DNA from: Anaspis maculata
Lineage: Eukaryota > Arthropoda > Insecta > Coleoptera > Scraptiidae
Length of the DNA: 64,000 nucleotides
Direction of reading: 5' to 3'
Assembly: GCA_949128115.1 (NCBI GenBank)
Contig: OX421966.1
Span: 62,741,416-62,805,415 of the forward strand
In this document: positions 1 through 64,000 of the stretch, piece after piece
Position numbering within the stretch: the first letter of the stretch is position 1
Layout of the letters: each line of letters begins with the position of its first letter
Translations under genes and position numbers: made by a program
Notes under the pieces: model-generated
The model's database searches: none
Told to the model about the DNA's origin: nothing
Seen by the model: the letters and a program-made list of their open reading frames with translations, nothing else

Positions 1-2740
1 ATTCAACTCCGTCCTTAAAATTAACATCTTACTTACTATTAATGACGAGTTTCGCTCGAATTTTCTGGCGCATGGGGCGGTGGCACAGATTCTCCTACGA
101 CCCTGGAATATCTGACACGAAGGCACTTGAACTTATTATTAAAAGCCAAGGAAAAGAAATCAAAACATTCCATTCCGAAACCTACATATTGCTTAGAATT
201 ATGCTAACATTATGCGGATGTTTACCGAACACCTGTCGTTAAGAACACAATGGGTCCAGCCATAATATCGCGAATGTAATTATCTATATTGGACATACCG
301 GCATGTTATGTACCTACCTACCGCAATCCAGCAATCATATAATTGGCGACCAAATGTGGCCTTGTGTGCGTGCACAAAAATTGTGTTTTTCCGCATAAAC
401 ACACCTAAACAGACCGCCTCGGAGAACGCAGAGGAAACGATCAATTTAAATTGGGTATCACTTCGCCAGATATTATTTTGTACCTATACATTTATGAAAC
501 TTATCCATCAGGTACCTGTAGGACAAATTTTTTGCCGTGGTAAATACCTAATTGTTATAAATATTTATTATTGTAACGTAAATTAACAACCTTGAATTTA
601 TTATATGGAATCAATGATGTAGGTATTTTTTTAGAGAAGATTGCAGGCCGGAACCTTACGTAATAATCTGGGTTGGGTGGTACCGCGTGATGGTCCTTGA
701 AAATTTTTCAAAACTTCTCAGTTTTAATATTCCAAAGTGCGGTGTTCCTTCCTATACACCCACTCGTATCCAGATTTTGAGATACGGGAGCCTTGGTTTT
801 CGAGCGCAAGGTTGCAGCATCGGGCTTGTTTGTACAAAAAAGTGGGTTCGTAAGAAGAAATAAATTAGCTAGGTATCTATAGAACAGTGCGACATACACC
901 TTAGGCAGTTAGCACTAACGTTACAACTGCAAGGTACCTAAACTCTTGGTTTCTTTGGCATAATACGGTGCTTGTGTATGTGAGAAAATTGGGAGATATC
1001 AGACAATAAAGGCGACCTCATGCACGTATAATTTAATTATTACTAACTAGCGTGTAATTCAAGGCTCCACAGACAAAAACCACAACCTCAACAGATTGCA
1101 AGTACGATACGTGATGAAATTGGGAAATTTTAGAAATTTCCGCGTATAGCTTCAGAGGCATATTGAAACGTTTTCGTCTAAATAGGAATGGGCAGTGGAC
1201 ACCCTGAATTGTCATTGTTTTTTTTTCAAAATTTCAAACGATACTCCAGTTTGTTTATTAATAGAGTGATGGAGAGTAGTGAGAGTATAAAAATACCCAA
1301 TCTAAATTTAACTATAGACCACAAGTAATAACGATTATACCTAGGTACTGTGAATTAAAATAAAATAAGACTTGCAACTCTCGCGCTTGGAGGATGAGGA
1401 CGATAACGAGATAGGCAATTGGCAGTTGTGGATCTGAAGTCCATAGTTGTCAAGCTTTAGGTTATTATCTTCAATTCTTGCCTGTTTGGTTTCAATTTGT
1501 GGTTACCTACTTGTTCTAACTACTACTTAAACCTCGTAAACCCACCAACTATTGATCCAGCCTTTGGTCAGCTGAAGGCATGTAGGATTTGTTAAGTCGT
1601 TGCTTACTTAGATGCAACAATATAGGTCGAAATATAGGTCGGTACACATGTTACAACTTCAGACATAAAGTACGCCGATGCCAATCCATACCAATAGATC
1701 ATTCATTGATTTAAAAGTGCTGCCGCATTGCCCACTAAATCGCCACCTAATCAGTCGATATTTTATAGACCATAATATCCTCCTTCTCCTCCTGCGTAGA
1801 CTTAACCATACCGTACCAATTTGTTTCGTTATCCAATCGTGTAATCGTTCACGTGTCCGAACTGCTAATTGTTATCCTCATCGCGCCACTGCTTGGCACA
1901 TAGAAAGTTGGCCGTGAAAGAATTTCAAGTTTTGATTCCGTTTTCACTTTCGACCGCATCAGCATCTGCCAGGAAAAAAAAATAGTGAAGCAGATCAAGT
2001 TTTTTGAAGACAATTTGTGTCTTTTATTGATCTCATACACAGTAACGCAAGCTATAGGCGTAGTAGGGGTATAAGTGCACCCCTAGCGTTTTGCTATGAA
2101 ACATGGAGGTCTCGTCTAATCGAGCATTGAAGTCTATTCCAGTTTTATTTACCATTACTGTATCCAGACCCATCCAGGCAAGTACCTACCTACTTTGAAC
2201 CAAGCTTGAGCGAAATTACATGGGGCCCAGCCCCAGCAAACTATTCTGAACGTATCGAAAGCCTGACATCAGGTACAGCACTAGATTTCAAAAGCTAAGG
2301 TCCTTTTTCGGCACACAGGTAGCGGTAGTTGAAGGCTTTTACTCTCACTTGAGCTATGCACCTGAACTCTGACTACTTACGTAATTATTCGAAATCAAAT
2401 GCAAAAGATATCAGGTAATGGTGGGGGTGGTATAGGTATAGGTATAGGTAAGTATCCAATAAAACATCTAACCAAACAATTTCGTGCATATTAAGCACCA
2501 ATTGATACCAATTCGGAAGACAATTTCCAACCGAGCCGACTTCCTGCGTAACACATTCGAAATTAAGCGATTTGTTTCACGCACGACTAGCTCGGGCACA
2601 AACAATGTCTTAATGAAAACGTGTAATTTGCCGTCACCTCTAATAGTCCTCGGGAAAATCTCGAAGGAGTTTTGTTGGCCAAAAACAGCCAGACGGTATC
2701 CACCTACCTGTGCATAAACATAAAATCCTTATAGTAACGG
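1..2740. other. AT-rich unique DNA, no gene seen
   Basis: Open frames here are short (under 80 codons), show no recognisable domain and sit on both strands without pattern, as expected by chance. The stretch is sprinkled with TAGGTA and TACCTA hexamers, a texture common in several insect genomes. No inverted repeat, transposon end or RNA gene was found by eye. Confidence 0.6.
2429..2450. repeat. GGTATA microsatellite
   Basis: Short run of about 3.5 GGTATA units. It is the densest patch of the TAGGTA-type motif that is scattered over the window. Confidence 0.7.
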
Positions 2741-3430
2741 GTGATGATAATTATCAAAATATATCATATTGCTAAGAGCGACGATTCCCGTCCATTCTGG
2801 TGAACACGCGATATTTCTGGGCTCTTCCACAGCCGCAGTGTACAAATGCGCGGAGCTCTGGACATTTTTAGAGTGTGCGAGGTGACATTGAAATGCATGG
2901 AGACTCAAACGCCTGATCAAGACACATCTGTCCATTTGGCGGCGGCGCCGGCTCTAGAGTACGGCAGAATTATGCGCGAGGTGTGTGGGATTGTTCGGGA
3001 GTCGCCTAGAAAATCAAGGATGATTTTTTCAACAGAAACTCGAAAAGCTAAATTTTGGGTACGGTCCTGTATTTATTTCATACGTGAATAAGGCGCTACA
3101 AAGGCTCTTTGTTCTAGAATATACCTGCAAACTTTCAATAGATTCTATTGATCTATTCCTGAGATATGGCCAATCAAGCTTTCCGGTTGAAGACACATGA
3201 ATCACCCTGTATATCGGAAACGGGGGACGTCAGGAAAATTTTGAAGGCAGATTCTCGATTTGCCTCGAGAAACTACATCTACCCTTGAACTATGTCGGTT
3301 ACTTCGTGGGACACCCTGTAAATAAAAATATGAAAGGGCTGGAAAACTCTCTAATCAAGGTAACCTCCTTGACTTTTTGTGATCATTTTTGATAAGCAAT
3401 GAATGTCTTTTTTTTTTCGAAAAAAAGTAG
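2741..3430. other. Unique DNA with solitary CACCCTGTA ends
   Basis: A GC-richer patch (about 2820-3000) contains an 82-codon plus-strand open frame (2846-3091) that matches nothing I recognise. At 3203-3211 and 3312-3320 the motif CACCCTGTA occurs twice in the same orientation. This is the usual outer end of TA-targeting MITEs in this window (compare 24343-24351 and 56953-56961), but no facing TACAGGGTG partner is visible, so these look like solitary or truncated ends. Confidence 0.4.
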
Positions 3431-3503
3431 CGCCCAACGTGGGGCTCGAACCCACGACCCTGAGATTAAGAGTCTCATGCTCTACCGACTGAGCTAGCCG
3501 GGC
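3431..3503 (-). tRNA. tRNA-Lys (CTT)
   Basis: The minus strand reads a full 73-nt cloverleaf. The acceptor GCCCGGC pairs imperfectly with GTTGGGC and is followed by discriminator G. The A box is TAGCTCAGTCGG, the anticodon loop ACTCTTAAT carries CTT (Lys), and the T arm has GGGTTCGAGCCC. No intron is present. Directly downstream on the minus strand lies CTACTTTTTTT, a Pol III terminator, so the gene looks functional. A second tRNA gene on the same strand starts about 390 bp away, which suggests a small dispersed tRNA cluster. Confidence 0.96.
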
Positions 3504-3889
3504 TTGCCAGTGTTTTGAAAATAGACATCTCAGACGCTACCTAAATTATCGAGACAATAAATTGACCGTTTTTCTTCGCTTTTACACATACAACATAATG
3601 CTCTTTCTAATTTTTTTTCTATTTAATTAGAAAGTTTTTGAAAGAAAAGTTGGATCTACACCAGCACTAATCGATACCCATTTACACATCCAAATTTCGT
3701 TAATCGATCAGCTATAGTTAGTTGAATTTTGATGTTTGGTTTTTATTATCAATGCTATTCTGGCTCCAAAGGTCAGAAATTAGAGTGATTATTTTCAATA
3801 AAAATAATGAGATACAATTTATGATATCAAAGGGAGTGAGTACTTATCTAAAAAAAAATTGGAATCAAATTTTTATTGAAAAAAAATGC
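3504..3889. other. Spacer between two tRNA genes
   Basis: AT-rich spacer with the T-run terminator of the tRNA-Asn gene at its right edge (A-run at 3880-3886 on the plus strand). Nothing else was recognised. Confidence 0.6.
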
Positions 3890-3906
3890 CGCCCCCGGGT
3901 GGGCTC

Positions 3907-3943
<37 letters not shown>

Positions 3944-3962
3944 GCCATTGCGCCACGGAGGC
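3890..3962 (-). tRNA. tRNA-Asn (GTT)
   Basis: The minus strand gives a 73-nt cloverleaf. Acceptor GCCTCCG faces CGGGGGC and is followed by discriminator G. The D arm is GCGCAATGGCTAGCGC, the anticodon stem is TTCGG/CCGAA with loop CTGTTAA (anticodon GTT, Asn), and the T arm is GGTGGTTCGAGCCCACC. No intron is present. A T8 run follows within a few bases on the minus strand and would serve as the Pol III terminator. Compared with the common insect form, the D loop appears to be one base shorter, but all stems are intact. Confidence 0.96.
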
Positions 3963-4025
3963 TATAATGGCGTCCTGAGATTTGACACATGGAACTTGAC
4001 ACATGAAAGCTGAAAATCCAGCATG

Positions 4026-5141
4026 TCACTATTTTAAAAGATTTCTGATGCGACTGAAAAAGTTGTTGACGGGAATCGGTTTTATTTAATTTTTTTCTCC
4101 AAATTTAAACTCCTCCAAAGAGAAATGTACCGAAAACGTATAAAATTTTCAAAATCACCAATAATTTTCGAAAATTTTTATTTGATGTTTGAAAATTTGG
4201 AAACTAGATAGCAACGAACATACCTACACAAGAAACTCGCATGCCAAATTTGAACTTTCTATTGAAAAAAAAACATAAATGATTTCTATTAATTCACTTT
4301 TCCATATCTATACAGAGCGTTTCAGGTATGATATCAAAAAATTAAACTATGGGTAGATCTCTTCAAAATATGACGAAAACCTATATACCATTTTGCAAAG
4401 TTCGGCCTAATGACGAAGATACAGCCCTCCAAAGTTAAATTTTTTCGGATTTCAAAAATTCGTAACTCAAGAACGTTTCGACAAATTTAGCTTTTATCCA
4501 GCAAAAGCTGGTTTGTCATAATTATCTATCAACCTGCCAAATTTGAGAAGAATCCATGAGGGTCAATAATTTAGAAGCATCCGAAGAAAAGTTGACTCAA
4601 GGTGACCCCTCATAACTTCCACGCCACTGATTGGATTCTTTTCAAATTTGGCAGTTTGATGGATAATTATGACAAACCAGCTAATGCTAAATTAAAGCTA
4701 AATTTGTCGAGAAGTTCTTGAGTTGAAAATTTTTGAAATCCGAAAAAAGTGAACTTTGGAGAGCTGTATCTTCGTCATTAGACCGAACTTTGCAAAATGG
4801 TTATAGGTTTTCGTCAAATTTTGACAATATCTACCCACAGTTTTTTTTTGCTATCATCCCTGAAGTACCTTGTATACGAGAAATAATTTTTGATACCTTT
4901 TTCTTTAATGAAAGTTCATATTCGGCATGCGACTTTCTTGAAGAAAGACTTTTGTGCGTTGCTATCTAGTTATCCATATTTCAAAAATCAAAATCAAAAT
5001 TTTTTTTGGAAATTTTGAAAATTTGATAGCATTGCCCGTACATTTTCTCTTTAAAGGAGTTTTTAGTTGAAGAAAAAATGAAATTAAATCGATTTCTGTC
5101 AACAACTTTTTTAGTCGTATGAGAAACCCCTCAACAGTGTA
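4026..5141. mobile_element. Foldback element, arms about 540 bp
   Basis: The left half (about 4026-4580) reappears in reverse complement in the right half (about 4620-5141). Examples are TTTGCAAAGTTCGG (left) against CCGAACTTTGCAAAATGG (right), AGCTGGTTTGTCATAATTAT against its reverse complement near 4663-4682, and CGACTGAAAAAGTTGTTGAC against the right end. The centre lies near 4600. Arms are diverged with many substitutions, and the exact ends and target duplication are unclear. It carries no coding capacity and is best described as a non-autonomous inverted-repeat element. It begins about 60 bp past the tRNA-Asn gene. Confidence 0.8.
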
Positions 5142-5562
5142 AAGTACCTACTTCGAAAACAAAAGGTGGTCAGCTTGAAATATTCAGTATTTCAAAGTCT
5201 TTTGTTGAAACGTCCAACATGGGCGCATAACAAAGATAAGATTTTTTAGGATAGGTAGTGTGATGGGCAGCTTAAAATTAAAACAAGTGAGTATGCCTTC
5301 ACGTGCGTTAGTCTCAGTAGCGCATTTTCTCAAAGATATATTGTGGCATATTGCATGTGGCATGTTGCATGTTGCTTGTGGCATGTGGCATAAGGCATAT
5401 TGTGAACGTAAAGAAATTTGGTTGAAGGAGAAACCCCCAGTCTTCCTTGCCTTCCTTCCTCGCCCACTTTCTTCATTCGTAACTCATTGTGATATTTTGT
5501 TATCAGAATGGGGTACTTGCCAATGAAATAGATTTGAATGAAAATTCTTTCACTCATCAATA
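5142..5562. repeat. GGCATRTTGCATG short tandem patch and MITE end
   Basis: Positions 5340-5402 hold an imperfect tandem run built on GGCATGTTGCATGT. At 5504-5525 GAATGGGGTACTTGCCAATG matches the terminal sequence of the small hairpin MITE at 17493-17586, so this is probably a truncated copy. The segment 5290-5335 (CACGTGCGTTAGTCTCAGTA and following) resembles 9120-9160. Confidence 0.5.
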
Positions 5563-7012
5563 TTTTTTTGTTTGAGGGCGGGAGCTGGGAGCGGCGACTA
5601 ATCAACAGTAGTCTATTCTTTCCCATTTTTAGTCGGCTATCCATATAGCGAAAGAATTAGATCGCTGTGTCTTCGGGTTTATGTTTTCCATTCATCTCTT
5701 ACTTTGAGGGCAGCGTGTGGGGGTGGCAGCATTCGGCAAAGTAACTGTTGCACAGTTTGAGTTAGGAGTTTCTAAATGTTTAAGGATATATGACAATCAG
5801 TGAAAATTGTGAAAGTACTGAAAGTTGCATTTTTTTTGTTTGGGGGCGGGAGCTGAAGGCGGCGACTAATCAAAAGTGGCCTATCTCTTCCCATTTTTAG
5901 TCAGCTATCTATATAGCGGAATAATTAGATCGCTATGTCTTCAGGGTTATGTTTTACATTTATCTCATACTTTGGGGGCGGCGTGTGGGAGCCGCAGAGT
6001 TTGGCAAAGAAATTCTTCCACAGTTTGAGTTGGGAGTTTCTGAATGTTTGAGGTGACATTAAAATGTAAATCAGTGGAAATTATTGAAAGTTGCACTTTT
6101 TTCTTTTGGGGGTGGAAGTTGGAGGCGACGCCATATCAAAAGTAGCCTATTCTTTTCCATTTTTAGTTGGCTATCCATATAGCGAAAGAATTAGATCGTT
6201 ATGTCTTCGGGTTTATGTTTTTCATTCATCTCTCACTTTGATGGCAGCATGTGGGGGCGGCAGCATTCGGCAAAGTAACTGTTGCACAGTTTGAGTTGCG
6301 AGTTTCTAAATGTAAGGGAAATATGACAATCAGTGAAAATTGTGAAAGTTGCATTTTTTTGTTTGGAGGCGGCAGCTGGAGGCGGCGGCTAATTAAAAGT
6401 GGCCTATCTTTTTCCAATTTCAGTCAGCTATCAATATAGTGAAAGAATTAGATCGCTATGTCTCCAAGTTCATGTTTTACATTCATCTCTCACTTTGGGG
6501 GCGGCGTGTGGGAGCGGCAGAATTTGGCAAAGAAATTTTTGCACAGTTTGAGACAAGAGTTTCTGAATGTTCGAGGTGACATTATCAGCTAAATCAGTGA
6601 AAATTGTTGAAAGTTGCACTTTTTTTCTTTTGGGGGCGGAAGCTGGAGGCGGCGCCATATCAAAAGTAGCCTATCCTTTTCTATTTTTAGTCAGCTATCC
6701 ATATAGCAAAAAACTTATATCGCTTTGTCTTGGGGTTCATGTTTTTCATTTATCTCTTACTTTGGGGGCGGCGTGTGGGAGCGGCAGCGGTCAGCTGAGC
6801 AAATGTTGCACAATTTGAGTTGGCAGTTCCTAAATGTTCAAGGGAACATCTCAATCAGTAACATTTGTGGAAGTTGCACTTTTTATCGTTTGGGGGCGGA
6901 ATCTGGGGGCGGCGACTAACCGAAAGTAGCCTATCCTTTCCCATTTTCAGTCAGCTATTTATATACCGAAAGAATCAGATCGCTATGTCTTCGGGTTTAT
7001 TTTTTTCATTTT
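5563..7012. repeat. Tandem array, about 263-bp units, alternating types
   Basis: The phrase GGCGACTAATCAAAAG or a variant recurs at about 5594, 5860, 6126, 6383, 6650 and 6911, a spacing of 257-267 bp, giving about 5.5 units. Each unit contains TTTGGGGGCGGGAGCTG, a GTCAGCTATCCATATAGCG block, TCGCTATGTCTTCGGGTT, and TTTGGGGGCGGCGTGTGGGA. Units alternate. Units 2 and 4 are followed by a GAGGTGACATT tail and then a CGCCATATCAAAAG head, whereas units 1, 3 and 5 are followed by ATATGACAATCAGTG-type tails and CTAATCAAAAG-type heads. This implies a dimeric repeat of about 525 bp. Several open frames run through the array, but they differ between units and look incidental. Confidence 0.85.
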
Positions 7013-7384
7013 AAAGTGATTGGGGGCGGTTTTCAGCAGTTTTTCATGTCGGCGGCGCATATTGGAGACGGAATGTTTCTTGGCTTACGTTTATAAGTGG
7101 CAACTATGTATTATTCAAAAAATGAGAACACTAGAGCATCAGGTCTGGTAGAAAGTGCAATATTATGTTATTTCAAGTTTATCGAGGGCGGTTTTCTCTA
7201 TGTTGGCGGCGCAATATGGACATCCAATATGGCCCAGCCCTTCTTTGGGAGTGGCAGGGGCAGCTATGTAACAGCGAAAAAATTAGAAAAGCTAGGTCGT
7301 CCAGTTTGGGAGGAGTTCGAGGAACGGACGGACGGACGGACGGACAAAGCGGTTGCAATAGCGATTTTCATCAAGATGGAAGTG
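7013..7384. other. GC-richer segment next to the array, ACGG microsatellite
   Basis: The segment continues the GGGGGCGG-rich texture of the array (TTGGCGGCGC occurs twice) and contains about five ACGG units at 7324-7345. A run of this kind after GAGGAGTTCGAGGAAC is typical of 3' tails of some insect retroelements, but no coding sequence confirms that. Two overlapping plus-strand open frames of about 100 codons have no recognisable domain. Confidence 0.4.
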
Positions 7385-9075
7385 CGCTAAAAAGGGGAAT
7401 TAAAGTTTGGGAAAAATTAGTCGTGGTTTCAGAATGCGAAAATAGCGAGTGCGAGATGCTGTCTGGTCTCGAGGGGTGACGCCACACGCCGGCACATGAG
7501 CTTGGTGGTCAGGGGGAGATTTTGGTAGAGAGGGGGAATGAGAGGAATGGCCCAAGAAATGAACTTGGGGTCGGAGAGGACAGGTTGATGTGAGGTCGAA
7601 ACGAACGAATGTATTTGGCAAGAAGATACATTATGACTCGTCAACAATAAGTTAATAAGAGTGCTAAAAACACTGTTGATAGTTGTAGTGCATCAGTTAC
7701 GAGAGAAGAAAATATTAAGGCAAGTCTGATTTCCATTGTAATCAAATGATAATTATTTGATGAGGTTGGGTTGAAGTGATTGTTTTGTTCATAGAATGAT
7801 GGTAGGTCTTGTTCTTAATATTTCTAACAGCCATAGGAAGCGTCAAACCGATTCAATACCCTGCAATCGCTGTGAGCTTTAAAATACATTGTTTTCAGCC
7901 ACCTTCAAGACACCAGAAGAATGGTGAAAACCTCAGTAATCCTTTCGAAGAGACCTAGCTTCCTACAGAGTATGATTTTGTAGACTCTATTAGCTTGAGA
8001 CAAAACACTAGCAGTGTTAATGCAAATCGAATCTGGGCGACAATATCACGTGTTATCTCACCCCATAGAATGAAAGATTCAACCTTTTTCGCACGACAAG
8101 AAGTTTATGAGCAATAAGGTTGAGTTCCACAAAGAGAATCCTTTCGAACAATGTCAAGAAAATTCAGTGTCGCGTCAAAAACGGTTCAAGACAGAAAAAA
8201 ACATAACATCATTTTTGCAGGTTTACTAATAAGAAGCTCACCGCGATAAATTGTACACCTGATTGCAGATTTGAGTGAGGTTAGATAACCCAACGTGAAA
8301 TAGAGCTGTAAGTTCAAAACTACAGCACCAGCCGGATATAAATTTATTGAACGTATAAACACTCAACTTTTATGTAAATTATTTGATTGATAATTAAAAT
8401 AATGGCTATAATTTCGAAATACCAGGACAATACTCAGTGAACAACCATCTCTCTCTAAGTACAACTAAATAATCAAGATTTCTCTTCGTGCAAATAAAAT
8501 GGGCTAGAAAGCAGAAAGGGCTAGAATGAAATCAACGAGGTATCAATCAATTAGGCAAGGAATTAAAGTCAAGTGCGTTTGGAAACGGGTTCACCAATAG
8601 TTCTGCAGATCAGAAAGAATGCGAACGGAATTAAATTGAACGGGTTGAGTTAATTAGTCACAGGGTTTCGCGCGTAACTAGGGTGTACTTTGCTTTCAGA
8701 AACCGAATGTGAACATAAACTTACTAATTCCTATCGGTAGCTGATTTCAGCACGCCTGGAAATTATGTGATGAATGATTGAGCTAAACCTAATCAAATTG
8801 GCGATGATTGATTAATTCGTAATAAAGATTAGGTGTGGTGTTAAATGACTTAGTTCATTTTTCAACATTTTTTTCAATTATCCTCTTTCAAAAAACTGAG
8901 GTTACTCGCATGACAGGGGTACTAGGGCATGACTGGGAGAGAATTAGGGAAGTGAGTAATTGATTTAGGAGACTAAGGTGAAGGTAATTAGAAATCTACG
9001 CCACAACAAAAACAAAACACGACGCAGGGTCAATAAATGAATCACAGCTAATCAATCAATTTGAGGGAAAGCGGC
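7385..9075 (+). repeat. Interspersed repeat R, copy 1
   Basis: One of three co-oriented copies (also 33270-35440 and 51560-53175). Anchors shared by all: AGTTGTAGTGCATCAGTTAC at 7681, and ATTGGCGATGATTGATTA at 8797. The anchors are 1116 bp apart here, against 1074 and 1091 in the other copies, so this is a defined unit. No long open frame is conserved among copies. No terminal repeats or poly-A were found. It could be a non-autonomous retroelement or a Helitron-like unit. The class is unknown. Confidence 0.8.
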
Positions 9076-10015
9076 TTTTCCACAGTAGAAATGTAACAAA
9101 ACAAGTGCATGCATATTCCCTCACGTGCGTGAGTCGGAATAGCGCATTTTCTTGGTAAGCATCAACTCGTCCCAAAACAGAAGATTAAAGCGATCTACTT
9201 CTCTTGCTGATGAATAAATGACTCACAATTAGCTGAAATTAGCTCCCTTTCTATGCTCCTACCACTAAACAAAAACCACTTCTTTTCACCGGAAATTTTC
9301 TTCTTCGATGCTATCTAGGATGACGCTGATTCAATTTAAACAAATTTAGGGGTCGAGAATATCAAATGGGACAGTCAGAAAGAATTTTAAGTTGATGTGG
9401 GTGGGGTTGAGGTAGCTGAAGACAGAAATTTGCCAATGTATGTTTCAGACGTCCCTCTCGATATAAAAATCTACTTGTGTGAGCTTTTTTCGTAAAAATT
9501 GAGTGAAATGCCCAAAACCCCCGTTGTTGCGTTTTCGTTATGAAGATGTACCTGTTTGAGCTTTCTCCAGAAAAATTGAGTGGAATGCCCAAAAACCCCC
9601 TTGTTGGGTTTTCGTTGGGCCACCCTGTATAATCAAAGTTTTTGGGATAGCATTTTGAGATCTGAGCAACACGGGCTTTACCGAAACAAATCACATCTGA
9701 TGCCGTCTGATGAGGTTTTTACGATACTTAATCTGCGGTGCCCAAGGTTGACCGAGGGAATTATTCACAGGGTTTTTTTGTGATATGATAAAGGCTTTCG
9801 ATTGCGTCCTAATTATTTTTACATTACCTGATTATTCCACGAAATTGTTGGTATTTTCGGAGTCTATACGTTCAGTTTAGAGAAAAAAGTTACTCTTGCA
9901 AATCTTTGAATAGAGGCTTCATTTCCGAGATACTTAATTGAGTTTGAAACGTTGGAAAACATCCCAAAATCGCCACTTCCAAATCCCTAAAAATTAGAAT
10001 CCAAGAAAAGTCATA
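9076..10015. other. Mosaic of short repeat pieces (families S and T)
   Basis: The part 9270-9690 (repeat S) resembles 57040-57700 and, inverted, 55080-55250. A shared feature is GATGCTATCTAGGATGACG against GATGCTGTGCAGGATGACG. From 9895 a second repeat (T) begins with GAATAGAGGCTTCATTTCCG at 9908, the same 20 bases as at 45440-45459. Repeat T is interrupted at 10016 by the large element that follows. No gene was seen. Confidence 0.6.
9474..9628. repeat. Tandem duplication, about 78 bp x 2
   Basis: The segment with GAGCTTTYT..AAAAATTGAGTG, AATGCCCAAAAMCCCC and TTGTTGSGTTTTCGTT occurs twice in a row and ends at CCACCCTGTA. A related single unit is at 23400-23480. Confidence 0.7.
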
Positions 10016-10689
10016 TAGCCCAGTCAAATTAGGTTTTGACCTAGAAATAATTCGCCCAAGGCTGAATTTTTGCACATTGATAGTTTGGACCTAGTATAAC
10101 AACATATGAAAATACCCAAACTTTCCCATGTCCGCGTCTTCGATTTTCAGGTCCTCAGGTTCTTGAATCTGCATCGCTGAGCTGCAACTCATGCCGAAGT
10201 ATTAATCTTGAACCAATTAAACTCAAACTGATCTTGAATTGAAGAGAGAAGATCAAAAATGATTTTCCGGTGCGAGTGTCTCACATCCGGTGCGCGGCAA
10301 GCCGGTAGACCCGCGAAATTCAATAGTAACGCTGTTATTCGCGACGTCTTCTCACGGAACTATCGCTTTGTATCGTTTATCAAAAAAATAACAACGGTGA
10401 ACCACAGCTCAATGCATTTAGTGATTCTTCAGTTTCCCAAATATGTATCTATGGTGTCTGTGGAAGCATCAGTTACAAATATACAGCCCCCAGACTAAAC
10501 GCTAGTCAGGGTGACATGAGCTCTGTTTTGCGATCTGTGAGCACGATTGTAATCCTTGGTGACTACTGGGTGTCCACATTAACATTACTGTTGTGATTAT
10601 TATAAGCTATCTTGGGGTTATATCTCGGGTTATATATTCAGTTGTATGTCTAAAAGGTATGTTGCTTTTTTCATTCAACAATATAATGA

Positions 10690-11190
10690 GTTATAGCTGG
10701 GTAATTTAGGTCAAAAGTCGACAAAACCAATAGAAAAGATTCGGCTAGAGCTGAATTTTTGCTAATTGACAGTTTGGACCTAGTACAACAACATATCAAA
10801 ATACCCAAACTTTCCCCTGTCCGCGTCTTTGGTTTTCAGGTCCTCAGGTTCTTGGAGTTGCACCGCTGAGCTGCAACTTATGCCGTAGTATTAATCTTGA
10901 ACCGATCAAGCTAGGCTGAACTCAAATGGAAGGAAAAAATCGAACAATAATTTCTGGTGCGAACGGTCCACATCCGTCCGCAGCAATCCAACATACCCGC
11001 TAAATTCAAAATTAACACTGTTATCCACGACGACTTTTTACAGAACTCTTGCTTTGTATCGTTCATCAAAAAGAGAAAGGTGAACCAAAGCTTAATGCAT
11101 TTAACGATTCTTCAGCTTTCCAAGTATGTATCTATGGTGTCTGTGGAAACACCGATTTCAAATACACAGCCCCCAGACTAAAATCGAGTC
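10690..11190 (+). repeat. Direct second copy of the left arm
   Basis: This repeats the order of 10060-10510: AGTTTGGACCTAGTACAACA, TCCGCGTCTTTGGTTTTCAG, GCTGAGCTGCAACTTATGCC, GCATTTAACGATTCTTCAGC and CAGCCCCCAGACTAAA. The offset is about 690 bp. The element therefore has two left arm segments and one right arm, meaning internal duplication or insertion of a related short element. Confidence 0.8.
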
Positions 11191-11398
11191 AGGGTAACGC
11201 GATCTCTGTCTGTATTGACTTTATTGTTTTCTATGAGCCTAATCTTTTTCATTTTGAGTTATTGGCGAATTGAATACATACTCGCACATCCAATGAGGCT
11301 ACATACTACATATTTATATTATTAGGAAGTTTACGCCATGAATGTTCATGTCATTCATGTACTCAATTGCATTATTGTGGTTATACAAAATGTACTTA

Positions 11399-11526
11399 CG
11401 CCGGGTTGCTCACTTCGAGTTTAACTTCAAACCCGGTTTGGTTACGATGGAAATAATTGTTGCAACAATTAAATCTATGGCAACCAAACCAAGTTTAAAG
11501 TTAAACTCGAAGTGAGCAACCCGGCG
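11399..11526. mobile_element. PIF/Harbinger-like MITE hairpin, TTA target site
   Basis: A 128-bp near-perfect hairpin with inverted repeats of about 45 bp starting CGCCGGGTTGCTCACTTCGA and three mismatches within them. It is bounded by TTA at 11396-11398 and TTA at 11527-11529, and a 3-bp TWA duplication is the hallmark of PIF/Harbinger. It sits inside the larger TA-flanked element, so it arrived later. Confidence 0.85.
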
Positions 11527-11826
11527 TTAGTTAAAGTAGACCATGGAAATGTAATGGAAAATTGGAATGCAATAACTCACTGAAAATGTTTAGCTCATAG
11601 CTCTTTAATCATGATATGAAGCAAGTAGGTAGCTGCTACGTTTCATAAATTTCGGATGACGTCTCTGAAAACGACTCTGGACTGATAGGTGGTAGGTGCC
11701 ACAATGCTTTTTTCGCACCATGACTGAAGGTTTTGATTGTTCTAGCTGGTGATTAGTTATACTCTTCTAGGTGGTCCTATACATTTTATTCAGTGTTACA
11801 TAGTGTCATCGTTGTCATCAACATGA

Positions 11827-12853
11827 TCAGGTTGTCAGCACTGACCCCAAAAAATGATAGCGATTGGAACAGTTCGTATCTTTGCAGTTCGAGCACATGT
11901 CTGAGCAGATTTGCCCAGCTTATTGTTTGCAAGTGCATCGAGTTCCACAACCTCCCCTGCAGTTACACGGTATTAGATGCATTAAGGAATCAGGTACTGC
12001 AGGAAGATGTGTGGGTGCTGGCGTCAGTATGTCCTTCACGCGTTGCCATCCCATTTGTTGGAGAGAGATCGTTTCTCATCTATTCTTGGACATGGGAAAC
12101 GTGGACGGTGCAGACTGCAGATCAGAAATGTCGCAGTACGATTAAAATACTGACTTGAAATAATCACTGCACAGTAAAGTCATAACTAGAGCTAACCTGG
12201 AGATAAGTCCCCAGAGTGCTGATGAAGGGCAGCTTCAGTTGGCGGAAGCGTCAACAGGTAAAAAAATGATGTCACAGTCTGCTTGGCAATCGCTTGGTTG
12301 TACAAATGAAGGCGTAAATCGTCAATATTTTCAACTCTTTGGCTTGAATAGAGTATGTATACAAACTTTTCTCCAGCACTCGAAATTTACTTGTGGGTGG
12401 AAGATGCAGAATTGAAGACTCATGACTCCAAACCGAAGTGGTTCGTCTTTTTGGGGCAACTTGTACTTAGGCGTTCTTTTTGCTTTTTCCAAACATCGCG
12501 TAAGTTCCTACCCCCCACCGGTCACAGTATAAGCAAACAACAAGGCATCTTCAAGATCACATAGCTCTTCTTCCTCAATCCCCTGAATATCGTACAACTT
12601 GCCAGAATTCTTGCTAGTACTGGGGTGCAACATGTATCTACGCACTGCTCGCTTTCCATACCAGGGCAATCATCATCTCTAATACGCCAGTGTCGTTTTC
12701 GATGACGACAACCTACTGCCCACATATTAGTTCCTCCACTGCAATAGTGAAAATGAGAAAGTCTGCATCGTCAAAGGCTTGATGTACGGTCACGCTGGGC
12801 TCTTCGAAATTGTGTTGCCAGCATTCATATGAGACGAACCTTATTGTGGACAT
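11827..12853 (-). pseudogene. Degraded PIN/XPG-like nuclease-type gene with Cys-rich tail
   Basis: Minus-strand pieces in several frames read in the order of a multi-copy arthropod protein family that I know only as uncharacterised. From 12853: a stretch with DDADFLIFTIAVEEL, then after a stop VVVIENDTGVLEMMIAL, resembling the DAD..I..TAIE...VVVGEDTDLLVLL core of PIN/XPG-like nucleases. After a frameshift comes KLYDIQ then LLFAYTVTGG, where relatives usually have a GCDTTS motif. Near 12230 is LPPTEAALHQH. Near 11990-11855 is a tail with spacing CxCx3Cx3CxC...Cx3Cx2Cx4C. At least three in-frame stops and several frameshifts make it non-functional. The N-terminus is missing where the right arm starts. 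Family assignment is from motif memory only, and the function is unknown. Confidence 0.65.
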
Positions 12854-13545
12854 TGCTAAAAAATTCTGCTTGTGATACTGTCACTGCGGTATAATCCTAA
12901 TCCCATATAAGCTTCATAACATGTAGCCCCAAGACACCTCATAATCACAGTAACATTGATGTGGACACCCAGTAGTCACCCACGATCACAATTATGGCGC
13001 TCGCATAATTAGGTATAGTGCAACTCAGAGCTCGCCTCACCCTAACTTGCGTCTAGTCTGGGGACTGTGTATTTGCAATCGGTGCTTCCACAGGCACCAT
13101 AGGTATACGCTTGGGCAGCTGAAAAATCTCTGAATGCATTGACCTATGGTTTGCCACTGTTTATTTTTGATTAATGATACAGAGCGAAAATTCTATGAAG
13201 AGTCGTCGCGAATAACAGAGTTGATTTTGAATTTAGCGGGTTTGCCGGTTCGCCGTGTACCGGATATGGGCCACTCGCTCCAGAAAATCATTGTTTGGTC
13301 TATTCTATTCAATTCAAGCTCAATCTGAGCTTGATCGGTTCAAGATTAATATTACGGAATGAGTTGCAGCTCAGCGATGCAACTTTAAGAACTTGAGGAC
13401 CTAAAAATCAAAGACGCGGACACGGGAAAGTTAGGGTATTTTGATATGTTGTTCTACTAGGTTCAAGCTGTCAATGTGCAAAAATTCAGCCTTGGGCGAA
13501 TTATTTCTAGGTTTTGTCGATTTTAGACCTAAAATGCCTGGGCTA

Positions 13546-16013
13546 ATAATTTTTAAACTGAAATAAGTTTTCTAGGTGTTTTGAAGTTTTAAGAAAATTC
13601 ATATCCCACCCTGCTGTAAGGGTGCTAACATAAGCATAATAGTAGAAGTGAATTTTGAGAGGGAATTCACAATCAGATGCAGAGAATCCGACCGTAGAGT
13701 CCGTAGACCTTCCCCTACATTTTCAAGATTTATTTCGAATATGATGTTCAGAAACAGGGATAGAGAATGAGGGACGAGGTTGAACTTATTTTTGAAAAAT
13801 AGACACTTTTACGAAACAGGATGATATGAAAGTCCACTATTTCCATTCATTTGGTTTATGATATGGAAAAATGTTTTACGCTTAAATATGGTCAACTTCA
13901 ACCCTCTGTGGGGTGAAAACTGGTCATACGAATGAGTTTTTTCTTGACGATCTTATTCAGCGTAACCGATAGGGCACAATATCAGAAATTCAGCCGGAAT
14001 GACCGATGGCTCTTTTTTAAAGCCCACCCCCTATTCGGGGGTTGGAAAAAAAGTCTGTGCTAAAATTCATAATTCGACAAAATAGAACCATCTGCATGAC
14101 TTTCAAACGTAATTTCGAATTTTACACCCACAAGTAGGGGTTGGAGGTGAGGGAGGGGGTTGATTTTTTCACAAAAGAATAAGGAAATTGTCATTAGCCA
14201 TGAACATATAGAAAAGTTAGGGAATTTGACTGTGTAAGGGATCGCACTTTTGCGCCTAGTTTTAAAAAGATTCCCCTTTAAATTCGCGCGAGAAATGATT
14301 TGTTGGTTGCCTAAGTAGACGACCAGAAATCGTCAAGAAACGTCACCATTGAGATTAGGCGAGGACGGTCAGGGTAGAGAAAAGGGGGAACGAGGGAATT
14401 TCCGACAACACGCAGCGGTGTTCCAAGTTCTGGGCCGGAAAGTCGTGAATACAGGTGGGTTCTGTTTTGATTTCCTTGCTGATTTTATTCCTCAAGGTGT
14501 TGCTTGCCTTGGCACGTGAATTTGTGGCCCGGTCAATGTAGCATGTTCCATTTTTGCGAATTTCAAGTAGGTTTTCTGGGCCTCGGCGGGCGCCATCGCA
14601 AATGGCGACGTAAACAAGGAAAATGTAGTCTGGGATTTTCGCCCTAGTTGAAATCAAGCCGCACAGAGAACGGGAAAAACATTACTCGTACGATTTGTTC
14701 AGTTCGTTTCTGGGAGAAGGGACTTACCTGTCGGGTAGGTAGCTACAACGTAGGTATGTGTCCGGATTCAGAACACATTCAATTTTCTTGATTAGTCAAA
14801 GATGTTTACTCGTTGGGTTACAATACAAAATAGGTGCATCATTCATTCATTCATTCATTCACTCATTCACCTACTCAGAAGTGTACGTTGTCATGACAGT
14901 GTTTGTTGGTGCTACAAACTCTGCAAGCGGCAAAGCGAAATCTGAAAGAGCCTGATGGTTGAACCTGAACATGTGTGTGTGAGCTAGTTTTTAACATTCA
15001 TTTTTATCATGTCCGATGTGTCCTTGAAAGTCGTGTAGGGGCCAACACTCCCTGGCTGCTCAGGAATTGTTCAAATGTTAGTGACTTTTGTGTGTTTCAT
15101 GTTTTGGGGTTTTTCTGATTCCTGTTTGGAAATTGAGGAGGGTCGGGAATCGGGGGAGCAGTTTCAGGTTAGTAATAGATCGGTTTCAACTCTAGGGGAA
15201 CACCTAGCTATTGGGTTTAGGTCTTTTCAGCGGTCCCTTGAGCCTTTACACGCAAACACCTTCTCTGTGGGAACCCAGAGCCTTGATTTAGTTAAGTCGC
15301 ATGTGTCTACCAATTGCTTTCTGCCTTGAGAGAGATGCGGAGTGGCGAAAGTGTGCTTTTAAGCGTAAAGCGTGAACATTAAATCCTGAGCGTAAAGTTT
15401 CACCAAAGCGTAAGCCAGCGAGTTTCCTTTTGTTGTTACGTAACTAAATGGCAAACTAAGCGAACATTTAGAGACGTTTGAGTACCAATTCACACTGGCT
15501 TGATGAATGCATTACTAGAGTGATTTCTCTGTCATTCCACCATGGCTCATTTACACTCAATTTTCATAATATCATTTGGGAAGGGATTTTCAGCACTCAA
15601 TCAGGCAATACGCAAGGGTTTCTTTGACGTGTTCTTCCCATGTGTGCCTGTCAGCGAATACGTCACTATTCTTTTGTGTTTACTGACAGTTTGATGCGTT
15701 TTATGATTTCTTGTTGTGCTTTGTTAATCAAATTATGTGTTTATTTTATTGTTGTTGATTCCTGCATTGTCTAAATGACTTGTAATGTCTTTCTTGTTTC
15801 ATTTGTGTTTGTGTTTTGTTTGTTTTGATCTATGTCATGTCATTTTGTCACTCTGTCAGTTTATTGTTGTGAGGTGTTTTGAGAAAAGAAACAGATTCAT
15901 TAAAAAAAACATTGCAAACGATTCAAATAAAAACTTCATTTTGCTTGCCTTCATTCGCGTTTCATTAAGGACTTTCAGCACCATCCCCAAATTCACATTC
16001 TCATCTAGAGTAA
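13546..16013. other. Mostly unique DNA, no gene recognised
   Basis: The first 80 bases are the right part of repeat T (GAAATAAGTTTTCTAGG, as at about 45560). The remainder shows no inverted repeat or transposon protein. A 100-codon minus-strand open frame (14355-14657) sits in GC-richer DNA but has no recognisable domain. An ATTC microsatellite is noted separately. Confidence 0.5.
14839..14868. repeat. ATTC microsatellite
   Basis: Five perfect ATTC units followed by ACTC and ATTC. Confidence 0.9.
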
Positions 16014-16015
16014 TA

Positions 16016-18810
16016 GTCCTAGCGGTACACGTAAAAATGGCTCTAATTGTGACAAAAGTGTGAAATTTGGTGTGTGGACTCCTTAAAGCATTTGAAAGGT
16101 TTTTAGAAGGGGAGCCAAGGAAAATTTTGATTTTGATTTTTTAATTTTTTGTGACGTCATTTTTTTTATTTTTTTTTTCATTTTTGCAACTATTCAAGAT
16201 TTTTTACTTTTGCTTTTGTATTATGGTGAGTAACTGCTTAATCCAAGAAACAGAAGAGAAAATTTGCGAAAAAAATTAACTGAAATGAAATGATAGCGTT
16301 TTTTGTAAAAATCAATTTTTTCCATTTTTTTCAAAAAATACTGTGAATATGTGGAAAATTAAAAAGGCAATTATCCCTCAAAACAAGCCCTATCAGAAGT
16401 TATGGAAGTGTTTCTCAAAATTCCAAGCCGTTTTCGAGATATTTGGAAATATGTTATTTCTTGCGACTGTTTCTTCGTATTAGTTCCTATTTCATCAAAC
16501 ATACGACAGGGTTCTTTTTTCTTGAAAATATACTTCAGAATGATCAGACCGAAGATTTCTTAGAAGTTCATTGTAAATTGTAATTTTTCCAGTGGCGTAG
16601 ATCATAAAAATTCAAATCGTTTCTACCCTCTCACCATACTTTCTACACCACTCGATTATTTGAAAAATACATGACATTTTGGCATTATGATGATCATCCA
16701 AGATCACTTAGCATGACACTTCATTTAAAAAGCACACCATTTTTCCGCTGATCAGATCGACTGCGAAACAATGCATCTTGTATCATCTCCTCGATCATCT
16801 CCATCATGACTGTTTTAGATAAATTATAGTTGATTGTCCCCTCCCAGAGTTTTTGAATAGGATGTCATAACAGGTGGCTTTTGATGATCATCTTGTCAAA
16901 TAAAATACAAATATTTACAAACAAATAGGTAGGTATGTTCCTATGTTCCAAACCGCAATAATTACAAAATAGATGCGATGACATGTATGCCTTCGACGCC
17001 AGTGTTAGCCACTCAACCAACTTTACTGTTGATAAAGTGCAGAATTTTCAGTTTGGGGGAACAATAAACTATTATGTATCTAAAACAGTCATGATGGAGA
17101 TGATCGAGGAGGTGATACAAAATGTAATGTCCGTTTTTATTACCATATTATCTTTGTAAAATTTACCTATTAATAAATGTTACTTAATATACTTAAAAAA
17201 AAGTAATATTTAGCAGTCGATCTAATCAGTGGAAAAATTGTTTGCTCAAGATCGTCGATCTCATCTTGTTTTCAAAAGAAGTGTCATACTAGGTGAACTT
17301 AGATGATCATGATGCCAAAATGTCATATATTTTCTAAATAATCGAGTGGTGTAGAAAGTACGGTGAGAGGGTAGAAATGGTTCGAATTTCGAATCGAATA
17401 AGAAATCTCCGGTCTGATCATTCCTAAGTATATTTCTAAGAAAAAAGAACCCTGTGATGTGTTTGATGTAATAGGAGCTAATACGAAGGAACAATGGGGT
17501 ACTTGCCTCAGTAGAGTCCCTTATCACTTATACTAGCAATCAAAAGTATTTCCAGCTGAATCTATTCCATTGGCAAGTACCCCATTGCAAGAAATAACAT
17601 TTTTCTAAATATCTTGAGAACCGGCTTGGAATTTGGAGACACACTTCAAGAACTTCTGATAGGGCTTTTTTTTAGGAATAGTTGTATTTTTCTATTTTTC
17701 ACATATTCACATTTCACACAAAATTGAAAAGTTTGATTTTTACAAAAAACGTCATTCAGTTCAATTGATTTTTTTCACAAATTTTCTCTTACGTTTCTTG
17801 GAATAAGCAATTACTCACCATAGTACAAAGACAAAAGTCAAAAATCTCAGATAGTTTCAAAAAGAAAGAAAAAAAAAACGTCACAAAAAATTGAAAAATT
17901 AAAATCAAAATTTTTTTGACTCCTCTTCTGAAAACCTTTTAAATGCTTTTAGGAGTCCACACACCAAATTTCACACTTTTGTCACAATTAGAGCCATTTT
18001 TATGAATTTTTACTTATACCGCTAGGACTATAATTCAGTGATGTAAAATACCCGGGTTTTTATACATTGTTTCGCAGCCGATCTGATCAGCGGAAAGTCA
18101 TGCTAAGTGATCTTGAATGATCATCGTAATGGCAAAATGTCATGTATCTTTCAAATAATCGAGTGGTGTAGAAAGTATGGTGAGAGGGTAGAAACGATTT
18201 GAATTTTTATGATCTACGCCACTGGAAAAATTACAATTTACAATGAACTTCCGAGAAATCTTCGGTCTGATCATTCTGAAGTATATTTTCAAGAAAAAAG
18301 AACCCTGTTGTATGTTTGATGAAATAGGAGCTAATACGAAGAAACAGTCGCAAGAAATAACATATTTCCAAATATCTCGAAAACGGCTTGGAATTTTGAG
18401 AAACACTTTCATAACTTCTGATAGGGCTTGTTTTGAGGGATAATTTCCTTTTTTATTTTTCACATATTCACAGTATTTTTTGAAAAAAAATGGAAAAAAT
18501 TGATTTTTACAAAAAACGCTATCATTTCATTTCAGTTAATTTTTTTCGCAAATTTTCTCTCCCGTTTCTTGGATTAAGCAGTTACTCACCATAATACAAA
18601 AGCAAAAGTGAAAAATCTTGAATAGTTGCAAAAATGAAAAAAAAAAATAAAAAAAATGACGTCACAAAAAATTAAAAAATCAAAATCAAAATTTTTCTTG
18701 GCTCCTCTTCTAAAAACCTTTTAAATGCTTCAAGGAGTCCACACACCAAATTTCACACTTTTGTCACAATTAGAGCCATTTTCATGAAATTTTACTTATA
18801 CCGCTAGGAC
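16016..18810. mobile_element. TA-flanked foldback with three arm copies
   Basis: The ends are TA|GTCCTAGCGGTA (left, TA at 16014-16015) and TACCGCTAGGAC|TA (right, TA at 18811-18812). Arm A (16016 to about 16760) is nearly identical, in reverse complement, to arm C (about 18065-18810). Both share a block containing CAGTGGCGTAGA. A third, more diverged arm B (about 17200-18028) also ends TACCGCTAGGAC|TA at 18028 and lacks that block. An inner inverted pair near 16785-16830 and 17087-17130 (GATCATCTCCATCATGACTG) closes the A/B palindrome. One likely history is an older A/B element joined by a newer copy or conversion of one arm. There is no coding capacity; open frames inside are arm translations. 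Confidence 0.85.
17493..17586. mobile_element. 94-bp hairpin MITE inside arm B
   Basis: Ends AATGGGGTACTTGCC and GGCAAGTACCCCATT form the inverted repeat. Arm C has only AGTC at this place between GAAAC and GCAAGAAAT, so the insertion is directly visible by comparing the two arms. A fragment of the same end is at 5504-5525. Confidence 0.8.
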
Positions 18811-18812
18811 TA

Positions 18813-19499
18813 TAAGAAATTCACAACGTAAGGAAAAGGTAGACAACGTAGGAAGGGGAGGGGGTAATGACGATCGAGGCCAAACGTCGAAAAGTGGGTT
18901 ACATTACAACCGAGACCCATTTTCCATAAGAATCGTGCGCGGTCCTTTGAACAAAATCGGTGAAACGTTCAAAAGTTATGTCAAAAAAAAAACGATTTGA
19001 AAAATCCAACTTGAACACCCTAAAACTTTTTACGGAGCATTTCAGGACATCGGAGTTATTTTTTGTTTTGGTCTTTTTCTGATAAGGAATCTCCCCTAGA
19101 AGATCGTAACCGTAATTACGAAACACCCTGTATAATTATTAATTCTGTAGGTAGTCTATTCTCTAAGAAGAAATTCGTAAGAAACTGAATTCATGGTGTA
19201 AAATCCCTGTAATTTCTTTCAGTGTACGGAATAATTTTAGAAAAACTCAAAACCACCGAATATACGATTTACGGAAGTGAAAACTTTCGAAAAACATGGT
19301 ACCCAACCACCCGGGTTAACTTTTCTAAACTGTGATGAAGCTACTGTTCCAAAACGAACTGAAATGCTGACATTTTATTCCAAAATTGCTTCCATGAGAT
19401 TATTCGTACCATTTTATGGTTGTGTTTATAGCTTTAGCAGGTAATAAAAAAATTATTCCTAATTAAAACTGACAATACTGTTCGGCTGTTCCCCTAATC
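18813..19499. other. AT-rich DNA with a solitary CACCCTGTA end
   Basis: CACCCTGTATAATTA at about 19125-19139 is a typical MITE end without a visible partner. Nothing else was recognised. Confidence 0.45.
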
Positions 19500-20230
19500 C
19501 CCACGATATAATAAAGCTCAAGTCATGAACGAGAATCTGACCTTTTTCCTTTTTCCCTCGCAGCTTTTTCCCCGCAGCCAGCCGAAATCAAACTCCTGCT
19601 GATGCGTATAACATCATTATAGCCCGTAACCGACCCCAGCAGGAGCGCTGTTAATCACTTAACACGGCCAAACATCCACAAAAAAGTAACTGATCTGCGC
19701 CCCCGGCCGCAGCCCGTCCCCTTTCTCCCGAAGAATAAACGCACACCTAGTCAATCCTGCTAATTGAATTCCTGCTGCGAGTCCTAGACGGCCCGCTTGC
19801 GTGCAGCAGGATGCACCCGATCTAGCGCGATCCTTGCCGCTTCCTCGCGACCTTGCCGGCATATTATCGGCGGAGCGCTCGCGGCCCGCTTCAGTCTTCG
19901 ACGCGTTTCAGTCCTGCGAGGACCACCAGTACGGGCAGCCGCAGGATCAGCTAGCGTCGCGACGTCTCGCTCTCTTCGATCTCTCACACGGTGCAAGTGC
20001 TCTGGAATTGTTTTCAACGACACGTCGTTGCTTGGTTACCAATAAATTTGTATGTACACTTTCCGTAGTTGTTACTCCAGTGGTTACTGGCCTACTAGAT
20101 AAGTGTGTTTGGACCCCAGTTTGGATAGTTTTTCCAGTGTTTTTGACAAAAAAATTTGAAAGAAAAGTTTGGTGGTGTTTGTTGTATTGGAGGAAACGCA
20201 TATCGAGTGCTCGGCTTCTGAAGGTAAACA
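19500..20230 (+). promoter_or_regulatory. GC-rich unique island, possible promoter and first exon
   Basis: Markedly richer in GC and CpG than its surroundings and free of repeats. It contains arthropod-like initiator motifs TCAGTC at about 19890 and 19907 and ends in a splice-donor-like CTGAAG|GTAAAC at about 20222. The longest open frame is 153 codons (19801-20262 plus) but overlaps equally open frames on the other strand and has no recognisable domain, so a 5' untranslated exon or a regulatory island fits better than a coding gene. Both readings are inference. Confidence 0.25.
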
Positions 20231-23200
20231 ACACTTACTCTTTTTTTTTTCGTCTTGTATAATGCATGGTACCTTGTATGTATTCATAATATAAATATAA
20301 GAAAAGATAAGGTGTGTTCGATGGTGAGGTGTTTCAGCAGAGTTGTGGAAGATGCACGCTTAATACCTATAGGATAGGAAATTTCTTTGCGGTTTGTTTA
20401 TTGTTGGGTAATAGTGGAGCGGAGGTGGTATATGGAAGAGCTAAAGAAGACGACGAAGAAAGAGCCTGCTCGGTCACGCTCTTGGTCGCGGTTTGAACTT
20501 TAAATGTTGAGTGATTTTTGTAGTGGTGTTTGACATAAATAGAGTGTGTAATGACGAGGATGGGGCGTAAGGCATGGGAAAGAAGGAGGGGTCAAATTTA
20601 AATGACACGGATCAGTTATGAGTACTCGGTTATGCATAAGGAATCGATCTGGTTTTGTTTTTCAGGTAATAGCGCTCGTCCTTGACCTTCGAACTGCTGC
20701 AGGCTTTGTTGATTTTTTATTCATGTACTTTACAGGACAATGATACAGGGAACTTACGCAAGCTCAGAATCTGACCTGATGCCAAAAACTTTTTGAAAAC
20801 CCAAGCCGGGCCGGATTACCATGTTGGAGGCCTCTGGTCTCACAGATATCATGAGGACCCCCTCTTAACAACCTCAAGAAAAGTAACAACCAAAATACTG
20901 ATTTCTTCAAAATTTCAAAAAATAAAGAAAAATATTTTTCATCGGCCTAAAAAAAAACAAAAAATCGAGCAAAAAACTGAAGATTGGTTCACAATAACGA
21001 AGAGCAACTGGAATGGAATTGAATGATATAAAAGTAGTTTGAAAATTGAACTCGCCCCCGCCCCCTGAAAAAGTAAATGGTTTCTTCTTTGCAGTTTCAA
21101 AGAAACAATTTTTTTCTGGACGCCACTGAAGTCCAAGTTCATCAAATATCACTTTCTACAGCCATTATGGCTGAATATTCCAACCATGTCAAAAAAAAAA
21201 CATAGAGAAGCTCGAGGCCCTCTAAGTGGCCGAGGCTGCAGCCCCTAAAGACCATGCTATAATACAGCGCTGAACTGAAGTATTATTCACAAAGATATAT
21301 TTTTTTATTTCAACACAATCATGCATGCATTGCTGAAGAAAAATTAGTTGAAGTTACGTAGGCCTGCGTCTTGAGAATTTTGGAATTTTTCAAGAATTTT
21401 ATAGGTCAATCTGACGAAAATAATCAATACTATTGGAAAAATAAAAAACGTGGGCAGGTAGCAAGAAATCCTGCAATAATTTTGATGATCTTATCATAGT
21501 AGGTTCACCTGTACCGTGATTCTAGTCGGCTGTGAGATTTTGTTTTCAAGTTTCCAAATCTGAACTATAAAAAATCCCCAAAACTTTGCGGTTAGCTGCT
21601 CTGGCTTCATTTAGCGTTCGTCGTTCGGACCACTTTTGGAACGTATTTTTTACGCATATCATCTGCAGATAGAAGGAATATTTTTGCGGGACGTGATGTC
21701 TGACGCTTTTTTCCATGATATTGAAACATGTAGATAGTAATCTTTCGACCTGTTTTTAATTTTCGCCAATGAACAAATAAATCAAAGCAGCTTTGACATT
21801 TGACAGGTGTCAAAAATATTTCTAACCTCTTGAAGCCGGTTCAACTTTAGGTTGATTCAAACTAAAAAAGTACTAGGCCTTCGTCCAAAAAAAAGGAGTC
21901 CCATGGGATCATCAATCTTTTCACATCTTGCAGTCGAAAAGACACAACGAGTCATGAAGCACTATATTGGCCAGCGAGTTGGCAAGACAAAGAACATCTC
22001 AGCAGGCCTGCAGTTGTAGCAGGATTTACGTATAAAAAGTTAATAAAACCGAATTTCAAAAAACCCAGCCGCTCAAAGTTGCGTATTGGACCGAAATCTC
22101 GACCGAAATTCATGTGAGTACCTTCAGTTTGTAATTTGCTTCCGTTTTGGAGCTTGGCGGGACGAGTTTTTGTCGGCCTTGAATGGCCGTCGTCAAGATG
22201 ACTTAAATTGAAGGCGGCTTCGTAGGGTTCTGGTGTCTAAATGACGGTGATACAGCTCTGCGCCCCTCCAGTCGCCTTTTTAATTATGACAAGGTCAGTT
22301 TTCCGAAATTTTAATATCAATTTGATAAGAAATATAACTTTACTTCCAGAGAAGTCAGTTTCACACCAGGTAAAAAGGCGACAAGCCTATAGTATAGTAT
22401 GAGCTTATATGAATATGATACTGCAAGGTTTATTATATAGGAAATCAGTAAAGTATTGTAGCAACGGTGAGAGATTTTTGAGAAGTTGGAAAATTAGAGA
22501 ATTCTGTAGAAATTTTGAAAAGCTGAAGAAAATTATTGAACAACTTTTATACAGGGCATTTTGAAGAGTAAAAATGCGCTAGCTTGAGTATGACTAGTGC
22601 CTGTGAGTCCAGGTCAGCAAAAGAAAAAATTTTTGGTACTTACTTTTGGAGAAAATAAAAAATTGAGAAAGTAGCAGCAACTGTTGAGAACACTGAAATC
22701 ATAACAATAACAACGTTGATCTGGCCAACGAAAACACAACACTAAGCATTATTGGAAAATTTGCGCTGTGTAATAAGTATAGTATAGTGTAGTGTAATGT
22801 GTCTGCGAGGAAAGAGATATATGCCCCGTTGTAGTTCCTCCAACTTCGAACAGCCACTGGAAAAGAGGCTGCAACGAGGGCTACAACCCCCTGAAAGCTC
22901 TAAAATTGGCAATATATTTCAGAGAAAAATGACTAAAATCGAAGAGAAATAGCAATGCTGTGAAGATAATTGAAAAGCTTTGAAGTGATGTGTCGCTCAA
23001 CCGCATAATTGCCTGAATTCACTAGGTGACAACAAAACTCATTATTTGAAGAAAAGGTACAGAAGGTATGATGAAAAATGTCAATTTGCCTTTACTATTT
23101 CGTTGAGACATTTGTCATTTCGCCCATAATTGGCACACAACCTTTCGAGCTTGTTAGCTTTAGTCAGTGACAGATAATATGTTGGAAATTAGCTCAAATG

Positions 23201-23397
23201 ACAAAAAAAAATCGAAAAGGAAATGCCAAAAAAAGTCCTCTACTTTGTTACCGGAAACCCTGGTCAGTGATAATTATTTATAACGGAAAAAACACTAGTG
23301 TTTATTGAAAATTTTCGTAAGGGCTGCTTTCCCGGCTATGACGATTAAACAGACGGTTGCATTATAAGCGCCTGAACGTCACCTTTATAAAAAAGAC
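20231..23397. other. AT-rich unique DNA, no gene seen
   Basis: Contains an approximate 112-bp inverted pair GTCGCCTTTTTA (22271) and TAAAAAGGCGAC (22371), and a TAGTATAG/TAGTGTAG patch near 22772-22800. No transposon protein or RNA gene was recognised on either strand. Confidence 0.5.
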
Positions 23398-23440
23398 GTG
23401 GACTTGTCCGAGCTTTTTTTCGAAAAAAGATATCTAATTC

Positions 23441-23594
23441 CCAAAAACCCAGTGTTGTGATTCCGTTGAGACAGCCTGTATTTTGAGAATTTCTGGAAAC
23501 TGCAGCTTTCGCTTCTCAGTGTTGTGATTCCGTTGAGACACCCTGTATTTTGGAAATTTTCGGAAACTGCAGCTTTCGCTTCTCAATATTTTAC
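23441..23594. repeat. Tandem duplication, 77 bp x 2
   Basis: GTGTTGTGATTCCGTTGAGA begins two consecutive units starting near 23442 and 23519. Each continues with CCTGTATTTT, a GGAAACTGCAGCTTTCGCTT block and CTCA. Related to the duplicated unit at 9474-9628. Confidence 0.8.
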
Positions 23595-23620
23595 TCGAGA
23601 TTTTACTCGTTTACTTTGTA

Positions 23621-24349
23621 CAGGGTGTTCACGCGAGACGGATACCCCTTCATAAAAAACTCCCCTTTGAGATAATTGAAAAAAGAAAAAACTTTCCTGG
23701 AACAACTTTTGCTGTAGTTCCTGAATATGTCAAGTACAATTTTCTACTTCGTCCCATATACAGGGTGTCGCAATTTTATTTTCATTTTTCCAAAAAACTC
23801 TGTATTTCATCATCACAATCGATGCACATTGTTCGAGACATTGTTATTCTAATTACAAATATGCAATGAACTTCTAGATTTTTTTGAGAACAAATTGAAA
23901 AATTTACAATGCCATTTCTAAAAACATCTATTTTTTGAGAATGACGGACCCATTTTAGAATTCAAATATGTTCAGGTTATTTTGTTTCACTGTTAAATGA
24001 CATGGAATTGCATAAAATGATAAAATACTCGGGACATATTTGATTCCTGAAATGAATTAAATCGATCTTTCCGAAAAAAATATATTAATTTTTAATAAGA
24101 AATTTGAGAAGTGTCAGGCATATTTGTAATCACGATAACAATGTGCATCGATTGTGGTGATGAAATACAGAGTGTTTCGGAAAAATTCCAAAAAAATTGC
24201 GACACTTTATACATGGGATGAAATAGAAAATTATACTTGACATATTCGGAAGCTACAGCAAAAATTGTTCCAGGAAAGTTGTTTCTTCTTTGAATCATTT
24301 TGAATAGGAAGTTTTTTATGGGAGGTATCCGTCTCGCGTGAACACCCTG
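23621..24349. mobile_element. TA-flanked palindromic element, CAGGGTGTTCACGCG ends
   Basis: Ends TA|CAGGGTGTTCACGCGAGACG and CGTCTCGCGTGAACACCCTG|TA (TA at 23619-23620 and 24350-24351). Total length is 729 bp with arms of about 240-250 bp, including AACAATGTGCATCGATTGTG near 24140 against its reverse complement near 23815. An internal TATACAGGGTGTCGC end suggests a compound history. Terminal CAGGGTG plus TA duplication is typical of Tc1/mariner-type MITEs. There is no coding capacity. Confidence 0.88.
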
Positions 24350-24768
24350 TACTTTACAGATGGAGATGATCTTAGGTTTGGGATTGAAGCATTTTAAATT
24401 TCTTCTAGTGTCGACAATGTCAACATTTCGGCATAATTATCACATCTGCATTTGGCCCTTAAACCGTTTTGACAAGTGCTTTGATCAATGTTTCACATTT
24501 TTTACACCAGCAGACGAGAGCTTTGGAAATACCACTCTTTTTAACGATTTTCTGGACCTCGAAGATCCTGGAAACCTCGGAAAATGGCGAACAGGAATAT
24601 GTATCTCGACAATCTAAGCAGGTGACCAATCGATTGAACTAGTCCACTTAAAAAAAATTCGCCTCACTTTGAAGGGCCATTGTTTCAAACCTCGTTTCAA
24701 ACAATAGGTTAGTGATTTCAAAAATCTTGGTGATGCCCTCGGTGATGCCTGAAGCAGGGTTTCTTTGG

Positions 24769-25496
24769 CTACAAGTTACCATGGCATGTGAGGTGATTAC
24801 AGGGTGCCTCAAATCACCCATCAGTAACCATTAGTTGAGTCGAGTTCCATGGTCACTCATCTCGGGTATGGGTTGACGTTAAATCACTTTTTTGTCTTCA
24901 AACCAGACATTATACTGCATATTTTGGCATGGTGTGACAAATTTTCAAAACAGATTCTACCTAGGGGTTGAGTGTATCTTTGATATTTTGGATTACAGAA
25001 CTTTTTTATGTTTATATACTGAATCCAAATGTCAACAAGAATACTTAGGTATAGCATCCATTTTCTATCGAATTTTCGCACTCCCCAATTTTTCACGCTT
25101 TTCAAATTTAGAGCAAAATCTATAACTTATTGGTGTCAAAATCTGAATTTATTATAGTCGACTTCTGAAAGGCACGTTATATTGTTATATTCTGGTTGAT
25201 ATTCGAATCAAGAGTATGAACATAATAAGTAGTCTTATAGGTAGTCCAAAATGTCAAGTAGAGGCTGCTGTAAAAACTTTTGCATCTGGCCAAAATATGT
25301 ACCATCATGTCTGACTGAAGCCAAAAAATTGATTTCACGTCCACTCGAGAATCAAGATAATTACTTTGCATCATTCCAAGTTGATCATTCTGTGGAGGAA
25401 TTACAGGAGGGGCTGATATGTGACCGTGAATTACAATACAACTAATGGTTACTGATGGTCCATCTATGACATAGTACTAATTAACTTGTAACCAGT
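24769..25496. mobile_element. Diverged inverted-repeat element
   Basis: CCATCAGTAACCATTAGTTG at 24819-24838 recurs exactly in reverse complement near 25440-25459, and looser matches continue inward (CAGACATTATACTGCATATTTTGG region against the reverse complement of about 25285-25320). The outer part shares TACAAGTTA near both ends. Arms are much more diverged than in neighbouring foldbacks, so this is an older element. Short open frames on both strands here are arm translations. Confidence 0.6.
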
Positions 25497-26290
25497 GATG
25501 TAGAATCATCGCAGTTTATTATTTCGCTAATTAACCGAGGTAATCCACCTGATTTTATTACTCAAATAAGTTTTTTGGTAATTTATGTTTTTTTTGTGAA
25601 TTACCAGAAATTTTTATTCTTGGTATATGGTAATCAGCATTTTTTCATTTTTAAATCAAAATTCCATTTTGAATTGAAACAGGTAATTTTTATACCTCTT
25701 GAGGGCTTCATGAGCTGTGCATGAATTTTATAGTGGACTAAAAAACCATTCAAAAAATTCATTGCACTTTAAATTCTACTTAGATAGGATCTGGGACATT
25801 TGAGATTGATTATCAAATAGAAAGTAAGGTCTTATGACGTCACTAAAATAGGTAGTCATTTCATACCTCCATTAATTGAGCGTATGAATAAAATTTGACA
25901 AAAATAATAAAAAAAAGCTCGAGTAGCTAGACCCTTCCAGACGATCACAGAGGGAAACACTCTCAGATGTTGGAGAAGTAATTTCTTTTATGGCTTTTTG
26001 TCAAGGTAAATCCAGCATTTTTGTACAATTAAAGTGAACTATATGACCAATCACGGACGGAGTAACCAATTATTCAAATTTCACAAAAAATGACTTCTCC
26101 AGAAAATATGGCGATATGAAACACCAAGACCTTCTGATACAAGCTTCCAAATAATGCCAGCAGAATCGTTTTTACGGAAGTTACACAGGGTTGAAAATGA
26201 AATTTTCCGACACAACGTTTTAGTCGTTACCTTTTACTCCAAGCATTATGTCGGAATTTGCACAATGGCACACCCGGTAAATTCATCGTA
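25497..26290. other. AT-rich DNA, nothing recognised
   Basis: No open frame, repeat or RNA gene could be supported. Confidence 0.5.
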
Positions 26291-26298
26291 GATGCACC

Positions 26299-26428
26299 TA
26301 TACTATTGGATAAAAATTATTAAGAGTGACTCATTCACATCCACAGTGGGTGGGGGTGAGTAAGTGAACACTTGGAGCTTTGCGGCAAAGAAATGTGTCA
26401 CTCTCAGTTATTTCGATCCAATAGTATA
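26299..26428. mobile_element. 130-bp MITE with 8-bp target duplication
   Basis: Inverted ends TATACTATTGGAT and ATCCAATAGTATA continue imperfectly inward for about 30 bp. They are flanked by direct repeats GATGCACC (26291-26298) and GATGCACA (26429-26436), identical at 7 of 8 positions. An 8-bp duplication points to the hAT or P-like superfamilies, unlike the TA users elsewhere in the window. Confidence 0.8.
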
Positions 26429-26436
26429 GATGCACA

Positions 26437-27210
26437 TTCTACCTTCGTCCAGTCTCTTCTAACGCAAATAAACTTTGGATCGGAAAATTCCCATTAAAAC
26501 TGCAGAGTTTCAGAAACACATGTGCACTTCCGACGCGAGTCGCGAGCTACCCCGTACATCGATCCTGAAGAAAAAAAACAAAAATTGCTGACGGCTGATA
26601 GTCCATAAAAAAGCTTTGATCGATAGACCTCTTTTGATTCAAACAAGTTTTGATGTGCGATGTGCGGCACTGGGTTTTTTGCAATTCTGCAGGTTTTATG
26701 GAATATTTCCGCTTCAAAGTTCATTTGTGCATCTAGGAATTCTAAGATAAATTTACCAGGTGCGCCGTCAAATCTGTTGAACCGAGAGATTCCGGGTGCA
26801 CCACTATGCAAAATCCGACATTATGTCGGTGAACACCCAACACCTAACCCGCTATGCTGCCTTGTAGCTAATTCAACTCTCTTCCAGGCATCTTTGAGAT
26901 TTTGAGATTCGGTTACGTATTTTTTGAGATATGCCCGTTTGAAGTGAGGGGAAATTTTGTGGATGGACCAGTTCAATTGATCACTTATTCAGAAGACGAT
27001 GAATTTTTGGAATCGACTCGGAAATAAACAAGACTGAAAGCAAAGTGACAAAATAAATATTCAGTAATATAAACTTGAAACCAGAGAAATGAGAAAATCG
27101 AGTTTGTCCATATCATAGATTGTTCAACTGGGATAGTTTTGTCTTCTGACGGTCTCCGTGGAGTAATAGGCCGAAATTTGGACGGCGGTGCCTGTCTCTG
27201 TCGCTGTCCA
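26437..27210. other. Unique DNA, no supported gene
   Basis: A 105-codon minus-strand open frame (26494-26811) has no recognisable domain and overlaps a plus-strand frame of similar size. It is recorded only as an open stretch. Confidence 0.4.
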
Positions 27211-27432
27211 AAGTTTCAACAATCATATCTACATGGAGCAAATACCGAAAAATTGGCATAGCCTGCCAATTCACCGGACATGAATCTAATTGAGCAGATT
27301 TGGCATTGTGTGCAGACGCCACAAAAGTTGCTCGGAAGCCAACTGAGGCAGTACTGGAGGAATGCAGGAATTCATTTATATAACTCCAAAAGAAATATAA
27401 TACAAAATGCCCTATCAATTGCCCTTTATTGA
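27211..27432 (+). pseudogene. Tc1-like transposase, C-terminal fragment
   Basis: The plus-strand frame begins with FQQ, where Tc1 transposases have FQQDNA, and continues HGANTEKLA, then a TAG at the position of the conserved W, then PANSPDMNLIEQIW. That last stretch matches the Tc1/mariner WPAxSPDLNPIExxW motif containing the third catalytic acidic residue. About 40 further residues end at TGA 27430-27432. The fragment lacks the N-terminal DNA-binding domain and the first catalytic regions, the DNA after FQQ is altered, and the in-frame TAG (27259-27261) abolishes function. No inverted repeats bracket it closely, so it is a relic and is not linked to any TA-flanked element here. Confidence 0.8.
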
Positions 27433-29594
27433 TGTACCTACTCATTGTCGTAGTTTTCCTATGTTTGCACTACGGATTGGGGAGGATGGAAATAGGAACG
27501 GATATTGAAATATTTAGTTTCGTATACTCACTCGTCCCGGTATAAACACCCAAAGAATTTGATACCGTCCTCATGAATTCCACAGCTAAACGACACCGCG
27601 TCTCCCTTTTCACGTATCTAAGCATTTTTTCGCCTTCCCTCCTCGCGCCTCACTCCTTCCCGAATTTGTCCCCGAGGAAATCCAGTGGAAAACACGAGGG
27701 TCAGTCATTCCACACACATCACGCCAGTTGTGCCCGTACCGTACCTCTATACCTCATGGCCGCGTATCAGAGTGCCCCGCGCTCGCTCAGTTTCCATAAT
27801 ATCGAAGAGCTCTTTGCGTGTTTACCGGTCGCAAAGAATTGGCGGAGGCCATTAAGGTTACATAACATCAAACAAATTAATCCTGCCCTGTGTGGTTCAT
27901 GCTGGTGCTCTTAAATAAAAGATTTTACGGCCGACGTTTAACCTGCGTTTGCGGCGACCTCTGGAGACTTACGTGACCGCAATTTTGAACTGGACCAAGT
28001 CATCAGCGGAAGAAATGCAAATTTTTTCTTCGTTTTATTCATGCAAGCTAGTAGCTACCCGGCTAAACAAGTGCTCTTGCGGGTAATGAAACCCAAATGA
28101 AAGTAATGAATCTGTTTGACGATGACAAGTGCTTGTTTGTTTATTCCGAACTTATACGTATGCGAAACATAAACATATGGATGGACGCTGAAAATGAGGA
28201 GGAAAAATGCGGAGATGGAAACACTGCAAATTGAGTTTCGCTCGGTTTTAGTACTACGCTCAAGGAATTATTTAAATATTTATGCTTTTAAACCGCCCGA
28301 TAGCGGGTTTATGACCTGCAGAATTTTTCCGCAGATTTTTCAAATGACTCCACCGCGGATCCCACCCAGATTTACGATATGGCAGAGAAGCATTAATAAC
28401 CTCATGCATGGTTCGAATTTTCTGTTGCTTTATTTCGATCATTCAGTTCCAGGTTAATTATCGCTCTAATTCGCCCACTTATCACCAATCACTTACGCTG
28501 ATTTCCTAACAACTCGTTTCAATCAAACACAATTTTATAATACCTAGATACTTAGGTAGCTAAAGCTAATAATAATTAAAATATTACATAACAATACTAG
28601 GGCGCAACGTGATGATGCCGATCGATGAGATTCAATTCTGTATACTCTTGAAAGTTCACGATCAAAAGCTAACAACCTGTTTGTAGCAATAGCAAGTGTC
28701 TATATCTCTCACTCTCGTTCACAACTTTCGATGTTATACATTATTTCATAACACTTATACACAATGCTCAAGTATGCCTGTCCTGTACCAGGATTATGGG
28801 ATTACAGCGAGTGAGGATGAGTCTCGAAATAATTTCGAATGATTTGATTAATTGCTACCTCAGGTGCTTGAAATTAAGAAGTAGGTACCTAATATATATT
28901 CGAAAACCTTGGTGAATTTCAAATATGGACTTTACGATTTTAATTAAAAGCATCAGCGCGCAGGGTTTATGGGTTAATTGGCTAATTGGCAATTAATAAA
29001 CCGCCATAACGAACAACAAACGTGAATTATACAAGCTACGTTGATTTTTGTGGTACATTAGGTTGGTATAGAACAGCTGGTAATTTCACACTTTTTTCGA
29101 TTTTTGTGCAGATATTGCTTCTTTGGAAAACTCAGATATACATATAATTACTTAGTTAATAATGGGCGTCCAATTAATAGATTTGTTTCCAAGTTGGTTC
29201 TGACTAGCGTTACTTTTTTTTTGTCGAGCCTTATAACATCAAAGGGTTTTTATTAACTGACTGGTGCATTGACGAAGTGCACATAAAGTACAAATTTATC
29301 AAAGGGGCTGGGGGAGGGGGTAGCGATTGACCTACGGCGCTACGTATATGCTTGAAGCACCGCTATTTTTTATGCATTATGGTGAATATGTGAACCTTCT
29401 CTTGGCTCTCTGCTTGTACAATGTACATTAGTCTGCGCTGACTTCATAGAGCCCTGTATATGCAGTTTTAGAGCTATAGGGCTTATAGAGTTTTTCTGGA
29501 AGAGATGAGTTAGTAGACACTTTTTCAATAAATTGCAGGGCATTTGGTTTTTGAGATACCAAGTTTGGACTTTGTGTGTCTACCAACGCAGCTC
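27433..29594. other. Unique DNA with a GC-richer island at 27560-28000
   Basis: The island carries a 113-codon plus-strand frame (27573-27914) without a recognisable domain. Single-copy character and balanced composition suggest host sequence (a conserved non-coding element or exon), but nothing decides it. The rest is AT-rich with no feature. Confidence 0.35.
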
Positions 29595-29724
29595 TTCTAC
29601 CATGTGATCCAAATCATTCCGAACTGGAGTAGGCTGTGCCCTGGCGAGATGCAACTTGACATCCCGGAATTTGACCATGTCACAGCCTACCCCAATTCGG
29701 AATAGTTTGGATTACACGGTAGAA
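29595..29724. mobile_element. 130-bp hairpin MITE
   Basis: TTCTACCATGTGATCCAAAT at the left and its near reverse complement at the right (ATTTGGATTACACGGTAGAA with small changes) frame a second inverted block, GTAGGCTGTG/CACAGCCTAC. Total arm length is about 44 bp. The target duplication is unclear. Confidence 0.7.
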
Positions 29725-30058
29725 AAAAAACTTTTCAACGGCTGAAACGAGTTCCAAAAACTCAACGGATTTATAAAGCGTAAATGGACCACATGTATAG
29801 GGCAAAATAATTTTACAGAGACAGACTGCAACCTGCACCACTGTATACTATTGCAAACAGAAGTAAAAGAGGTAAGGTAACAGAAGGCGCCTATTCCCAT
29901 AGGTAGGCGTATTGAGACACACAGTGAAGTACAATGAGATTAATGAAACATGTATCACTTCTGACACATTTCAAGTAATATTCCAGAAAAGCGGAAAATT
30001 GCTTCACACCACCTGAAACCCATTTTATTGTTCAAGTCATGTGAAATTGATCTCTAAT

Positions 30059-30250
30059 GGCGGCTTTACAGAACTTCGTATGTCGCCGGCGACAGTGTCG
30101 CTGGCCAATAGGATTCGATCTGCCTGTACTCCCCTACCTCCCTCCATAACTCCCGCGACACGAGTTTCTGTCGTCATGTCGTTCAAATTATTCAACTACA
30201 GTGGAGTGGGGGACTCTCGCCGGCGACATACGAAGTTCTGTAAAGCCGCC
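30059..30250. mobile_element. 192-bp MITE with 34-bp perfect ends
   Basis: GGCGGCTTTACAGAACTTCG... at the left matches its reverse complement at the right over 34 bp. TAA lies at 30055-30057 and 30252-30254, consistent with a TWA-type target if one extra base is allowed on each side. TTAA (30251-30254) is present only on the right. The identical ends suggest recent insertion. Confidence 0.75.
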
Positions 30251-30254
30251 TTAA

Positions 30255-30852
30255 AGGAATATGCGGTATGAATTTCACGTCTCAGTGGCTCCAGACACTT
30301 TTGGGGGAGCAAAATCATCTTCACGTCACTTCCTAGAGTTGAAGTTGAGTTGAGTTCCTTGAGTTGGCATACCACAGTAAACTGTGGGCGGGGCTGAACA
30401 GAAGAACAAAAATCGTTTTGGACGAGTCCCTGTGTTGAAATAGGGGAAGCAACACCGTCAGCTGGAGTGGTGGACCATTACCAGGTCACAGGCAAACCTG
30501 AAATCCCACTGCAAATCTAGGTGCACCCCTAGATGAACTCAGTTCGCACAGTTAGGCTCCGCCCACAGGTCCCTCTGGTATTCCGAGTATTACAACATGG
30601 AACTGATGGCTGCAACAAGACGCGATAAGACGGATTTATCAAGACACTTTGGATTCTCTCTTGAAAACGTGTCATCAAGATCACTTTTTTTCTGTTTGGA
30701 TACACAATTTTTCTTGTCTTGATTGAACTCCATAAGGATAAGTCGCCTTCTACAGGAGAACGATCCGGCATTTCAAAAGCTGATTGTGGTTGAGATTCCA
30801 ATATGGAGTCCATGTCGTCTTTGGAAGCATATCGCTCTGGAATTCCTCAGGT
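30255..30852. other. Unique DNA, no supported gene
   Basis: A 94-codon minus-strand frame (30529-30813) has no recognisable domain. No repeat was found. Confidence 0.4.
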
Positions 30853-31502
30853 TCTTCAATCAATCAATCAATACTCTTTATTCGTTCATATAATACTATA
30901 AAAGTGTTGAACCCGTCATTCATATGTATATAGATAATTTAGATAAGTGTATAAATAAAAATATATGTACAAAGTATGTATAAATAGAAGCAATAAATAA
31001 ATAAATAAATGAATATGAATAAAAGCATCGAACAAAACAAATCACTTTAAAAACGCACATCGTCATTCAGGAATTCTTCCACCGAATAGTAACCCTTGGC
31101 AATTGAAAAAGATTTAAGTTTTGGTCTTAATGATTCGAGGGGTAAACCTGTGATATATGTAGGAAAATGATTGTATATCTCTAGTATATTATATGTACAG
31201 TTTTTTTGTAGATATGTAAAGTTGATCTTTTCGCCTTTCAAGCTATTCTTATCTCTTGTGTTGTAGTCGTGCTGGCGGATGTTTTCTGCAAATAATGACG
31301 GGTTTTTTAGGATGAACATCACCACCTCGTACACATGGAGACCAAATACAGTGAGTATTCCCCTCCTGAAATATGGTCTACAACTTTCTCTGGGATGCAG
31401 TTTGATTATTGCTCTTAGCATTCTTTTTTGTGGAATTAAAATCCGTTGCATGTCTCCCGAATTACCCAAGAGAACCACACCGTACCTGATTCTCGACTCA
31501 GC
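30853..31502 (-). mobile_element. LINE 3' end (CR1/Jockey-like), 5'-truncated
   Basis: Minus-strand copy. The coding end at 31047 is followed by about 190 bp of AT-rich 3' untranslated DNA that finishes with AATAAAGAGTATTGATTGATT, i.e. a TTGA microsatellite tail (plus-strand CAAT run at about 30856-30870). This tail is typical of several CR1/L2-like insect LINEs. The recognisable sequence starts abruptly near 31502, as usual for 5' truncation. A target duplication was not identified. Confidence 0.85.
31047..31502 (-). pseudogene. Reverse transcriptase C-terminal region of that LINE
   Basis: The frame reads ESRIRYGVVLLGNS, the counterpart of the SxLxYGIVLWGNS motif that follows the RT domain in many non-LTR elements. 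It continues with IPQKRMLRAI, ILTVFGLHVYE, HDYNTRDK and a final YYSVEEFLNDDVRF before a stop, all in the order expected for these proteins. About 150 codons remain open, so this tip is fairly young, but the catalytic RT and endonuclease parts are absent. Confidence 0.85.
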
Positions 31503-32113
31503 CAGCCATTATTACCACTCTTCTTCTGGAGTGGTATTTTCTATATCGAAAACATTCTTCTTGTCAATTCTCTGCCACTTCTTCTTCGATCGACTTCTTT
31601 CTTGAACCATCAGAGGGTGTTTGTAGCTATAAGACTTCTCCAATTCCGTCGTTTTTGACTGCTTTATTGTTTTCGGAAGCTTTCTGTTTTTCGCGTTTGG
31701 GGCCATTCTGGTTTTCAGTATTCTGAATTTGTTCGGATGTGCAATGTTTGATGTGAAGATGTTGAGTTTCCTCTGGCGTCTCAGGAGTCTGTTCTCTGCT
31801 CCATCATTCTTGTTCGTAGTGATAAAAAACTCGAAGATCCAGGCATATCATCCAACTCACCCAGATTGAAGAGTCTGTTCGTGACAGAGCTGAATAATAG
31901 TCTACATTAGTGAAAAATTTTACCGTAATATTGAAAGACCCCGCACTTTCGAGAAGCTGCAGCAATATTGCTAGAGGCTTTGGCTTTTGGATGCTTTTGT
32001 ATTCTAGGCTAAGATACCACTTGGTATCCAAAAATTGAATTTTATTGGTCTAATGGTTGAAATGAGGAAATATAGGGTGTCACATAGTATGAAGGTGTAG
32101 CGGGACCATTGTA
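31503..32113 (-). other. Lys/Glu-rich minus-strand frames, possible retroelement gag debris
   Basis: Minus-strand frames here (for example 31512-31706 and 31804-32031) are rich in K, E, S and N. In an alternative frame they read TPETPEETQHLH and KREKQKASENNK, a low-complexity style seen in the C-terminal part of Jockey-type ORF1 proteins. No zinc knuckle or other diagnostic motif is present, so this is only a suspicion. Confidence 0.25.
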
Positions 32114-32915
32114 CAGGTGTCCCAGCTAAAACAATCCAGCGCGATTTTATCAGAAAATATCAAGGCAACAAAAAAAATTCTTCAATTAGGGAGAAGCCTG
32201 AGCTTTTAGCTTTCTTTTAAGGGGGCGCCGATGCTTGTTAATGCTCTAGTTTCCAAGAAAATGCAATTCGAATCGGGCTAGTCACAAGAATTCAAAAATT
32301 CATGACCGACAAAATAGAATACTTTAGATGAAAAACAATTCCCTTTCTTTGGGCTTTCAATTGATGTGTCGCCGATGTCTGTAACCTGGCCCAATAAGGC
32401 AGAAATCCTGCCTCAAAGTCCAACAAACACAATAATCGGAATTCATAACGACGTCACCGATCACACACTTGTAAATTTTCACATCAGCCAGTATTCATTG
32501 CTATGGAGAATAAAGGTATGTTAAGTGGAAAAGTCTTAGTAACGGTTGGCGTTAAAATCAACAAGTGTGTGATCGGTGACGTAACTGATTCTTATTATTG
32601 TGTTTGCTGGAGTTTGAGGCAGAATTTCAGGCTTATTGGGCCAGGTACACACATCGGCGACACATCAATGGAAAGCCCAGAGAAAGAGGATTTTTTTCCA
32701 TTTGAAGTATTTTATTTTGTCGGTCATGAATTTTCGAATTCCTGTGACTCGCTAGATTCTAATTGAATTTTCTTGGAAACTAGAGCACCTACAAGCATCG
32801 GCGCCCCCTCAAAAAAAGCTAAAAGATCAGGCTTCCCCCTAATTGAAAGATTTTTTTTGTTGCCTTGATATTTTCTGAGAAAATCGCACTGGATTGTTTT
32901 AGCTGGGACACCCTG
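32114..32915. mobile_element. TA-flanked 802-bp palindrome
   Basis: Ends TA|CAGGTGTCCCAGCTAAAAC and GTTTTAGCTGGGACACCCTG|TA (TA at 32112-32113 and 32916-32917). Left and right arms of about 375 bp match throughout, e.g. GGCGCCGATGCTTGTTAATG against the right arm near 32795, and CACCGATCACACACTTG near 32460 against 32562. The loop is only about 50-60 bp, so a transcript would form a long hairpin. It has no coding capacity of its own. Confidence 0.88.
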
Positions 32916-32917
32916 TA

Positions 32918-33269
32918 CAGCTCATTAAAAATATTTGAAAAATTCTTCGACTTCTATGTTTCAAGTTATGATGGTTTTTCGAACCCTTTTGGTTTCGTTA
33001 TTCCAAATGAATTTATGTAAATGTTGGTAGTGTAGTTACGAAAAAGAAATGCAACCACTCGATGTATTAATTATTTCAGTTTTCTATACAGGGCGAGTCA
33101 GAAATCTCGAAAAACCTCGAAAATATTTGAAAAAAAAAGCCTTCAAACACTTCGGTTGGTTTCTTATTAACCAATGTAAAGCAGAAGGTCCATACTATTA
33201 TAAATGGAAAGACAGTTAAGTATAGGATTAAGAGCACTAACTCGTATAGGTACTGTAGCGTACAGCGTG
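32918..33269. other. AT-rich DNA, nothing firm
   Basis: A solitary TACAGGGCGAGTCAG at about 33088 resembles a MITE end without a partner. Confidence 0.4.
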
Positions 33270-35440
33270 AAATCATGAAGGGGAATTGAATATTTAGGAA
33301 TAAATTAGTATTACGGGCAATATTGGGAAGGAAAGAAGTGGTGCAATGAAGAATACTGGGCTCGCGCCGCATTCCTGAGTGGCCGGCTTGTTGGCCAGGG
33401 GTTTGAGAGACTGGAGAGGGGGGAGTGGAAACAGGATGGATACGAAACTAGAGACGGGGGGTAAGGATTAGCGTCGTAGCAGTTGACAACGATAGATGTG
33501 TGAGAAGAGAAAATTGATATTTATCAAGAAAAAAGTGACGAGAGTACTTAAACCTTTGTTAATAGTTGTAGTGCATCAGTTACGAGAGAAGAAAATATTA
33601 AGGCAAGTTTGATTTCCGGTGTAATCGAATGATAATTGTTTATGAAGTTGGAGTGATTGTTTTGTTTATAAACGTGGGCAGGTTTGGGCTTTTGGTATCT
33701 CAAACAGCCATAGGAAGCGTCAAACCAATTCAATACCCTGCAATTGCTGTGAGCTTTCAAATACCTTATTTTCAGCCACTTTCAAGACACCAGAAAAATG
33801 GTGAAGACCTCAGTAACCTTTTCGAAGAGATCTAGCTTCCTACAGAGTATGATTTTGTAAACTCTATTAGCTTGAGACAAAGCACTAGCCGTATTTATGC
33901 AAATTAAACCTGGGCGATGATCTCACGTGTTATCTTTCCCCATAGAGTAAGAGAAGATTCGACATTTTTCGCCCGACAAGGAGTTTATGAGTATTTAAAC
34001 GGTTGAGTTCCAAAAAGAGAACCCCTTTGAACTATGCCAAGAAAATTCCTTGTCGCTTTGAAAGCGCTCCAAGATAGGAAGAAACATAACATCATTTTGC
34101 AGGTTAATCAATTAAGAAAAACACCGCGATAAATTGTACACCTGATTCGAGATTTGAATAAAAGTAATATAACGTTACGTGACATAGAGCTGCTGTATAA
34201 GTCTGTAAGTTCAAAACTACAGCACCAGCCGGATATAAATCCATCAAACACTTAACTTTCACTCGAAATTCCAAAACAATACTCGGTGAACAATAATCTC
34301 TCTCTAAGTACAACTAAATAATCGAAATTTTCCGTCGTGCAAATGAAATGAGCTAGAAAGCAAAAAGGGTCAGAATAAAATCAACTAGGTATCAAATAAT
34401 TAGGCAGGGAATTAAAACTCAAGTGCGTTAGGAAATTGGTTCACCAATAGTTCTGCAAAATTAGGTACAAAGCGAAACAAAAGGGTTGAGTTAATTAATC
34501 GCAGGGTTCCGCACGTAATCAGGGTGTACTTTTCTTTCAGAAATCGAATGCGAACTTGAAATAACTGATTTCTATCGTTAGCTGGTTTCAGCACGCCTGG
34601 AAACTATGTAATGAATAATTAAGATAACCTCAGTTAAATTGGCGATGATTGATTAATTCGTGATAAAGATTAGGTGTGGTGTTGAATGATTTTGTTTTTT
34701 TTTCAACATTTATCAAAATAATCCTCTTTCAAAGAGCTGATAGTTCGGGAGACGGACGCATGTTTAGTACCCCGATCGAGTTATGTTTTGAGACTATCAT
34801 CTATGTATCGAGAAAATACGTGCAACCATAGAATGGCAATCCTGCCTAAGTAAATCCTGCCGGAAATTCAATTAATTGAATGATTTGAAAACTGTAGAAT
34901 AGAACTTTCAAAAATTTTGTCAACAAATGTCAATCACATTGTTAATGGCACACAACAATCATCCCTTTGACGCGACACTGTCAGAACTTACATGGTGCTG
35001 CTAAGCAACTATCGATACGCGTACGCAAAACTAGAGGAGTTTCTCGCAGTGGCCCGTGAAAGGGGTGATTGTTGCGTGCCATCAACAATGTGACTGACAT
35101 TTGTTAACAAGAATTTTGAAGTTTGTATTCTACAATTTTTAAATTATATAATTATCTGCATTTCCGGCAAGATTTACTTAGGCAGGATTGTCATTCCATG
35201 GTCACACATATTTTCTCGATACATAGATGATAGTCTCTACACATAACTCGTTAGGGGTACTAAAACCGCATCCGTCTTCTTTACTATGAGGTCACTCACT
35301 CTGTGGGTTACTCACATGACAGGGGTACTGGGGCATGACTGGGGGAAAATCAAGGAAGTTAGTAATTGATTGAAATGACTCAGGTAAAGGTGAAGCTGGC
35401 ACTCATTTCTTGAAGTTCGCGCACAAAACAGGGTAATTTT
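33270..35440 (+). repeat. Interspersed repeat R, copy 2
   Basis: Same orientation as copies 1 and 3. Anchors are at 33564 and 34638. It is longer than copy 1 because a 542-bp element is inserted at 34743-35284: copy 1 reads CTCTTTCAAAAAACTGAGGT across the place that is split here. After the insertion the match resumes with GGTTACTCACATGACAGGGG. Confidence 0.8.
34743..35284. mobile_element. TA-flanked 542-bp foldback inside repeat R
   Basis: Ends TA|GTTCGGGAGACGGACGC and GCATCCGTCTTCTTTAC|TA (TA at 34741-34742 and 35285-35286). Arms of about 220 bp match, e.g. TCCTGCCTAAGTAAATC (left) and GATTTACTTAGGCAGGA (right). The outer 20 bp are less well matched than the inner arm. Confidence 0.82.
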
Positions 35441-36826
35441 GAATTCCAAAAAATAACTTACTTTGAAGGGCCAGAATAGGTAAGTTCCTGGAACAAAGTA
35501 CTTATATTCCAGAAAAGATTACCTACACTGCTTCTCTACCTGCCCACAAAATATGGAAGTCGTGCAATATATGATTATTGCATCAAAGTTATGAAAGCTA
35601 TATATATAGCTACCTGAGCTTTTGTTCTGGCTCTCATGTACAAGTCTCATGTGGAAATAGGTACTCATACTTTTTTTTTGTTGCAGGTTAGTATCCAGAA
35701 GCTACGCGGAGCAAATGTTCATTGCTTGATGGTGCGGCAAAGCAAAGATTTTCAAGATGGTAAAAATTACTAAAAGTTGAAAAGCTTCACAAGAAGAAAA
35801 CACAAATTTCTTCCTAGCATTTTTCTGTCACTCATATACCACTTCCTAAGAATGGAGTATATTTTTTTCACGGTCACTTCGATTGATTACACCTTGTGCA
35901 TTTTCGTCGTTGCCATTCGCGGGGGCGTTTCGGAGCCCAAACGGCATTCTCCTAGAATGATACAGGTCTTTGATCGAACTGATTTTGGGTGGCAGCTCAG
36001 TTACACGTGCCAGCTAGTAGAATAGTTTTATACAGCCGTTTGATTGATTTCGTCCCAATTTCAGTCGAGAATTTGAACCAGAATCGTGTTTCATTTGGCC
36101 TACAGGCCCGAAGCTGAAAGCAATCCCATTTACTTACCACCTGGAATCAGTAAAGCGTGCGTGTAATTTTTGGAAAAGGCGGGCAAAAGGTACTGCTTTA
36201 TCTCAAGAGGTCTCTGTATAATTAGCGGATGAGAAGCGCAATTAAATTTTTTGCGAATTTCCTCCACAAAGCGGATGAAAGAAACAACCCGCCCACACCC
36301 ACTCACTCGCGTTTTCCTCTGCGCTGCTGCTGAAATTTCTAATTACTTCTACCGGGGTTGCCTTATAATTACGCACCTGTACCTACTATAGAAGCCTCTA
36401 TAATCTGCGTATACGTGTGCCTCTGCCTACTGTACGAGTATAATAAAATAATGTCTACATGAGTGCAGCAACAGATCTCAAAACCTTGAACTAGATTCGC
36501 TCGTGTATGGTCATTGATATAGATTTGTGCAGCAGCAGCACCAGCACCAGCACACAAAGACAGGTGACACGCCATGTCTTGCGGTGACGCAGGAAATTGT
36601 CGTTTGGAACAAATCGCCCAACTGTGTATCTAATAGAAAGTGTTTTTCCGCTTCGCGAAACTGCGCGTTTCTGCTGATTGGGTCTAGTTCTGCGTCTCCC
36701 GCATGTCTTTGTTTCCGAGGAGAATCCAAAGATATTGTCGTTATTCCGGGGCCATGGCGTTTCATATGAGTTAGCGGCGGAAACCGAGTGCGTTCACGAA
36801 ACTCGGTCGGTTGTGTCTTCAAGTTG
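35441..36826. other. Unique DNA, GC-richer from about 35870
   Basis: Single-copy in this window. Contains a short CAG/CAC-type run near 36527-36555 and several open frames of 70-103 codons on both strands with no recognisable domain. A possible small exon is listed separately. Confidence 0.4.
35687..35759 (+). other. Candidate 73-nt internal exon (weak)
   Basis: A T9 tract and TTGCAG end at 35686, giving an acceptor-like signal. The next 73 bases are open in one frame (starts VSIQKLRGANVH, ends KDFQD) and stop at G|GTAAAA, a donor-like site at 35760. Codon content is plausible, but no homology is recognised and short open segments with these flanks also arise by chance. Confidence 0.2.
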
Positions 36827-36915
36827 TTTTTTTTTCATTCATCAAATTTTTGCATCAGCCTCATGGGCTATTAGCAGAAACTACATAAGTTGTTTGAGTT
36901 TCAATGCTGTAAGTA

Positions 36916-37978
36916 CCGTCAATGGGGGTTACATTGATAGTTGGAGGGTAATTTTGATAGTCTTGTCCCAAGGATGATTTTTAGAAGTTAATAAATAGTT
37001 CTAGGGACTTTTGGGCTGTTACGTATTTGTTGTCGCCTTGTCGACAGATGTCAGAATTCAATAATGATGTCAAAGTTGACAGGTAAAAAACCTCCAAAAA
37101 TCTGTGGCCATTGGAATGGGTTTGCCTGTGTTTGATGAGTTTATAACGTCGAAAAACTTTGTATTGTCCACTATGTTTGCGATAGCGATGGTCTTCTTGA
37201 AACTTCCCTATTCATTAGTTTAATCATTTTGATAAGTACCCATGAAAAGATTGTTTTTTTTTTGGCTGATAGTAACTTCTCCAGGGCCGGTTTTTGATGC
37301 CGGTTAACTTTGATAGACCTGCAAAAGGGGCTGATTGCGCTCACATGATTGCTGATATGTACCTTATTGAAATTATAGATCATGCCGCGACAGCGTAAAC
37401 GTATTTTGGGCCGCCGGCGGTACCGAGACTACACTAACGAAAACTATTTTTTTTTAATTTTTATTTTTAATATTGTTATAATTTATATTTTCATCACTAA
37501 TTTTTATTCAAAAGATTCAAATCTATGTTTTATAACTATTACTATTATAAGAATTCATGTTTTTTGTTCAAGAATCTTTGTTTTTTATGTTATTTTACTA
37601 TAAAACGACAATGAATGATAGCTCACTGAGTTGTGTCCTAATTTGAGTATTTTTCAAGATAGAAGCTCCGAAAAAATTTCCCCAGTATATATTTTTTTCA
37701 TTCTTTCTCGATTCCACGGGGTTACATTGATGACATAATGCATTTAAACCGATTTTCGTAGGTCTATCAAAATTAGCATGATCCATGTGTAACTTTGATA
37801 GGGTGTATTTTTCCCTATAATTTGAGAAATAAGCATTCTACGCAAATAAAACTAATCCCAATGTATTCAAGACACCATAGTGCAGATAAGTTCAAAATTT
37901 TACTCAATTCCTCCATTGTATTTAAAAGTTACAGCGCAAAATATTAAATATGCCTATCAATGTAACCCCCATTGACGG
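36916..37978. mobile_element. TA-flanked element, CCGTCAATGGGGG ends
   Basis: A 25-bp perfect inverted repeat CCGTCAATGGGGGTTACATT... at both ends, with TA at 36914-36915 and 37979-37980. It is 1063 bp and lies in the 3' untranslated part of the LINE. Unlike its neighbours it has short ends, and it carries many internal copies of ACTTTGATAG/CTATCAAA and one GGGGTTACATTGATG, i.e. subterminal repeats that could be transposase-binding sites. It has no transposase. Confidence 0.88.
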
Positions 37979-37992
37979 TACATAATTTGTTT

Positions 37993-38295
37993 TCATATTT
38001 TGAATATAAGACCGGTTTCATCCAGATATTACGCGAGCGCTTCCTCACACATGGATTCGTTTGACAGCAGTGTTTTCAGGTTTGGGGTGATCTGCTTGGC
38101 TTCTCGGATGTTGAGGAATTTCTCACAGTCGATTAGCAGGTGTGACACTGTGATTCTAGTATTGCACTCTTCGCATATTGATGGTGGAGTGTTAGTGAAG
38201 ATGTGCTCACGCGGCAAACATAGCAAAAATATTGCCCAAACCTCAGAAAAATAATTCAATGAAATTTTATGACTGATATCGACACAGAATTTCAT
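37993..38295 (-). pseudogene. LINE ORF2 C-terminal tail
   Basis: The minus-strand frame reads REHIFTNTPPSICEECNT, then TVSHLLIDCEKFLNIREA, the C-x2-C...H-x4-C pattern at the end of Jockey-type ORF2 proteins, then after an in-frame TAA (38029-38031) YLDETGLIFKI and stop. The last phrase corresponds to the usual FLxETGLxxxI end, which shows that the TAA is a later mutation. Upstream of about 38260 homology is lost. Confidence 0.8.
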
Positions 38296-38458
38296 CCTCT
38301 ACAACATATCCAAAGTTCCAAGAAATCCCCTCATTGACTTTTTCTATAGTCGGTTTCAAACTATAGCGCGTTCACAGTAACCATATTCCAAGACGATTTT
38401 CTGTTTTTGTCGCTATCATTTTACTGTTATGGTTCAGATCGTTAGTACATTTTACTGT

Positions 38459-39946
38459 CAAGGTCGAGGAACACAACGCAATAAGTTTAGAGAATGTGTC
38501 ATGCACCAGTGGCGTACCAGACGGCTGCGAAGGGACCAAAAAGCGATTATTAAGTCTTATGGTAAACCGTGACTAACACTTTTTTGACATGTTTGGTGTC
38601 ATTTCTGACCAAATCGCACATCCTGATTCTAAAAATAATAATGAAATTTTGATAGAGACGTGTTGACCCAATTTAATCATTGATTTATCAGGTGTCTTGG
38701 CTTGCTTTTTTTCCCCGGAAACTTCGTACCTTGTTCGTACATCAGAACAAAACATGGACAAACATGTTTCGTAATTCTAGTTCCATCGTTGTCCAATGTA
38801 TTTATAACTATGATTTTGACTTAGACAGTTGCTTTAGTCTATTTCACACACAAATATCATTCGCTGAAACTTTTTCCCGTTTCCAAAAAGTCACGGAGTT
38901 ATTTTATTTCTTGAGATGTTGCATGTCAAAGCTCGATGTGACGAAACGTTCTATTACACAGAAATAATTAGGCTATGGTCAGAATAAAGCTTTGAGTTGG
39001 TACTATATCCATTCCAAGGCATGGAAATAGTTTTCTTTATCAAAAAAATAGAAAAAACTGGAATCGGAGCCGTATCTTAGTCACGACAACATATTTCTTT
39101 AGACATTGCGAGCTTTTGAAATTAAATTTCTCCATGATGCACGTTTTGGAACAAAACTACGGTGTGACTTTGTAACATCGAGAGAAACTTCTGGTGTATG
39201 AAATTCATCTGTAAAATGGTTCGATTGAACAACCTATGTCAAAATTGTGATCATAGGTGATTTCAACCAGAATGGGAATGGAATTAAAAAAATGAAAAAT
39301 TCATAAGTCGAAACTTCGCGTTTTTTCACGAAATTTATTCCGAAATGTCGGAAGAAATGATTTTATGACTAAAATTCGCCTCCGGTTCCATTTTTTTCTA
39401 TTTTGTTTGATAGAGAAAACTATTTTCATGCCTGGAAATGAATAAAGTACCAAATCAAAGCTATATTCTGACCAAAGACTAATTTTTTCTGTGAAATTGA
39501 ACATTTCATCACATCAAGCTTTGACATGCAACATCTCAAGAAATAAAATCACTCCGTGACTTTTTGGAAACGGGAAAAAGTTTCAGCGAATGATATTTGT
39601 GAGTGAAATAGCCCAAAGCAACTGTCTAAGTCAAAATCATAGTTATAAATACATTGGGCAATGATGGAACTAGAATTACAAATCATCAATTTTGAGGGTG
39701 AAAAAATCATGTTTTTTCTCTGATAAAACTGGGTAAACACGTCTTTATCAAAATTTCATACTTATTTTCAGAATCAGGATGTGCGATTTGGCCAGAAATG
39801 ATACCAAACATATTAAAAAAAGTGTTAGTCACGGTTTACCATGAGACTTTGTGAAAAATCGCACCTCGGCCCCTTTGCAGCCGTCTGGTACGCCACTGGT
39901 GCATGACACATTCTCGAAACTTCTTGCGTTCTGTTCCTTGACCTTG
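38459..39946. mobile_element. Foldback of about 1.49 kb with ~740-bp arms
   Basis: Left CCAGTGGCGTACCAGACGGC (38506) mirrors the right end at 39880-39899. Also mirrored are TTTATAACTATGATTTTGAC (38799) near 39643 and GTCACGGAGTTATTTTATTT (38891) near 39540. The loop is about 39160-39300. Arms extend beyond the CAGTGGCGTA block to CAAGGTC near both ends. The terminal target duplication is not clear, so the borders are approximate. It replaces or interrupts the ORF2 region of the LINE. Confidence 0.82.
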
Positions 39947-40182
39947 AAAATATATACTTCAGCGAAAAAAGTATGAAAAAAGCAACGATATCAAAAATGG
40001 TAATTTTTTGGACCTTCGACCTCTTAGGAAGCACGCCAATCGCGGGTCCCATCGGGGCACCACTTCTTAAAAATTACCTGTAGGTACCTACTACACACGT
40101 GCAAAAGCATTTTGCATCGGAATGAAATGCAAGGTTGATTCCCCTAAGGTTCTTACTGAAATATGAATATTGATATTGCGAG

Positions 40183-40357
40183 CTACGTCTTTGCTTGCTT
40201 CGGATGCAACGATGAGGGGTCGTTGGTTGTTTCTGCGAGTCTCATTAGTTCTAGAATTTTCTTTTTGAGTTTTGTGTATCTAGTTTTCATGCGTGGATTT
40301 GTTAAATATGCATGGATGTGTATCTTGTATCATTTCAATTAATTTGCTGGTGTCTTC
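40183..40357 (-). pseudogene. LINE ORF1 C-terminal piece
   Basis: This continues the ORF1 frame that stops at the insertion 40360-41916. Joining the two sides with a single TA gives an uninterrupted reading from RRY on one side to EDTSKLIEM on the other, a phrase typical of Jockey-type gag proteins. A frameshift follows, then the basic stretch RYTKLKKKILELM and a stop at 40183-40185. Confidence 0.8.
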
Positions 40358-40359
40358 TA

Positions 40360-41916
40360 CCGGGTGGGCCATAAAAAACCGTGCTCGGAAATGTTCCTTC
40401 TAAAATTTTTATTTCGCCACCGATTTAATCGAACTTTTCAGCATTGGCTAGCCCATTGAATAGGCTATAATTTCCGTATTTCAAAATTCAACAACAATTC
40501 AAGAAACAATTCAAAATAGGCCTTCATTTGTTCTCGTTGCTTTTTATTGAAAGTTACCAGAAAGTCAAAACCAATAATGTATTATGGAGGAATAGACCTT
40601 TCTTGTCAATCCACAAGACCACAACCAGTGAAATTGGGTCATCGGCTGAGGAGCTATTGCGAGTTGAAGCGAAGCCTACTTTCCGTTTTTTTCATTTCCG
40701 CATCATGGATCCAAATTTAGGTATCCTGTCCGCCAATCCGCCATTGGCTTATTTCTTGACCAATTTTCTCAAATTTGGTATCAATGGCTAGCCAATTAGA
40801 CAGACTATCGTTTTCATAAGAGAAAATGACGTACATGTCAAAATCTAACATGGGGGAAGCAATTGAGAATAGAATTTCTTTTGTCCTTATTGCTTTTTAA
40901 ACAAAATCAGCAGAAAGTCAAAACCAATAATTATTATGAAGGAATAGACCTTCCCTGACAATCCAAGACTGCAACCAATCAAATCGGGCCATCTGCTGAG
41001 GAGCTACGGCTACGGCTAGGGCCAGTTGAAGCGAAGTCTACCTACCGGTTCCTTAATTCCTGCATAAATGACCCACATTTAGGAATCCTGCCCGCCATCT
41101 CCTTATTTTCCAACCAATTTTTTCAAATTTGGTATCAATGGCTAGCCAATTGGACAAACTGCCATTTTCATATAAGAAAATGGCCAACACGACAAAATTC
41201 AAGATGGCGGAAACTATTGAAAATGGGTCTTATGTCCTTGTTGGAATAGAAAAACGGAAAGTAGGCTTCGCTTCAACTCGCCGTAGCTCCTCATCAGATG
41301 AACCGATTTAATTGGTTGCTGTCTTGAATTGTCGAGGAAGGTCTATTCCTTCATACAAAATAATTGGTTTTGACTTTCCGCTCATTTTCATTAAAAAGCA
41401 ATGAGGACAAAAGAAATTCTGTTTTCAGTTGCTTCCGCTATCTTAGATGTTGACAGGTCTCTCATTTTGTGATATTGAAAAGGTAGCTTGTCCAATTGGC
41501 TAGCCATTGATACCAAATTTGAGAAAATCGGCGGATTGGCGGCCAGGATACCCAAATTTGGATCAATTATGCGGAAAAGAAAAAAACGGGAAGTAGGCTT
41601 CGCTTCAACTCGCAATAGCTCCTCAGCAGATAACCCGATTTTATTGGTTGTGGTCTTGAATTGACAAGAAAGGTCTAATCCTTCATGATACATTATTCGT
41701 TTGACCTCCCGCTAATTTTCAATAAAGAGCAACGAGAACAAGAGAAGGCCTATTTTCAATTGTTTCTGCCATCTTGAATTTTGGTATGTCGGCAATTTTG
41801 AAATACAGAAATGATAGCCTATGGCTATTCAATGCTGAAAAGTTTGATGAAATCGGTGCAGGAATAAAAATTTCGGAAGGAAAAATTCAGAGCACGGCTT
41901 TTTATGGCCCACCCGG
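40360..41916. mobile_element. TA-flanked element, CCGGGTGGGCC ends, inside LINE ORF1
   Basis: Ends TA|CCGGGTGGGCCATAAAAA and TTTTTATGGCCCACCCGG|TA (TA at 40358-40359 and 41917-41918). It is 1557 bp. Terminal inverted repeats run about 140 bp (TTTTCAGCATTG, TATTTCAAAATT shared). The interior is a chain of related modules in both orientations, each with ATCAATGGCTAGCCAATTGG and GAGTTGAAGCGAAGCCTAC or variants, so the element grew by internal duplication. It has no coding capacity. It interrupts the ORF1 gag frame. Confidence 0.9.
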
Positions 41917-41918
41917 TA

Positions 41919-43106
41919 TGTATCTCCTTGAAATACTGAGTGGATCTGGAGAACCTTGTGCTATTTCTATAAAGTCTGTGAATTGTGGGAAGTTTGAAAT
42001 GGATGGTAGTGTTTTTTCTTCTATGATTTTCTGTAGTGGGGTTAGTTGCTCATCAAGTGTCGAGAGACTTTCAACTGAGTCAGATTCTCTCATTTTCTTC
42101 TCATTTTTGTTTTCACTTTGTTTTTGCTTCCTGTCTGCGGGTTTTTCTGGAATCTGGAATTCGAATTCTTCATTTATTTCGTTTGTTGTAGATGGTGTGG
42201 GTGGAAGGTGCCGTTTTTTAGTTGAAATTGATGTTTCTTACTCAGGATTCAGTATTTGTTATTCAGGCTCTGATATACCTACCAAGTTCTCAAGGTTGTC
42301 CTGTTGTTTTTCGATGGTAAATTGGTCTTTGGGAAGGGTTATGTTTCTGTTTACCCCAGTTTCTGGGCTCGATAGTTCGTTGTCAGTATCATCTTCTGAT
42401 GATTCGTTTAGTTCGGTGAGGATGTTGTAAGCTGTGTTGGAGGATTTGGACAGTCTTTTGCTACATGCCCAGGATTTCTGCATAGGAAGCACTTTGGTTC
42501 ATCGATCCTGTAAGAAGTAGTGTCTTCAAATGTGATGACTTCAGATGTTGGTAGTTCAATTTCCAGATTTGTGGTGAAGGAAACGAAGATTTATCGTCGG
42601 AAACTCTTAATACGACTGTATTCGTCCCCCAGAGTGAATGCGCGAAGGACGGTTCCTGGCGAGATGCTGGCGAGACTGGTTTAATAAATCCAAGGTTTTT
42701 GATACATCTTTCTATAAGATCATGAGGAATCGATGATTGTACTCCAGAAAAGATAATTCTTTTGGCGGGTGTTATTAGCTTTCTTATATTCGTCAATCTG
42801 TCTTCAATGATTACCGTTTTTTATTTTGCACCAATTCGTCCGCTATTTGCGACCCTGACAAGTGGATGCAAACTATGTTGCTGGCGATTCTTGATGCTGA
42901 TAATATATTTTTGGGCTCCACAATACTACCTATAGCTATAACATAGTCTTCAAGGCGAAGTTCCCCTGCGACGTCCAGTACAACTGCTTGTTCTTTCTTC
43001 GGAAATTTCTAAGTTAAAAGTTTCCTCGCAGCATTCGAATATGACATGTTTTTTGTAGTGTTTTGTTGTTGCTGTTGTTGCTGACCAGATGATGGAGTTG
43101 AGATGT
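41919..43106 (-). pseudogene. Jockey-like LINE ORF1 (gag-like) body
   Basis: From the poly-Q start (SSGQQQQQQQ, 43100 downward) come an EQAVVLDVAGEL region, ITPAKRIIFSGVQSSIPHD, and SLWGTNTVVLRV, a gag-type RNA-binding region of Jockey elements. A CCHC zinc knuckle CFLCRNPGHVAKDC follows at about 42491-42450, then a Ser/Glu/Lys-rich segment and LSISRRY at the insertion border. The order matches Jockey-clade ORF1 proteins, which bind the element RNA. At least four disruptions are seen: a TAG near the start, a frameshift near 42810, and frameshifts on both sides of the knuckle. The plus-strand 218-codon open frame at 41774-42430 is its shadow. Confidence 0.88.
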
Positions 43107-45303
43107 TACCCAAGCAGCAATTTAGGGCCAAATTACCAAGCTAAAGTCAAATTGACTTAAAGAAGGCGAAATATGCATGAATTTGACATAAAATTTTCCT
43201 TATATGACGAATGCTCTACAAAGTCATTATTTAAATCAAAAATTACCTAGATTTAACCTTGCGAGAACCCTAAATTTACCATCGACTTCAAAAAGTTTTT
43301 GGAAGTTGAAAATTACCTAGATTCCACCTAAAAAATGCCTTCAAATTCTTTAAAATTTATAAGGCATTATCTAGGGCAAAAATTAGTTCATTTTCGCTTG
43401 ACTTTCGCCGTTGAAGTCTATTTTACCTCTGAGGTTAATTTAGGCTATCAACGGTAGTCGAAATTACTTCGAAATTACCCTAATTTCAACCTCAAAGTCT
43501 GGTTATGAATAGCCTCTTTATACTAGTCCAAATTTGGCAATTTTCAACTTTACACAATGCCTTAAGGTGCGTACAGACCTGAGCACTTTTTCGCGGACGA
43601 ACGTCCGTGCGAACAGTGTTCGTGCGCGCACAAATGCTCAGGTCTGGACGTGTAAATACGGAGTTTCAACGCGCACGAACACTGTTCGCGGCGGACATTC
43701 TGTGGAGTGGAAACAACAAACACACATTTTGAATGCGTGCGAACGCTGTTATGTGCGTGCAAAAATTGATGCCGAATTTCAGTAATTATTTCGATTCAAC
43801 TCAACTGTGAGAGGTCTGGTGTTATTGATGGGTCTTAATATTGATTTCGTTGCCTCAATGAAGATGCCCAATAGGTTCAGTGCGAGGCTTTTCTCGATAT
43901 ATTGAGCGCATGATAATTTTCTTAAAAAGTTCAAAACCTTACTGAAGAGAAAAAAATGAAGCTTACAAAATAAGAGAAGACAGAGCTAAGGTCATGTGGA
44001 GTGATACTTGATACTTGGCGTCATCCAGATTTTCAACGAGTCAGTGTATGTAACAAAGGAAAGCAGAAGAGCCAGAGTGGTTTCACCAATAATTGAACCT
44101 TTCGAAAAAGCCAATGGCTGTGAAGAAGAAAAAGTAACCATAAAAAAGCCATCTGCGGAAGACCGAAGAAATGGGACATGCAGAACTTAAAATTGGGTGT
44201 TCGACGCGTATGTACCTTATTTGAAAATATTACACGATACACGAGTGCCGTCCAAAAAACTAGCGATCCTGGAGAGGATGGAGAAGTTGTCAATGGAGAG
44301 AATGACCATCTGAAGAAGGCTATTGGAGGTAAAATGACTGGGCATCGGAAGACACCAACGGCCCTAGAAATCTAATTTTGAACATCTCCAGTAAACCATA
44401 TGATGGCGGTGGAACGCATTGCGGCTGCGGAGCCATGGAATGGACTTGCAAGTTAGTTATCAGCGAGTGGTTAAACTTGTCAAGAACACCCAATGGCTTA
44501 GAAAACTATGTTCCCGAAAATTTTAAATGATTGAAAGACCATCTGAAAGAGAACATAAGAAACGGTATTTTGTATCCTCGTAGACCATCTGAAGAATAAG
44601 TATCTTGAGAAACAATATTTTGTGATCTTCTAATAGGCCAATAATAAGTCATTGGCAATTATTTCGACAACCCAAAGACGCCAACCAACGGGTCTGTAGA
44701 AAAAAAAGATAAGGTTTTTGATCACCTCTTCCCAAACGGCCATGAATCGATATTATGGTTATGGAAATAGGAAATGTCATTTAAAAGTAGGTAGTTGAAG
44801 ATCATCCAAAGACAAGCGGACATGACAACAATGTTAATATTGATACGAAACTTGTTGGAGACCACGACGCGCGAATAAGACACGTACATACACAATTATA
44901 AATGGCGGAACAACCGTGCATCTGAAACTTGCCAGAATATTCGCTAAACCGATCGACTTTTCCAGGGCTATTGCGAATGGATTGCCGCTTAATGCTGGAG
45001 AACACAGCAACGACACTGGGAGCGACGAGAACCTTGGCGGCTTTTCTGAGTAAAGCTGGAATATTCTCATTATAGTAACAATAATTCACCATTCGATGGT
45101 CCGTCGAAAACTAGATCGACATGCATAATTTGATTTTGCTCCAAAACGCGTCCTAAGGAAGATAGAGCCCTTCAAAGTTCTGTTTTTAAAATCTTTTTTT
45201 ACAATAACTCTCAAGTCATTTGAGCGATTTGAACCAAATTTGGTACAAATGCTCACGGAATAGATATTCATCACTTGACGTAGATAACTTTTGTCAAAAT
45301 TGT

Positions 45304-45364
45304 CCAGTGGCGTAGATACGGAGGAATTGTTCAACTTCTCCCACCCCATTTTCTACGCCACTGG
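45304..45364. repeat. CAGTGGCGTAGA mini-hairpin
   Basis: CCAGTGGCGTAGA at the left and TCTACGCCACTGG at the right, about 61 bp in all. The same 12-mer also occurs at 16590 and 18213 (inverted) and, in shorter form, at 38507 and 39889 (inverted). Confidence 0.7.
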
Positions 45365-45426
45365 ATATTTTTGAGGAATTATACTTTTTTTTTAATTCCT
45401 TATTTAATTTAGAAGAAAAAGTAACT

Positions 45427-45590
45427 ATAGTAAAATGTTGAATAGAGGCTTCATTTCCGAGATATTTGGGGTTTGAAACTTTGGAAAATGCCTCGAAATC
45501 GCGACTTTCAAATGCCTAAAAATTAAAATCCAAGAAAACTCATGATTTCTCAACTGGAATAAGTTTTCTAGGTCGTTTAAGTTGTATGAT
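45427..45590 (+). repeat. Repeat T, copy without the 10-13.5 kb element
   Basis: Contains GAATAGAGGCTTCATTTCCG (45440) and, further on, GGAATAAGTTTTCTAGG. At 9895-10015 and 13546-13600 the same two halves are separated by the 3.5-kb TA-flanked element, so this copy shows the unoccupied arrangement. Confidence 0.75.
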
Positions 45591-45711
45591 GTGAGATTAA
45601 CTTATGCCCCAGTTCCCTTTAAAGTTTATATATGAAAGATTCTCTCGCAGACTCAAAAATTATAGCAACAATCTTTTTTTTGCCTCTTGCGTATTTTCAT
45701 GGGACTCATGT

Positions 45712-45861
45712 TCAGTGTTCCTTGCGAAAGAGCCTTAATCCTTCACCTTCCTTCACAACATAATACCTGAGAGAAGGACCGACACAATAACATCCAATAA
45801 CATTATTTGCTTGATCTGGTGCAAAGCCGCCCATTTCTTCGTGAACAATTTGATTACAGCG
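45712..45861 (-). other. Short minus-strand open stretch, unknown
   Basis: Fifty codons open between stops, including HEEMGGFAPDQANNVIGCYC and then PSLRYYVVKEGEG. The composition looks protein-like, but I recognise no family. It lies in the interior of the nested element, on the same strand as a 66-codon basic open frame at 46751-46948 (MAPRKLEIKELH start). They could be remnants of one spliced element gene. This is speculative. Confidence 0.2.
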
Positions 45862-48800
45862 TCAGTACTCATTTGCGGCACTGAATGAAGACTTTTTACT
45901 TACATTTTTGTACTCAAGAAGCTTTTTTCTGTATAATAATATAATCTATGGAAGCTATGTGATGTATGAGGCCTAATATTTGCAAACCATCCTTAGTAGG
46001 GCCTGTATCGCATGGTGTTTTTGATTAAAAGTTGCATTGTCCTATTTCGAAACAATTTTACGTAACCTCATTTGTTCTAAAATTCAAATACACCACATTG
46101 TCTAACACTGCACAGTGGCAATTCAAGCAGATCAAAATCGTTTCAGTAACGAGTAATGACCAAAATTTGTGCTCGACCGGAAATTTGTGGCGCTTAACTT
46201 GTACAATGAAATACCATCGATGACCTTTTGGTTCAATTTAAGTGTTGAAATTTTTCAGGACTCTGCCAAGTCCATTTGACAAAGAGTCAGCCTTGATACT
46301 TATGATAATGATTCAGCAGTCAAGTTCCAATAATTATGTCTCCACTGCATAAATATGTATTTGAAAGAAACTTAGGAAAGCAAAATGGAACGCAAAAGCA
46401 CAAAATATTGATAACACTAATAATGACACAAGAAAATACAAAAGAGCCTGAGGGACAATGGACGTTTCAAGTCTGTAGGCAATAACACTTTGGGGATTGG
46501 AAAAAAACTGCTCATCATTGTAACTTTGGCGGAAGGATTAATTATTTATTGAAGAATTATTAACCATGAAGACATATGCCACCAGCCATCTTTGGATCAG
46601 AGAACCACTGCTCACTTATTCCCCCATTTATATTCTATTCTTCAGAAAACGTGTTGGCATCTTTAGGTGTAAACTACTTTGAATATTGATCCAAGAAACA
46701 AAGAATATTTCAAAACCTAAAATTACGCATCCGAGATCTACCTTTGAAAATCAGTACCTTCCAGAGGACACACCAAATTGGCATTTTCTTTGAGGATAAA
46801 ACTTTTTCAATGTCTTCTTCAAATATAACGTCGCATATATACCCTTCAATTTTGATAATTTAACATAGTCCATCGCTGGTCGAAGATTTCGCGTCTTTTT
46901 CATTTTTTGGCTGTGCAATTCTTTGATTTCCAATTTTCGTGGGGCCACCTATTAACGTGAACCTGAAAATATTCTCAACGTGAGCACCGCAGAACTTGGC
47001 TCTAAGCGCCAGCGAAGAAATTTTTCTGATCTTGCTTTTAGTTCTTGAGATTCGACGAGTTTAGTTCAAATTCACGGGATTTCGTGATACTTTCTAGAAG
47101 AACCTAAAAACGGTAATTCCAACGGAAATCTGTAAGGTGAGTGGAAGATAAGAAGATGGTACAAGCCCATTTTGAATACCTATCGAATGAGTATGTTTTG
47201 AGTTTCCTAGTCCATCATGAATTTTGAGCGTTTTTCATGTGCGGACGGCATTGTGCGTCGCGAACACGAATCCGTGCCTCGGAACGGGCTCTGTGCGTTG
47301 AAACTGTGCGTCCGCGAACATCATGCGTGCGTGTGACCCGTCCACACGCACGCACGTGTTCGCGAGCACTGTTCGTCCGCGAAAAAGTGCTCAGGTCTGT
47401 ACGCACCTTTACAGGTCATGGTAAATAACAAGGGTTATTTTAGTAAAAAAGCGGACCTATTCAATTTGAACATTTGACTTTGAAGTCAGAATTACTATAA
47501 AAATTGACTTATTAAGGAACACTGGTCAAAAAGAGGGCGAAAGTACCATTATAGTGAACTTTAATGGAAATTCGTCTTATGTGGCTTTTGAGGTCAGAAA
47601 ATGAGCTGGCTCTTTGTTGTTTGGGGTTTTTCATGCAGATCATCTCTTGTCAGTGTTACCAGTACCTGCTGTGCTGTGAAATAGTGCAAAGCAGAAAATG
47701 TCCTCCAAGAAGTTTAAGCCGTATAGACACACCGCAGGTTACTATCGCCTATTAAAAAAAAGTGTCACCGGCGTGGCTCAAGATCCAATTCCGCTTTCGT
47801 CAGAAATTTCTCAAATCTTCTGCGTGCACTGGACTCCGATTTATTGAGCGCGTAATTTAAAATTGTAGTCTTCATAGTTGAAATTTGGTCCAAATCGGTA
47901 ATTTAGGGAAAGTTGACTCTGAAGTCGATAACAACAAAAAACCATGAGTAGGCTATGAAGTAAAATTTACCTAATTAGGTCAATTTTGACTTCAAAGTTC
48001 GAATTTCAAGTAATTTTGCCCTGTTCGGAGGGAAATTTTCCCTATAAGTAAAAAACAATAGTAAATTTGCCCTGAAAGTCAAATGTCGAAATATCACCAG
48101 ACACGCCATCTTACTCCAGCAGGTTCCACGTCCGCCATTACGATAAAAGCTGTTCTGTAATTTTTGTACTCCCTTAATTACTTGTTTTTTGCCAGACACC
48201 AGGCAAAAAAAGTGTAATTAAGAAACAGTGTTCAATTTAAGAGCTTAATATTAACATTTTAGTGCTCTAAACTGTGATTGATAAAAAAAAAATTGAGTTG
48301 TTATTTCCGCAAGATCTGCAAAAAATCGATTTTCCCAAGGCGCATTGCAATATTTGGAGGTGCAAGAGGCACATTTGTCAAAAATATTTCCTTCGTGTGA
48401 ATATTATGACCAGGGAGGAGTCACTAAGTCCGCAAAATGTTTCGTGCTATAGGTAGGTAGGTATATTTTGCTATGAAGGACGGAGGTCCGCCATGAAACT
48501 CGATCACTATGATGGTAACACCAACAACACTATTGTGCACTAATGTCTTTTAAAGTCGTATGACCAACTATAAGTCAGGAAAACCCAAAATAATACCATA
48601 GTGGATAATAATACCTATTCAAGTCTTGTAAGACATAGGTCACAAATTAGTAAAAATAGGTCTTAAATTACTTATTGTTACCAAAAATGTAACTCATTGT
48701 TGGTTGACCCGACTAATAGGGTATCTGACCTATAAGTCAAATCGACCTATGTGCCCAATTTTCGACGTTTAAATTACCCACTTATTTTTCCCCACTTACC

Positions 48801-48990
48801 TGAATTCGACGTCGATTAAACGTAAATCCGACCTATTGAAAATTGGTCGCTGACCAATAGTGAGGTAGATTTTAACCTAATTTGGCCCTAATTTGTTGCT
48901 TGGGTAGGGTTGTTCATGTTCAAGGTCGTGTTTGGTTTTGTTTATATTTAGTAAATCAAAACAAGACGAGAAACCTCAGTGCGATAATCC

Positions 48991-51072
48991 CCCCCCCCAA
49001 AAAAACTCAATGTCGCCTCGTTAAATGAGTCGATTGAAATCAAAAATATAAAAAAATAGCGCGCCGGGTCTGTGTCCGGTCAAACTTGGCACAAGAAATG
49101 TTGTTGATAAGGTTGTCTGGACAAAAAAGGTTCTATTTTGTTACTGTTTGGATGAGCTGCTGTGTAATTAAGAGTTTCAGGGCTAATTTAGGCTCACTCC
49201 GATTGCACTACAATCATGTTGACTGAGTTAGATTAACTCTAATTTATGATCGATTGAATTTTCTTAATAAATTATACATACTGCACTTTCGCTGATAACA
49301 GTGCCAGATCGGTTTAAGAACACGTTATCACCACTCCGCACTTTTTCAGGGTCTCTCTTCAAGTTGTGTCAGGTCGAAAACGCGAGTTGCAAAACAAAAA
49401 GTTCTTTCCATTCCTCAGACTGGCTGGCCGCGTGGTACAACTGCTGCTTTGTGCCGCTACGAAATGTCAAAGCCATCAGAGCCAGAGTTCCTTTGAGATT
49501 TGACCTGTAATTGACCGCGGTGAGTACCCATCCACTTTGATACGGGTACACTTCTGCATTATTCTGCCACAACGCCAGATTAGAACCGCTGGTCTTGTTG
49601 TTGTTATCAGGCCTAATTGAATTTGTTCGCCTTATGTAACGCGCACAGCTCTCTATGTGTATACCCAAATGAACGGCCAAATTAACTTATAAGACCACTT
49701 GGCTGCTGCTCTGGTGCTGCACATGGGCCTTTATTACCGCATCATTGTCATGCAAATCGTGACGAGGAGATCTGGTGCCTGAAATTGGCCCGCTTTTCCA
49801 TTATTAACACTTTGATACCTGCCCAGTAGTTGTAATGGTGCAGGTGGATAATGAGCAGAACTAAACTGGCTTAGGTATGGTGCCCCTTTCTTGGCCGTGA
49901 ACCGCAATTTTTCAAGCTGCATTTTGCCGTGAAGTCCAGGCTGATGTGCCTGAGAGGAAATGGTCTTGAAGCATCGTAACCGAATAGTGAACGCTTCCAT
50001 TGTTATACAATAATTAACCTTAAGATGGTAATGAAAAATTGACCTTTATGGAAGGCTTGATCACAATTATTGAAAGCGTATAAAAAGGGGAGCGGTGACC
50101 ATGACAGGATCTTCTAATAATGAGAAACAAGATCTGTTGTAATTTCACTGAACTTTACCCATCAGAGCCCCAACATTATCTTCTTCCTGTAAACTTCACT
50201 TGATCACTTCCCTTTTAGCGCTGTTCCATCGGTAGCACATCTTTGATCATCCGGTATGTCGGAATCTCCATTCCATCTGAATTATTGCTTCAGGGTTACC
50301 GTTTCCGTGATATTTCAATTAAAAACGTACCTAATCATAACAAATGGACAGGGAGCTGGTGCCTCAAAACTCACGTCATAAGTTACATGATTTTGACCCT
50401 AAAGGTCTAATGTGTGTTGATAAGCTTGTTAAAAATTGCTTTGTCTTACATGTCAGATCGGGGGCTTTAGACTGATATGAGCTTGTCAATTTTCGGAAAG
50501 AGGGCCAAAAGCTTACGTCATACATGTACATGGATGAGACCAAGGGGATTTTGTGTGGGAGCATCCCCGTAATCGAAAATCTGGTCGTAAGATGAAATTT
50601 TTGGGGGCTTTAGGTCCATAAGACAAGTTTGAAATTTTCAGAAAAAGACCAAAATTTACATCAATTCGTCAACTTTCTCACAAGTGTTTTGTTGACTAAC
50701 CCATTAAGTGTGATGTATATTTGTAATCCTTACTCTAGAAAAGAGATGTCCACTTCAAGGCCATGGACGCGATTGCGCTGTTTGAACTTCGAACTTGATC
50801 ACGTGGCCAAGTAGGTAGTTTGAAACAAACTGATAGGGGACATTGAGGTGACTGTGAACACTGAGTGTATCACAAGAAGTAATAAACGTGAAAACGAACA
50901 TGATCATCATAGGATATTCTGGTCACAATTTTCAGAATGAATTTTTTAATGTTGGTGTACTGCCGAAAGTTCGGTCCTTTTTATAAAATAATCCATATTT
51001 GATTGCGTTAGCCCAGACACTGTTCCCCTACATCAATTGAAATATGTTTGGTTGTCTACATCTGAGTGTGGT
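48991..51072. other. Mostly unique DNA with GC-richer island 49300-50000
   Basis: The first 300 bases are AT-rich next to the LINE 5' end and include a C10 run near 48990. The island 49300-50000 is single-copy. A 103-codon minus-strand frame (49369-49680) has no recognisable domain. The octamer ATGCAAAT (about 49752) and TTTATTACCG (about 49731) are homeodomain/POU-type motifs that would suit an enhancer, but such words occur by chance. At 50440-50680 two diverged units starting with GGGGGCTTTAG are visible. Confidence 0.35.
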
Positions 51073-51457
51073 TGTGTTGTACCGAGCGTTCATAAGTTGA
51101 ATGGGTCAAGGGTACCTATGAGTTTGAAAACATCTGTCGAAACTAGCATCGTTCATTTGATGTCTGTGATTTTTTTATTATCGTAATTTGTCAAACCAGT
51201 CGCAGTTTTTGTTTCCGGAACATTTTAAATGTGGTTTTCACGGCAAGGCACAAAGCCGACAGGATCGAGGAGTATCTTCGATCTTCTTCTTGAAGTATTC
51301 TCGTACACTTATGGCAGATCAGAGATCAACAATATGGGACGTAACTTGTCAAAGTTTGACAAATTTATTACAAAAGGATTACGCTAGTTTCGACAGACGT
51401 TTTTGAATCCACAGGCACCCTTGACCCATTTAATTTATGAACTCTCGGTACAACAGC
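51073..51457. mobile_element. Inverted-repeat element of about 385 bp
   Basis: The left GTTGTACCGAGCGTTCATAA and ATGGGTCAAGGGT and CTGTCGAAACTAGC return in reverse complement at 51389-51457. Arms are about 75-80 bp with moderate divergence, and no clear target duplication was found. Confidence 0.7.
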
Positions 51458-51559
51458 GAAGGTTACTGTTGTATGTTGTGTTGCCTATAAGGTTGCCCAT
51501 TATTATGCTCCAAGCATAATGAAAGTAAAATGAGTAGGTACTGGGGTGGACGCCCTAAA

Positions 51560-53175
51560 ATTATAAAATAAAAAGGAATTAACTATGTAGGAATAAATTG
51601 GATATTGGGAAGTGACGAAATTGCACACGGGTTGATGGTAGAGAGGAAGCGCATGCCGGCGCATGGGTTTGGGTGTGAGGTTTTTAGACACTTGAGACGG
51701 AGGATGGGAAATGAGGATCGGTCCAAAAGTAGCGACGGGGGTAGAAGATTGACGTGAGAGTGCTCGACAACGGCAGACGTGTGTAGTGAAGAAAAAATTA
51801 TCACTCGTCAAGAATAAGTTGAACAAAGTTCTAAACACTGTTAATAGTTGTAGTGCATCAGTTACAAGAAAAAGAGATATTAAGGCAAGTCTGATTTTCA
51901 TTTGTAATAAAATGCGAATTGTTTAAATAAGGTTGAAGTGATTGTTTTGTTTATAAAATGATGGTAGGTTTTGTCTTGATATTTTGATCAGACCTTGTAA
52001 GCGTCAGGCCGATTTCAATTCCCTGTAGTTGTTTTGAGCTTTCAAATGCGGCCCCTTTTTTCAGCTACCTACCTTCAAGACGCCAGAAAATGGAGAAAAC
52101 TTCATTAACCCTTTCGAAAGATCTCGTTTCTCGACACATTTTTGTATCAAGTCTGGACGACATCTCTCACGCGAAATTTTCCCTCATAGAATGAATGATT
52201 TAACCCTTTCGCGCGACAAAAAGTTTGGAAGAAAGAAAAGGTTGAGTTCCAAAAAAGTGAACCCCTTAAACTATGACAAGAAAATTCAGTGTCGCTTCGA
52301 AACACTTCAAAATCAGGAAGGAACATAACATCAATTTTGCAGGCTGTTTAATTAGAGGCTCATTGAAACAAATTGTGCTCCGGATTGTAGATTTGCGTAA
52401 AGGCATTGAACCTAGCGTGAAATAGAGCTGCTGGATAAGTCTGTAAGTCCCAAACTACTGCCCCAGCTGAATATAAATTTATGGAATGTCGACACTCAAA
52501 TTTTATGTAAATTATTTGATCAAGAATTAAAATAATGGCTATGATTTCGAAATAACAGGACAATACCTAATGAACAAACATCTCTCTCTAAGTACAAGTA
52601 AATTATTGAAATTTCTCTTCGTACAAAAATGAAAATGGGCAAGAAGGAAGAAAGGCTTGAAATTAAGAATTTGACGAAGTCTTAGTTAATAAGGCAAGGA
52701 ATTGAAGCTCTAGTGCATTAGGAAATGGATTCACCAATAGTTCCAAAAATGAGGGAAATGCGAAACAGAATTTGATTGAAAGGATTGGGTAATTAGTCGC
52801 AGGGTTTTCTCGCGTCATTAGGGTGTATTTTTCTTCCAAAAACCGAATGTAAACTGAATCAATTAATTCCGAACGCTAGCTAATTGTCAGTACGTCTGGA
52901 AATTATGGAATGAATAATTAAGGTGAACTTAATTAGATTGGCGATGATTGATTAGTTTGTAATAAAGATGAGGTGTGGTTAAAAGACTTTGTTTATTTTT
53001 CAATGCTTATTCAAATTCATCCCCTTTCAAAGAACGTGTGGTTACTATGGTCTGATTGCGGTATTAGCACGACGTGGAATTAAAGTAGGTGAAATTGATT
53101 TAAATCTACGGCAATAAAAACACAACTAGGGTCACTAGACGTATCACAGCTTGATCAATTTAATGTAGGAAGGTG
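51560..53175 (+). repeat. Interspersed repeat R, copy 3
   Basis: Anchors at 51846 and 52937, in the same orientation as the other copies. The right part (ATCTACGGCAATAAAAACAC and following) matches copy 1 near 8990-9010, extending the unit past the end of copy 2's clear match. No shared coding frame exists. Confidence 0.8.
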
Positions 53176-54419
53176 GGCAATACCTAGGTGCATCTCATTA
53201 GATTACGTTGTTATCGAGTGTTATAACGGTCAATTGGAACACCAAAATTGCAATAGTGACTTTGTGAATATCTGGAATAGCGTTTGACTGATCTAAATTG
53301 AATATTTTGAAAATATTCCTGAAACATTTCGGTTACTTGTATTTTTTTTCTTCGAATCAGCCAAAGTGTGCCAAACAATTGAGGAATCGCATTTTATAGC
53401 ATGTTTCATGGTGGCCTCCGAATCTCATACATATCAGATTTTGGAAAGAAGAAATTTCAAGCTATGAAATGTTAATGATCTCAAAAATTGATTTCTTTTT
53501 CATTGTGTGTTCTACAATAACGGATGAGAAAATAATGTAGTAAAGTAATGAGGAGAAATTATAATTCGAATAATTTCAAGGGTGGGTATTCATTCTTCGA
53601 GATTATTCAATTTCCAAGATCATCCAGTGTTCGAGATTATTCAATTTTCGAGATTATTTAATCTTCAAGTTTATTCAATGTTCAGGACCACCTGACTTTT
53701 GGTTAAAGGCGCGCTTGCGCGCTTTCATGACCTAGTCAGGATGAAAACTGTAATCGATTTCCATGTTGAAATACAGGGTGTACGATTTGATTCACCTTGT
53801 ATATTGAGCAGGAAAGGAAAGTCATGCAAACAGTATTTCTTGAAAACCCCCAGAGTTCTAAGGGGTGAAAATGGGGAGCCTCAGGATAAAAATGATGCGG
53901 GGGGTGTTCCAACATGTCAAAAATTGATAAATCATAATATACAGGATGTAACATAGATACTGCGAAAGATTTCAGGGCGTATCATGTTTGGATTGTCACG
54001 TTACCATGTTGGGTGTATGTGGGAGCAACGCAGCTTCCAACCGTTCCCATCGATTTCGACTAAAAAAAGACGTTTTTGCAACTTTGGTAATTCGTAGCGC
54101 CTGACCAGAAAACGTCTGCTTTTTCGTTGCCTTCCTTTCTGACGAATTTGATTCAAATCCATCGGGTAGTTTTCGAATTATTCAATAAAATTTTTCTATT
54201 CCATAACTTTCAACAGGTCACAGTTGAAGCATCACTCGAAACTATTCTAAATGCAGTTTTTCAAGGGCGTTCAAATGACATACCGCAGGTTGAATTCCGC
54301 GAGAAATAGTCCTTGTCATTTTGTCAGAGTCGCATGCCATGTCATGACCCGCAAATTCACAATTTTGCCAAGAAACAATACTGATAAAGAAGCCTACCAC
54401 TACGTAGGTAGATAACTTA
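53176..54419. other. AT-rich DNA with solitary MITE ends
   Basis: ATACAGGGTGTACGATTTG at about 53773 and TATACAGGATGTAACA at about 53938 are MITE-end-like and point the same way. An 85-codon plus-strand frame between them has no recognisable domain. Confidence 0.4.
53588..53686. repeat. Minisatellite, ~17-bp units
   Basis: Imperfect units of TTCGAGATTATTCAATT with variants (TTCCAAGATCATCCAGTG, TTCAAGTTTATTCAATG), about six in a row. Confidence 0.8.
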
Positions 54420-55450
54420 CTCAAGCAACAAAAAAAGGCCTCAAGAGAGTTCCGTCGAGGATTATTAGTCCTGCTGTGCTCGTTTTATTGCGCTGCAAAT
54501 GAGGAGAGCTCAGCCCTCGGGACTTGAAACAACAAGCTGAATGAATTCGTGGAACTTCGGCACCTCCGTCTTTTGTGCATCGCCTCGAAACAGGAGAATT
54601 CACACGGCACACAGGGCCGGGGCGAAATCCGCTGAGAGACAGGAGAGGGAGCAGCAGGGCAGGCCAGCATCAGGCAGGCATCCAGGCATCAGGCTTGAGG
54701 GAAAGGGTGCGGTGTTAAATTAATTAAAGACTTAAAATTCCAGTTTTGCCGCCTCTGGATTCTTCCATGTTCCATCAGTGCTTCGCGCTCGGTTCCGGAT
54801 CATTATGAATTTATAATTATCATCCGCGCGATGAGAAGGAGGAAAAGGAGGAGGAGGAGGAGAGCCAGCAGGAGTAGCGATTTGGCGAAAATATGCTAAT
54901 TCCGGCAATGGGTTTGTGAATTTTTCAGTTTGATACACTCGGTACAAATTTCGCATGGAAAGTGGCGGATTATTTGAGACAGAGCGGCAGATGGGTTTCC
55001 AGCTTGAATTCAGCTGGATTATTATACCGTGCCAGGTCTGGCTTTTGGATTTTCACTTTGAATTGCAAACGGAGCTTTGTTGCATTTTTTGAAAATTCTC
55101 TTGAGGGTCCAGTTTAATATTCTCGACCCCTGAATTCTCTTGAATTTAATCAGTTTTATCCTAAATAGCATCAAAAAATAAAATTTTCGGTGGAACAAGT
55201 GCTACCTAAATTCACCCCTTTGCTCTCCCCAGCCTCATTTTCAAAATTTATTAAGACATCACCTACCTTGTGACACATCGAAATAAAGAGAATTTAATTC
55301 TCTCTCTAGAAACAATTGCTTTTTGAATTTTTAACCCCTCTTTCATTAAACTGGTTATTCGGAGTCTTTTAGGAGGGAGAGGGGGTTTTTGAAAATTTTG
55401 AATATATTTTTTTCGGGAAGAGAACTCAATTCTCTTCAGTTTGAATATCA
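54420..55450. other. GC-richer unique island, then inverted repeat S piece
   Basis: At 54420-54960 single-copy GC-richer DNA includes a GGA-rich run (54834-54875) and a CAGGCATC patch (54665-54693). No coding domain was recognised. At 55080-55250 a piece of repeat S lies in reverse orientation relative to 9270-9360 (CTAAATAGCATC corresponds to GATGCTATCTAG). Confidence 0.4.
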
Positions 55451-55452
55451 TA

Positions 55453-56959
55453 CAGGGTGGTCCATCCTAGCGTAATTATCCCATAGCGGTCTTACCGTTC
55501 AAGATAGAGAAAAAGATGTAGAAGAAAAGTTATATGGTTCGATGAGGCCTATAACCTAAAATTATTTTCAGCTATACAGGCTGTCCCATTTTGACGGGAT
55601 TAACGAAACGTCAATTTTTTTTTAATGGAACACCCTATATTTTTTTGCGTTTTCATGTTCAACTTTTTCAACTGTCTTATGCCTGTATTTTTGTTTTTCA
55701 ATTGTGCGGCAAATTTGCATTATCACAGTTTTCTTAGAAAAATCGTAGCGGCCTTGCTGTTCAAAACTAAGAGATGAAACTTGACATGGTGATAGTCGAG
55801 TCAAAGACCAATATCCTATTCTCAAAAAATGGAGATTTCTTGATACAGGGCATTTACAAAAAAAACATCAAACTTCATAATTTCAAAAGTATCATAACTC
55901 ATTTTTTTCAAATGGCATGCCCCTAATTTTATAACGTTATCTGATAGCTTTTTTCATTCTCTTTCATTTTTACTAGGGGTACCCTACCCTCAAACTTCAT
56001 TTTCTTTGAGATAATTGGAAATTTTCACAAAATTTGCTATTTTTTTTTTTCAAAAATAAGTTGGCCGTGATGAATGACAGACAAGCCAAATAGTACGCAA
56101 CTCTCAGTTAGTCCCTCTGAATATTGTCGAATAAAGAAATATGATTTTACGCGAGAGGAAATAATTGATATGATATTCTGGCAATAATCCAGATATCCAG
56201 GATCTCACTTTGTTTTCTTTTTGCGTTGAAGCCATTTTTTCTGTTCGACAGTATTCAGACTGACTGATTGACAGCTGCGTACTATTTGGCTGGCCTGTCA
56301 TTCATCGCGGCCAACCTTGATTTTTGCAAAAAAAAAAAACAGAAAAATAGCAAATTTGTGAAAATTTACGATTATCTCGAAAAAAATCAAGTTTGAAGGT
56401 AGGGTACCCCTAGTAAAAATGAAAGAGGATGAAAAAAGCTATCAGATAACGTTATAAAATTAGGGGCATGCAATTTGAAAAAAATGAGTTATGATACTTT
56501 GAAAATTATGAAGTTCGATGTTTTTTTGTGAACGGCCTGTATCAAGAAATCCCAATTTTTTGACATTGGGATATTTGTCTTTGACTTGACTATCACCATG
56601 TCAAGTTTTATTCTTAGTTTTGAAAAGCAAGGCCGCTATGATTTTTCTAAGAAAACTGTGAAAATGCGATTTTTTTTTAGTTTTTAATTTTTAGTTGGTA
56701 GCACTGCCACACAATTGAAAAACAAAAATACAGGCATAAGACAGTTGAAAAAGTTGGACATAAAAATGCAAAAAATATAGTGTTCCATTTAAAAAAATTG
56801 ACGTTTCGTTAATCCTGTCAAAATGAGACAGCCTGTATAGCTGAAAATAATTTTAGGTTATAGGCCTCACCAAACCATATAGCTTTTCTCTTACATCTTT
56901 TCCTCTATCTTGAACGGTGAGACCGCTATGGAATAATTACGCTAGGATGGACCACCCTG
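55453..56959. mobile_element. TA-flanked 1.5-kb near-complete palindrome
   Basis: Ends TA|CAGGGTGGTCCATCCTAGCG and CGCTAGGATGGACCACCCTG|TA (TA at 55451-55452 and 56960-56961). Arms match almost end to end for about 690 bp: ACAGGCTGTCCCATTTTGAC, GCATAAGACAGTTGAAAAAG and GTAGGGTACCCCTAGTAAAA each occur once per arm in opposite orientation. The loop is only about 85 bp (56145-56230). A transcript through it would form a very long hairpin. It has no coding capacity. CAGGGTGG ends with TA suggest a Tc1/mariner-type non-autonomous element. Confidence 0.9.
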
Positions 56960-56961
56960 TA

Positions 56962-57739
56962 CAAAGTAGTTAGTGTCATTTGAGATTTTGGAGTTGTGGT
57001 GGAGGGAGCGAAGAGTTGAATTTGGGTGGCACTTCTTTTTTCAGAGAAAATTTTCTTTTGTGATGCTGTGCAGGATGACGTTGACTGAATTGAAGAGAAT
57101 TAAGAGGTCAATAATATCAAATTAGGTATTCAGAGAATTTTGAGAAAAAGGTGGGTGCAGTTAAAAAATTAGAAAATATTTTTGGAAATATTTTTTCAGA
57201 AAGAGATTTAAATCTTCTGCAATGGGGCCTTGCAATTGAAAAACTCAACGTGAGGTCGCCACTACTGTAGGGGGCGCCTACTTCGATGAAGCGGCCGTAA
57301 CGACGGGGAAAACAGGAGAGTTTGAGTAGTTTGACCAGTAACTGACAGTGACTGGAGACGTCAAGCAAGAAACAGAGGTTATCCAAATTTCAAATCAAGA
57401 CATAAAATGACGGACGTCGGTCGCTGAAGCGTCAACGCCGTCAAAATCGTCGAATTTGCCCCCAACGGTTGTGGCGCCCTCGGTGTGTGAAAGTGGCAGT
57501 GCAAGGCCCCATTTGATGTATCGCAAAGCAGCTAGTGTCTCTTGAAATTTCGAAGTTGGGGTGGGTGGAGGTTGAAGATACAAATCTGCCATGGATGCTG
57601 TAGCTGTCCCCCTCGAAACAAAAATCGGCGGGTCCCGGGAAATTTTCTGAATTTCACCTGGCAAAAATTTATTCAGGGTGGCTTCTTTCCATTGAAACCT
57701 TTCCATCCTGTGTAAAATATCGGCAGGAAACAAATTAAT
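56962..57739. repeat. Repeat S, second long copy
   Basis: Matches 9270-9500: GGATGACGTTGACTGAATT, TCAATAATATCAAATT, then GGTGGGTGGAGGTTGAAGAT with CTGCCATGGATGCTGTAGCT against the equivalent near 9395-9455. Open frames on the minus strand (57117-57386, 57395-57733) carry no recognisable domain and are probably incidental. Confidence 0.55.
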
Positions 57740-58774
57740 TTTCTATTTGTGATGGCAGTACTCGCACTATAAATCTGGCACTTATGCATCAGAGAACCGG
57801 GAAACGTTGCCAGAGAGTTGCCATCTCAAATTCGCTTCATGTCTTGCGGTATTTTGAGAAAAGCTCTTCCACACTCAATTGTTTTGGCTAGGTTACGTCC
57901 AATTTTTGCGCTCTTTCGAACATATTCAAGCCATATAATAACAATTGCTCTATCGCAGATTGCTGAGCCAATCAAGAATCGATCGGGTGCAAATTTCTCG
58001 CGTCTTCTATTCCAATGCTGGTATATTTATTCCTGAAATACGCTGCGATTCCTTGATCCTCCGCCCGGACCAGCTCATCCCTCGCGTAATCCTCTTTCGT
58101 CTTTCCACAAAAAAACTTTCTTCGGCCATCTTAGTCCGCGGTTCGTGGCAAAAAGCACTAGCGCGAGCATTTAAAACGTCTAATCTTTTTGCGTGTAAAA
58201 AATTGAAATAATTTAAACCGATTTACGAGCCACGGGCGCCACTTCTTGGCCTGCCCCCGCGGGCAAAGTGCCGGGCACCGGGAGAGGAAGCTAATTTATG
58301 CTTTCATGAGCATCTTTCTGTTCCCATTCAGCAGCAGCATGGCAGAGAAGCGCAGCCTTGTGAGGATTCTTTCATGCCGTTCGCGTCGCATTTCTCCGAG
58401 TCGCGCTAATTTTTCCCGACGCGACTCCGGGATAGTAATTATTTTTTTCCAGGCAGAGAGAGCATCCAGCCGGCATTTTTTCCCTTGTTAAGTTTGAATC
58501 TAGTTTGTTCTTTATTTTAGTAATTGCTGTTCGTTGCTTTCATGGCTGACTATTTGTAGGATGAGTGGGAAGCAGATGATTATATTTCTCGCACCATGTT
58601 GGAATAAATTTTAGGTCTCCTATCAAGACCTTCGGCTACCCCGCGGCTTCATTTGAGACAGGGCGTCATGCACTTCTTGCAAAATTTCATTGGATGGCTA
58701 CTATTGCTGGATCAAACTCTAACGTTTTGATCCATGCGGACCGGAGGAGTCCGCTCCTTGCAACAACCCTATTA
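57740..58774. other. Unique GC-richer island
   Basis: Single-copy stretch with several CpG-rich patches (58230-58300 and 58370-58470). Open frames of 72-88 codons have no recognisable domain. It could be host conserved non-coding DNA. No splice-framed exon could be supported. Confidence 0.4.
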
Positions 58775-60960
58775 GGCCAGTCAAATGAGGAAAGCTGGAG
58801 GGAAAAAACTGTTGGAGTTTTGGAAATTTGACAGTAATGTCCGGTAAGGTGTACTGTTGAACATACTAAAAGTCCTAAACTCTACCTATTGAGCTCGAGC
58901 CGCCATCTTGGAAAAATGGTCCTTCGATCCAGTTTTCTGCTTATATTCTGCTAATCATCAAAGATATTTGATTAAGTTTGATAAAAAATCAAGGCTATAA
59001 AATTGTCTACAAAAATTGTTTCATACCGTTTTTTTTTTGTCGTATTTGTTGATAATAATTGAATTAAATTAACAAAAAAAATATCAAAAAATAAGCGATT
59101 TTTTGCCTATGGCTAGAGATATTGTCTTCAAAATTTGTGAAGATGTTGACAGTCTACATCAAAGCTAAACGTGACAGTTGATATAGAAAAAAAAAAGCGA
59201 AAATATTTTTTTACTTTTTTTCCAAATTAAGTTTTTTTTTTTGAGTTTGACATTTCCAACAGGGCGGAGTAAAGGTTTCAACCGATCATCAATCAGTTTT
59301 GATATTTCTATACTGTAAGACAAGATCTCATCAGTATTGTGCCTTCACGAGCTTCTGGAATGCTCGATATGAATTCAACTAAAAGAATAATAGCTAAGTC
59401 CAAAAAGTAATGTCGATTGGTTCTGAAGGAGACATTTCGTAACAAAAGACATCAGCAAAGGATATACAGGAGGTCCAAAGGTTATTCAACTGTATATGAG
59501 CCCCATATTGGTGTGCCCTATCCAAAATAGTACAAAAGAATCAATCAAAATGTTAAAATCCACCCTGTATAATAAAAAGTAACGATACAAAAGAGAAGTA
59601 GTAAAGCATACTTGGTGCCAAAAATACAGCCTTTACATTGCTGAAAAAATAACAAAATTAATTTATTTATTTGAAAGTTATTAGTCCTCAAACTTGACTT
59701 TACAAATTCCAGCCAGTCAAATAGGGAAAAGTAGAGAGAAGCAACTGTCAGAGTTTCAGAAATTTGACAGGGATGTTCGCTAAGGTATACTCATAAACAT
59801 AATAAAAGTCCCCGCCTCTACCTGTTGCGTTTGAGCCGCCATTTGGGTCCTTCGATCAAGTTTATTACCATTTTTCCAAGATGGCGGCTCGAGCACAACA
59901 GGTAGAGGCGGGGACTTTTAGTATGTTTATTAGTATACCTTAGCGAACATCCCTGTCAAATTTATGAAACTCCTACAGTTACTTTTCTCTACTTTCCCCC
60001 ATTTGACTGGATAAAATTTGTAAAGTCAAGTTTGAGGACTGATAACTTTCAAATTAATCAATTTATCTTGTTCTTTTTTTCAGAAATGTAAAGGCCGTCT
60101 TTTTAGCATCAGGTATGCTCCACTACTCCCATTTTGAATTGTAACTTTTTGTTATACAGGATATGTTTTAATATTTTGATTGATTCTTTTGTACTATTTT
60201 GGATAGGGCACACCAATCTGGGGCTTATATACAGTTGAATAGCCTTTGGACCTCCTGTATATTCTTTGCTGATGTCTTTTGTTTCGAAATGTCCCCTTCA
60301 GAATCAATCGACATCACTATTTGGACTTAGCTATTATTCTTTCAGTTTAATTCATATCGAGCATTCCAGAGGCTCGTGAAGGCACAATGCTGATGAAATC
60401 TTGTCTTACAATATGTAAATATCAAAACTGATTGATGTTTAATTGAAACCTTTACTCCGCCCCTGTTGGAAATGTCAAACTCGAAAACCAAATTTTCGCT
60501 TAATTTAAAAAAAAATAAAAAAATATTTGCGCAATTTTTATTTTCCATCTCAACTGTCACGTTCAGCTTTGATATGACTGCCAACATCTTCACAAATTTT
60601 GAAGACAATATCTCTAGCCATAGGCAAAAAATCGCCAATTTTTTGATAATTTTTTTGTTAATTTAATTTAATTAATATCAACAGATACGAGAAAAAATCG
60701 GTATGAAACAATTTTTGTAGACAATTTTACAGCCTTGATTTTTTTTAAACTTAATTGAATATCTCTGATGATTAGCGGAATATAAGCAGTAAACTGGATC
60801 GAAGGACCATTTTTCCAAGATGGCGGCTCGAGCTCAATAGGTAGAGTTGGGGACTTTCAGTATGTTTAACAGTACACCTTACCGGACATTACTGTCAAAT
60901 TTCCTAAACTCCAACAGTTTTTTCCCTCAAACGGAAAAATTTGTTCTAATTTGACTGGTC
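58775..60960. mobile_element. TA-flanked 2.2-kb palindrome with a palindromic core
   Basis: Ends TA|GGCCAGTCAAATGAGG and AATTTGACTGGTC|TA (TA at 58773-58774 and 60961-60962). Arms of about 1.08 kb match outward to inward: CGAGCCGCCATCTTGGAAAA, AACATCTTCACAAATTTTGA, CGAGCATTCCAGAGGCTCG and CAGGAGGTCCAAAGG each occur once per arm in opposite orientation. The centre (59712-60011) is itself a 300-bp palindrome that starts and ends with the element's own end sequence CCAGTCAAAT and repeats the GCGGCTCGAG and TCTACCTRTTG block found at the outer ends. It has no coding capacity. Confidence 0.9.
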
Positions 60961-60962
60961 TA

Positions 60963-61829
60963 TACTCAAACACTGTGCGGAGGGAACATACAAGTGAACG
61001 AGAACAAGTGCATTGTACAAATCATGTAATTTACACACGGAAAGTAAATGAACTGGGAACACAATCACAATATCGCCCGCTGGGCTAGGTACAAGATACG
61101 AGAAGTGAAGCTTCTCGTTTCAAAATACAAACAGTACTGGCAGAGGGCCGCTTACAAACTAAACTGGAAAGAGTTGAAGACTCTCCCAAGTGAAGACGGG
61201 GCATAAGGCCACCGCAATATAACAATTTAAGAAAAGGACTTCCCTGTGGGCGACGGGCGTGTTCGAAGTCTTGGCGTCTCAATTCCTGCCGCCCTCGCCA
61301 GGCCACCAGACCTCCGACGGATGTTTTTGCGGCGTCGGCCCGTAGTTTTTCGGAAGTTCTGCTAGCTCAGCCGGAAAATTGTCAGTAATTCAAAATAACT
61401 AGGCACCCAGGCCTGACGTAGCTACGGCCGACGCCTGGTAATGTCTGGCCTGAGGATTTTTTTCAACCGTCGGAGCCGAGGACCTGGGGAACAGCGCAAG
61501 CACTGTTTTATTTACCTGTAGAAGATAGGCCTAGGCGGCCGGCGGCGGTTTTCTACTGTGCAACATGAAGTACGAATTTGGCGTCAGAGAAGGACGAATT
61601 TTCCGCTCGAAACGATCTATATAACTTGCGCTCATCGCCGAAAGACCACCAAAAAAAGAACACGAAAGCTGATTTGGTATATCTGAGTCCATACTACAAC
61701 TTTGCCAGGTGGCATTCCTTGAACACAAAATGCAAAGTGAATCGCCTTGAAGACAACTTGAACATGTTCAAGACGTGTACATAGACCTTGTCATGTCCCA
61801 GCTAATTTTTTTTTGTAGACCCGGTCAGA
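60963..61829. other. GC-richer segment of uncertain nature
   Basis: CpG-rich DNA at 61080-61560 with TCCGACGGATG and GCCGACGCCTGG motifs. The texture would fit a retroviral-type LTR or leader, and a Ty3/gypsy fragment lies 1 kb away, but no paired LTR, primer-binding site or TG..CA borders could be established. Confidence 0.3.
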
Positions 61830-61844
61830 TCAAGTCAGGCAATT
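61830..61844. repeat. Target-site duplication, left
   Basis: TCAAGTCAGGCAATT, matching TCAAGTTAGGCAATT at 62064-62078 in 14 of 15 positions. The pair brackets the SINE. Confidence 0.8.
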
Positions 61845-62063
61845 AAGTTCTTTAATTCGAAGGCAATTCGGACATGGTAAAGCCATGTAACATCGCATGG
61901 GGTCGGCACCATCGTTCGTACTATGCGACACACGTGTGTCTTGCCTTATAGCAATCATTATTTGTTTTGCTTCCAAGACGAAAATCAGAGCGCCCACAGT
62001 GGGACTTGAACCCACGAGCTCTGGTGTGGCAGTGGAACGTGCTGACCACCACACCAAAGCTCC
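61845..62063 (-). mobile_element. tRNA-like SINE, 219 bp
   Basis: The minus-strand head (62062-61990) ends in a perfect T arm, GTGGGTTCAAGTCCCAC, containing a Pol III B box (GGTTCAAGTCC). TGGTGTGGTGG is an A-box-like stretch upstream, and CTGCCAC resembles a tRNA-Gly anticodon loop. The 5' half does not form a normal cloverleaf: GAGCTTTGGTGTGG pairs with CCACACCAGAGCTC (13 of 14) to make a long hairpin. An unrelated body follows and ends near GAATTAAAGAACTT with no long poly-A. The 15-bp flanking duplications (61830-61844, 62064-62078) show retrotransposition. Confidence 0.8.
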
Positions 62064-62078
62064 TCAAGTTAGGCAATT
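62064..62078. repeat. Target-site duplication, right
   Basis: TCAAGTTAGGCAATT, the partner of 61830-61844. Confidence 0.8.
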
Positions 62079-62117
62079 GTGGTTTTTGATTCGAAATCAA
62101 CAGGATGAGGTCAGGTG

Positions 62118-62392
62118 CTGTCGGCAAGTTTTCCTAGTTTTTTTGTCGATGAGTAGGATGTCGGCAGGTTATCCTGTCGATAAGTTCGGTGTTGGCAACT
62201 TATTCTGTCGGCGAATTGTCTTGTCGGTGAGTTGCCCTGTTGGCAAGTTGTCCTGACGGCGAGTTGCCTTGTCGGTAAGTTTTCTTGCCGGTGAGTTGTC
62301 TTGTCGGTAAGCTGTCTTGTCGGTGGGTTATCTTGTCGATGAATTGGTTGTCGGCAAGTTATCCTGTCGATGAGTTGAGTGTCGATGAGTTA
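62118..62392. repeat. Minisatellite, ~15-bp units
   Basis: About 17 imperfect units of CTTGTCGGTAAGTTG with alternating variants (GTCGGCAAGTTATCC, GTCGGTGAGTTGTCC, GTCGATGAGTT). Units are mostly 15 bp, with a few shorter. Confidence 0.88.
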
Positions 62393-62533
62393 CACTAAAC
62401 CGGATTTTCGAACACAATTCGTTGAGATTCAAGTCGATTGAGATCTTCTCCGCTTTTTGTACATTTGGTAGGGTAAATCACAAACACAAGAAATGTAGTT
62501 GTAACATTTTTTAGTCTGCGTCATTTGTCTCAA

Positions 62534-62845
62534 ATGATTCGGGTACGTTCGAAGAAGTTGGTCACCTTTCTCAATAGGAAGCCCAAGGTTAGGAAGCCTC
62601 TCTTCTTCCTACGCTTCTTCTCTGCCAAAATTCACATTACGCAATTCTTGATAACCTTGTCGACTTCGTCGTCTAGTTTGAGGAACCAATATTCTCGGAG
62701 AATCAGGTCTTTGGTATCATTCACTGTGAAGTGACCACTTTCGTGGACATTTTTTATCATCTCCTTCTGCAGCTTCAACAGATTCCAGCAGTTTGCTATT
62801 TTTGGAATCCCTGTTCAGCAGACTGGAATCCATAGCGTAGTGTTC
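62534..62845 (-). pseudogene. Ty3/gypsy-type integrase zinc-binding fragment
   Basis: The minus-strand frame from about 62772 reads KEMIKNVHESGHFTVNDT, then LILREYWFLKLDDEV and IKNC, then VM and a TGA where the second cysteine of the HHCC domain belongs (62632-62634), then ILAEKKRRKKRGFL. H-x3-H is at 62745-62731 and the first C at 62643-62641. This is the integrase N-terminal zinc-binding domain of LTR retrotransposon polyproteins, which helps integrase bind DNA. The catalytic core, RT and LTRs are not visible. The Cys-to-stop change and frame loss on both sides make it a relic. Confidence 0.78.
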
Positions 62846-63401
62846 ATAAGACTGAGTCTTGATTACATCGCAGATAATTTCCAATTGTTCAATTGTTTCA
62901 ATTTCAGTATCTCTAAAGAATCGCTTCTGATGTCCATTGTTATCAGATTACTACTCAAAGTATCGCAATGCTTCATTCTCTAACTCCCGGTCGATGTTCA
63001 ATATGGAATAGTCGAATTCTTCTAGCAAAAGCGATTTTGAACAAACATTCATTTCCATTTATTTCGACCATCAGATTCTGATGCGAACATCGTGCACAAA
63101 GCGGGCAGATGATGGTAACTAGAGACATATTCTCACTATCCAAGATATTTTCGACCAGATTATACTAGTTTCGAATCGATCCAACAATTACAGACAAATA
63201 CCTATTCAACTTCGAGAAAGTAATCCTAAAAATCAGACGGGCTGAGCAACAACCATCGAAGTCCAACAGACACGTGTTTGGGACTTACTTATTGGGTCCT
63301 TATCAGTGCTGGAGCATTCGAAGCTGAGCTTGGCGATCTGAATATCGAGATTACCTATATCACACTCGAAGGGTGCTCGTAAGTGAGACACCCGTGCGGC
63401 G
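62846..63401. other. Unclassified DNA upstream of the integrase relic
   Basis: The minus strand could hold further retrotransposon pol debris (for example a frame with YEHYAMDSSLLNRDSK near 62850) but no motif settles it. Confidence 0.3.
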
Positions 63402-63690
63402 CCATCTATTATCGGCTTCCCGCAATGTGTAGATGAAGGAAAAAGTGGTCGCGGAAGCTCTCTGAGCCGACCATACCGACCAGCCTCCCCCCACATCCTG
63501 GAAAAGTGTGATTTGGGTCTTTTAATCATGAAACTTTTGCCTTTTCCTTTTTTGACTAATCGTCAGTCTCATGATTAAGAGACCCAAATCACACTTTTCC
63601 AGCATGTGGGAGGAGGGTGGTCGGTGAAGTCGGCTTAGAGAGCTTTTGCGACCACTACTGCCTTCATCTACATATTGCGGAAAGCCGGTG
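63402..63690. mobile_element. Inverted repeat of ~290 bp in a LINE 3' region
   Basis: Left CGGCTTCCCGCAATGTGTAG, GGTCGCGGAAGCTCTCT and GGAAAAGTGTGATTTGGGTC return in reverse complement at 63555-63690. Arms are about 125 bp and well conserved, and the loop is about 40 bp around 63530-63570. It overlaps the 3' untranslated DNA of the adjoining LINE. It may be an inserted hairpin MITE or an inverted duplication of the LINE end. Confidence 0.8.
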
Positions 63691-63736
63691 ATAATTAACA
63701 ATAAAATGAGAAGAACAAAGAAAGTTGAACATCACA

Positions 63737-64000
63737 TTACAAAGGTTTGAGGGTCTTGAGCCAATCCAAGGCTTCAGGTGTAGCCTGGTGTATATTTGAA
63801 AAGCCCGCAATAAATTTGGTAAGTGGACATTCCGTGACAATGTGATAGATCGTTTCTCTTTCCTTTCCACATTTGCACTCCGAATAGTGTTGATTATTCC
63901 ATTTGTTCAGCATGTCATTATAACGCCCATGTCCAGTTCGTAATTGATTTAAAGTAGTCCACAGTTTTCTTGGAAGTTCAAAACCTGGTACTTTTTCTGT
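63737..64000 (-). CDS. Non-LTR retrotransposon ORF2 C-terminus, cut by window edge
   Basis: 87 codons are open from the window edge to the TAA at 63737-63739. They read LPRKLWTTLNQLRTGHGRYN, then CKCGKERETIYHIVTECPL, a C-x-C-x7-H-x4-C knuckle, then ALDWLKTLKPL at the end. These three landmarks in this order are the C-terminal tail after the RNase H region of Jockey/R1-group LINE ORF2 proteins. The frame is intact over the visible part, so this copy is younger than the LINE at 36.8-49 kb. Whether the full ORF2 is intact cannot be told from this window. Confidence 0.88.
   Translation of the reverse strand, partial: TEKVPGFELPRKLWTTLNQLRTGHGRYNDMLNKWNNQHYSECKCGKERETIYHIVTECPLTKFIAGFSNIHQATPEALDWLKTLKPL

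Follow-up and report, generated by a model that had tools for sequence, protein, structure and literature searches.

A decayed gene between two long inverted arms raises the question of whose gene it is: it may be cargo that a transposon has picked up or the enzyme of the transposon itself, and the first-pass annotation of this locus left both readings open. We addressed this question in a 64,000-nucleotide stretch of DNA (C6:62741416-62805415), here called the window, and in the genome to which it belongs (757.8 Mb, 50 contigs), which, judging from the named proteins closest to the family, is probably that of an insect. The second reading is favoured, as relatives with open frames occur at like ends and carry the nuclease in frame with a transposase fold; the relic protein is most likely the element family's own enzyme rather than host cargo. 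Very probably, positions 10016-13545 hold a DNA transposon that is not itself autonomous and belongs with autonomous relatives encoding, in one long protein, a DDE transposase, a FEN1/XPG-like 5′-nuclease and a Cys-rich tail, an arrangement of the AcademX kind.

The boundaries of this element, first placed at 10018 and 13543, had to be corrected because of the structure of its ends (Table 1). The terminus reads TAGCCCAG...CTGGGCTA, with TAGCCCAGGCATTTTAGG as the right end when inverted, and a scan of the window for the end sequence with up to three mismatches gave four matches, against 0.08 expected. It had been assumed that the element inserts at a TA target site. Both ends could be placed in 21 distinct copies, among them the one in the window, and 20 of these have identical 3-bp flanks beyond the TA. 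The TA must therefore be assigned to the terminus, whose outer bases it forms (TAG...CTA), and the duplication is of 3 bp. A TA-duplicating element of the Tc1/mariner kind, which the TA on either side of the window copy would suggest, can be practically dismissed, since the TA within the terminus is invariant and the duplicated triplets next to it vary between sites (CAA, TAT, ATA, GAT, AAA, TAA, TAG, TTT, ATG, TTG, AAT and AAC elsewhere).

A DNA search of the genome with the element returned at least 192 matches, a lower bound (40 of the 1654 first-look candidates were scored). Twenty-eight loci were compared, 26 of them distinct (L020 is L007, L028 is L003, and L001 is the window copy), and both ends were placeable in 21, those of L006, L017, L018, L019 and L027 being the ones that could not be placed. 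L011 is counted as placed, with only 20 of 30 bases matching at its right end; the exception among the flanks is L007, which has mismatching triplets and altered end bases. The window copy is most likely one of many non-autonomous copies, that is, a passenger.

Table 1. Features of the element at 10016-13545 and of a second element in the window (positions of the window; E values from profile searches).
Feature	Position	Strand	Evidence
Left target-site duplication, ATA	10013..10015		Identical 3-bp flanks in 20/21 copies
Left terminus, TAGCCCAGTCAAATTAGG	10016..10033	+	29-30 of the first 30 bases match in left-end-placed copies
Left outer inverted arm	10016..10623	+	10039-10623 is 79.6% identical, inverse, to 12921-13512 of the right arm
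Second tandem copy of left arm	10700..11209	+	Self-comparison; alignments of other copies cover the region
Nested MITE-like palindromic insert of 138 bp	11394..11531		69-nt arms, 87%
Relic, end of Cys-rich tail	11830..11919	-	E 0.02; longer-protein profile, E 0.0033
Relic, linker and start of Cys-rich tail	11923..12075	-	E 1e-11; E 2.6e-12
Relic, LPPTEAALHQH region	12195..12386	-	E 1.1e-8; E 8.6e-11
Relic, region before GCDTTS motif	12511..12669	-	Longer-protein profile, E 0.021, weak alone, collinear
Relic, DAD motif and preceding stretch, start of surviving fragment	12716..12896	-	E 0.0027; E 0.0046 and 0.0022
Right inverted arm, terminus CTGGGCTA	12921..13545	-	Arm comparison, end placement
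Right target-site duplication, ATA	13546..13548		Flank comparison
Second element, same end type, nearly all palindromic	58773..60962		Ends TAGGCCAGTCAAATGAGG / TAGACCAGTCAAATTAGA

Long inverted arms are indeed present, but they measure about 610-625 bp to the tips instead of the 640 bp originally estimated. Additionally, the left arm is present twice in tandem, with 81.2% identity between 10731-11209 and 10042-10526; 10705-11208 is, in inverse orientation, 80.4% identical to the right arm. The nested palindromic insert is missing from the same site in copies such as L002-L005, which align to positions 1-1381 and 1510-3526 of the search query and skip 11398-11527 of the window. The doubled arm, this insert and the second element of Table 1 had been overlooked.

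The relic itself could be matched to a real protein family. When a profile of 90 family proteins was compared with the 2940 translated fragments of the window, four collinear minus-strand pieces were recovered, and a profile of 90 longer proteins recovered six, at profile positions 1131-1434 of 1466. With the latter, the sole stray weak match outside the element was at 62720-62947 (E 0.065); in the reversed window, used as a control, the best E values were 3.5 and 0.34 for the two profiles. The minus-strand relic with a DAD motif, an LPPTEAALHQH region and a Cys-rich tail is thus as first described, except that the supposed DTD reads DTG and that the GCDTTS-like position, by reading of the translation, has decayed. 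It had also been said that the gene stops where the right arm begins. The match does end close to the arm (at 12880-12896, with the arm starting at 12921), but it is the 5′ part of the gene that is lost there, comprising the entire transposase domain as well as the first part of the nuclease; about 1.07 kb of its 3′ end is kept. The relic pieces alone gave no Pfam family, no protein homologue and a chance-level PDB match (E 1.1), as they are too decayed.

Three stop codons of the relic are common to 18, 19 and 18 of the 19 alignable copies, the window copy included, while a fourth (12510-12508) is private to the latter (1 of 19). These copies are 90.4-99.5% identical in pairs; the comparison left out five copies with interrupted relics and did not use L018, L019, L020 and L028. 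The sharing of stops indicates that the gene had already been disrupted when these copies began to spread.

Relatives with open frames of 1471, 1491 and 1496 aa are found in the same genome. Their proteins begin with a transposase fold like that of the P element and Hermes, continue with a nuclease like FEN1, EXO1 and XPG, and end in a Cys-rich tail. Capture of a host or foreign nuclease gene as cargo by an unrelated transposon would be in keeping with two observations in the window: only a relic fragment lies between the arms, with no transposase half detected in the element at E ≤0.1 by the longer-protein profile, and at E 1e-3 the DNA of the element matched none of the five relatives' loci with which it was compared (L029, L030, L036, L040 and L046). 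Such a capture is nonetheless very unlikely, as the nuclease and the transposase fold form one reading frame in the relatives, many of the homologues among the matches listed have about 1450-1500 aa, and the open-frame members sit beside or between ends of the TAGnnCAGTCA type. These ends are related to those of the window element, and 3-bp duplications were seen in 10 of the 10 elements placed. The mobile origin suggested by the first-pass annotation is therefore upheld. The two outcomes that it had named as contrary to its reading, intact homologues never lying between such repeats and a relic without a match to the family, were both looked for, and neither was found. By contrast, its view of the family as one of arthropods was mistaken, because corals, anemones, fish, a hagfish, a mollusc and a brachiopod are also among the matches listed (at least 120). 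No relative was found in scans of the viral_contigs and genome_contigs collections. Another open frame, of 1053 aa and running past the end of the fetched stretch, occurs in L018:6742-9900 (C2:35541441 onward); it matches the full-length profile (E 2.5e-21), but it looks like a member of a more distant family and was rejected as the helper.

Folds were predicted for homologues of both halves. The model of homologue P0001 matches solved FEN1-like nucleases, in agreement with the PIN/XPG fold anticipated for the family, and its acidic positions appear in the expected order (D26, D65, D135, D137, D159, D161 and D220), being kept in 53, 59, 60, 60, 60, 60 and 59 of 60 sequences, respectively. We take these seven positions to be the counterparts of the FEN1 acidic residues, with Asp-Ala-Asp presumably replacing the FEN1-type Glu pair. 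The likeness to FEN1, EXO1, XPG and GEN1 thus extends to the fold and the acidic positions; what differs is that the nuclease is here part of a transposase. For the transposase half, the modelled fold of homologue P0220, nearest to the P element and Hermes, points to a DDE-type core. Foldseek alone, with the transposase model against the PDB, gave nothing significant (best E 0.37, unrelated), and a profile of A2 had no match among PDB sequences. Pfam DUF6589 was above its cut-off in one of six homologues scanned and precomputed for five among the at least 120 listed, and no Pfam family passed its cut-off in three relatives from the genome. PF18264 (preSET_CXC) remained below its cut-off in five proteins, the best being P0008 (E 0.03; 15.3 bits versus 23.3). 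P and hAT elements make 8-bp duplications and are not known to have a FEN1-like domain; by contrast with the P element and the hAT element Hermes, the present family combines a 3-bp duplication with a fused nuclease.

Which name these elements should bear depends on published descriptions. The accessible parts of PMC10045372 give AcademX target-site duplications of 3 or 4 bp and distinguish the Academ lineages by helicase and nuclease; a nuclease-encoding DNA transposon with 3-4 bp duplications would accordingly be AcademX. Duplications of this length are found in the window family and in its relatives, the nuclease accompanies the transposase in relatives and homologues, of which a nuclease relic alone survives in the window copy, and a DDE core is predicted from the P0220 fold. 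The AcademX nuclease is of the XPG type, and we know of no other superfamily with this pair of nuclease and 3-4 bp duplication. Unlike AcademX, the window copy is non-autonomous and has a doubled left arm, and many young relatives are palindromic. A group with a DDE transposase and an XPG nuclease that is distinct from Academ, and has only the nuclease and the duplication length in common with it, is rather unlikely on these grounds; it would fit the closeness of the fold to the P element and Hermes and the single DUF6589 match. By duplication length, nuclease and predicted transposase core, the elements are probably best filed as nuclease-encoding Academ (AcademX). The accessible parts of PMC10294476, PMC10799480, PMC9587614 and PMC9783078 contain no reference sequence. 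According to the accessible part of PMC4455052, the Repbase rule asks for shared terminal positions 1-11 (one mismatch allowed) and the same duplication length. The window copy agrees with L030, seen at one end only, at 11 of these 11 positions, and with end A of the palindromic lineage (duplication of 3 bp) at 9 of 11.

With the AcademX reading, the history of the window copy's family is most likely as follows. In an ancestral element, the terminal arms and some 1.07 kb of the 3′ end of the gene would have been retained, whereas the transposase domain and the first part of the nuclease would have disappeared and stop codons would have accumulated. Its descendants would later have been mobilised in trans by a relative recognising ends of the TAGnCCAGTCA type, whose transposase would cut the ends (TAGCCCAGTCA) and insert the element with a 3-bp stagger in the target DNA. 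Judging from its fold, the fused nuclease may trim or cut flaps, or branched or hairpin intermediates, during excision, integration or repair.

Unexpectedly, many copies of one young lineage among the relatives are giant palindromes. Fifteen of 53 gene clusters contain opposite-strand gene pairs within 12 kb, and all 15 pairs point apart; identity between the inverted arms, measured in 12 elements over the part read, ranges from 98.87 to 99.98%. The largest (C6:45804011-45815197; L036, L038, L059) has 11,187 bp, a GTA duplication and two divergent complete frames of 1471 aa, identical over the 1087 aa read. Its arms are 99.98% identical over 4237 bp, with about 1.1 kb per arm unread, and its centre is a 51-bp spacer, beside which the arms match at 92.8% of 209 pairs; no significant terminus remnants were found at this centre. 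At least three palindrome derivatives can be distinguished by their loops, of 334, 731-732 and 835 bp. With respect to the distinct tips, the 731-732-bp loop lies one way round or the other (L037/L052 and L047/L054), which suggests that the palindrome arms recombine with each other. The palindrome is not universal among the relatives, since no inverted partner is listed near L030, L040 and L041 or present in the DNA read of L039. Snap-back copying was considered as its origin and dropped after the 11.2-kb copy, as a full palindrome that loses its centre asymmetrically offers a simpler explanation.

It is conceivable, if somewhat doubtful, that the near-perfect giant palindrome is the normal transposing form of the lineage, with a divergent pair of complete transposase-nuclease genes in arms of about 5.5 kb, distinguishable only by tips of 21 and 31 nt and a 51-bp centre, and with a nuclease of the flap or junction type that handles its hairpins or cruciforms, and that the long-armed relics of the window are its worn descendants. 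No palindromic or inverted-duplicate transposon of such form was seen among the papers listed in a limited literature search, with most subscription papers outside it. Foldback and Galileo-type elements also have long inverted termini; in the palindromic relatives, by contrast, the gene for the transposase lies within the arms. With young palindromes that have two open frames, it becomes possible to test whether a flap or junction nuclease plays a role in transposition and how foldback elements arose. Additionally, a large animal family labelled "uncharacterised / Tesmin/TSO1-like CXC domain-containing" would correspond to the rear portion of a transposase; gene catalogues thus probably list many transposon copies under this label.

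The second element of the window is 88.8% self-complementary over 2149 columns and is flanked by TAT and TAC, with one mismatch. Inner copies of the end region are present in it. The window also contains a tandem array (5563-7010) in which a 266-268-bp unit is repeated about 5.5 times, short-period tandem repeats of TGTCGGTGAGTT-like units (62144-62392) and two minus-strand tRNA genes, tRNA-Lys(CTT) at 3430-3503 and tRNA-Asn(GTT) at 3890-3962.
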